A stretch of DNA of 34,180 nt, taken from a virus. Within the stretch, counting starts at the first letter, position 1. Every line of letters starts with the position of its first letter. Shown one piece after another: positions 1 through 34,180 of the stretch. The DNA lies in the IMG/VR virus record IMGVR_UViG_3300037961_001344, positions 1 through 34,180 of that record; one strand, given 5' to 3'. The translations under genes and the position numbers were made by a program. The notes under the pieces were generated by a model. That model saw only the letters and a program-made list of their open reading frames with translations, did no database searches and had not been told where the DNA came from.

Positions 1-133
1 TAATATATATAGCCTCATAGTCTGTAGCGTATTGATCGTGCAAATCAAGTTTTTTCCTTAAAAACTCAAGCTCTGCCTGAAGCTGCAGACCTTTCATAAT
101 TGCATCAGAAGTACCTGCATCTGCAAGTTTTTG
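1..133. repeat. Terminal duplication, left copy
   Basis: Bases 1-133 recur at 34048-34180 with one difference, C at 56 versus T at 34103. Both copies lie in the tape-measure gene and the difference is a synonymous Arg codon (AGG/AGA on the minus strand). The reading frame continues exactly across the join, so the ends are an assembly overlap of a circular or circularly permuted molecule. It is unlikely to be a true terminal repeat, because a gene crosses it. Confidence 0.93.
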
Positions 134-2743
134 TAACTCTATATCATCTAGCGCTTTTCTTTCTTCCAACATCTTGATTTGGTCTTGAAAATCAGCCTCC
201 CTAAATTTAGCCTTTACCTGTGCTAACTTTATTTCTGTTTGCTCAGAATCTTTTTTATGCTTTTTTTGCAGTTCAAGTAATTTCTCTAAGTAGTCTTGTT
301 CTTCACTCAACATCAATTCATTTCTTTCATCAGCAAAGAGCTTGTCATTTTCAAGAATCTTAATTTTGGCCTGTTGAAACTCTTTTAAATATCGTTCTGA
401 AGTAATAACAAATCCATCTTCAGGCTTTCCCTTTTTCTTTTTATCATCACCAAAGATTACAGTGGCAGGGTCAACACCTGTTTCTTTTTCTATGTGAGTT
501 CTAAGATTTGCAATCTCCTCATCATAAACCTCTTGAGTGTCGTGAAAGTATTTTTTTACAGTTCCTAAAGATATATCATTGTCACCCATAAAGCCTTCTA
601 TAAAATTATTCATCGCCTCTCTTTCTTCTAGCACATCAGAGCCAAAAAATGAGCCAAAGGACTCTGTCATATCATCCATTGTGGATGTTCCTCTTTTACC
701 CATCCTTTCTAGTGCTATCTCTAAAAACTTTAATGCAGTTGCCTCATCTTTAAATTTTTTACCATTAAACTCAAATTCTACAAAGTCTTTCTTCAATTTT
801 TCTACAGCTAAACTTGATTTAAGCATACCCTTAGAAAGTTCTTCAAAAACCTGAACAGCCTGTCTTTGCTTCATTGTTTTTATAAGAGTTTCAGTAGCCT
901 TTGTAACATCATCTATACTTGACTTTTCTGTTAAAAGATGGTCAGTATATTTTTTCATATCTCTGTTCAACTTAACTATAAGAACAGATTCTTCTCTTTT
1001 TAATAAATTGTATTTTTTATTGTTAAATGTAGAATCATTTATTATATTGCCCTCATTGTCAGTAAGTTTATTAAGCTCTTTCTTAATTTCAATAAGTCTT
1101 TCTGAATTTTTAGCTTGTCCCCTATAGGCAACGCTACCCTCGTCAAGTTTATCATTAAAGTTTTTTATGTTGTCTGCAGCTAAATTTATGTCGCTATTGA
1201 AGAAGGCTAGTTTCGATATTAAAGTACCCAAACCAACAACAAGCAAACCAATACCTGTAGAAGCAACAACCCTCTTTATTGCAGCACCAAAACCATTAAC
1301 TGCTATAGTGCTTTTAAACAATGCTTTTGTTCCTTTCGCAGCCATAGCAGCTTTTAAAGCTAAAGCTTTAGTAAAAAGAGTGGTTAATAAAGTTGCAGAT
1401 TTCACACCAATAACATATACACCAACTAATTTTGCTAGATTTTTTATGACTCTACCTATTTTTGCAATTCTACTAATACTTTGCTCACTTGCAATAGCAT
1501 TGAATCCTCTAGCAAAAGAATCAAAAACTTCTTGCAACCTACCTCCAAACAAATCAACTAAAGCAATCTTTAGTCCGTCTGTAGCTGACTTAAAACGAAG
1601 CAAAGCTCCCTCAAGACTGTCGCCTACGATTTCAGCCATAGCTTGTGCAGCTCCCTCTGAGTTTCTTAAGGCATTTGTTAGTATTTCTACACTTTCACCA
1701 CTATCTAGTATTCTACCAAAAGCTGCTGCAGTTCTTCTATCGGTAATACCCAAAACATCTGCTAGGTCAATGTTAGAGTCTTTCATTTCTTTTAGCTTGG
1801 GTATAAGCTCATCAACACTACTTACAGAACCACCTAATCTTTTTGATAAATCAGATGTGGGGTCAGCCAACCTTAAAAATATATTCCTTAAAGACGTACC
1901 TGCAATAGAAGCCTCAATACCTGCATCGGTCAAAGAAGCTAATAATGCAGTAGTACCTTCAATTTCAAAACCTGCCATTTTAGCAATAGGAGCAACTTTG
2001 GTCATTGATGTTTGAAACTTCTCAATGTCTAAGGCTGAACTTGTAAAGGCAGTAGCCATAACATCTGCTACTCTTGCAGCTTCACTTGCATCAAGTCCAA
2101 AACCTCGTATGGCAGAACCTAATACTGTTGCAGTTCTTCCCAAGTCCTCTCCTGCTGCAGTTGCAGTTGCAAGTGCTGCTGCTTGTGCATCTAGTATCTC
2201 TATAGATGTAAAACCAAGCTTTGATAAGTTTGTTTGCAGTTGTGCCACCTGTGTCGCAGTAAAGAACGTTGTTCTACCCAAAGCCTCTGCAGAATCTTTT
2301 AATTTTTCAAACTCAAGGTCTGTCGCACCACTAATAGCTCTAACTTTCTGCATTTGAAAATCAAAATCCTTAAATACAGTGACAGAATCTTTGATTTGTT
2401 GTGTCAATACGCTAGTTACTTTTTTCAATCCATCAACAGCAAGTTGAGCAATACCAAAAGCTTTAGCCATCTTCATAGTAAACCCACCTGCATTTTTGGT
2501 GGCCTTATTCATATGTTTTAATTCATTTTGCGCCTTCTTATATTCTGACCTTGCTGCTCTTAACTTAGCCTCGTTTTCAGCAAAAGATTGAGCAGTTTCT
2601 TTGTTGATGTTTTTAACATCTTTGTTTTCTTTCTTAAGCTCTCTAAGGTTTTTAGAATACAATTCAACATTTTGTCTTAACTGTATAAGCTCTTTATTAC
2701 CTATTACAGAAACCTTGATAAGTGTATTTACGTTTTTTGCCAT
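1..2743 (-). CDS. Tail tape-measure protein, N-terminal part (continues across the circular join)
   Basis: Sets tail length and helps DNA passage through the tail. Start ATG at 2743; the frame is open to base 1 and continues at 34047 down to 33284, giving 1168 aa in total. Residues 1-80 are a charged coiled coil. About 120-320 match the TP901-type phage minor tail domain, including the GFEIEGTTALLASL and IAGTSLRNIFLRL segments. Hydrophobic helices follow at about 420-490, and further coiled coil before the join. The ATG overlaps the stop of the preceding gp10-like gene as TAATG, suggesting coupled translation. At roughly 0.15 nm per residue the tail would be about 175 nm. The length points to a siphovirus (inference). 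Confidence 0.93.
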   Translation of the reverse strand, partial: MAKNVNTLIKVSVIGNKELIQLRQNVELYSKNLRELKKENKDVKNINKETAQSFAENEAKLRAARSEYKKAQNELKHMNKATKNAGGFTMKMAKAFGIAQLAVDGLKKVTSVLTQQIKDSVTVFKDFDFQMQKVRAISGATDLEFEKLKDSAEALGRTTFFTATQVAQLQTNLSKLGFTSIEILDAQAAALATATAAGEDLGRTATVLGSAIRGFGLDASEAARVADVMATAFTSSALDIEKFQTSMTKVAPIAKMAGFEIEGTTALLASLTDAGIEASIAGTSLRNIFLRLADPTSDLSKRLGGSVSSVDELIPKLKEMKDSNIDLADVLGITDRRTAAAFGRILDSGESVEILTNALRNSEGAAQAMAEIVGDSLEGALLRFKSATDGLKIALVDLFGGRLQEVFDSFARGFNAIASEQSISRIAKIGRVIKNLAKLVGVYVIGVKSATLLTTLFTKALALKAAMAAKGTKALFKSTIAVNGFGAAIKRVVASTGIGLLVVGLGTLISKLAFFNSDINLAADNIKNFNDKLDEGSVAYRGQAKNSERLIEIKKELNKLTDNEGNIINDSTFNNKKYNLLKREESVLIVKLNRDMKKYTDHLLTEKSSIDDVTKATETLIKTMKQRQAVQVFEELSKGMLKSSLAVEKLKKDFVEFEFNGKKFKDEATALKFLEIALERMGKRGTSTMDDMTESFGSFFGSDVLEEREAMNNFIEGFMGDNDISLGTVKKYFHDTQEVYDEEIANLRTHIEKETGVDPATVIFGDDKKKKGKPEDGFVITSERYLKEFQQAKIKILENDKLFADERNELMLSEEQDYLEKLLELQKKHKKDSEQTEIKLAQVKAKFREADFQDQIKMLEERKALDDIELQKLADAGTSDAIMKGLQLQAELEFLRKKLDLHDQYATDYEAIYI

Positions 2744-3270
2744 TATATTTGTTTTGTTATGCTATCTAATGAAATTTCTAATTCTACTGTCATTCCTTTC
2801 ACAATCTTACTGTGTATGCTATTTTTTCTTGAACCAAAAGGTCTAGTAGCAAATCCCCTTCTAAATCCGTTTCTTGAGAATCTAAAAGCACCCCTAGTTG
2901 GAGAGCCTTCGTCTTGTATTGCTTTCGCTATTGCAAATGCCAAAGCCTTGTCAGGATTTTTTGAGTTTGCTATTTTAGGATTATTTGACTGAATACCTCT
3001 TTGCTTAACCCAATCTTCTATTGCATATACACTAGGCAAAGATCTAGGTATAAAGCCATCGTTTATCGCAGATGCGTAATCTACCTCGTCTGCTAATACA
3101 GTAAGAGTAACGTTGCCACCAAACTCACTAATATTATATCCAATACTATCCCTAAGTCTGCCTGTATTAACGTGTCCTTGCCTTTCTAACTCTCCTCTTA
3201 TTGCAGCAACTAAGTCTATACCGACTTCAGTCAAGATTTCTCTCATTGTGGATTTACTAACTCTTGCCAT
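2743..3270 (-). CDS. HK97 gp10-like head-tail/tail completion protein
   Basis: 175 aa. The N-terminal helix followed by GHVNTGRLRDSIGYNI (around residues 32-47) is the typical signature of HK97-gp10-like neck/tail completion proteins, which act at the head-tail joint during assembly. The C-terminal third is rich in Arg, Phe and Gly (RGAFRFSRNGFRRGFATRPFG), as often seen in this family. It sits directly before the tape-measure gene (TAATG overlap) and one base below the lectin-like gene. Family assignment is by motif and context; its exact place in the virion is inferred. Confidence 0.65.
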   Translation of the reverse strand: MARVSKSTMREILTEVGIDLVAAIRGELERQGHVNTGRLRDSIGYNISEFGGNVTLTVLADEVDYASAINDGFIPRSLPSVYAIEDWVKQRGIQSNNPKIANSKNPDKALAFAIAKAIQDEGSPTRGAFRFSRNGFRRGFATRPFGSRKNSIHSKIVKGMTVELEISLDSITKQI

Positions 3271-4233
3271 TTACACAGATTTAGATTGTGATGCTAATTT
3301 AATAATTGATTCTTCAACTTTAGTTAGGTTTTTATCTAAAGCTCCATCATAAGCAGAAAAGTGCCATATCCCACCATTAAATGACAAATCTATATTTCCT
3401 GTTCTTCCAAGTTGGTCGAAAACAAAATCACTTGTAGGGCAAGTTTGTGTTCCTATTCTAACACCATTTTCTCTTATTGTTAATTGGTCTTTTGACCTTA
3501 TAACAGTTATTAGTAATGGATTTGATGATGGAGTGTAATAAAATGTACTTGAATCAAACACAACTGAGTTTGATGAATCAAAGCTTAATTTGTAGCTTTT
3601 ATCTCCAACATCTCCTGCTGAAAAAAACATATCGTTATCATCAGACTTACCCAAAAATCTCATATACTTATTTACAGGGTGTCCAATTATCTCAACATAA
3701 AGAAAAATTGTAAAATCTCCTGAAAGTGTAGCAGCAGAGTTTAAAGACATAAAGCTGCTGTTGTATATACTGAAGTAAATAGGAGATTGATTGATAACAC
3801 CTTTGCCATATTTTCCTAATATTGGCATATTAGCAGATGTAGATTGAGAAAAAGAAAACGAATCATAGCTACTTATCCATTTTGAAACAGCTCCACCACT
3901 TGAAAAAACCTTATGGTTATAGTTAAATATACACACAGGATTTATATTTTTTGTGGTTTTTGTTGTTACCGTTCCTAGCTGTGGAGTTGTTGTTGTAACT
4001 TCTTCTTCTTCGGCAAACACAGTTTGTGTTTTAGATGTTGCTTTTAGTGAGTTTTGTATTCCAACTCTGTAACTATTTGTTAGTTTTAGGTCAGAATAAT
4101 TTGAGTATGAACCCCCATCATCATCGTACCCCTCTCCTGACTTGTAAACAACCTTTACCAAAGCACCATCAACAGTGCAATAAACGTACTGTGATAAACC
4201 ATCTTCTCTTTGTTTTTTATATATTTTTGACAT
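3271..4233 (-). CDS. Virion protein with C-terminal LamG/concanavalin-like domain
   Basis: 320 aa. The first 80-100 residues are polar and Thr/Ser-rich. From about residue 105 a beta-rich LamG-type pattern follows: a VSKWISSYDS-like opening, alternating strands through FTIFLYVEIIG, a central Lys-Ser-Asp-Asp turn, and a closing strand ending in IWHFSAYDGAL. Such jelly-roll lectin folds on virions commonly bind glycans. Two other proteins here, at 9100-10257 and 25232-25933, carry the same kind of domain. It lies between the large 863-aa tail protein (one-base overlap) and the gp10-like gene. Carbohydrate binding is inferred and no specific ligand can be named. Confidence 0.6.
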   Translation of the reverse strand: MSKIYKKQREDGLSQYVYCTVDGALVKVVYKSGEGYDDDGGSYSNYSDLKLTNSYRVGIQNSLKATSKTQTVFAEEEEVTTTTPQLGTVTTKTTKNINPVCIFNYNHKVFSSGGAVSKWISSYDSFSFSQSTSANMPILGKYGKGVINQSPIYFSIYNSSFMSLNSAATLSGDFTIFLYVEIIGHPVNKYMRFLGKSDDNDMFFSAGDVGDKSYKLSFDSSNSVVFDSSTFYYTPSSNPLLITVIRSKDQLTIRENGVRIGTQTCPTSDFVFDQLGRTGNIDLSFNGGIWHFSAYDGALDKNLTKVEESIIKLASQSKSV

Positions 4234-6824
4234 TATATATTTAATGATTCTGAAATGTTCATAACTAAATTAGAGCTAACATCTTTTTTGCCTAAGTCAA
4301 CATACTCCACAAGCTCAACCTTTGTGCTTTCCTCTAAGTGTGGCTTAAAGTCTATTATCTTGTTTATTCTGTAAAAGAATCCGTCTATAAAAATAAGCCT
4401 TGAAAAGTCAAGAATCGCCATATCTGTATTAGTTAAATTAAGATATATTGTTTTTATTCTAGGTCTTTGCTTTAATTGCTCAACCATCTTAGAGTAAAAA
4501 GACTGATATAAGCCAACGTGAGTTTGACTTCCCTGACCTGAAAAATCATAAGTAATATTATTAAAAGACAAGTTGGGGTCTAATAATAATTCAGTTCCAT
4601 CATAAGTTCCTGCACTTAACTGCACAAAAGAACCAAACGTGTCGTTGTTGTCTGCGCTGTTTTTAGCATTATCTAAATGAAAAAAGTTGGCTCTACAAAA
4701 ATTACGTTCAAAAGCATTAGAGGCAGTAGCTTCTCCACTATCGTTGTAGGAGTAGCCTGTCGCTTTACCTGACCTGCTGCTCAAATATTGATTATCGCCA
4801 CTATAAGCAGGAAGCGTTACTAATATTCTAGCTCCTATGTTAAATTCTTTTTCAGCTCTCTCTATGCTACGTTCAGAGTCTATAGCTGTAAACTTTGTGT
4901 GATAAATAGGTATAAAGGGTCGCCTTGTAAAGGAGTGACCTGCATCTTGGTCAATATAATCACCTTCATACCAATTAAAAGAAGGAGAAAAATATTTATT
5001 CTCAACCTTGTATGTTCCGTCTGTAAAAACACCATCTGTATTCAGCTCCCTGTAAGAACCCCATTGAGTTTGATTTTTTTTATTAAACCTCTCTAAAAAA
5101 GCATCTCCTGAAGCGTCTTTATATTTTATTATTAACTCTGACTTTATATCGTTTATAAACTCATCTTCAATAGGCTTTGAATAGTCCACCTTAGATGTCC
5201 AATCTCTAGCTTCTGTGTAGTCTTGATAAAAATGGTCGTAAGGCTCAACCTTTACTATCTTTGATTTAGAATCAGTAGAAAACTGAAGGTTAAACATTTG
5301 AGATATTCCTGATACAAAATCAGACTGCTTTCCTTTTGGTATAAGGAATTGAACAGGGGAATAATCCTCACCTACACTAATAGTGTCATTACCCATAACC
5401 TCAAGAGTACCACTTTGATAGCCAAATTTAACGTGGCCACCATTAAAAGCTGCGTAGTCTGTAACTCTTACAGAAACTACAAATATAAATTTTCTACCAA
5501 CCTCATTAGAAGAAGTTTCATATTCTCCGTTAAAGTTTTCAATAGAATCGTGGTTGCCGTCTTTTACTAATGATATAGTTCCACTATCCCATCTTCTCAC
5601 TATATTTGTGTTTGTGTTGTTTCCGTTGTTACTATCTTCTACTGCCTGATAAAAAGAGGTTATATCTTGGTCAAGGTCATCGTCAACCTCCCAAAGCTCT
5701 CCCCTTATTTTGTATTTTACTTTTTCATTAAAAACACTACTTACTGAGCTACTATTTCTAAAATGACGAAAGTCTATGTTAAACTTTATGGTGTGAGTTC
5801 CTGTTTCATTTATAACAACCATCGTATGGTCGCTTAATGTGGATTGAGTGTTATTACCTGTTTGAACATTTCCTGTTGATGTACTAGTAGGAAGTGGTGA
5901 ATCATCTAAAGCAAACTCACCACTAAAAGGGTATCTTGCTGCAACATCAGTATTCTGTATTAGATAGCCGAATCTACGACTTACAGTAAGGTTGTTATAT
6001 CCTATATGAGGCACTGTTGCAAGACTTGAATTATTGTAAGCATAAGCTGCTAATTCAGTATAGCCTTCAGTTCTTTCTATCTTTCCATATTTGTCGTTTA
6101 AAAGTTCTGATTGCTTTTCAAAGTTAAGTGGAACTATCAATGACTTAAAAAATTCACTGTTGCAAAACACGCTATCAACTATATAACCCTCTCCTGCAAA
6201 TATCTTATCCCAAATATTTTTTACATAAAGGCAAGGAACAAAGTCTGCATCTGTTACCTGATTCCTAGAGCTAACCCCCTCTCCAACAGAAAGCAAAGGA
6301 AATAATGGCTTGTCAGAGTCAGGATTAAAAGTTGTAGCATCTCTAGCGTTGTTTGAAAGTCCTTGCACATTCTCAAAAATATAACCTGTATTTCCACCAC
6401 CAACTATATTCTCAAAGGTAAGCTCGTTGAGGTCTTTGTTTTTTAGCTTAGATGCCCAATCCATATTGTCTGAAAGAAAATTACAATCATACTCCAAAGG
6501 CTCTGTACCCTTAAGAACTTTTATTACCTTCAGCGTTCCTGAAACTATTGGAACATTATCAGAGTATATTGTTGAAGATAAAGAGCTTCTAACATTTTTT
6601 CTATCTATATTACCGTCTTGATAAATGTGGTTTAGCAGCCTGTTGTTTTTCTTTGTTGCAGGAATTTTAAATGTCTTACTAAATCCACCATTTCTTGAGC
6701 TAAAATCTCTAATATCAAAATTTTGATAAGTCAAAGACAAAGGAAACTCATCGCTTGAAGTAATGTCAAGGTCGCCCAATGTGTTATTGTCAAAATCTCT
6801 TAACTCTATTCTTATTTCAGCCAT
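4233..6824 (-). CDS. Large tail/baseplate structural protein
   Basis: 863 aa. The N-terminus has acidic beta-strand segments and the phrase FSSRNGGFSKTFKIPATKKN (around 41-60), which I associate with large tail proteins of Bacteroidota phages. There are no membrane segments, signal peptide or obvious catalytic motif. It is Asn/Ser/Asp-rich and predicted mostly beta, typical of tail tip or baseplate proteins. It overlaps its neighbours by one base on each side (TAATG), in the block between the tail chaperone and the tape measure. A tail role is secure from context; whether it is a hub, a distal tail protein or a fibre base cannot be told by eye. Confidence 0.6.
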   Translation of the reverse strand: MAEIRIELRDFDNNTLGDLDITSSDEFPLSLTYQNFDIRDFSSRNGGFSKTFKIPATKKNNRLLNHIYQDGNIDRKNVRSSLSSTIYSDNVPIVSGTLKVIKVLKGTEPLEYDCNFLSDNMDWASKLKNKDLNELTFENIVGGGNTGYIFENVQGLSNNARDATTFNPDSDKPLFPLLSVGEGVSSRNQVTDADFVPCLYVKNIWDKIFAGEGYIVDSVFCNSEFFKSLIVPLNFEKQSELLNDKYGKIERTEGYTELAAYAYNNSSLATVPHIGYNNLTVSRRFGYLIQNTDVAARYPFSGEFALDDSPLPTSTSTGNVQTGNNTQSTLSDHTMVVINETGTHTIKFNIDFRHFRNSSSVSSVFNEKVKYKIRGELWEVDDDLDQDITSFYQAVEDSNNGNNTNTNIVRRWDSGTISLVKDGNHDSIENFNGEYETSSNEVGRKFIFVVSVRVTDYAAFNGGHVKFGYQSGTLEVMGNDTISVGEDYSPVQFLIPKGKQSDFVSGISQMFNLQFSTDSKSKIVKVEPYDHFYQDYTEARDWTSKVDYSKPIEDEFINDIKSELIIKYKDASGDAFLERFNKKNQTQWGSYRELNTDGVFTDGTYKVENKYFSPSFNWYEGDYIDQDAGHSFTRRPFIPIYHTKFTAIDSERSIERAEKEFNIGARILVTLPAYSGDNQYLSSRSGKATGYSYNDSGEATASNAFERNFCRANFFHLDNAKNSADNNDTFGSFVQLSAGTYDGTELLLDPNLSFNNITYDFSGQGSQTHVGLYQSFYSKMVEQLKQRPRIKTIYLNLTNTDMAILDFSRLIFIDGFFYRINKIIDFKPHLEESTKVELVEYVDLGKKDVSSNLVMNISESLNI

Positions 6825-9100
6825 TATTTTATAGTTCTTTTCTCTTTGCTTTCAACATAGTTTACAGTCATAGTAGATTGATTCTCGCTATCAAAACTTG
6901 TGGTAGTAGCATCTTTTATGTTTACAGGAACATAGTAGTATCTGTTTAATGTGCTATACCAACCACTTGTTGTAGGCAAATCGCTTACATACTCTCTAAC
7001 CACAATGTAGTCAACATATGATCTACCTGCTTCATTCTCGAAGTTTAAAACTACAATTGGAGCAAAAAACTCAACATTTTCGTGTGCGTTAGCAGGGTCT
7101 TTAGGATCGTTAGACTGTCCTTGAAAACTCTCTGTTGTTGAACCTGCTGACAATCTACCTGTTATATAACCTCTATGTACCTCCCATTCATCATCAGTTT
7201 CTTGGTTGTAGCCACTTAGCGTAATGTAGTGCTGAGATGTATGACTATCTACACCATTTGCATTTACAAGTGTCGTTCCGTCTGCTGCAATACCTGCTAA
7301 ACCAACATAGTTTTTAGCATCAGCGCTTTGACTCGCAACTTTTATCCTTACCTCAACCTCGTAAATTTTATTTGGATCGTAAGGAAACTTTTTAGCTTTA
7401 GCAATCGCCCAAAGCTCATCAACATCATCACTATTGTTGTTGTTTCCTTTTCTATAAGCACCTGAACCTGCTATATGTCCGTTTGTAGTTGTTATTGTAT
7501 CATCAGCTGCATCTTCCACAACGTTAGTCGAGCTAAATGTAGTCCAATCAGCCTGTAAAGCCGTGAGGCTATCAAAGTTATCTCTAAAAACCTCTTTGCC
7601 TCTCCAACCTCTTTCCACCCATACATTAGGAGATGATAGTAAATCTTCCATCATAGCCTGTTCTTTTCTTGGATAAGGTCTTGATACTGCCTGACCTTCT
7701 CTAAAGGCTTTCACAACGGATTTAGACACACCTCTGTATTCATCTGATGTCAATCCACCAACTCTAGGAACTAAAGCTCCATAATTGGACTTAAAGTTAG
7801 GTATATTACCATTCCAAAAATTATGATTGGTATCATTACCTGATAATTGGCTTTGGAAGTCAGGATATATAGTTTGCTCGTAAGTTTTAGAAGAAACATT
7901 TATACCCTCAGTAGCTGAACCATCAAAAGTGTAGCTATCAATACCACCCAATCTATTTTGCCAATGAAACCTTACTGATTCACCAAAATATTTTCTATCT
8001 TCTGACCTGTGGTCTATGTAGTAATATAAAGTTTGACCTATCTCTCTACTTTCATTTGATGTTAAAAACTTAACGGTATAGTATTCAATATTATGCCAAT
8101 CTCCAATCTTTGGAACACCATCTGCAGTGGTATTAGTCCAACCAACTACTGACTCCTTTATGTTTCTTGTTCCAACACCAAGTTGAAAAACTGCAAATTC
8201 AGGCTTGTTTGCATTAAAATCATTGTCAGAAGGAGAACCTCCCCAATGATAAACACCACCTGAAGAACTATAAGTGCCATTTCCTGCTGCTGAAAAATTT
8301 AAGTTTAAAGCTAGTGTTACGCCCTGCCCATTTGTAAGACCACCACCACCTTTAAGAAAAAACCTAATCTGAGCATAAGGGTAGTTCTCACCATCTCCGT
8401 TATCCATAATAGCAGTTAAGTATTCGCACTCATCAGTCCCTATTATCTTGTAGTTAGGTTTTAGCGTAAGGCATCTAGCTCTTTGAGTAGCGTTTTCTGC
8501 ACTAAAAGTAAATGCTTTTGACAGAGAGTTGTTTTGTTCTTCGGCTGAACTACTACCTATCATAGCATTAGACAATACTAAGCTGTGCTGTTCTTCGTCA
8601 GATAAAGCTACATTGGCAACAAAAATATTATCCACTATGTCTAAATCACTATCTGTAGCAAGACGACCACTAGAATTTACAAACTCAGGTCGCATACGAA
8701 CACTAAACTCCTTAAACATATGATAAGAAGGCATTGACTGAGTTATATCTCTTTGAACCTTAGTGGTGGTGTCGTGAGTACAAGCTCTTAAATCAAAAGA
8801 AAGGTAATCTCTACATATACTGCTTATATCTAAGCTGAAATATTTGTATGATACGCCATCGTTAGGTGTTGCATCATCACCCCAATTATGTATGCGTGGA
8901 CTTGGCTGAACTCTAATCGTTGATTGATTTTCATACTCATATTCATTAGTCCTAGAATCTCTAGGCGTTATTATAAACTGAACGCTTTTATAATCTTCTA
9001 ATCCTGATCCTGTAAGCCTTGTTGTAAATTTTATAGGCTCATATGCAGACATTATAACGGTGTCTTTTGGTGAGTCAATAAATTGCTGTGATACTGCCAT
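6824..9100 (-). CDS. Large structural protein, probably tail
   Basis: 758 aa. The start is MAVSQQFIDSPKDTVIM; the body is beta-rich and Asn/Gly/Ser-rich. There is a Gly-rich stretch with GGGGLTNGQG near 250. The segment FRDNFDSLTALQADWTTF (about 510-530), with the domain after it (KIYEVEVRIKVAS, YVGLAGIAADG), resembles a carbohydrate-binding-module jelly roll. No catalytic motif is visible. One-base overlaps with both neighbours place it in a coupled tail operon. It may be a tail-tip or side-fibre protein with a glycan-binding insert (inference). Confidence 0.5.
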   Translation of the reverse strand: MAVSQQFIDSPKDTVIMSAYEPIKFTTRLTGSGLEDYKSVQFIITPRDSRTNEYEYENQSTIRVQPSPRIHNWGDDATPNDGVSYKYFSLDISSICRDYLSFDLRACTHDTTTKVQRDITQSMPSYHMFKEFSVRMRPEFVNSSGRLATDSDLDIVDNIFVANVALSDEEQHSLVLSNAMIGSSSAEEQNNSLSKAFTFSAENATQRARCLTLKPNYKIIGTDECEYLTAIMDNGDGENYPYAQIRFFLKGGGGLTNGQGVTLALNLNFSAAGNGTYSSSGGVYHWGGSPSDNDFNANKPEFAVFQLGVGTRNIKESVVGWTNTTADGVPKIGDWHNIEYYTVKFLTSNESREIGQTLYYYIDHRSEDRKYFGESVRFHWQNRLGGIDSYTFDGSATEGINVSSKTYEQTIYPDFQSQLSGNDTNHNFWNGNIPNFKSNYGALVPRVGGLTSDEYRGVSKSVVKAFREGQAVSRPYPRKEQAMMEDLLSSPNVWVERGWRGKEVFRDNFDSLTALQADWTTFSSTNVVEDAADDTITTTNGHIAGSGAYRKGNNNNSDDVDELWAIAKAKKFPYDPNKIYEVEVRIKVASQSADAKNYVGLAGIAADGTTLVNANGVDSHTSQHYITLSGYNQETDDEWEVHRGYITGRLSAGSTTESFQGQSNDPKDPANAHENVEFFAPIVVLNFENEAGRSYVDYIVVREYVSDLPTTSGWYSTLNRYYYVPVNIKDATTTSFDSENQSTMTVNYVESKEKRTIK

Positions 9101-10257
9101 TATATACTATATTTATGTTTTAGGTAATCCGTTAGTGTTTTTATTTTAGCATCTTCAAGGGAACTTCCAAATATTATCACTTCCTGAATAGATCCTTTAA
9201 AAAATGTAGAGCTTCCTGAAACAGAAGAACCTAGTGTTAGTTTTGTTGACGTTCCATAATCAGAAAAACTATCAAAAGAAGGTGCTGATTCATTATCTAT
9301 CATTGTTGTTTCCTTGTATATCTTTGATGTTGTGTTGTTAAATGTGGCTACAAATATAGATAGAGTGTTTGATGAATATGAGCTGCTACTTACGCTAGTG
9401 TCATCTGTGTCGTCATCTGAGTGTGTTACTTGCCAAAAATTTGATGAATCTACATCTATATTAAATCTTTGAATTGAAGCGTTATCGTTTTTAGCTAAAA
9501 ATCTACCTTGCTGACTATCACTTTTGGCCACCCAAGCTATTGTATGATTTTTTGGTATTCCACTACCTGAGTTTATTCCACCGTTTACACAGCTCATAAA
9601 ATCATTACTACCATCAAAAAGAAGATAAGGGTAGTCGTTTTCCGTTATCTCATACTTGTATTGTGGCATCTTTATTGCTGTAGCTTGTTCAAAGTGATTT
9701 CCGTTACCACTTTGGTCTATCCACTTGCTTACAACCTCATTACCACCACTAAACGAAGTCTTAACACCCATATCGCTACGAAGCCAAACTAAAGGACTTA
9801 AATTAGTAATTCGTGGCTCATCTGTAAATGTAAATGAGTGTGAAAATGAGTTTAGAGTAAAACTAAGCCTGACTTGTATCAACTTGTCATTATATAGTTC
9901 TTTTTCTCGTTCAACAGATATACTGTCAGGACTTAATATTACTTCTTTGTTTGTATAGCTATCTAAAACTCTCTGTAACCAACTCAAAGCCTCTTGCTCC
10001 AATAATGTAAACACACTATCAAGAGAACCTGTTTGATTTTGATAGTATGGCTTAACTATTAAACACTCATAAGAATATTCTTCTTGAACATCTCCTTCTG
10101 TTGTAGGAAGAACTGATGTTGGTGGCAAAACCAATAACAATGGATAGTCGTTGTTGTGATTTTCATTTATTTCGTTTTCATAACCAAAAATAAAACCACC
10201 ATTTATCCATTTTTGCTCAAATCTATTAGTTAACTCTCTTAATTTATTAAAACTCAT
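9100..10257 (-). CDS. Tail-terminator-like protein fused to a C-terminal LamG-like domain
   Basis: 385 aa with two parts. Residues 1-150 have the make-up of a tail terminator/completion protein: an N-terminal helix, DYPLLLVLPPTSVLP, a conserved-looking LIVKPYY strand, then VQEEYSYE and a long helix. From about 153 a lectin-like domain opens with SPLVWLRSDMGV and continues with VSKWIDQSGNGNHFEQA and YPYLLFDGSNDFM, a form common in LamG-like domains of Bacteroidota and their phages. It closes near 370 with GSIQEVIIFGSSL. The gene begins within the end of the frameshift chaperone frame. A decorated tail-completion protein is unusual, but the domain boundary is clear in the sequence. Confidence 0.6.
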   Translation of the reverse strand: MSFNKLRELTNRFEQKWINGGFIFGYENEINENHNNDYPLLLVLPPTSVLPTTEGDVQEEYSYECLIVKPYYQNQTGSLDSVFTLLEQEALSWLQRVLDSYTNKEVILSPDSISVEREKELYNDKLIQVRLSFTLNSFSHSFTFTDEPRITNLSPLVWLRSDMGVKTSFSGGNEVVSKWIDQSGNGNHFEQATAIKMPQYKYEITENDYPYLLFDGSNDFMSCVNGGINSGSGIPKNHTIAWVAKSDSQQGRFLAKNDNASIQRFNIDVDSSNFWQVTHSDDDTDDTSVSSSSYSSNTLSIFVATFNNTTSKIYKETTMIDNESAPSFDSFSDYGTSTKLTLGSSVSGSSTFFKGSIQEVIIFGSSLEDAKIKTLTDYLKHKYSI

Positions 10258-10556
10258 TTTTTATTAACTTGTTTACTCTGTTCTTCTTGTACTGCCATCT
10301 CAAAGTCGCTTTTTGATGTTTTCCAAGATAAATATGTCATTACCTTATAAAACTTCTCATCTTTTACACTTTGTATTGCATCTTTACCGTTATTTGTAAA
10401 AATACCGTCTAAAGCTATGTCATATAGAGTGTTTAGCCAACCATAAGGCTTCATTATCTTACTAGCCTTTACTACTGCTATGCTTTTTGAATTGCCTTCT
10501 CTAAAAACGTTTGGATAACGTTTAGCGAGTTGATCGTTTGTCTGTTCAAAAAAAAA
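10254..10556 (-). CDS. Minus-one frameshift extension of the tail-assembly chaperone (gpGT-like)
   Basis: This frame, minus one relative to the upstream 214-aa gene, is open from before the T9 tract to 10254 but has no credible start: the only upstream option is a TTG inside the upstream gene. Slippage on the T9 run (minus-strand bases 10556 to 10548) joins the frames, giving a product of about 289 aa. The extension begins EQTNDQLAKRYPNVFREGN and ends SKQVNKK. In siphophages the longer product recruits the tape measure while the shorter one chaperones the tube protein. Here five structural genes separate it from the tape measure. Confidence 0.72.
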   Translation of the reverse strand, partial: FFFEQTNDQLAKRYPNVFREGNSKSIAVVKASKIMKPYGWLNTLYDIALDGIFTNNGKDAIQSVKDEKFYKVMTYLSWKTSKSDFEMAVQEEQSKQVNKK

Positions 10557-11122
10557 GCGAACTCCCAAACGATGTCCATTGTCAATCTCTTAAAAGCCTT
10601 AGCTTTTTCATCAATATTGTCTAAATCAACCTCCTCATCAACCGATTTACACAAAATAGCCATCTGTTCAGGTAAAACATCAAATCTACCATTCTTCAGG
10701 TACTCTGTATTCATTTCTAGCTGCGTACTCTCTATATATTCGCCAAAAGTCCCATCTCTAAAGAAATCCATAGGGAAATAGTAAATATCTCCTTCAAATT
10801 CAAAGTGAGTCAACCCTTTTGGCTTATATTCCTCTAATATGTTATCTAAAGAACTAATAACAGCTCCTATATCGTCAGTATTAACCCTTTTTACTTTTTC
10901 TTTACTCATTCCTGTCATATAACAAAATAATTCGTTATACATCTTAATTTCTTGAGTAAAAAAGAACTTAGCTAGGTCTTTACCCTCATCAGCCTTATCT
11001 TGTTCTTCAGTTCTCTTGTATTTTTGCAATATTTGATAAATACCACAATAATACTCAAGTGTCATTTCATTCCAATCGCTAGGAATTTCTTTTTCCTTGC
11101 CATCTATTTCTATTACTAACAT
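10478..11122 (-). CDS. Tail-assembly chaperone, short form (gpG-like)
   Basis: 214 aa, mostly helical and acidic. It opens MLVIEIDGKEKEIPSDWNEMTLEYY, the short beta hairpin and helix typical of tail chaperone starts in Bacteroidota phages, and ends in FAFFLNRQTINSLNVIQTF. The 3' end contains a T9 run that allows a minus-one frameshift into the overlapping downstream frame. It acts in the cytoplasm during tail assembly and is not expected in the virion. The start overlaps the end of the 135-aa gene by 7 bases. The assignment rests on gene position, size, helical content and the frameshift layout. Confidence 0.68.
   Translation of the reverse strand: MLVIEIDGKEKEIPSDWNEMTLEYYCGIYQILQKYKRTEEQDKADEGKDLAKFFFTQEIKMYNELFCYMTGMSKEKVKRVNTDDIGAVISSLDNILEEYKPKGLTHFEFEGDIYYFPMDFFRDGTFGEYIESTQLEMNTEYLKNGRFDVLPEQMAILCKSVDEEVDLDNIDEKAKAFKRLTMDIVWEFAFFLNRQTINSLNVIQTFLEKAIQKA
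10548..10556 (-). promoter_or_regulatory. Slippery T9 tract for programmed minus-one frameshift
   Basis: On the minus strand the sequence reads GCT TTT TTT TTG in the upstream frame. A minus-one slip gives T TTT TTT, with perfect re-pairing of both tRNAs. The downstream frame is open across the overlap and is the only way to express the 10254 extension. No clear downstream pseudoknot was worked out. Confidence 0.7.
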
Positions 11123-11523
11123 TCTAAATCTTTTTCTAGTTGTTCTTTGGCTTTCATATCAGAAACCATATCACTAAGTTCCCCTACTGCATCTAAAGTT
11201 GAATCAAGACATTTTCTTAACTCAAGCTCAAAATCAATGTACTCCTCCAACTTTTTTGTTCTTGCTCCTGTAATAAAACCCATACAAGCGTACAAAGACA
11301 AGTTTGGTATAATGTATAGCCACTCATCAACAGAGTCGCCATCTCCATTATCAATGAAGTCATTAGAGTAAGACACTATATGCTTCAAAATGTTATTAAA
11401 CTGCGAAAATTTTTCTATTGTTGTGTCGTGTTCCGTCATAACATAGATTCTTCTCTGTAAAAAACGCAAATGTCTTTTAACAATACGTCTATGATTGCTA
11501 TTCATACATTTTATATTTTTCAT
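11116..11523 (-). CDS. Hypothetical protein between terminase and tail chaperone
   Basis: 135 aa, not recognised. The first 28 residues are very basic (NHRRIVKRHLRFLQRR); the rest is acidic and helical, with a hydrophobic centre (EWLYIIPNLSLYACMGFITGA, about 68-88) and a final coiled-coil-like stretch (SDMVSDMKAKEQLEKDLE). A second in-frame Met (MTEHDTTIEKF, ATG at 11439) would remove the basic part. The ATG at 11523 has an A-rich leader with TTAAC, as in other genes here, so I keep the longer form. A hairpin (AAAAGTT/AACTTTT, 11550-11567) lies between it and the large terminase gene. Its position suggests an assembly role, without proof. Confidence 0.6.
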   Translation of the reverse strand: MKNIKCMNSNHRRIVKRHLRFLQRRIYVMTEHDTTIEKFSQFNNILKHIVSYSNDFIDNGDGDSVDEWLYIIPNLSLYACMGFITGARTKKLEEYIDFELELRKCLDSTLDAVGELSDMVSDMKAKEQLEKDLEC

Positions 11524-11593
11524 AATGCAAAAATTGTTAATTTATTTCTAAAAGTTTCGCAACTTTTGGTCAAACTTGTATTTTATACCCATT

Positions 11594-13021
11594 TTATCCA
11601 AAATATAGCACATTATTACCTGAAAAGTGCTTATTAAGAGCCATAACAAGACAATCTACCATATCATCGTGCTTTGCAGATGGAAATTGCTGACATTGTA
11701 GCAAAAACTCCTCGTTCCAATGCCCTTTGAGTAAAGATACCCTTCCTGTTTCTATACTTGCGCTTATGTCTTGAACTCTGGCAACCTTATCTTTTGTTGG
11801 TGGCTTATCATCTTTTACGTTTAGTCCTGTTTCTCTAATTAGTGTTTGAACTATTGATTTACCACTAGCTTTAGGTTCTACATATATTTTTGATTGATTG
11901 CTATATCCGTTTTTATGAACAAACTTCTTTATGTGTCTAATTAGGTCAGGAAACTCAAGTCTTACGTTTTGAACTTCTCTTATTTGCCATTTACCATCAA
12001 AAAATGTGTATGCCATCAATGCTGATGGGTCATTCTTCTGACTTGCTGTGTATGCAGGATCAATAACAAAGTTTACAACACCTTCTGTCTTTTCATTATC
12101 AATCTTAAACCAATTTTTCTGTATCATACCACTATCGGCAGGTGTTGGTCGCTGCTGTAGCTGTCCTGCGTAGCCATAAGAACCTAATGCTGACTTATAG
12201 TCGTCTAAAATCTCTTTACTAAACCTTTCTTTCCAAAAAAGTCCATCTTCATAGTATTTTGACAGCTCATAAGGTCTTAAATCTTCAGAAAGCTCGGCAG
12301 GTATGCAAATATGCTCGTGTTTATCAGGAGAATTGTATAAAAGATAACCACTAAGGTCGTCTTCGTGTACTCTCTGCATAATTATTATTCTAACCCCTGT
12401 TGTTGGATTGTTAAGTCTTGAATATAGTGTTGATTTATACCATTCGTTAGCATTATCCCTTTCTGTTTCCGATGCAGCGTTTTTTGGAGATGTTGGATCA
12501 TCTACAAGAATTATATCCCCACCCTGACCTGTAACAGAACCACCAACAGATGTTGCCCTTCTAACTCCTAGATGATTATTTTCGTATCTAGCTTTTAGGT
12601 TTTGGTCTTTTTTAATGTGAAATGTTTCTGACCAATGGCTTTGAAACCACTCGCTTTGTATTATATCTCTTGACTTTGTTGCGTGTTCTATGCTAATCTC
12701 TGCAGAATATGATGCTGTGATAAACCTCATCTTTGGATATACTGCCCAACACCAAGCAGGAAACATAACTGTTACTAATAATGATTTAGTGCTACGGAAA
12801 GGAATATTGATAATTATATCCTTGCCCTTTCTCTCTCCTCTGATTATTCTTTCTGCTTCTGCCTGTAGAATATCGCAAAGATATTTATGATGAAAATTTG
12901 TTGATAATGGTACTGATGGCTCTGCGATAGGAAAGGCTTTGACAAAGAACTCGTAAAATGACTTCTCGCATATAGCTTTCTCCATCGCCTTCAATAAGGC
13001 TTTCTTTTTGTCCTTATTCAT
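11594..13021 (-). CDS. terL: Terminase large subunit
   Basis: 475 aa, the DNA-packaging ATPase and nuclease that works at the portal. The N-terminal ATPase has a Walker A-like IPFRSTKS (about 73-80), the Walker B segment ILVDDP (171-176) and a coupling-region QRVHEDDLSG (216-225). The C-terminal RNase H-like nuclease has the first acidic residue in VIDPAYTA (Asp321) and the last cluster in HDDMVDCLVMAL (451-462). Length is normal for the family. It overlaps the small-subunit gene by 8 bases. The deviant Walker A (no classical GKS/T, but Arg-Ser-Thr-Lys-Ser) is common in terminases. Confidence 0.95.
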   Translation of the reverse strand: MNKDKKKALLKAMEKAICEKSFYEFFVKAFPIAEPSVPLSTNFHHKYLCDILQAEAERIIRGERKGKDIIINIPFRSTKSLLVTVMFPAWCWAVYPKMRFITASYSAEISIEHATKSRDIIQSEWFQSHWSETFHIKKDQNLKARYENNHLGVRRATSVGGSVTGQGGDIILVDDPTSPKNAASETERDNANEWYKSTLYSRLNNPTTGVRIIIMQRVHEDDLSGYLLYNSPDKHEHICIPAELSEDLRPYELSKYYEDGLFWKERFSKEILDDYKSALGSYGYAGQLQQRPTPADSGMIQKNWFKIDNEKTEGVVNFVIDPAYTASQKNDPSALMAYTFFDGKWQIREVQNVRLEFPDLIRHIKKFVHKNGYSNQSKIYVEPKASGKSIVQTLIRETGLNVKDDKPPTKDKVARVQDISASIETGRVSLLKGHWNEEFLLQCQQFPSAKHDDMVDCLVMALNKHFSGNNVLYFG

Positions 13022-13391
13022 CTACTTCTTCAAAATCCGTTTCTTCTGCCTCCATCTCCTCCATACGTTTTTTTAGGTCATCAACACTCATAGTATCATC
13101 TAATGTTATTTCTATTTTTGTGTTGCCACCTGTATTTATTTCCGTTGATTGAAGTTTGGGTATGGCATAGTTAAGAAGTTTTGCTACTGCACTAATATAT
13201 GCTTCAGGATTTTTTTCTGATAATTTTTCTAGTGCGTTCCTAATATTTTCTTCCTGACCTGCTAAAGCTAAAGTGAGAACCTCTCTTGAAAATTTTGTTA
13301 CTTTGTTTATAGAGCCTTTGGTTCTGCCTCCCATAACATTTCCAACTTGGAATGGTCTGCCAACAACCTTCTTCTTTTTTTCTTCTGCCAT
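13014..13391 (-). CDS. Terminase small subunit-like protein
   Basis: 125 aa from the ATG at 13391; a longer frame to 13406 begins at a non-ATG codon and looks spurious. The N-terminus is basic (KKKKVVGRPFQVGNVMGGRTKGSINKVTKF), the GRxxGxxNK pattern common in small proteins just before the large terminase in Bacteroidota phages. Two helices follow, including NYAIPKLQSTEI, then a very acidic tail (MEEMEAEETDFEEVDE). It probably recognises the packaging site and recruits the large subunit. A TATATTTG -7-like element ends only three bases before the ATG. Function is mainly from position and pattern. Confidence 0.72.
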   Translation of the reverse strand: MAEEKKKKVVGRPFQVGNVMGGRTKGSINKVTKFSREVLTLALAGQEENIRNALEKLSEKNPEAYISAVAKLLNYAIPKLQSTEINTGGNTKIEITLDDTMSVDDLKKRMEEMEAEETDFEEVDE

Positions 13392-13714
13392 ACGCAAATA
13401 TAACAAAAAAACCTTAACCTTATATTTAGCCTTATCTATAGCTTTATCTTTATTATGTAGGGTACTATATACCCTTGCCCAACCCTTAAACCTATAAAAT
13501 AGACTTTTAAAATTTTTTTTGTGTAATATGGGGGTCTGATTTTAGTTTCCTTCCAACTTTTGCGTAAAACTTTAATATCTAAACACTAACTTCGTAGCGT
13601 TCTTGCAACGTTGATTAAACGTACTCCAAATTAAAAATAATTCTATTCCTAAACAACATATAAAATTGGATTTCATTTTGTTGTGGTTGCATATATTTGC
13701 TTACCCCAACTTGC
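13392..13714. other. Non-coding spacer upstream of the terminase genes
   Basis: About 320 bases with no well-supported gene. It holds a hairpin-plus-purine-tract element (13441-13475) that resembles two others in the genome. Two weak minus-strand frames are present: 34 aa at 13572-13676 (MKSNFICCLGIELFLIW start) and 25 aa at 13618-13692 (MQPQQNEIQF start). Neither has a promoter or coupled neighbour. The late transcript probably begins here, and a packaging site could lie here, but I see no defined signal beyond TATATTTG at 13395-13402. Confidence 0.5.
13441..13475 (-). repeat. Hairpin plus GATAAAG purine tract, copy A
   Basis: On the minus strand a 6-bp stem (AGGGTA/TACCCT, 5-base loop, 13459-13475) is followed by ACATAATAAAGATAAAGC. 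The same layout occurs at 23801-23838 and, inside a gene, at 19433-19479. Here it lies about 50-85 bases upstream of the small terminase start. Confidence 0.55.
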
Positions 13715-13753
13715 AAAAAAAATTGACGGAAAATCTTGTGGAAATTCCGTCAA
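13715..13753 (-). terminator. Intrinsic terminator
   Basis: A perfect 9-bp stem (TTGACGGAA, 13723-13731, pairing with TTCCGTCAA, 13745-13753) is followed on the minus strand by eight T residues (13722 to 13715). It would stop the leftward transcript carrying the 61-aa, 365-aa and 33-aa genes before the terminase module. Confidence 0.85.
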
Positions 13754-13864
13754 AAGTGCGTTAAATTTGTGTTAATTTGTGTAATTCAAGAAAAAAATTA
13801 GCCAAATATTGCAATAAGTAACGCCAACAACAACCAAAGTATTGGCAAGGGTGCTTTATCAAAG

Positions 13865-13966
13865 TTAAAACCACGTGAAATGGATTTCCATTAAGAAACA
13901 AACTCCAATGATTATTGGCACACTTAATAAATAAAGAACGTCTTTTTGCTTTTGTGTTAAGTTCAT
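13865..13966 (-). CDS. Small single-span membrane protein
   Basis: 33 aa: MNLTQKQKDV, then a hydrophobic helix (LYLLSVPIIIGVCFLM) and EIHFTWF. It starts 28 bases after the 365-aa gene. Its leader (TATTAA, then a TTTAAAACATTACAAT stretch before ATG) closely resembles that of the 15910-16236 gene, which supports expression. Immediately after its stop, another frame encodes a second hydrophobic segment (NFDKAPLPILWLLLALLIAIFG, given in two parts: NFDKAPLPILW and LLLALLIAIFG). A plus-one slip at TTT-TAA would join the two. The function is unknown; a holin-like or membrane-perturbing peptide is possible. Confidence 0.5.
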   Translation of the reverse strand: MNLTQKQKDVLYLLSVPIIIGVCFLMEIHFTWF

Positions 13967-13993
13967 AATTGTAATGTTTTAAAGATTAATAAA

Positions 13994-15091
13994 TTAATAG
14001 TCAATGTCTGATGTTAAAACAAAGTCGTTAACATTTCCACCGATATACGTTACATTTTCGGTAGCATACCAACAGCCGTCAATCTCGCTATAACTTGCGC
14101 AATCTTCACATCTGTACTCGCCTTCATCTTCTACATATATTCTATCGTCATCGTCAATGGGTGCGCCGCAACACTCACACTCCTGCTGCTCAACTTCCGA
14201 GAAACTACCACTAGTAGAATCGAGTAAATGTGTGCTGTCGCTTTCTTTGTCAATTGTTAGTGTATTGTCACACTCATTACCAAACTTGAATGTGTCCATG
14301 TAAGGCAAGTGATAAAAGTCAGTAAGCTCTGCGCCATCAATACTAACATAATCAATTGGAGGGCAATACCTACCACGAATGTTGTCAATCGTTATTTGTC
14401 GGAAATTAAATCCAAAAACTTTATTTTCCTTTGTATCAATGTTGTTCATTTTGATAATTTGCGAAATCATTGATTTGTATATGTCTAGCGATAAATTCTC
14501 GTTTTGTGCATAGGTGTAAATTCTATCAATGTAGATGCAATCTGAGTTTAGTCGATTTAATTTCCACACAAGGCAACGAGCCAATAAAGTGTCATTTTCA
14601 ATGATGGCGTACATCTTAACAGGTAGATGATTGAAAATCTCAAAGTAAGAGGTTGGTTTTTCTTGCATACAGGACATTGTCCCCAACAGGTGATTCTTCA
14701 TAGCGTATATGTCGGCTATGTCATTACCCTCGAAAACTTTTAGATTTATCTTTCTTAATGCAAATAAATTCTTTTTTAGTTCGTCAACTATTTTATGCAC
14801 TTTATAATCATCTGTGACAATCTCGTTAAAATGTTTATTGATAATCTTTTCAATCGTTGTATGATAAAAAAACTTTTTTCTTTGCGCTTTGTCAAAGGTT
14901 TTGCCTGTCATTTGGCCGTACTCAATAAGCTCATTTTGTCGCTTTTCGGTAGTGTAACTAATCTTTGTAAAATCGCTTTGACTAAACCCAAGTTTTATTG
15001 GGGTGCTAGTGTTGTAAGGTTTTTTAATATAGCCATCCTTCTGAATATCTTTGATGGCGTTGTTAAATAGTTGGTTTATTGAATTTTTCAT
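13994..15091 (-). CDS. Protein of unknown function with C-terminal zinc-ribbon
   Basis: 365 aa. The first 130 residues are basic and helical. The centre (KMYAIIENDTLLARCLVWKLN, then CIYIDRIYTYAQNENLSLDIYKSMI) resembles a recurring phage pattern, ARxLVWx...xxxDRIYTY, with a feel of acyltransferase folds; this is only an impression. The C-terminus has paired cysteines, CECCGAP and YRCEDC, in an acidic setting, as in zinc ribbons, and ends with WYATENVTYIGGN. The gene stands directly downstream of the parS site and the presumed origin, and upstream of the 33-aa membrane protein. Function unknown; it may bind nucleic acid or protein. Confidence 0.75.
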   Translation of the reverse strand: MKNSINQLFNNAIKDIQKDGYIKKPYNTSTPIKLGFSQSDFTKISYTTEKRQNELIEYGQMTGKTFDKAQRKKFFYHTTIEKIINKHFNEIVTDDYKVHKIVDELKKNLFALRKINLKVFEGNDIADIYAMKNHLLGTMSCMQEKPTSYFEIFNHLPVKMYAIIENDTLLARCLVWKLNRLNSDCIYIDRIYTYAQNENLSLDIYKSMISQIIKMNNIDTKENKVFGFNFRQITIDNIRGRYCPPIDYVSIDGAELTDFYHLPYMDTFKFGNECDNTLTIDKESDSTHLLDSTSGSFSEVEQQECECCGAPIDDDDRIYVEDEGEYRCEDCASYSEIDGCWYATENVTYIGGNVNDFVLTSDIDY

Positions 15092-15108
15092 TTTTGATAG
15101 TTTTTAGA

Positions 15109-15124
15109 TGTTTCACGTGGAACA
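15109..15124. promoter_or_regulatory. Exact parS (ParB-binding) site
   Basis: The minus strand reads TGTTCCACGTGAAACA, identical to the 16-bp consensus parS described for Bacillus subtilis Spo0J/ParB, which is conserved across most bacterial phyla. It lies in the 34-base gap between the 61-aa and 365-aa genes, in the leader of the latter. No parA or parB gene is visible in the whole genome, so host ParB would be the likely binder (inference). Confidence 0.85.
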
Positions 15125-15125
15125 A

Positions 15126-15311
15126 TTAATAAGTTAAATTTGTTTCTAGTAGTTTGATTAGGTTTACATCAAATGGAATACTTGATAATGTTTCAGGCTT
15201 CACTAGATACAACCAATGCTCATATCCATAGTCATTTTTTTCTAGTAAGTCACCTAGTTTAGCAACTCCGTTGTAATCTGAGTACCTGTCGAATAATTGT
15301 AATAAAGTCAT
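15126..15311 (-). CDS. Small hypothetical protein
   Basis: 61 aa, MTLLQLFDRYSDYNG start, acidic to neutral, soluble, with the segments AKLGDLLEKNDYGYEHWLYL and IPFDVNLIKLLETNL. No family is recognised. It is the first gene after the presumed origin and has its own well-formed promoter 31-61 bases upstream, so it is probably expressed early or constitutively. The parS site follows its stop codon by one base. Confidence 0.65.
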   Translation of the reverse strand: MTLLQLFDRYSDYNGVAKLGDLLEKNDYGYEHWLYLVKPETLSSIPFDVNLIKLLETNLTY

Positions 15312-15341
15312 AATGTTTTTTGTTTAATTATTAATATGGTA

Positions 15342-15372
15342 CAAATGTAAAACAAATTTTTTAATTACACAA
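15342..15372 (-). promoter_or_regulatory. Promoter of the 61-aa gene
   Basis: Minus strand: TTG (15372-15370), 20-base spacer, TACATTTG (15349-15342), matching the Bacteroidota primary sigma consensus TTTG-N19/20-TAnnTTTG. The predicted start is near 15336, giving a 25-base leader with TATTAAT before the ATG at 15311. Confidence 0.75.
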
Positions 15373-15491
15373 CAACAAATTTAAACTTTTTTTAAAAAAA
15401 ATATATTTTTAGTAAATTTCTTCTCTAGTAATTTTCTTCTATTTTAATAACTTTTTTTTTAGGTGTAACGATATTACAGAAGGGCGTTAAT

Positions 15492-15524
15492 GCCTTAAAA
15501 CGCTTAAAAACGGCCTTAAACGGC
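15492..15524. repeat. Degenerate CTTAAA-CG repeats
   Basis: Three adjacent copies of a GCCTTAAAACG-like unit (CCTTAAAACG, CTTAAAAACGG, CCTTAAACGG) next to the DnaA-box-like nonamers. They look like short tandem binding sites; the function is unknown. Confidence 0.45.
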
Positions 15525-15532
15525 ATCACGAC

Positions 15533-15557
15533 TTATCAACAAAATAATTGTTAATAA
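15533..15557. promoter_or_regulatory. Pair of DnaA-box-like nonamers
   Basis: TTATCAACA (15533-15541, plus) and TTATTAACA (minus strand of 15549-15557) each differ from the DnaA box TTATCCACA by one or two bases and face each other. The phage encodes an orphan DnaA domain IV protein (20678-21100) that could bind them. In AT-rich DNA such near matches also arise by chance. Confidence 0.4.
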
Positions 15558-15608
15558 CTTTATTTGCATATGTCAAAAATAATTTGTAAAGCTAGTTGGT
15601 GTACAAAC

Positions 15609-15686
15609 TACACTAAGGTAAGTGTACAACATACACTAAGGTAAGTGTAAAAGCTACACTAAGGTAAGTGTAAGAACTACACTAAG
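15609..15686. repeat. Palindromic iteron array, 23-bp period
   Basis: Three full and one partial copy of TACACTAAGGTAAGTGTA, starting at 15609, 15632, 15655 and 15678 (exact 23-base spacing); the last keeps only TACACTAAG. Each full copy is a perfect dyad, TACACT/AGTGTA around AAGGTA, and the 5-base linkers vary. The conserved core with variable linkers points to selected protein-binding sites, such as an initiator or repressor. Confidence 0.9.
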
Positions 15687-15704
15687 ACCAAACATAACCC
15701 TATG

Positions 15705-15770
15705 GCAGTCCCCTAGCAGTTACTTGGCAGTTTCTTGGCAGTTACTTGGCAGTTACTCAGCAGATACTTG
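15705..15770. repeat. Six tandem 11-bp direct repeats
   Basis: Unit GCAGTTACTTG, six contiguous copies at 15705, 15716, 15727, 15738, 15749 and 15760. The second and fourth are exact and the others have one to four changes, the first being the most diverged. An 11-base period places each copy on the same DNA face, as in replication iterons. It directly precedes an AT-rich stretch. Confidence 0.9.
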
Positions 15771-15825
15771 GTGCTTTGTTTTAAATATTTTTTTATAATC
15801 AAAACATAAATAAAAATAATAACAC

Positions 15826-15863
15826 AAAAAAAAGGTGCGAGGAACTATCAAAACCTCACACCT
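15826..15863 (-). terminator. Strong intrinsic terminator of the early operon
   Basis: Stem AGGTGCGAGG (15833-15842) with CCTCACACCT (15854-15863), 10 positions with one internal mismatch and an 11-base loop, followed on the minus strand by eight T residues (15833 to 15826). It lies 47 bases after the stop of the Cys-rich 108-aa gene and insulates the origin region from early transcription. Confidence 0.85.
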
Positions 15864-15909
15864 GAAAAAGTATTGTCACCAAAACATTACAAAAATAAAC
15901 AATACATTT

Positions 15910-16236
15910 TTAAAAAGCTTCTTTACAATGATGACATCTTCTGTGGTCTGCATCATAACTTGCGCCACAACAAGCAGTGCCTGTGTCGTCATATATGTCT
16001 ATCATATCTTTTATGTTAGACATATCTTTAAAATCTTCTAACGTCAAATCATCTACGCTATACCAAGCACCATCATAACTAAATGTAACATCACAGGTTG
16101 TTTCTCCTTCCATAACATCTATGTCATAAGCACCCTCTTGATTTAAAAAGTATATAACATCTGATTTGCATAAGTCATCGTCAGCATAGCTCATCTCATC
16201 TCTGTCTGACATCAATTTCCAATTATCGTAATTCAT
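15910..16236 (-). CDS. Acidic protein with C-terminal zinc-ribbon-like cysteines
   Basis: 108 aa from the ATG at 16236. A longer open frame upstream reads through the G-rich leader and has no good start. Very acidic (DRDEMSYADDDLCKSD, DGAWYSVDDLTLEDFKDM), ending TACCGASYDADHRRCHHCKEAF with CC, C and C residues that could form a zinc site. I do not recognise the family. It is the last gene of the early block, with its own promoter (16330-16361) and a long leader containing a G-rich run, and is followed by the terminator at 15826-15863. The acidic character could suit a DNA-mimic or a small regulator, but there is no direct support. Confidence 0.65.
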   Translation of the reverse strand: MNYDNWKLMSDRDEMSYADDDLCKSDVIYFLNQEGAYDIDVMEGETTCDVTFSYDGAWYSVDDLTLEDFKDMSNIKDMIDIYDDTGTACCGASYDADHRRCHHCKEAF

Positions 16237-16278
16237 ATTGTAATATTTTATTTGGTTAATAAATTTTGGGAAAATTGT

Positions 16279-16320
16279 GGAGGATACCCCCCCCCTAGTG
16301 AGGATACCCCTATCCCCCCA
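16279..16320 (-). promoter_or_regulatory. G-rich leader with repeated GGGGTATCCTC, possible G-quadruplex
   Basis: On the minus strand, just after the predicted transcription start, runs of six, four and nine G occur (16319-16314, 16310-16307, 16295-16287), the last two each opening a GGGGTATCCTC repeat 20 bases apart. Such G runs stand out in this low-GC genome and lie in the untranslated leader of the 108-aa gene. Confidence 0.6.
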
Positions 16321-16329
16321 TTTGTTATA

Positions 16330-16361
16330 CAAATATACAACTTATTTATTAAACTACCAAA
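16330..16361 (-). promoter_or_regulatory. Promoter of the 108-aa Cys-rich gene
   Basis: TTTG (16361-16358), 20-base spacer, TATATTTG (16337-16330) on the minus strand, matching the Bacteroidota consensus. The start should be near 16323, giving a leader of about 87 bases that includes the G-rich element and TATTAACC before the ATG. Confidence 0.75.
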
Positions 16362-16559
16362 TTATTTACAATAAGTTTTGTTTTTAAGTATCATATTTAT
16401 TATGGGTTGACTTACATTATACTTGTCTGCCAACTTGTTCTGACTGATGCCCCCTGCTTTATACTCATCACGGATTGAGTTTGCTTCCTCTAAAGTAAAC
16501 TTACGTTTAGCATAGCCACCACCCCTACGGTCTTTTCTTTCAAATACATTAACACTCAT
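16362..16559 (-). CDS. Small helix-turn-helix DNA-binding protein
   Basis: 65 aa. A basic N-terminus (ERKDRRGGGYAKRKF) precedes a resolvase-type helix-turn-helix: FTLEEANSIRDEY, then GISQNKLADKYNVSQPIINMILKNKTY (about 36-63), with the turn at KYNVSQ. This form resembles the C-terminal DNA-binding domain of Hin-type recombinases, without any catalytic domain. It overlaps the DUF3310-like gene by 11 bases, so it belongs to the same transcript. It probably binds DNA as a regulator; its target is unknown. Confidence 0.7.
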   Translation of the reverse strand: MSVNVFERKDRRGGGYAKRKFTLEEANSIRDEYKAGGISQNKLADKYNVSQPIINMILKNKTYCK

Positions 16560-16887
16560 CTCTTAACTTCTCTAATTCAAATCTTAAATGATTAATAGCT
16601 TTCTCTATATCTTCTATATGTTTTTCTTTGTCGGTCATACCTTCTTCCTTTTTCTTTCCACAACGAAGGAGGTAGCTCGTGGCAGTCCCAACATTGTATG
16701 ATAAATCAAAGCCTGATATAACCTTCCTTGCCTCATATCCGTTGCTACCAACATAGTAGCTTGGAACAGATATGTTGTTGCCAACATTCTTAAATAACCT
16801 GTCGTTTATAGCTTTTAGTTCCTCTGAACTCGCTTCTGTTGTATCCATATTTCTAGTGTAGTCGTAGTAGTATTTAGATTTCATCAT
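16549..16887 (-). CDS. DUF3310-like protein
   Basis: 112 aa. The segment SVPSYYVGSNGYEARKVISG, then LSYNVGTATSYLLRCGKKKEEGMTDKEKHIEDIEKAINHLRFELEKL, follows the DUF3310 pattern (a short lead, a helix with a conserved Glu, a GNxxKYLxRxGxK-like element, and a final helix pair). This family is widespread in phages; in some it is fused to nucleotide-metabolism enzymes, but its role is not settled. It overlaps the VRR-NUC gene by 14 bases and the helix-turn-helix gene by 11. Two ATG codons stand in tandem at the start. Confidence 0.6.
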   Translation of the reverse strand: MMKSKYYYDYTRNMDTTEASSEELKAINDRLFKNVGNNISVPSYYVGSNGYEARKVISGFDLSYNVGTATSYLLRCGKKKEEGMTDKEKHIEDIEKAINHLRFELEKLRDEC

Positions 16888-17242
16888 TAAAGTATTTATC
16901 TATAATATCCTTGCATTGGTCAAACCCTTTTGCACAAACAGCATAGTAGCCTCTATCTAATGCGTTCTGAATGAATATCTTCTGCTCTTTGGAGGGATAA
17001 CACTTCCTGTCTTTTTTTAGCTCTATAAACAATCCTTTGTAGGTTTTGTTTGGCTCGAATATAAGCAGGTCTGATACCCCTCTCAAATATCCTGTTCGCT
17101 TTGCTTTTAATCTTTGAGAGTAGTGTCTTTGAAACTGACCACCCATCGTTGCAGTGAATAGCGACTTTGGATATTGCAACCTCAAATAATCTACGATAGC
17201 TATTTGTATTCTTTCTTCGCTGTGAAATTCCTTCTCTTTCAA
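16874..17242 (-). CDS. VRR-NUC domain nuclease (probable TTG start)
   Basis: 122 aa. Matches the VRR-NUC fold in order: an N-terminal helix with Glu (HSEERIQIAIVDYL), the TMGGQFQRHY segment, GYLRGVSDLLIF with the catalytic Asp58, GLFIELKKDR with Glu74 and Lys76, and SKEQKIFIQNALDRGYYAVC with Gln87. Such small stand-alone enzymes process branched or nicked DNA in phage recombination or packaging. The frame is closed by a TAG just upstream, and the only plausible start is TTG at 17242, preceded by AGAGGAAG. It lies wholly or largely inside the frame of the upstream membrane/coiled-coil gene. Confidence 0.82.
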   Translation of the reverse strand: MKEKEFHSEERIQIAIVDYLRLQYPKSLFTATMGGQFQRHYSQRLKAKRTGYLRGVSDLLIFEPNKTYKGLFIELKKDRKCYPSKEQKIFIQNALDRGYYAVCAKGFDQCKDIIDKYFNDEI

Positions 17243-17405
17243 GTGCTTCCTCTAATTGTTTTATTCTTACCTCATACTCATCAAACCTTTTGCGTATTGT
17301 TTCCATTTTGTTTTCAATATCACAAATGTCAGAGTTAGTATGGTTCTGTGCGAATATAAGATATAAAACTGAAAGAAGCAAGATTATAATAAATATAGTT
17401 TCCAT
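16953..17405 (-). CDS. Membrane-anchored coiled-coil protein overlapping the nuclease gene
   Basis: 150 aa as read. Residues 1-20 (METIFIIILLLSVLYLIFAQ) are a signal anchor; 30-62 form a coiled coil (ENKMETIRKRFDEYEVRIKQ, LEEALERE). From about residue 55 the frame overlaps the VRR-NUC gene for 290 bases, and this part is basic and low in conserved character, as expected for an unselected alternate frame. The N-terminal part resembles spanin or holin accessory proteins in layout. Either the long overlap is real, or a plus-one frameshift (or indel) joins the membrane coil to the nuclease. The start and N-terminus are credible, the C-terminus less so. Confidence 0.5.
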   Translation of the reverse strand: METIFIIILLLSVLYLIFAQNHTNSDICDIENKMETIRKRFDEYEVRIKQLEEALEREGISQRRKNTNSYRRLFEVAISKVAIHCNDGWSVSKTLLSKIKSKANRIFERGIRPAYIRAKQNLQRIVYRAKKRQEVLSLQRAEDIHSERIR

Positions 17406-17408
17406 AAC

Positions 17409-18488
17409 TTACAGTTTAATTACTTGGCTATCATCTACTATTGAATCGCAACCAACGCAGTAGCACTCTGAACTATCTAGGCAATCTGATGTGTAAACCT
17501 TGCTATCGCACCATTGACATCTACCAATGTTAGTAAGCAGATTATCATCTTCATAGTTATACTCATCTACCATATCCCACCTATCATTGTAAGACTTATG
17601 ACCAACTAGGCTTCCATTTACATAAGCATACCCAAGCTCGTCATAGCTTTCTTTGTAAGATATTCTGTCTGTAAACTTACCCTTCTTCTTCTTTCTAGGC
17701 TTCCAATTAGACCAACTATCCCAAGATTTAGTTTCTGATTTGTGAGCATATAGATTGCAGCCTAGCAAATCTACAAGTGATGAAATCATATCGTAGCAGT
17801 TGATAGCATCTGCAACATCTACAACCTCTTTTTCTGAGTGTGGAGAATAGTAGCCACTAGACATATTAGCCACACATACATCCAACCCATTGAGCTTTAG
17901 TTGGTAAACATCTGTCAATGCGCCTGACGTTTCCATATATCCGTGCTTGTGTAGTGTGCTAGATATTTTAGTAGAGAAGTCCTCACCAAATAACTGAACA
18001 CCATATATTTTGTTTACAAAGTCCTTGTTGCCACGCCTGTCTGACTGAAAGCAGTAGCCTACATCTTTGAAGAAGTCCATATCTGCAGCAGAGCTACCAA
18101 CACAGCCTATCTCCTCGCTGTGAAAGAAAGCACACTTGATAGCGTCTTTTTCTAGTAGGGATTGTAAACCAATCCACACGCCAACCTTGTCGTCACCACC
18201 GATGCCAACCTGCTGCTCCACATCGTTGCTAAAAGCAAATAGAACACCATCTCTGTCGTACACACCGAAGTCCTCATACATATCGTGTACTGTATCTGTG
18301 TGAGAAACAATACAAGGGTAGTAGTCTGCAACACCTTTGGTAACATACACATTGTTGTCCTTGACTACAACTGTAGCTTGAGGAACATATTTTTTTACGA
18401 AGTCTTGAATGTAGGCAATCATTTTTTCTTCCTTGCCTGAAGAAGTTTGAACTGATAATGTTTCAATAAGTAATGTTTTGTAATTCAT
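17409..18488 (-). CDS. Clan MH di-zinc metallopeptidase-like protein with C-terminal zinc ribbon
   Basis: 359 aa. It carries the co-catalytic two-metal set of M20/M28/M42 peptidases: SHTDTVHD (His63, Asp65), GIGGDDKVGVW (Asp99 or Asp100), FFHSEEIGCVG (Glu125, Glu126), FQSDRRG (Asp150) and YSPHSEKE (His217). The spacing between the last two is too short for the usual M20 dimerisation insert. A linker with a basic patch (KPRKKKKGK, about 263-271) leads to paired cysteines, CQWC (324-327) and CVGC (344-347). It has its own promoter and leader. Its substrate is unknown; an aminopeptidase or a peptide-processing role is inferred. Confidence 0.8.
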   Translation of the reverse strand: MNYKTLLIETLSVQTSSGKEEKMIAYIQDFVKKYVPQATVVVKDNNVYVTKGVADYYPCIVSHTDTVHDMYEDFGVYDRDGVLFAFSNDVEQQVGIGGDDKVGVWIGLQSLLEKDAIKCAFFHSEEIGCVGSSAADMDFFKDVGYCFQSDRRGNKDFVNKIYGVQLFGEDFSTKISSTLHKHGYMETSGALTDVYQLKLNGLDVCVANMSSGYYSPHSEKEVVDVADAINCYDMISSLVDLLGCNLYAHKSETKSWDSWSNWKPRKKKKGKFTDRISYKESYDELGYAYVNGSLVGHKSYNDRWDMVDEYNYEDDNLLTNIGRCQWCDSKVYTSDCLDSSECYCVGCDSIVDDSQVIKL

Positions 18489-18518
18489 ATATTGGGGTTT
18501 TAATTGTTAATACTTGTA

Positions 18519-18550
18519 CAAAGATACGAAATAATTTTGTAACTAACAAA
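18519..18550 (-). promoter_or_regulatory. Promoter of the metallopeptidase gene
   Basis: TTTG (18550-18547), 20-base spacer, TATCTTTG (18526-18519) on the minus strand. The short leader has TATTAAC and an AAAACCCC stretch before the ATG, shared with the leaders at 19819 and 22387. Confidence 0.78.
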
Positions 18551-18568
18551 CTTTTTTATGTTTTTGTT

Positions 18569-18769
18569 TTAATAGTTTCCGTAGTAATCTGCAACGCTTA
18601 CGCTTTCACAATCTCTTACAGGTCTTGTGTTTGCTTGTTCTTTCGATACCATTCTTCCAAACATAAGTTGAAAGCTTACGTCTGTGTTAATTATTTTAGG
18701 AACAACAACGTAAGATATTCCATCTTTATCGTCTTTACATATGTTCTGAACGTTTTTATATTTTCCCAT
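18569..18769 (-). CDS. Small hypothetical protein
   Basis: 66 aa, start MGKYKNVQNICKDDKDGISY, with a beta-rich middle (YVVVPKIINTDVSFQLMFG) and a polar end (RPVRDCESVSVADYYGNY). No family is recognised. Its ATG overlaps the stop of the 131-aa gene at 18769, so it is probably co-translated with the replication genes. A promoter follows its stop, so it ends this sub-operon. Confidence 0.6.
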   Translation of the reverse strand: MGKYKNVQNICKDDKDGISYVVVPKIINTDVSFQLMFGRMVSKEQANTRPVRDCESVSVADYYGNY

Positions 18770-19164
18770 TATTTTAATCTTTTTGCTTTGTTAATAGTTG
18801 AGTCAATCATTTTCTGACCTTGTTGATGCTTTTGAAAGTCTGTTACTAATTTCTGCTGTCTTTGTAGTTGCGACTTTGTTTTATGTTCCTTGAGCCATAT
18901 GTTCCAATTACGAACATTCACAAAGCCTCCGTGTTCTGAGTTTCTTATACCCTGATCAAAAGCAAAGGCAACCTCATCCATTTCCATTGATCCATAGTAT
19001 CTTGACAAATCATCTACTAGAAACTTTGCCATCATTACAACCTGCTGTGTATCAGGTCTTTGACCTAACATCATATAACACTTACTCAACAGGTCAACGC
19101 AATCAACATTGAGCTGCTCAAGGTCGTTGCTAAATCTAAACCATATCTGTTTACTCTTATCCAT
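18769..19164 (-). CDS. Replication-associated hypothetical protein
   Basis: 131 aa, helical. The segment QVVMMAKFLVDDLSRYYGSM, then EVAFAFDQGIRNSEHGGFVNVRNWNIWLKEHK, resembles a recurring small protein of Bacteroidota phages located after the replisome organizer. The C-terminal third is Gln/Lys-rich. Its place right after the 220-aa replication protein (8-base overlap) and its size suggest a helicase-loader-like partner, but no ATPase motif is present and I cannot name a family. Confidence 0.6.
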   Translation of the reverse strand: MDKSKQIWFRFSNDLEQLNVDCVDLLSKCYMMLGQRPDTQQVVMMAKFLVDDLSRYYGSMEMDEVAFAFDQGIRNSEHGGFVNVRNWNIWLKEHKTKSQLQRQQKLVTDFQKHQQGQKMIDSTINKAKRLK

Positions 19165-19819
19165 TGTTTATCATTTGTCTAGCCTCTTGCCAAGTGTCTA
19201 GTGATTGTTGTACTTTGCCTTTAGTCTGTGTTGCTGTCGTGTTCTTCTCCCAAGTCCTAACAGCAGCCTTCCAATCTTTCATAGGGTTTTTTCCTACCTT
19301 CCAACCATTAGATGAATAATAGTCGTAAAACTTCTGTGCATCAACAGAGTTGTTTCTTTCTACACAGTATTCTGCAATATCAACAACTGTTGGTTTTGCA
19401 AACCTTTTAGCTTTAGCTTTTTCTTTAACTATAACTATATCTTTATCTTGTACGGTATTAGGTAGGGTTTGCGAACCCTTTACATACCCTTCAAGATTAT
19501 ATCTTTCTAATAGTTGTATTACAGATTTATGAACATTAGAGTTTGGGTTTAGCTCACCATACTGAAACTCAATAAAGTCAGGTATAAACCACTTATCTCC
19601 ATTGTCAAACGATATTACTTTTTCGCCAAATGATGATGGTAGGTTGTTATGTGATAGGTCAAAGCCTACACGGATTGAAGCCACTTCTAAGTCCACCTCC
19701 CATATACCTGCGTGATTGCAGTCATCTAATATGTAGAACCAAAGTAGCTTATGTTGTGGTGATAATTCTCTGACAAATCTTTTCTTCCATTTGTCTGTGT
19801 CTGTCATTCTTTTTGCCAT
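19157..19819 (-). CDS. Replisome organizer-like replication initiation protein
   Basis: 220 aa from the ATG at 19819; a longer frame to 19903 would run through the promoter. The N-terminal region (DKWKKRFVRELSPQHKLLWFYILDDCNHAGIWEVD) is a winged-helix module as in phage replication initiators. The middle is a low-complexity hinge (QDKDIVIVKEKAKAKRF), encoded by copy C of the hairpin-purine element. The C-terminus, with FYDYYSSNGWKVGKNPMKDWKAAVRTWEKN, matches the DnaD-like/O-protein tail of Gram-positive and Bacteroidota phages. It likely binds the origin and recruits the host helicase loader. Confidence 0.78.
   Translation of the reverse strand: MAKRMTDTDKWKKRFVRELSPQHKLLWFYILDDCNHAGIWEVDLEVASIRVGFDLSHNNLPSSFGEKVISFDNGDKWFIPDFIEFQYGELNPNSNVHKSVIQLLERYNLEGYVKGSQTLPNTVQDKDIVIVKEKAKAKRFAKPTVVDIAEYCVERNNSVDAQKFYDYYSSNGWKVGKNPMKDWKAAVRTWEKNTTATQTKGKVQQSLDTWQEARQMINNG
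19433..19479 (-). repeat. Hairpin plus GATAAAG purine tract, copy C (inside a gene)
   Basis: On the minus strand a 6-bp hairpin (AGGGTT/AACCCT, 4-base loop, 19464-19479) is followed by AAGATAAAGATATAG. It has the same layout as 13441-13475 and 23801-23838, but here it encodes the hinge of the replisome organizer. Confidence 0.5.
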
Positions 19820-19847
19820 AATATATAATTTTGGGGTTAATAGTTTG

Positions 19848-19878
19848 CAAATGTATAAATAATTATTTTTAATACAAA
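19848..19878 (-). promoter_or_regulatory. Promoter of the replisome organizer gene
   Basis: TTTG (19878-19875), 19-base spacer, TACATTTG (19855-19848) on the minus strand. The leader has TATTAACCCC before the ATG at 19819. The -33 box overlaps the end of the nuclease gene (stop at 19869). Confidence 0.78.
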
Positions 19879-20294
19879 ATCTTTTGCAGGTTTTTTCGTT
19901 CAACTACAACTATCATTTCTTGATCGTGTACCGAACCCTTGCGTGGTTTCCTTCCACCTTTTTTAAAAGTTCCTGTTAGGTTATCTATTCTGTCAAACAA
20001 TATTCCATCGTCAAATGCCCAACATATAACAACAGGCTTACCATACTTTATCTGCTCCTCCTGACAATCAACAATCTTTTTCATTGACACTATGCAGTTT
20101 TCGTAGCTATCAATATTTTGATTAGGACAACCCTTAACCTCAAAGCCACACATCCTGTCAAAGTTTTTATTTTTCATCTCATAATCAACAGAGCTAAAAT
20201 CTCCTTGACTAGAGTAGCAGTAGGCGTATTTATCGCAGAAATATTTTGCAGCTAACTCCTGCCTTGCAAAGTCTTTTTGAGTTTCAAATTTCAT
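19869..20294 (-). CDS. PD-(D/E)XK-like nuclease
   Basis: 141 aa from the ATG at 20294. A longer frame to 20435 would lie inside the ssDNA-binding gene and cross a hairpin. It begins MKFETQKDFARQELAAKYF and continues with GDFSSVDYEM, RMCGFEVKGCPN (Glu52, Lys54; candidate Asp32 or Asp37) and VICWAFDDGILF, the Asp-then-ExK order of restriction-endonuclease-like folds. It probably takes part in recombination or DNA degradation with the neighbouring ssDNA-binding and annealing proteins. The fold assignment is by motif only and the exact family is not known. Confidence 0.55.
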   Translation of the reverse strand: MKFETQKDFARQELAAKYFCDKYAYCYSSQGDFSSVDYEMKNKNFDRMCGFEVKGCPNQNIDSYENCIVSMKKIVDCQEEQIKYGKPVVICWAFDDGILFDRIDNLTGTFKKGGRKPRKGSVHDQEMIVVVERKNLQKILY

Positions 20295-20308
20295 AGTTTT
20301 TTTTTTAT

Positions 20309-20340
20309 GATTGAGAGATGAGGGTGTTTCCCCCTCAATC
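20309..20340 (-). promoter_or_regulatory. Leader hairpin upstream of the nuclease gene
   Basis: GATTGAG (20309-20315) pairs with CTCAATC (20334-20340), with an inner GGG/CCC pair-set next to the stem. In the minus-strand transcript it is followed by an A-run, not a T-run, so it is not a classic terminator. It sits in the 79-base gap between the ssDNA-binding gene and the nuclease start and may shield the mRNA or tune translation. Confidence 0.5.
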
Positions 20341-20373
20341 TCACAATCAAATATTCTAATAAGCTCCCTTAAG

Positions 20374-20688
20374 TTAAAAGGGTAATCCATCATCTTCAGC
20401 AACAGTTTGTTTAGGTTCAGGCTTTGTTGTAGCACCTACGTTTACTGCCCAAGCTAAAATGTTGTTGTAATAGTTTCCTTCATACAGACGGCCTCTAATA
20501 TCTATCTTACAAGTAACCTCTGTTCCAACAGGAATTGTATCTATCTTCTCAATGTTATCTTTTACGACTTCCATTTTGATTAGCTGTGGATATTCTCCAC
20601 GTGTGTTTACTACAAACTCCTTCTTTCTGAAGCCACTTGAAAATTCTTTTGTTTCAAACTTAGCTTCTAATATTCCATTAATCTCCAT
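20374..20688 (-). CDS. DUF3127-like ssDNA-binding protein
   Basis: 104 aa. An OB-fold-like layout: MEINGILEAKFETKEFSSGFRKKEFVVNT, a QYP-like element (EYPQLIKMEV), IDTIPVGTEVTCKIDIRGRLYEGNYYNNILAWAVNV, matching DUF3127 of Bacteroidota. It ends AEDDGLPF, an acidic tail with a terminal Phe like that of SSB proteins, which recruits other repair or replication factors. It lies between the DnaA-like and nuclease genes, with a 11-base overlap upstream. It likely serves as the phage SSB (inference). Confidence 0.78.
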   Translation of the reverse strand: MEINGILEAKFETKEFSSGFRKKEFVVNTRGEYPQLIKMEVVKDNIEKIDTIPVGTEVTCKIDIRGRLYEGNYYNNILAWAVNVGATTKPEPKQTVAEDDGLPF

Positions 20689-21100
20689 AATTAAAATTGT
20701 TTTTGTTGTTTATTATTTTAAGTTCATTTTTAATTTCATTCATTCTATCTTCGATAATCATTTTTTCTCTATTAAGGCAGTCAAACTCGTCTTGAATATT
20801 TAGGAAAGTCTTTTCCTCAAACACCAAATCTCTTATGCTTATGTACCTTCTCATTTCAGCTTTATCAAATTCAAGATAGCCTAAAAGTTTTCTTTCGTGA
20901 TGAATCACAGTTGCGTGATTAGCACCAAACATATCTGCTATGCTAGTGTATGTTTTATTAAAATGCTTTCTAGCAAAGAAGTAAAACATTCTTCTAGCAC
21001 CAACCACCTCCATCTTCCTTGACTTGCTGTGGAGTTCAGAAGGTGTTATGTTGTAGTGCTTACAAACAGCAGACTTAAGAAGCTCCATTCTAAAGCTCAT
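20678..21100 (-). CDS. Orphan DnaA domain IV-like DNA-binding protein
   Basis: 140 aa. Residues 8-75 match the C-terminal DNA-binding domain of DnaA: VCKHYNITPSELHSKSRKMEVVGARRMFYFFARK, the Arg pair (36-37), YTSIADMFGANHATVIHHERKL (51-72), where GANHATVIH corresponds to the GRDHSTVIHA signature. No AAA+ domain is present, so it is not a replicase initiator by itself. The rest (about 90-140) is a charged coiled coil, probably for dimerisation. It could bind DnaA boxes at the phage or host origin, to direct replication or block the host. The gene overlaps both neighbours. Confidence 0.85.
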   Translation of the reverse strand: MSFRMELLKSAVCKHYNITPSELHSKSRKMEVVGARRMFYFFARKHFNKTYTSIADMFGANHATVIHHERKLLGYLEFDKAEMRRYISIRDLVFEEKTFLNIQDEFDCLNREKMIIEDRMNEIKNELKIINNKNNFNYGD

Positions 21101-21311
21101 TACTCTCCACGTTTATTGTGTTCAACAATTCTTCTTCAGTAATGTTAGAGTTTTTAGCTAACAACGATAAGTGCTTTAATCTTAACATTGTAGGGTTTTC
21201 TAAATACTTATCTATTGTAGTGCCACTAACTCCTGTTATCTGACCAAACTTTCTTTTTGATATTCCTTCAACTCTCATAAGAGCCTCAAAACTATTTCTT
21301 GCTTTTTTCAT
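21090..21311 (-). CDS. Small XRE/Cro-like helix-turn-helix regulator
   Basis: 73 aa. The segment EALMRVEGISKRKFGQITGVSGTTIDKYLENPTMLRLKHLSLLAKNSNITEEELLNTI has the five-helix order of XRE/Cro-type domains, with the recognition region GVSGTTIDKYL. Such proteins repress or activate phage promoters. It overlaps the DnaA-like gene by 11 bases and the 72-aa gene by 20. It could be the binder of the palindromic array at 15609-15686, but this is a guess. Confidence 0.7.
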   Translation of the reverse strand: MKKARNSFEALMRVEGISKRKFGQITGVSGTTIDKYLENPTMLRLKHLSLLAKNSNITEEELLNTINVESNEL

Positions 21312-21510
21312 TTTTTCTATTTTTAACTATTACTAATTCTGTTCCAAATTCTAATCTATAAGTTTCTGCTATTCTTTCATCACTTTCCAACATATATAGT
21401 TCAACAAACTTTTTTTGTATTTCAGTTTCTTTACCCATATCTTTTAATTGTTTTCTCGTGATTGCTACAATAGCACCCTCTTTAGTTAGTGCGTGTTTTC
21501 TAATCGCCAT
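21292..21510 (-). CDS. Small hypothetical protein
   Basis: 72 aa, start MAIRKHALTKEGAIVAITRK, helical and charged, with a Lys-rich end (NRKNEKSKK). No family is recognised. Eleven-base and twenty-base overlaps with its neighbours show that it is part of the tightly packed early operon. Confidence 0.6.
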   Translation of the reverse strand: MAIRKHALTKEGAIVAITRKQLKDMGKETEIQKKFVELYMLESDERIAETYRLEFGTELVIVKNRKNEKSKK

Positions 21511-21745
21511 ATTTAAACATTTTATTAAACTGTTCTCTTGGGTCTTTCGATATGTAATCTTCCCTTAACTTACCTATTAGGTCGTAAGCCTCTTGATAAG
21601 TTAAGTGTAAAAGGCTATCGTCTATATCCTTTATCACTTGAGGTTCGTAAGGGACACCTGCTAGTAAGCCTTCTATAATAGCTATCTGACTATTACTGAT
21701 AGGCTCATCTGCAAGTATATCGTCTATCCAATCAAGATTATTCAT
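21500..21745 (-). CDS. Small acidic hypothetical protein
   Basis: 81 aa. It reads ISNSQIAIIEGLLAGVPYEP, then DSLLHLTYQEAYDLIGKLRED, a two-helix pattern (S/TxxQIxxIExLL...LTxxEAxxLIxxL) seen in DUF3072-like small proteins. The biological role is unknown. It overlaps the annealing-protein candidate by 8 bases, so the two may act together in recombination. Confidence 0.6.
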   Translation of the reverse strand: MNNLDWIDDILADEPISNSQIAIIEGLLAGVPYEPQVIKDIDDSLLHLTYQEAYDLIGKLREDYISKDPREQFNKMFKYGD

Positions 21746-22148
21746 TTATCATTTCATCTTGTCCATACAAACCTTGCTCATAAAAACCTGTAAGCATTAG
21801 AACAGCTCTTGACTTTGCACGTTTCTCTGCCATAGCAACAGGAAACTTACCTGCAAGACCCATAGTGTTGTCAGAGCTACTCTCTCCAAAGGTTTCTGTT
21901 TTGGTTTGCCCAATCTCTTTTCCTTTGGTCATAAAGGCAGTGCATCGCATTACCACCCAATCTCTTTCCATCACTATTGGTTCATACTCTAACTGTATTC
22001 CACGATTGCTAACAATCTTGTCTATACCTGTTCTTGTGATAATAACAAATCCACGCTTGTCTTTATACACATCTTCTTGAACTAGACCGTTTTCTGTAAA
22101 CAATCTTCTTAACGTTTCTTTTTTAGTTTCTGTTTTAATTTCTGACAT
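21738..22148 (-). CDS. Putative single-strand annealing-type protein
   Basis: 136 aa. The order FVIITRTGIDKIVSNRGIQLEYEPIVME, VVMRCTAFMTKGKEI, TKTETFGESSSDNTMG, FPVAMAEKRAKSRAVLMLTGFYEQGLYGQDE resembles the core of Rad52/Erf-type annealing proteins, in which a xxAxAMAEKRAxxRxxLxLxG segment is typical. At 136 aa it is short for that group and lacks the extended C-terminal tail. Its neighbours, an ssDNA-binding protein, nucleases and a DnaA-like protein, fit a recombination or replication role. The family call is tentative. Confidence 0.42.
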   Translation of the reverse strand: MSEIKTETKKETLRRLFTENGLVQEDVYKDKRGFVIITRTGIDKIVSNRGIQLEYEPIVMERDWVVMRCTAFMTKGKEIGQTKTETFGESSSDNTMGLAGKFPVAMAEKRAKSRAVLMLTGFYEQGLYGQDEMINE

Positions 22149-22153
22149 AATAA

Positions 22154-22387
22154 TTAGTTTAAAAGGTTTTTCATTCGTGATTGTAATATTGCTAATGATT
22201 TGATTGCATAGTCATATGCAAACGCTTTTCCACGACAGAACTCTGCCTGTGTGTTATCGCCTTCTGAAATCATATCTGCTTCTTTTAGGTAGGAGTCCTT
22301 TATAAGACTACAAATTTTTTCTATTTCATCGTCTATCATAAGGTTTACATCTCCTAGTTTGACTTTTTGAACTTTAATTTCTTCCAT
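22154..22387 (-). CDS. Small hypothetical protein, first gene of the early sub-operon
   Basis: 77 aa, acidic and helical, MEEIKVQKVKLGDVNLMIDD start, ending AIKSLAILQSRMKNLLN. No family is recognised. It is preceded by a well-formed promoter and leader and followed after 6 bases by the annealing-protein candidate. Confidence 0.6.
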   Translation of the reverse strand: MEEIKVQKVKLGDVNLMIDDEIEKICSLIKDSYLKEADMISEGDNTQAEFCRGKAFAYDYAIKSLAILQSRMKNLLN

Positions 22388-22418
22388 ATAATTAGGGTTT
22401 AAATGTTAATAACTGATG

Positions 22419-22449
22419 CAAATATACAACAATTATTTATAATACCAAA
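22419..22449 (-). promoter_or_regulatory. Early promoter upstream of the recombination genes
   Basis: TTTG (22449-22446), 19-base spacer, TATATTTG (22426-22419) on the minus strand. The leader carries TATTAACA and an AAACCC stretch before the ATG at 22387. It probably drives the block down to about 19869. Confidence 0.8.
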
Positions 22450-22485
22450 TAAAAATATAGAAAAAAGTAAAAAAACTTTTAAATA

Positions 22486-23247
22486 CTAGAGTGTATTCTT
22501 GTGAATTATTTTTGAGCCTAAGTCCATTGGAATAAACAATGCAGTCTTTCCACCGTCAAGAACTATACCACAACCAAGAGTAGGTTTTTTAGGAAAGTTT
22601 TTACCATAGCTAAAAGCCATAGCATCTACATCAATACCACAGCCTACATTCATTCCAAAGATTAAATCATTACGAGATGCCATATAGTTTACTCCACCAA
22701 AAGAATGACAGTGACCTATGACTGTTGATTGTCTATTGGCTGTTGCTCTATTGACTGCTGCTCTTGCTCCTGACGAGCCTGTTCCGTGTTCATAGATAAC
22801 ATTGTCTATTTCCCAATTAAGCTCCCACTTCCAACCTTTTGGTGCTTTCCATATTTCTTCGTAAGACTTTAAAAACCTTTTTGGAATACCTGCTGTTGTT
22901 GCTTGTCGGAATGGTAGTGCAGAATGATTTCCTACACAAACCTTAACGTCAGGAAATGTAGAATACCACACCTCCATAGCTCTTTGAGCTTGTTCTGCCT
23001 CACTTTCTGCGTTAGGCATATCTGTAAGCTTTTCGTGATAAGAGAGTGCAGCGTTATCTACCTCATCTCCAATGTGTACTATTTCTGAAACACCAAATCT
23101 ATCAAATACTTCATAGCAAAAGTTTCTGTAATCAGGGTGGCAGAAAGGCTCGTGTGTATCTCCTATAATTCCTACGCCATTATTGCCACGATGTTGCTGT
23201 ATTAGTTCGTATTCTTTTTGAGTCAGCCTTGGTCTATACAGTTTCAT
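22486..23247 (-). CDS. Calcineurin-like metallophosphoesterase
   Basis: 253 aa. Contains the metallophosphoesterase motifs in order: GDTHEP (Asp30, His32), GDEVD (Asp61), GNHS (Asn107, His108), His154 in YEHGTG, and GHCHS (His179, His181). Phages carry such enzymes near replication or recombination genes; known members act as nucleases or cyclic-nucleotide phosphodiesterases, but the substrate here cannot be told. Length is normal for a compact phage form. It follows the hairpin and T-tract at 23277-23311 and could be expressed by read-through or from the promoter at 23367-23399. Confidence 0.85.
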   Translation of the reverse strand: MKLYRPRLTQKEYELIQQHRGNNGVGIIGDTHEPFCHPDYRNFCYEVFDRFGVSEIVHIGDEVDNAALSYHEKLTDMPNAESEAEQAQRAMEVWYSTFPDVKVCVGNHSALPFRQATTAGIPKRFLKSYEEIWKAPKGWKWELNWEIDNVIYEHGTGSSGARAAVNRATANRQSTVIGHCHSFGGVNYMASRNDLIFGMNVGCGIDVDAMAFSYGKNFPKKPTLGCGIVLDGGKTALFIPMDLGSKIIHKNTL

Positions 23248-23276
23248 AATGTTGCAATTTAATAAAAAAACTCAAC

Positions 23277-23311
23277 AAAAAAAAATAGGGAACAATAAAT
23301 GAACCCTATTT
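23277..23311 (-). terminator. Terminator or attenuator at the late/early boundary
   Basis: Stem AAATAGGG (23283-23290) with CCCTATTT (23304-23311), 13-base loop, followed on the minus strand by nine T residues (23285-23277). It ends the late transcript after the holin candidate, but it lies downstream of a promoter (23367-23399) and upstream of the phosphoesterase start, so it could also attenuate that gene. Confidence 0.82.
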
Positions 23312-23366
23312 CCACATTTTCCCCAAAATGATTACAATTACGTCAATTAGAAACATAAGTGAACTA

Positions 23367-23399
23367 CAAATGTAAATAAATAAACCTTTACCTACCAAA
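23367..23399 (-). promoter_or_regulatory. Promoter at the late/early boundary
   Basis: TTTG (23399-23396), 21-base spacer, TACATTTG (23374-23367) on the minus strand, just after the stop of the holin candidate. The transcript would begin near 23360, cross a 16-codon frame (MFLIDVIVIILGKMWK, 23306-23356) whose stop lies in the hairpin, and then meet the terminator. Confidence 0.62.
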
Positions 23400-23789
23400 C
23401 TATTTTTTAACTTTTTCGTATGAACGACCACCAAAATATGCTCCAAAAGCAGTAATCGCTAGTAACTGCCATAGGTCAATCCAAGAACCCTTAATGTCCA
23501 TATCTACATAGCCAAAGTCAATTAAGGTAAACACAGTAAGCACGAGCAATAGGAAAGCTAAAGACAATGGTCTTATAGATTTGGTAAGCCAATTACCATT
23601 CATATCAGCTTCCCAACGTTTAGTAACCTCAATCTGTATGCTCTTTTCAAACTCGTGTATAGCTTTGTTTATCTCGTTCTTCACAAGCTCTTTTTCTTCT
23701 GCAGACGTATGTATCTTGTCAATAGCATTTCCAACACTATCAACTAAATCTTTTGCACCACTACTAAATATTTTTCTTAATATACTCAT
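23400..23789 (-). CDS. Holin-like membrane protein (3TM holin type)
   Basis: 129 aa from the ATG at 23789. The longer reading to 23855 would run through two hairpins and a purine tract. An N-terminal amphipathic/charged part (GAKDLVDSVGNAIDKIHTSA, then a coiled segment) leads to GNWLTKSIRPLSLAFLLLVLTVFTLIDFGY, a second hydrophobic helix (SWIDLWQLLAITAFGAYFG), and the basic end GRSYEKVKK. This matches the 3TM holin arrangement, with RP between the tail and the first helix. It would open the inner membrane for the endolysin. It is the last gene of the late block, followed by the terminator. Confidence 0.72.
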   Translation of the reverse strand: MSILRKIFSSGAKDLVDSVGNAIDKIHTSAEEKELVKNEINKAIHEFEKSIQIEVTKRWEADMNGNWLTKSIRPLSLAFLLLVLTVFTLIDFGYVDMDIKGSWIDLWQLLAITAFGAYFGGRSYEKVKK

Positions 23790-23800
23790 ATCTTTATATT

Positions 23801-23838
23801 TATCTTTATCTTTATTATATAGGGTATAAACAACCCTA
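23801..23838 (-). repeat. Hairpin plus GATAAAG purine tract, copy B
   Basis: TAGGGT/ACCCTA stem (23820-23838, 7-base loop), followed on the minus strand by ATATAATAAAGATAAAGATA, upstream of the holin start. A second hairpin (AACCCTT/AAGGGTT, 23843-23860) overlaps the stop codon of the endolysin candidate. Confidence 0.6.
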
Positions 23839-23858
23839 CGTGAACCCTTTAGCAAGGG

Positions 23859-24341
23859 TTAAATATCCATAAAATCATTTATATGCTTATACTCTATAAA
23901 AACTTCTTCGCCTTTCTGTAGAGCCTCGCAAATAGGTTTATAAATTCTTTTGTATGCCTGTGTAGATTTTCCTATAAAACCACCTGTAACTAACGAGTTG
24001 TTTTCCTGACTATCACCAACGAGTAAACAGCCTGAAGTATGTTCATCAGTATTTCCACAATGTATAAGAATATACTCAAAGTTAGGAACATTAGTGATAT
24101 GAAGCATACCATCGTGTATATCAGGAAATCTTTTACTATACTTGTTATGAAATCCACCCTCTCTCCTTAGTTTTATCTCATACCTTCCGTAAGGTATCAT
24201 TGTTTCGTGCTTTACCTTGACAGCTCTTTCTTCATCTTCTAGCGTGTAGCAAAGAAAGTCATAACCTATCCAAGTTTTTTCCAACAACATTCCGTTGGTG
24301 CTATCAGGAGATATGTTGTAGCGTAATACTACTAGCTCCAT
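23859..24341 (-). CDS. DUF5675-family protein, candidate endolysin
   Basis: 160 aa. Follows the DUF5675 order: TWIGYDFLCYTLEDEER, MIPYGRYEIKL, SKRFPDIHDGMLHITNVPNFEYILIHCGNTDEHTSGCLLVGDS. The IHxGNTxxxTxGCLLVG segment, with its His and Cys, resembles the active site of L,D-transpeptidase folds, and the family is common in phage lysis cassettes. It likely cleaves peptidoglycan in the periplasm. No signal peptide is seen, so a holin is needed for release. It sits between four small membrane proteins and a holin candidate. Confidence 0.65.
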   Translation of the reverse strand: MELVVLRYNISPDSTNGMLLEKTWIGYDFLCYTLEDEERAVKVKHETMIPYGRYEIKLRREGGFHNKYSKRFPDIHDGMLHITNVPNFEYILIHCGNTDEHTSGCLLVGDSQENNSLVTGGFIGKSTQAYKRIYKPICEALQKGEEVFIEYKHINDFMDI

Positions 24342-24424
24342 TATCTCTTACAAGCTTTACAAGAGCCTAAACAAACGTTTTTAAAAGTCAAATAATATAC
24401 TATTTTACAAACTAGATTTTTCAT
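24341..24424 (-). CDS. 27-aa Cys-rich micro-gene in the lysis cassette
   Basis: A 27-residue frame, MKNLVCKIVYYLTFKNVC followed by LGSCKACKR. Its ATG overlaps the stop of the 69-aa membrane gene as ATGA, and its stop overlaps the start of the endolysin candidate as TAATG. Double overlaps of this precision are typical of coupled genes and unlikely by chance. The four cysteines suggest a metal- or disulfide-bound peptide. The function is unknown. Confidence 0.55.
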   Translation of the reverse strand: MKNLVCKIVYYLTFKNVCLGSCKACKR

Positions 24425-24630
24425 TTTTTTTGTTTTATAAATTCTAAAATTATATCTATCTTTTTTTTCATTTCCTCAATATTGTCTGCTGCTCTTTCGT
24501 GATGACGTGAAAATTGATTCTTCACCTCATAAAGCGAAAAAACTAGGAAACGATATAGAGCATATAGTGCGCCTAGTAATAAAACCAAAGGCAAACCATA
24601 CCCTTCTATCAACTGTAATACCTGTTCCAT
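24421..24630 (-). CDS. Small membrane protein, holin-like
   Basis: 69 aa. A hydrophobic helix (LPLVLLLGALYALYRFLVF, about 13-31) follows a short acidic start (MEQVLQLIEGYG), and then a basic, charged helix (HHERAADNIEEMKKKIDIILEFIKQKK). This is the shape of small single-span (BhlA/UviB-type) holins. It overlaps the start and end of its neighbours by one and four bases. It may assemble membrane holes or regulate another holin. Confidence 0.6.
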   Translation of the reverse strand: MEQVLQLIEGYGLPLVLLLGALYALYRFLVFSLYEVKNQFSRHHERAADNIEEMKKKIDIILEFIKQKK

Positions 24631-24857
24631 TATCTCTTATGTTTACAAGTGTTAATTTTAGCTAACTCTTTTTCTAAGTCGTGTATCTTATCTTCACACT
24701 CGTTTATTATCTTAATCTTTTTTTCTAATCTATTTTCTAACACAACAATATCTTCATCAAGTTGAGCTATTTGACTATAAGCTATACCCATTGTAAATAT
24801 AATACCAATTATCCAAATAATATTTCCAACTGATAATGTTAAGTCTTTTTGTATCAT
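24630..24857 (-). CDS. Membrane-anchored coiled-coil protein, spanin-like
   Basis: 75 aa. An N-terminal signal anchor (LSVGNIIWIIGIIFTMGIAY, about 8-27) is followed by a charged coiled coil (DEDIVVLENRLEKKIKIINE and DKIHDLEKELAKI) and a Cys/Lys/Arg end. The layout fits an inner-membrane spanin (Rz-like) or an accessory holin. It overlaps the 43-aa gene by four bases (ATGA) and the 69-aa gene by one. A partner outer-membrane lipoprotein was not seen. Confidence 0.55.
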   Translation of the reverse strand: MIQKDLTLSVGNIIWIIGIIFTMGIAYSQIAQLDEDIVVLENRLEKKIKIINECEDKIHDLEKELAKINTCKHKR

Positions 24858-24985
24858 TTTCCTTGAGAATTGTAAGGTTTTTTATATTGAGCAGTTCCTT
24901 TGGTTCTGCTTTTATTCTTTGAATGTATTCCCTTTCTCTTTACTTTGGCTTTCTTTCTGTATGTAAACGATATTCCTTTAGCCAT
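24854..24985 (-). CDS. Small basic protein, 43 aa
   Basis: A 43-aa frame that starts MAKGISFTYRKKAKVKRKG and ends YKKPYNSQGK, with about a third Lys/Arg. I have seen near-identical patterns (RKGxHSKNKxS...YKKxYxGQG) in Bacteroidota phages, so it is a real, though unexplained, family. It overlaps the upstream 83-aa gene by 8 bases and the downstream gene by four (ATGA). It could bind nucleic acid or a membrane surface. Confidence 0.7.
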   Translation of the reverse strand: MAKGISFTYRKKAKVKRKGIHSKNKSRTKGTAQYKKPYNSQGK

Positions 24986-25229
24986 TTCTAGTAAAAAAAT
25001 AAGCAACCAAAGAGCCAACAACGATAGTCCACAAACCCCATAAAGCCTTTTGCATATTCAATCTAGCAGACGTGTTTTTATTCACTCTAGCAACAACACC
25101 TTTATCAGGGTCAAGAAGCTGCTTAGTAAGCATATCTAACTTCTTATCCATATTATCTAGCTTATCCTCCATAGAGTCCATTCTTTGTTTCATAAGTGCT
25201 ATCTCTTGTGCTGCTGTTGATCTTGCCAT
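24978..25229 (-). CDS. Coiled-coil protein with C-terminal membrane helix
   Basis: 83 aa. A long coiled coil (LMKQRMDSMEDKLDNMDKKL, about 12-42) and a basic linker precede a C-terminal hydrophobic helix (ALWGLWTIVVGSLVAYFF, about 62-79) with a short tail. The heptads and tail anchor recall XhlA-type holin-associated proteins. It is adjacent to the lectin-like gene and opens the lysis cassette, so it is probably a lysis factor, less likely a virion protein. Confidence 0.55.
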   Translation of the reverse strand: MARSTAAQEIALMKQRMDSMEDKLDNMDKKLDMLTKQLLDPDKGVVARVNKNTSARLNMQKALWGLWTIVVGSLVAYFFTRNG

Positions 25230-25231
25230 TT

Positions 25232-25933
25232 TTATATTCCGTTTCTATCGCTTATGTTATTTTCTGCATTAGTTAAGTCTGTTGAGTTAATCTCTCTATC
25301 CCAAACAGCAATTTCATTTATTGCACCGTTAAACTCTGTAGTTGAAACATCTCCACTACCAATTTGCGTTATATCAAAAAGGTCTGTTACATCTGTTACA
25401 ACAGCACCTACTTCTGATTTATTTATTCTTACCTTAAATCTTCCACCTGCCTCTCTAATGCAGGTAAGTAGAAATTGTGAAGTAGGGAATGTTGTTCCCA
25501 TAGGATTTATGTCAGACTGAACTCCATTAGCTTTTAATGCTATTCTGTTATTAGCTCCACCTCTATACATTTTTATTTGGTCATTACCACCTTTTCCTAA
25601 AGGAGCTTCATTACTTAAGGTTGCTGACTCGGCAGGATCTATGGCTATAATTACTGTAAAAGCACCCAAGTTTATTTGAGAACCTAAAGTTAATGTATTA
25701 TGCCCTTCAAAATCAACTGTTAATGCACCACTATATCTAGGTTTTTTTGCATCGTCTGATTGAGATGCATCATTATTGTTGCCACTAATATCCTCCCACT
25801 TTGAAATACCATCAGTATCGTGAGTTATAAAAGACTGCCTTCTAAACCAAAGCTGAAGTCCTGTGATGTCTGTACATTGAAAAACGCCTGATGCGTTTGG
25901 TTTTAATCCTAATCTATAACTAAGTCCTAACAT
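25232..25933 (-). CDS. LamG/concanavalin-like structural protein
   Basis: 233 aa. After a short start (MLGLSYRLGLKPNASGVF) it has the lectin pattern TGLQLWFRRQ, ISKWEDISGNNNDASQSDD, KPRYSGALTVDFEG, FTVIIAIDPAES, PLGKGGNDQIKMYRG, GGRFKVRINKSEVG and INEIAVWDREIN, the full length of a LamG-type domain. A single domain at this size suggests a decoration or receptor-binding component. It is the last structural gene before the lysis cassette and the third lectin-like protein in the genome. Carbohydrate binding is inferred. Confidence 0.7.
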   Translation of the reverse strand: MLGLSYRLGLKPNASGVFQCTDITGLQLWFRRQSFITHDTDGISKWEDISGNNNDASQSDDAKKPRYSGALTVDFEGHNTLTLGSQINLGAFTVIIAIDPAESATLSNEAPLGKGGNDQIKMYRGGANNRIALKANGVQSDINPMGTTFPTSQFLLTCIREAGGRFKVRINKSEVGAVVTDVTDLFDITQIGSGDVSTTEFNGAINEIAVWDREINSTDLTNAENNISDRNGI

Positions 25934-25934
25934 A

Positions 25935-26540
25935 TTATCCTGTATATACCACTTCTAATGTAGCGTTAAACCTTGCTGTTGTTGATGCTGCAGCACCTGC
26001 AGATATAGTAATTATAATGACATCTCCTGCTGAGAATGTAGAAGAAGAACTCAAAGAACCCACCTCAAAAACATCAACATTGGCTGTTCCACCACCAACC
26101 TCAGAAGCAGTATCGCCTAATTGAGTTAGTGCAAATCCTGTTGAACTAGCATCTGTAGGTGTTCCTTTGTAAACCTTAAAGTTAACAGTTCTACTGCTTG
26201 TTGCTGCTACAAGACCAACAAAGCCACTTACATAACCTGCTCTAGTGCAGTATAACTGAGCTTGTGCAACAGCATCTTGTGCATCAGCAGTAGGATTAGT
26301 AACTGCTGTGTCCCAAAGGTGTGTTGCGTTTGCAGCATAAGTTGGTGCATACTCGTTAGTGTCAGATTTACTAAAAAATCCTGTAACCCTAAATTGTTGA
26401 CTTCTTCTAAGATTGTCGTCTGCCCAAGTTAAATTATTACTACCGTCTTTTGTTAAGACAGTATTTGCAGAAGCTGTGCTAAAGTCCTTTGGAACGTGAA
26501 GCTGACTGTTATCTAATCCACTATGTTCGTTACTTGCCAT
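25935..26540 (-). CDS. Structural protein, probably head or tail fibre/decoration
   Basis: 201 aa. Low in Lys/Arg and rich in Ala, Thr, Ser and Gly, with beta strands, for example RYCTRAGYVSGFVGL-like and SGFVGLVAATSSRTVNFKVY (about 115-134), ending with DVIIITISAGAAASTTARFN. This is typical of virion decoration or fibre proteins. It is placed between small structural genes and the lectin-like gene. No catalytic motif is visible. A precise role cannot be given. Confidence 0.55.
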   Translation of the reverse strand: MASNEHSGLDNSQLHVPKDFSTASANTVLTKDGSNNLTWADDNLRRSQQFRVTGFFSKSDTNEYAPTYAANATHLWDTAVTNPTADAQDAVAQAQLYCTRAGYVSGFVGLVAATSSRTVNFKVYKGTPTDASSTGFALTQLGDTASEVGGGTANVDVFEVGSLSSSSTFSAGDVIIITISAGAAASTTARFNATLEVVYTG

Positions 26541-26541
26541 A

Positions 26542-27006
26542 TTATGCTGAAGCTATAAATATTTCTACATCTACATCGTTTGATGCAGGATTTACTTGAA
26601 TACTAGCTATGTCAGCCATTGTTCCAAAGCTAGGACTTGTATCTGCTTCTGAAAGCATTAAGTCGTCAGGAGAGCCTAACATATGAGATTCTCCTGCTGC
26701 CAACCTAACTTGATAAAGAGTTGCAGCACCAACAACAGCCAACTCAATAGAGTTTGTGTCATCAAGATTTGTAACTCTAATATACTTTGCATCTTCTACA
26801 TCAATAGCATTATCTGATGCAAAGGCGTTTCCGTTAAATGTAGCAATAGTAGTAGTTTGACTGTTTACACACTTTACTATTCTTTTAAAAACCTCATTTA
26901 TATCTGCAATAGTTAGTGTTTTTGTTCCACCATACTGAGTTCCACTCAATGTCAATGCTTCTGAAATAGAAACTTCTAATGTTGCATTTGTTACTGTACT
27001 CGCCAT
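26542..27006 (-). CDS. Small structural protein
   Basis: 154 aa, beta-rich and Ala/Thr-rich, with segments YIRVTNLDDTNSIELAVVGAA and LAAGESHMLGSPDD, typical of small head or tail decoration proteins. It has the same style and position as the 91-aa and 201-aa genes on either side. No family is certain. It may be a head-fibre or stabilising protein. Confidence 0.5.
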   Translation of the reverse strand: MASTVTNATLEVSISEALTLSGTQYGGTKTLTIADINEVFKRIVKCVNSQTTTIATFNGNAFASDNAIDVEDAKYIRVTNLDDTNSIELAVVGAATLYQVRLAAGESHMLGSPDDLMLSEADTSPSFGTMADIASIQVNPASNDVDVEIFIASA

Positions 27007-27010
27007 ATTA

Positions 27011-27286
27011 TTATCTGTTATATCCTATTACTACTCCACTTGTAAGTGTTATTGCTGTAATATTAAGCATTAACAATGTTCCTGCAGGAAGTGTTGTTTG
27101 TAAACCTGCTGCATTTGTAACTTCACTATCGCAAGTTATTGAAGAAACAACAGTTTCAGTAACACAATAAATGCAGTAAAAGTCTTTACTTGTATGAGCA
27201 TTAGTATCACTAATAACCTGAATGGTTTGACACTCACCCAACATTCTCATTAAAGCAATATTGTCATCTAAAAATTCGTAAGCCAT
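27011..27286 (-). CDS. Small structural-region protein
   Basis: 91 aa, low in charge, with five cysteines (CQT, CIYC, TCDSE) and a hydrophobic end (PAGTLLMLNITAITLTSGVVIGYNR). No family is recognised. The head/tail gene order around it suggests a virion or assembly function. Confidence 0.5.
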   Translation of the reverse strand: MAYEFLDDNIALMRMLGECQTIQVISDTNAHTSKDFYCIYCVTETVVSSITCDSEVTNAAGLQTTLPAGTLLMLNITAITLTSGVVIGYNR

Positions 27287-27287
27287 T

Positions 27288-28214
27288 TTATTTATTTTTT
27301 TTAATTAATTTTATTTCAGTTATCAATTCTTCTTTAAGAATATTTAAGAAGTTTACTAATTCTTCTTCATTTACATTGTAGCCACCACCACCGTGTTTTC
27401 TTCCACACATCCAAGAGCCATCAGGCATCTTGTGTTCATAACCATCAGGACACTTTGGGTTTTTTCTAACGTGCTGTGAGTTATCTGTATCTTCCATAGC
27501 TTTTTTCATAGGGTGGTCTTTAGGTAGTAAATCCGTGTCGTGTTGCCCTCCTTGAAACCTTCCCTTACGCATAACAAACATAAAAGAATTTACACGAGCA
27601 TATGCCCACTGCTCCTCAGATTTTACATTCGGTCTAACCGACTCTCTATTTGTACGGTAAGCACCGACACCCCTATCAAATACTTTCTCTAATTTCTTGT
27701 AGGTAACTCTTGGATTCCAATCAACCTTAAGGTCTTTTACTTCCTCATTGTGTTCCTCAACTTTAGCCTCAAGTCCCTTCTTTACTGTTGGACTAACATT
27801 TTTCATATTATCTTTTCTTCCTTCTAGTTTTTTAGTCAATTCAAGAATAACGTCTTTCATTCCTCTTTCTCCAAGATTTCCAATAACACCCCATTTAATT
27901 TGCGCAACAACACCTGCCACGTTACTAAGATTTGGCTCTGTATCTCCTTTAAATTTTTGACCATCTCTAAAATGTCTTTTTGCCCAACTTTCCCTTTCTT
28001 TTATCCAAGCTCTTATAGCTTCAGTATCTTCTCCGTTTCTTGCTCTACCCCAAAGCATAAAAGCTTCGTTACCTCTAATGTTGCCTCCTGCCTTCCATAT
28101 TTTAGGCTGTTGCTCTTTTAGATTTTTAGCAAACTCATAACTAAACTGCTTTTCTTCGCTGTTACGCAAAGAAATCTTTTTATCATCTCCTTTCTTTGGA
28201 AAATTTGTTGCCAT
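27288..28214 (-). CDS. Unknown protein with a DUF5824-like central segment
   Basis: 308 aa, soluble and charged. The N-terminal half is helical and Lys/Glu-rich. The middle and end include YKKLEKVFDRGVGAYRTNRE, then a recurring phage motif, WAYARVNSFMFVMRKGRFQ-G..HDTDLLPKDHP, followed by a cysteine-containing segment (CPDGYEHKMPDGSWMCGRKHG). I associate the ARVNSF...HDTDLLP motif with DUF5824-type phage proteins of unknown role, but this is from memory and not certain. One-base overlap with the adaptor gene suggests a head-assembly role. Confidence 0.5.
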   Translation of the reverse strand: MATNFPKKGDDKKISLRNSEEKQFSYEFAKNLKEQQPKIWKAGGNIRGNEAFMLWGRARNGEDTEAIRAWIKERESWAKRHFRDGQKFKGDTEPNLSNVAGVVAQIKWGVIGNLGERGMKDVILELTKKLEGRKDNMKNVSPTVKKGLEAKVEEHNEEVKDLKVDWNPRVTYKKLEKVFDRGVGAYRTNRESVRPNVKSEEQWAYARVNSFMFVMRKGRFQGGQHDTDLLPKDHPMKKAMEDTDNSQHVRKNPKCPDGYEHKMPDGSWMCGRKHGGGGYNVNEEELVNFLNILKEELITEIKLIKKNK

Positions 28215-28747
28215 TAGTAAAATATTATTCCGTTCATTTTTTTAGCCATATCGCCATCTAAATCAGGCATAGACATATCTCCATCTTGACCAAACAAAGG
28301 ATATTCATTGTTTTGGTCATCGTGCATTATGTAAGCTATCATATCATCACTCAAAACCTGAGCCTTTCTAAAAGTATCAGACTTCATTTGATTAAACTGC
28401 TCTGCACTAGCAGCACTACTAAACTCAGAACTATTTATAACAAGACCTGCTGACGTTGTGTTAAACTGTATCTCATTCATTACCTCAAATCTAACATACC
28501 AAGCTAGTGCAGGTTTTAAGTAATGAGTTAATAAATCACTATTTGCAGTAGTCAATGTACCTCCGTGATTTTGAGTTTTCAATTCCTCAAACATATCTAA
28601 GCCTAACATAGGTTTAATGTGAGCAAGTTCTGCAATAGTAATAATCTCATCACTTATCAAAGCTAAATCAGTAGCTTGGTTTGTGAATGATTTTGTTACA
28701 ACCTCTGAAGCTGTTATTAGATTATTGTATTGTCTTACGTTTGCCAT
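28214..28747 (-). CDS. Head-tail connector/adaptor protein
   Basis: 177 aa, helical. It opens with QYNNLITASEVVTKSFTNQA, then DEIITIAELAHIKPMLGLDMFEEL and LLTHYLKPALAWYVRFEVMNEIQ, resembling the adaptor proteins that follow portal genes in Bacteroidota phages. They form the ring below the portal. It overlaps its neighbours by one base each. The portal gene lies directly upstream, which strengthens the call. Confidence 0.65.
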   Translation of the reverse strand: MANVRQYNNLITASEVVTKSFTNQATDLALISDEIITIAELAHIKPMLGLDMFEELKTQNHGGTLTTANSDLLTHYLKPALAWYVRFEVMNEIQFNTTSAGLVINSSEFSSAASAEQFNQMKSDTFRKAQVLSDDMIAYIMHDDQNNEYPLFGQDGDMSMPDLDGDMAKKMNGIIFY

Positions 28748-30039
28748 TATAAATTTTTGTTTTGTCGTTCTACTCTAATTGTCTGTCTGTCAGAAATCAA
28801 CAACTCTCCATCTGCAATATCAGGAAGATCTTTGTTGAGCATAGCTCTTTGCTCGTTAATTGTAAGAACCTGTTTAGGGTCTATATCAGAAAGGAATGAA
28901 ATAGGAGGCTCGTAAGCAACTGTTAAATCTTCAGTATCTATTCCCATCTCATTTGATATAACTCTCTTTATAGGGTCTAAAAGTATGTTTGTTGTATCTC
29001 TAATTACAGTACTCATAGCAAGGTCGTAAGCTATTCTGATCTCACTACCTGTGTTGTTCATCTTACCTGATGAAATTATACCACTCAAAGCAGGTTGCCA
29101 TCTGTGAGCAGTTATAATGTTTTGATCGGTGAGTTTCTGTAAATCTAAGAAGTCACCATCTTCCTTGTTGTTAATGATTTGAACATCAGTACCTCTACTG
29201 TCATCTCCATTCTTTACAAGGAATAATATTTTTGAGTTATTACCACTTCCTGTTAGTGTGTCTTTAGCAGCCTCTACAAATTTCTCTGCTTCTGCCTCTC
29301 CAAAATCACCATTAACAGTAACAATAGCAGAAGGACTAAATCCATTTTTAAAGTTTGTGTGGTTAAACTTTCCTATTTCATAATCTATTGCAATATGCTC
29401 CAAAGCAGCTACATAATCAGGCAAACCATAAAAGCTAAATGTACTTTCATAGTCCTTGTAATGTATTATAAATCTACTGTTAGATACATTAGGATAGATT
29501 GGTATTCTTTGTGTTTTTTCTTTAAACTTTCTTTGATTAGACCAATCAGGGTGAAAGTAAACGTGCTTTTTGTTTTTGCCTAATCTCGCAGTCGAAGCGT
29601 CTTTATGATAAAAGTTAACACCACCATCATATATAACTCCCTCAAGATAAGCGTTTCCATAAGTAAAATAATCATCAGCTAATTTTTTAAAGCAGTCTTT
29701 TAAACTCTCTCCGTTTGCATTTACGTCAGATATAAACTCTACAAGCTCTTTATTGTCAGACAAAAAACCTCCACCTGTTGTGAAAGTTGTTTTCTGTGCC
29801 AATACAGAACGATGTGTTGAAGATTGTCTTTTTAGCTCTGCTAAATATTGTGGGAAAAGATTGTCTGCACCAAATGGAATCCAATCATCTCTTAATCTAT
29901 CCAAGTCTTTTACCTCTGTATTTACTTCAGGCGTGGATAGGTTTACAAAAGCATACTTGGTATTAAAGTTGCTCGTTATCTGAGATTTCTGAATCTTTGA
30001 CCTTTTTTGCTTTTGACTTGGTTTTCTTTGGTTTTGCAT
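28747..30039 (-). CDS. Portal protein
   Basis: 430 aa from the ATG at 30039; a longer reading to 30048 uses a TTG. It has the portal order: a basic start, LSTPEVNTEV, DDWIPFGADNLFPQYL, TYGNAYLEGVIYDGG, IHYKDYESTFSFYGLPDYV, FNHTNFKNGFSPSAIVTVNG, DVQIINNKEDGDFLDLQKL, AHRWQPALSGI and LDPIKRVISNEMG. The protein forms the dodecameric DNA channel at the head vertex. Its start lies 77 bases inside the small upstream gene, an unusually long overlap. Its position after the capsid and tail-tube genes is unusual, since in most siphophages it comes right after the large terminase. Confidence 0.9.
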   Translation of the reverse strand: MQNQRKPSQKQKRSKIQKSQITSNFNTKYAFVNLSTPEVNTEVKDLDRLRDDWIPFGADNLFPQYLAELKRQSSTHRSVLAQKTTFTTGGGFLSDNKELVEFISDVNANGESLKDCFKKLADDYFTYGNAYLEGVIYDGGVNFYHKDASTARLGKNKKHVYFHPDWSNQRKFKEKTQRIPIYPNVSNSRFIIHYKDYESTFSFYGLPDYVAALEHIAIDYEIGKFNHTNFKNGFSPSAIVTVNGDFGEAEAEKFVEAAKDTLTGSGNNSKILFLVKNGDDSRGTDVQIINNKEDGDFLDLQKLTDQNIITAHRWQPALSGIISSGKMNNTGSEIRIAYDLAMSTVIRDTTNILLDPIKRVISNEMGIDTEDLTVAYEPPISFLSDIDPKQVLTINEQRAMLNKDLPDIADGELLISDRQTIRVERQNKNL

Positions 30040-30175
30040 CTTCTTCAAATTCTATATTTTTTGTGTGTCCAAGCTCATAGGCTTTCTTAAGTTCTTCCTG
30101 TGTAGCTTCTGCCCACATAAACCCTTTCATATTACTGAAACGAGCTTCGCCTTTTTTAATCTTTGCTTTATACAT
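29963..30175 (-). CDS. Small basic/acidic protein upstream of portal
   Basis: 70 aa from the ATG at 30175; the longer reading to 30220 crosses a likely leader. It starts MYKAKIKKGEARFSNMKGF and has MWAEATQEELKKAYELGHTK, then a Lys-rich tail (PKKTKSKAKKVKD) and an acidic end (SDNEQL). I recognise the core pattern from small proteins near Bacteroidota phage portals, but its role is unknown. The gene ends 77 bases within the portal gene. Confidence 0.6.
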   Translation of the reverse strand: MYKAKIKKGEARFSNMKGFMWAEATQEELKKAYELGHTKNIEFEEDAKPKKTKSKAKKVKDSEISDNEQL

Positions 30176-30239
30176 ATTGCGAATATAATAAAAAAAAGAA
30201 GGAAAGGGGAAAATCCCCAATCCATTCTTTTTAAGTTAA

Positions 30240-30800
30240 TTATGCTATTGAGTATGAACCGTCAGAAGCATCAATAGTTACAGCAGGAGTAAGTAAGTAT
30301 GGTAACTCACCTGAAGTAGCTGTAAATGTTAATGTTACTCCGTTCTCATCTCCTAAAGCAGCACCTGTTGCAGCTTCAACACCTGATAGTCTAGCATACA
30401 TTTGGTCGTTTGCAATATCTCCTGTAAGAGAGTATTTGTTTGAAAGACCAACAACATAAGTTACATCATTGAAGTCAGTAGCAAAAACAACTAAGTTTTC
30501 ATTACTTAAAACATCAATAGCAGACATATGTGCATCAGACATATTTGGTATATAAGCAGAGATAGTGTGTTCAAATAAAATTGTTCCACCCTCTTTTGTT
30601 CCTGTGCTAGTTAGTGAGCCTGTACCTTGCTTAAGTTCAAACAACTTAACATTCGATTCTGTTATAGTAGATATTGTGTGATTTGCAGAAGAATCAAATG
30701 CCACAGCACTAATATCGCTAAACAAGCAAACACCCAAGTGCTTAAGACCACCTCTCCTTTCCAAGTCGGAGTGAACAACGCTAATTTTTTCTATTGCCAT
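30240..30800 (-). CDS. Tail-tube-like protein
   Basis: 186 aa. A beta-rich protein with the run KLFELKQGTGSLTSTG, TILFEHTISAYIPN, NLVVFATDFNDVTYVVGLSN, LSGVEAATGAALGDENGVTLTF, which follows the tail-tube pattern of Bacteroidota siphophages: a mid-protein VVVV.D.NG.Y..G element and a C-terminal GD..G..LTF segment. Many copies would stack to form the tail. It follows the major capsid gene, from which it is separated by a G/C hairpin. The call is by pattern and size. Confidence 0.6.
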   Translation of the reverse strand: MAIEKISVVHSDLERRGGLKHLGVCLFSDISAVAFDSSANHTISTITESNVKLFELKQGTGSLTSTGTKEGGTILFEHTISAYIPNMSDAHMSAIDVLSNENLVVFATDFNDVTYVVGLSNKYSLTGDIANDQMYARLSGVEAATGAALGDENGVTLTFTATSGELPYLLTPAVTIDASDGSYSIA

Positions 30801-30830
30801 TTTATTATTTTTTTAAAAGTTAAAATATAA

Positions 30831-30851
30831 GGGGGTGTGTTTCAACCCCCC
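30831..30851 (-). terminator. GC hairpin after the major capsid gene, possible terminator or processing site
   Basis: GGGGG (30831-30835) and CCCCCC (30846-30851) form a short, very stable stem in otherwise AT-rich DNA. On the minus strand it is followed by TTATATTTTAACTTTT, a weak T-rich tail. It could reduce read-through after the abundant capsid message or protect its 3' end. Confidence 0.55.
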
Positions 30852-30863
30852 ATATTATATTAA

Positions 30864-31871
30864 TTAAGCCATATTATCAGGTGTGTAGTACACAGCCAAT
30901 TTAGCATCTTTCAATGCACAACCGATTGAGTAAGCTACACGGAAACGATATTCTTTGTTATCGTTAGAGTACCACTGCTCTACTGAGTTCTCATTGAAGT
31001 CAGTTGCAACAACGAAAGCATCTTTAGTAGTTAACATAGCTCTGTGAGTTTCAGCAGCGTTAGAAGCACCATTGATGTTTGCAACGTTAGCAGCAATAGC
31101 CACATCCCAATCTCTACGAACAATGATAGGAATACCTCTGTAAGTTAATTGTTGAACACCATTAACCATAGTACCGTAACCTGCAGCAGCAAAGTTAGAA
31201 GATTCTAAAGTTGCAGCCATATAGTCATCAGCAACATCACCTGAAACAATGTAAACGTGATTTCCTGCCTCTAATAATTCAGGAGCTGCAGCATCATAAA
31301 GACCTTTTAAAATCTCAAGACCTTTACCTGAAGCTAAAGCAGCGTCAGAACCTTGAGAAATAGTATCTCTGTTGATTTTGTTTGCAGTAACAGCGAAAGC
31401 TGCATCAAACAAGCCATCAAAATCTCCAAAAGCGCCTGAGCCTGAAGCATCAGACAACCAAAGGTGCTTGTTAAAGTCAGCCTTAACACCTTGACCAATC
31501 ATTTCTAATAAAATGTTCTTAACAACAGTTCCATCAACATTATCAAAGTCGTGTCCACCTCTCATAAGTTGACCTTTGATTTTGTTGTATAAAGAATCTC
31601 CTGCAAAAGCAACCTCTGCTTCTCTACGAACAGGAGTAATTGTTACTGTGTCGCCTATCTCTCCTGACTCTCCTGCGAAAGCTGATGAAGAAAAAGCGTT
31701 AGTGATTCCACCAATAGCCTTGAACTTATCAACAACGATTGTTCCTGATACGTTAGGCATAATGTCCATATAGGACATATAATCTTGACCCATAAATAAT
31801 GGTTCTAAAATATACTTACTTACGTCATACGACTTTACAGTAGGTAAACTTGCACTTGTATAAGTTGCCAT
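30864..31871 (-). CDS. Major capsid protein
   Basis: 335 aa. It shows the beta-rich, Ala/Gly-rich composition of HK97-fold capsids, with YDVSKYILEPLFMGQDYMSY at the start, the FAGESGEIGDTVTITPVRREAEVAFAGD segment, a central helix (DFNKHLWLSDASGSGAFGDF), YRGIPIIVRRDWDV and a C-terminal KEYRFRVAYSIGCALKDAKLAVYYTP. It directly follows the ClpP-like protease/scaffold gene, the usual order. It is probably the most abundant virion protein. The separated N-arm was not located by eye. Confidence 0.85.
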   Translation of the reverse strand: MATYTSASLPTVKSYDVSKYILEPLFMGQDYMSYMDIMPNVSGTIVVDKFKAIGGITNAFSSSAFAGESGEIGDTVTITPVRREAEVAFAGDSLYNKIKGQLMRGGHDFDNVDGTVVKNILLEMIGQGVKADFNKHLWLSDASGSGAFGDFDGLFDAAFAVTANKINRDTISQGSDAALASGKGLEILKGLYDAAAPELLEAGNHVYIVSGDVADDYMAATLESSNFAAAGYGTMVNGVQQLTYRGIPIIVRRDWDVAIAANVANINGASNAAETHRAMLTTKDAFVVATDFNENSVEQWYSNDNKEYRFRVAYSIGCALKDAKLAVYYTPDNMA

Positions 31872-31895
31872 AATTTTCTAATTTTTATTTAATTA

Positions 31896-32897
31896 TTATT
31901 TTAATATTGATTTAGCGAAAGATTCCCACTCATTTACCACAACATCACTTTCGTTGATTGCAGGGTCTGTGTCAGCCTCTACGCTTGTTTCAGTAGCTTC
32001 TAATTTTGCTAATTTAGCCTCCATATCAGAAATCTTGTTAGTTAAGTCAGTGATTGTACTTTCTTTTTCTCCAACAAGATTAGCCAATTCTTCTTTTTCT
32101 TCTCGTAAAGATATAGCATTTTCTTCAAGCTCCTCGAACTTGTTTACCACAGCTTCATTGTCAGAAAGAATAACAGAAACTTCTTCAACAGGAGATGAAA
32201 CTTCCTCTCCTTTAACAGCGTTTAAGATTTCTTCTTTAACACTGTTGAACCAAGTTTTTAATTCTTCGGTCATCTTCGTTTTATTATTAGTTAAACTTAA
32301 TTTATCATTCACCTCTTTTTCGTTTACATTTGTAAATTTAGAAAGGTCAAATGTTGCTGCTATCTTCATTGGCTCTGTTATATTGTTTACAAATCCAAGT
32401 TCGATAGCTTCCTGACTTGATAGCCAAGTTTCTTTATCCATCATATCAGAAAGCTCATCATATGATAAGTCTGTCTTTCTTTGATATATCTCGATAATTT
32501 CATCTTTTATCTTGTCAAGTAAATCAGCAGTCTTACGCATATCTCCTGCCTCACCTGCTGATTGTCCAAATGGGTTGTGTATCATAAAAAATCCGTTTTC
32601 TGACATTTCAATATTATCTCCTGCCATCGCAATAACAGTAGAAATTGATGCAGCTAAACCTTCAATCTTAATTGTTACATAACCTCTATGAGAACGTAAA
32701 GCGTTGTAAATAGCAAGACCATCAAAAACACTACCACCAACAGAGTTGATTCTCAGTGTAATGTCGTTATCACTTACATTCTTTACTTCTTCTATAAAGT
32801 TTTTAGCAGAAGTTCCAAAGTCACCTATCTCATCATAGATAGATATTTCAACAGGACTACCGTCTGCTCTATTTTCTATTGAGTACCATTTATTCAT
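31896..32897 (-). CDS. ClpP-like prohead protease with C-terminal scaffold domain
   Basis: 333 aa from the ATG at 32897. It has an N-terminal ClpP/S49-like domain: RINSVGGSVFDGLAIYNALR, catalytic Ser in GLAASIS (Ser84), His in FMIHNPFG (His107), Asp in MMDKETWLS (Asp154). After about 190 a linker leads to an acidic coiled-coil tail (EELEENAISLREEKEELANL, then ITDLTNKISDMEAKLAKLEA), as in protease-scaffold fusions. An internal ATG at 32273 (MTEELKTWFNSVKEEI), with an A-rich leader, could give a separate scaffold product, as lambda Nu3 from C. It precedes the capsid gene. Confidence 0.88.
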   Translation of the reverse strand: MNKWYSIENRADGSPVEISIYDEIGDFGTSAKNFIEEVKNVSDNDITLRINSVGGSVFDGLAIYNALRSHRGYVTIKIEGLAASISTVIAMAGDNIEMSENGFFMIHNPFGQSAGEAGDMRKTADLLDKIKDEIIEIYQRKTDLSYDELSDMMDKETWLSSQEAIELGFVNNITEPMKIAATFDLSKFTNVNEKEVNDKLSLTNNKTKMTEELKTWFNSVKEEILNAVKGEEVSSPVEEVSVILSDNEAVVNKFEELEENAISLREEKEELANLVGEKESTITDLTNKISDMEAKLAKLEATETSVEADTDPAINESDVVVNEWESFAKSILK

Positions 32898-32950
32898 AAC
32901 CACAAATATATTGCTACTTATTTATCTATATACGAAAAACTTTACAATAT

Positions 32951-33271
32951 TTATATTATATTGTTTTCTCTTTTGCTTTTCTTGCTTTCTTTATAAACTA
33001 CATTTTGACAAGTTCTGTCTGAAACATCGTACTTTATGGATAAGTCCATAAATGTATGTGTGCTATGACCGTTGTTGTCTTTTAGTATTTTATGAAAGTC
33101 AGATATAATCATATAGTTCCTTAATCTTTTAGGCTCAATAAGACCTTTTTCAATTAAGTGAAACACAACATTCTTTATACCTGCATCTTCAGAATACCTA
33201 GTCCTGATTTCTTTATACATCAAATCTAAAAACTCATCAATCACTTCCTTCTTATTTTGTCTTATAGCCAT
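32951..33271 (-). CDS. Small protein with helix-turn-helix-like C-terminus
   Basis: 106 aa, mostly helical. The C-terminal part, HTFMDLSIKYDVSDRTCQNVVYKE (about 72-95), is a helix-turn-helix pattern with the turn at YDVSDR. The N-terminal part (FLDLMYKEIRTRYSEDA) is acidic and helical. It lies between the tape-measure end and the protease gene, so it might regulate the late genes; I know no family for it. The 13-base gap to the tape measure shows co-transcription. Confidence 0.55.
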   Translation of the reverse strand: MAIRQNKKEVIDEFLDLMYKEIRTRYSEDAGIKNVVFHLIEKGLIEPKRLRNYMIISDFHKILKDNNGHSTHTFMDLSIKYDVSDRTCQNVVYKESKKSKRENNII

Positions 33272-33283
33272 AGTCTAAATATA

Positions 33284-34180
33284 CTAAAAAGTAGCCTGAC
33301 TTTCAATAGCAGATACTTTGCCTTGTGTTTTTGTTACATCACTTTCTACCATCACAACTCTTTGAGATATTTGTGCTTGAGAAACAATACTTTGAATGTC
33401 AGGTAGCTGACCACCTCTAGCAAACTTCTCTCCACTATTCAAAATACCACCATCAGCAAACTTAACACCATTACCGTTATATGAGTTTATGGCAGAAAGA
33501 ACAGGTTTAAACATAGATGTAGAACGCTTGTTTATGATAGCCTCCCCACCTTCTGCCTCCATTATTCTGCCACCTACTGCAAACTTTACACCACCATTAG
33601 CGTGTGAGTTTCCTTTAAACATTCCACCTTTAGTAAGACCACCTTTAGCAAATTGACCACCCTCTGTTACAGTCCTAGAATCTCCACCACCAACACCACC
33701 AATACCAAACATAGATAAGGCAGAAACTACTGCTGCAAGTGTTGCTGCAATAGCTGCTATGTTCATTGGGAAAAGTTGTTTTGACTGTTTAGCAACACCT
33801 GCAGCTCCATCTGTCAACGCTTCCTTTGCATTTGCTAAAGCTTTTATCTTTGAAGAAGCAGCTTCTATATTGTTTGCTAATGTAGCAGCTTGAGATAACT
33901 TGATTCCTATTTTAGTAAGTATGTGATTCTCTCCCATAATCTCACCAAGACTTTTCATTTCTGAACCTAAATTACTAACCTCGCCAACAGTTTCTTGAAA
34001 CCTTTGTCTTTGAATAAGACCTAACTCTCTTTCGGTATCTTTTATTTTAATATATATAGCCTCATAGTCTGTAGCGTATTGATCGTGCAAATCAAGTTTT
34101 TTTCTTAAAAACTCAAGCTCTGCCTGAAGCTGCAGACCTTTCATAATTGCATCAGAAGTACCTGCATCTGCAAGTTTTTG
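33284..34180 (-). CDS. Tail tape-measure protein, C-terminal part
   Basis: This is the end of the 1168-aa protein whose start is at 2743; the frame continues through the circular join. It has a charged coiled coil (MKGLQLQAELEFLRKKLDLH), then two helical stretches, a hydrophobic segment (MNIAAIAATLAAVVSALSMF) and a Gly-rich, repeated tail with FAKGG, GGVKFAVGG, EAEGGEAIINKRST, VKFADGG and KFARGG. Such GG repeats and GGEAIINKRST are typical of tape-measure C-termini. The segment is not a separate gene; the Met at 34144 is internal. Confidence 0.92.
   Translation of the reverse strand, partial: QKLADAGTSDAIMKGLQLQAELEFLRKKLDLHDQYATDYEAIYIKIKDTERELGLIQRQRFQETVGEVSNLGSEMKSLGEIMGENHILTKIGIKLSQAATLANNIEAASSKIKALANAKEALTDGAAGVAKQSKQLFPMNIAAIAATLAAVVSALSMFGIGGVGGGDSRTVTEGGQFAKGGLTKGGMFKGNSHANGGVKFAVGGRIMEAEGGEAIINKRSTSMFKPVLSAINSYNGNGVKFADGGILNSGEKFARGGQLPDIQSIVSQAQISQRVVMVESDVTKTQGKVSAIESQATF
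34048..34180. repeat. Terminal duplication, right copy
   Basis: This is the second copy of bases 1-133, with T at 34103 where the left copy has C at 56. It shows that the molecule closes into a circle of about 34,047 bases. Confidence 0.93.

Follow-up and report, generated by a model that had tools for sequence, protein, structure and literature searches.

The window, by which we mean the whole 34,180-nt stretch of viral DNA analysed here, carried an exact chromosomal-type parS site in a phage genome where neither ParA nor ParB was detected. The arrangement is known, though little noted, and the window adds a new example to it, private to this phage. We give about an even chance to the reading of a functional chromosomal-type parS that was recently gained as a sporadic accessory element, as in many unrelated ParB-less phages, and that recruits the host ParB. 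The features on which the analysis rests are the following.

15109 to 15124, minus strand: exact chromosomal-type parS, TGTTCCACGTGAAACA (TGTTTCACGTGGAACA on the plus strand), from the motif scan and chance expectation
15092 to 15125, no strand: 34-nt intergenic gap containing parS; the homologous gap of relatives is without parS (ORFs and gap comparison)
15126 to 15311, minus strand: 61-aa ORF upstream of parS, with homologues in close relatives and no family match
13994 to 15091, minus strand: 365-aa ORF downstream of parS, kept in relatives, with a Cys4 stretch near the C-terminus; function not assigned
15599 to 15686, no strand: 23-bp repeat in 3.8 copies, iteron-like, in a non-coding region of about 600 nt; common to the closest relative
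15716 to 15771, no strand: 11-bp repeat in about five copies; similar sequence in several relatives
11594 to 13021, minus strand: terminase large subunit, starting about 2.1 kb downstream of parS
13014 to 13406, minus strand: 130-aa ORF in the place of the terminase small subunit, with PHROG matches of unknown function only

We examined the sequence and the setting of the site, for which a first-pass annotation had claimed an exact parS between genes and next to iterons, in a genome encoding no partition proteins. These descriptive claims held. The minus strand of 15109-15124 matched chromosomal parS at 16 of 16 positions, the plus strand fitted TGTTYCACGTGRAACA as well, and this 16-bp match places the site among those of chromosomal type; in the whole 34,180 nt it was the sole match at up to three mismatches. 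The 34-nt gap, at 15092-15125, was flanked by two co-directional ORFs of the minus strand (61 aa and 365 aa). The repeats were real, both the 23-mer (3.8 copies, 15599-15686) and the 11-mer (about five copies, 15716-15771), and lay about 0.5-0.65 kb from parS in what may be the replication origin. When the six-frame translation of the window was searched, no match was obtained to ParB (TIGR00180; ParB_N, PF02195) or to a ParA-type AAA_31 ATPase (PF13614). The window phage does not carry a self-contained ParABS cassette, with parA and parB on the same replicon; with its exact parS and no ParB of its own, it is in this respect of the phi29 type of solitary parS.

The record is probably a complete phage genome, because its ends (1-133 and 34048-34180) form a near-exact direct repeat of 133 bp with one mismatch; the database classes it as linear despite this repeat. 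Nearly all genes were found on the minus strand, and the window encodes a portal, a Clp-type head protease, a holin, lectin-like proteins and a PDDEXK nuclease, the ORF at 13014-13406 being by its position the putative terminase small subunit. At 20678-21100, the window encodes a protein of 140 aa in which the C-terminal DNA-binding domain of DnaA was recognised (PF08299, E 1e-18). No integrase was present among the ORFs scanned, and no lysogeny or plasmid-maintenance gene indicating a long-lived state was found among the window genes. The nearest cultured relatives of the large terminase belonged to Croceibacter, Chryseobacterium and Cellulophaga phages (37-43% identity), with one sewage phage besides, and the Bacteroidota-type promoter-like sequence TTTG-N17-23-TAnnTTTG was seen seven times compared to three expected, six of the seven on the minus strand. 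From these terminase relatives and promoter-like sequences, the host is likely a member of the Bacteroidota. A scan of bacterial genomes for a host with parS and ParB led to a single distant match, in Halanaerobiaceae.

The comparison with related genomes showed that, in its close family, the window phage is the sole carrier of parS. The site was absent, at up to two mismatches, from all 36 related records and 22 further ones, together about 57 distinct contigs, most of which have terminases at least 82% identical to that of the window phage. In the same way, the homologous gap was without parS in 13 of the 13 relatives where it was readable. The closest relative, of 34,454 bp, with a terminase 99% identical and a 365-aa protein 70% identical, has the gene set of the window and a well-aligned flank, and lacks the site. 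Exact parS was present in two far relatives, L337 and L339, whose terminases are 28% and 37% identical. The absence from the related contigs indicates that the family does not need parS, and since the relatives have the iteron-like repeats and not the site, parS does not belong to the repeat region as a constant component. We therefore rejected parS as a conserved replication or partition part of this family, in view of the close relatives that keep the flanks without it. The conservation that the first-pass annotation had suggested checking was thus not observed, and of what it had named as counting against its proposal, the first half, a site missing from relatives with conserved flanking genes, is what we found. 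The likeness to plasmid partition loci that it had drawn is weak: relatives have the repeats without parS, and most of the sites examined in other phages are found close to structural or packaging genes, or else within terminal repeats. Retention in close relatives is not a strict property of the phi29 type, and in other families, too, some members carry the site and others lack it.

We then estimated how often such a site would arise by chance. The expected number of exact consensus matches in the window was 2.4e-5 with a first-order Markov model and 3.0e-5 from base composition. The density of parS in viral DNA was measured in 266 loci (2.39 Mb) fetched without reference to parS, with 200 composition-matched palindromes obtained by half-site shuffling as controls. 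The loci contained four exact and three one-mismatch sites, whereas the control palindromes averaged 0.005 for exact sites and 0.1 for sites at up to one mismatch. The parS count was reached by none of the 200, and those approaching it were one-letter variants of parS. The exact-site density corresponds to about 0.06 sites per 34-kb genome (about 6% of genomes), roughly 2000-fold above the chance expectation for the window. On these odds a real site is favoured, although striking motifs may have been selected in the scan as a whole.

Searched for the exact 16-mer, the viral collection yielded at least 119 stretches with parS. Two control 16-mers of equal composition gave 1 match each; however, a third, AT-richer one gave 103, so that the raw count includes background and is not decisive. 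We dropped it as proof and used instead the intergenic and multi-copy statistics and the unbiased density test with its 200 controls. Among the matches listed, parS was intergenic 31 times compared to 10.8 expected (AT-richer control, 5 compared to 5.8), and a second copy within one mismatch accompanied 14 of the 119 parS loci and none of the 103 control loci. A clear ParB was encoded in 3 of the 99 parS-bearing viral records among the matches listed, with two more below threshold. The clustering of site-bearing related contigs was also discarded as evidence, since the control motif clusters too, owing to conserved coding sequence. A bacterial source is possible for some of the parS-bearing contigs, and these were left out of the phage evidence. 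One of these, L053, has 11 exact sites within 5 kb (8906-13878), 65% GC and no clear ParB match; it is possibly a bacterial origin region and not phage.

With these numbers, we consider it unlikely that the 16-mer of the window is a functionless coincidence. Such a coincidence would agree with a site private to one phage, with an overall scan that covered many motifs in many windows, and with the background revealed by the 103 matches of the AT-richer control. However, it has to reconcile about 2e-5 expected in the window with the approximately 0.06 sites per genome that the unbiased exact-site density gives, and the window site is intergenic, the place where the parS excess occurs.

Exact sites were also found in cultured phages. 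Four copies of TGTTTCACGTGGAACA are present in phi29 (L287), at 10445, 15903, 17243 and 18760, the window site being on the other strand, and three copies of TGTTTCACGTGAAACA in Butyrivibrio phage Arian (L273), at record positions 3256, 7380 and 24825. Roseobacter phage DSS3P8 has three exact sites, B103 and Lactobacillus phage Bacchae two each, Pseudomonas phage phiPsa315 two, one per terminal repeat, and Chryseobacterium phage MA9V-2 one. The ParB_N domain was absent from phi29, B103, Arian, DSS3P8, Bacchae, phiPsa315 and MA9V-2. Two of the three Arian sites are intergenic in the structural region, in the gap between the portal and head protease genes and beside the major tail protein. Seven Otagovirus phages of Pseudomonas syringae (MT670419.1 (L274), at 391-406 and 98601-98616, and L277-L282) carry, in the terminal repeat, a 16-mer identical to that of the window, with differing bases directly adjoining it; three other P. 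syringae phages are without the 16-mer and the record PE09 stops short of the place. We found no published description of this Otagovirus terminal-repeat parS, and no paper having solitary phage parS as its topic. In a portal-linked family, the site lies in a coding region and reads TGTTTCACGTGGAACA in L073 (peptide VSRGT) and TGTTCCACGTGAAACA in L119 and L099 (VPRET). These sequences suggest selection on the DNA motif and not on the protein, because the mirror form of parS is kept while the peptide changes. The pattern across phages is one of sporadic presence with exact retention where the site is present, and the window fits it.

A separate terminase family, sampled without regard to parS, had the site at up to one mismatch in 5 of 80 loci, including one already known from the parS scan, and in all five the distance to the large terminase gene, which is downstream, is 0.3-1.3 kb. 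In several members of this family, parS follows a small-terminase-like gene, in either orientation and with diverged flanks (members with parS at this distance: L086, L094, L128, L026, L076, L127, L193, L200, L208 and L267). More generally, 14 sites were within 1 kb of a terminase compared to 9.4 expected (p ~0.04, the related contigs not being independent), and we rejected a special parS-terminase link as anything beyond a tendency. These positions bear on a local effect, in which ParB clamps nucleating in the leader of the 365-aa gene would modulate or silence transcription of the operon that follows, as far as the terminase genes. The window site, in a 34-nt gap between co-directional genes and upstream of both the 365-aa gene and the terminase region, would suit such an effect, as would the five sites of the separate family, and PMC5521831 reports that raised ParB represses parS-adjoining promoters in P. 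aeruginosa. However, the same gene order occurs in relatives without parS, elsewhere the site is found within genes, next to portal and tail genes, or in a terminal repeat, and the closeness to terminase is weak overall, so that we hold a local effect to be an improbable explanation of the site.

The preferred reading, a functional parS that recruits host ParB, has a molecular basis in the known behaviour of the protein. ParB-CTP nucleated at parS closes as a clamp, slides on to the adjoining DNA and engages ParA (PMC12704722). Upon infection, host ParB-CTP would nucleate on the phage parS, close as a clamp and then slide on to the phage DNA. The phage genome would thereby be tied to the host ParA/nucleoid system and perhaps to SMC, which ParB also loads. 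This tie could position the phage genome, or keep it in dividing cells during a slow or stalled infection, comparable to the action of Spo0J on phi29 in sporulating Bacillus. There, according to PMC9437464, which cites Meijer et al. 2005, the host Spo0J traps the phi29 genome in the spore. Because spore entrapment could not operate in a Bacteroidota host that does not sporulate, any benefit to the window phage would have to differ from that to phi29; it may lie in keeping the genome during slow infection, in positioning it, in the control of nearby genes or in titration. By analogy, we infer that host ParB would bind the window site, and a benefit in the positioning or retention of the phage genome is plausible. 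The borrowing of host ParB, already proposed in the first-pass annotation, gains from the rarity of the motif, its excess in phage DNA, the unrelated phages alike in this respect and the phi29/Spo0J case; overall this proposal is partly supported, the site being private. The relatives without the site, about 57, and the single site compared to four in phi29 count against a functional parS, as does the lack, noted above, of any gene found that would point to a long-lived state.

The site might instead act as a decoy, replicated phage genomes titrating host ParB and upsetting host chromosome segregation. A replicating phage can provide many copies of the site, and solitary sites without ParB fit this idea, but one site per genome is a modest sink, many of the phages found here have one to three, and the sequence offers no specific support; we judge a decoy quite unlikely. 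A stable phage-plasmid prophage that host ParB partitions and that replicates from an origin at the 15599-15771 repeats seems very unlikely, since, for all the iteron-like repeats about 0.5-0.65 kb from parS, the encoded DnaA C-terminal-domain protein and the lack of a detected integrase among the ORFs scanned, the repeats are common to relatives without parS and no plasmid-type replication initiator or lysogeny repressor was confidently identified in the window.

Recruitment of host ParB by a recently gained parS, if correct, would extend beyond this phage. The published case that we found of a phage using host ParB is phi29, explained there by spore entrapment, and our observations suggest that the solitary-parS arrangement is wider than that case. 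Exact sites in Pseudomonas, Ruegeria, Lactobacillus, Butyrivibrio and Chryseobacterium phages, together with the window phage, suggest a wider viral use of the host segregation machinery. Tentatively, and at somewhat less than an even chance, solitary parS would be a common, repeatedly gained phage accessory across many bacterial phyla, present in about one genome in 20. By means of it, phages that are not lysogenic would exploit host ParB in settings other than sporulation, for instance in anchoring, positioning or retaining their genome, and the window would be a recent gain in a Bacteroidota phage. Several parS-bearing phages and their hosts are cultured, which makes this reading open to direct test.

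Compared to known systems, the window site is identical to the 16-bp consensus of chromosomal ParABS (Soj/Spo0J-parS of B. subtilis and relatives), but it stands alone in a genome without parA or parB. With the ParABS cassettes of P1, N15 and the mycobacterial extrachromosomal prophages, it shares a centromere-like site on an extrachromosomal element; these elements, however, bring parA and parB genes along with sites specific to them, whereas the window phage has neither gene and a site of the chromosomal type. The resemblance is closest to phi29/Spo0J, with an exact chromosomal parS, no phage ParB and the identical 16-mer (TGTTTCACGTGGAACA in phi29). The number of sites differs, four in phi29 and one in the window phage, multiple sites per genome being a property of phi29 and not a general one, as MA9V-2 also has one. 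The host differs too, being probably a non-sporulating member of the Bacteroidota, for which entry into the spore cannot be the benefit, and the role of host ParB is known for phi29 and proposed for the window phage. The P. syringae Otagovirus phages have the identical 16-mer as well, phiPsa315 being without a ParB_N domain, but their site is at the genome ends and kept in seven relatives, whereas that of the window phage is internal and private.
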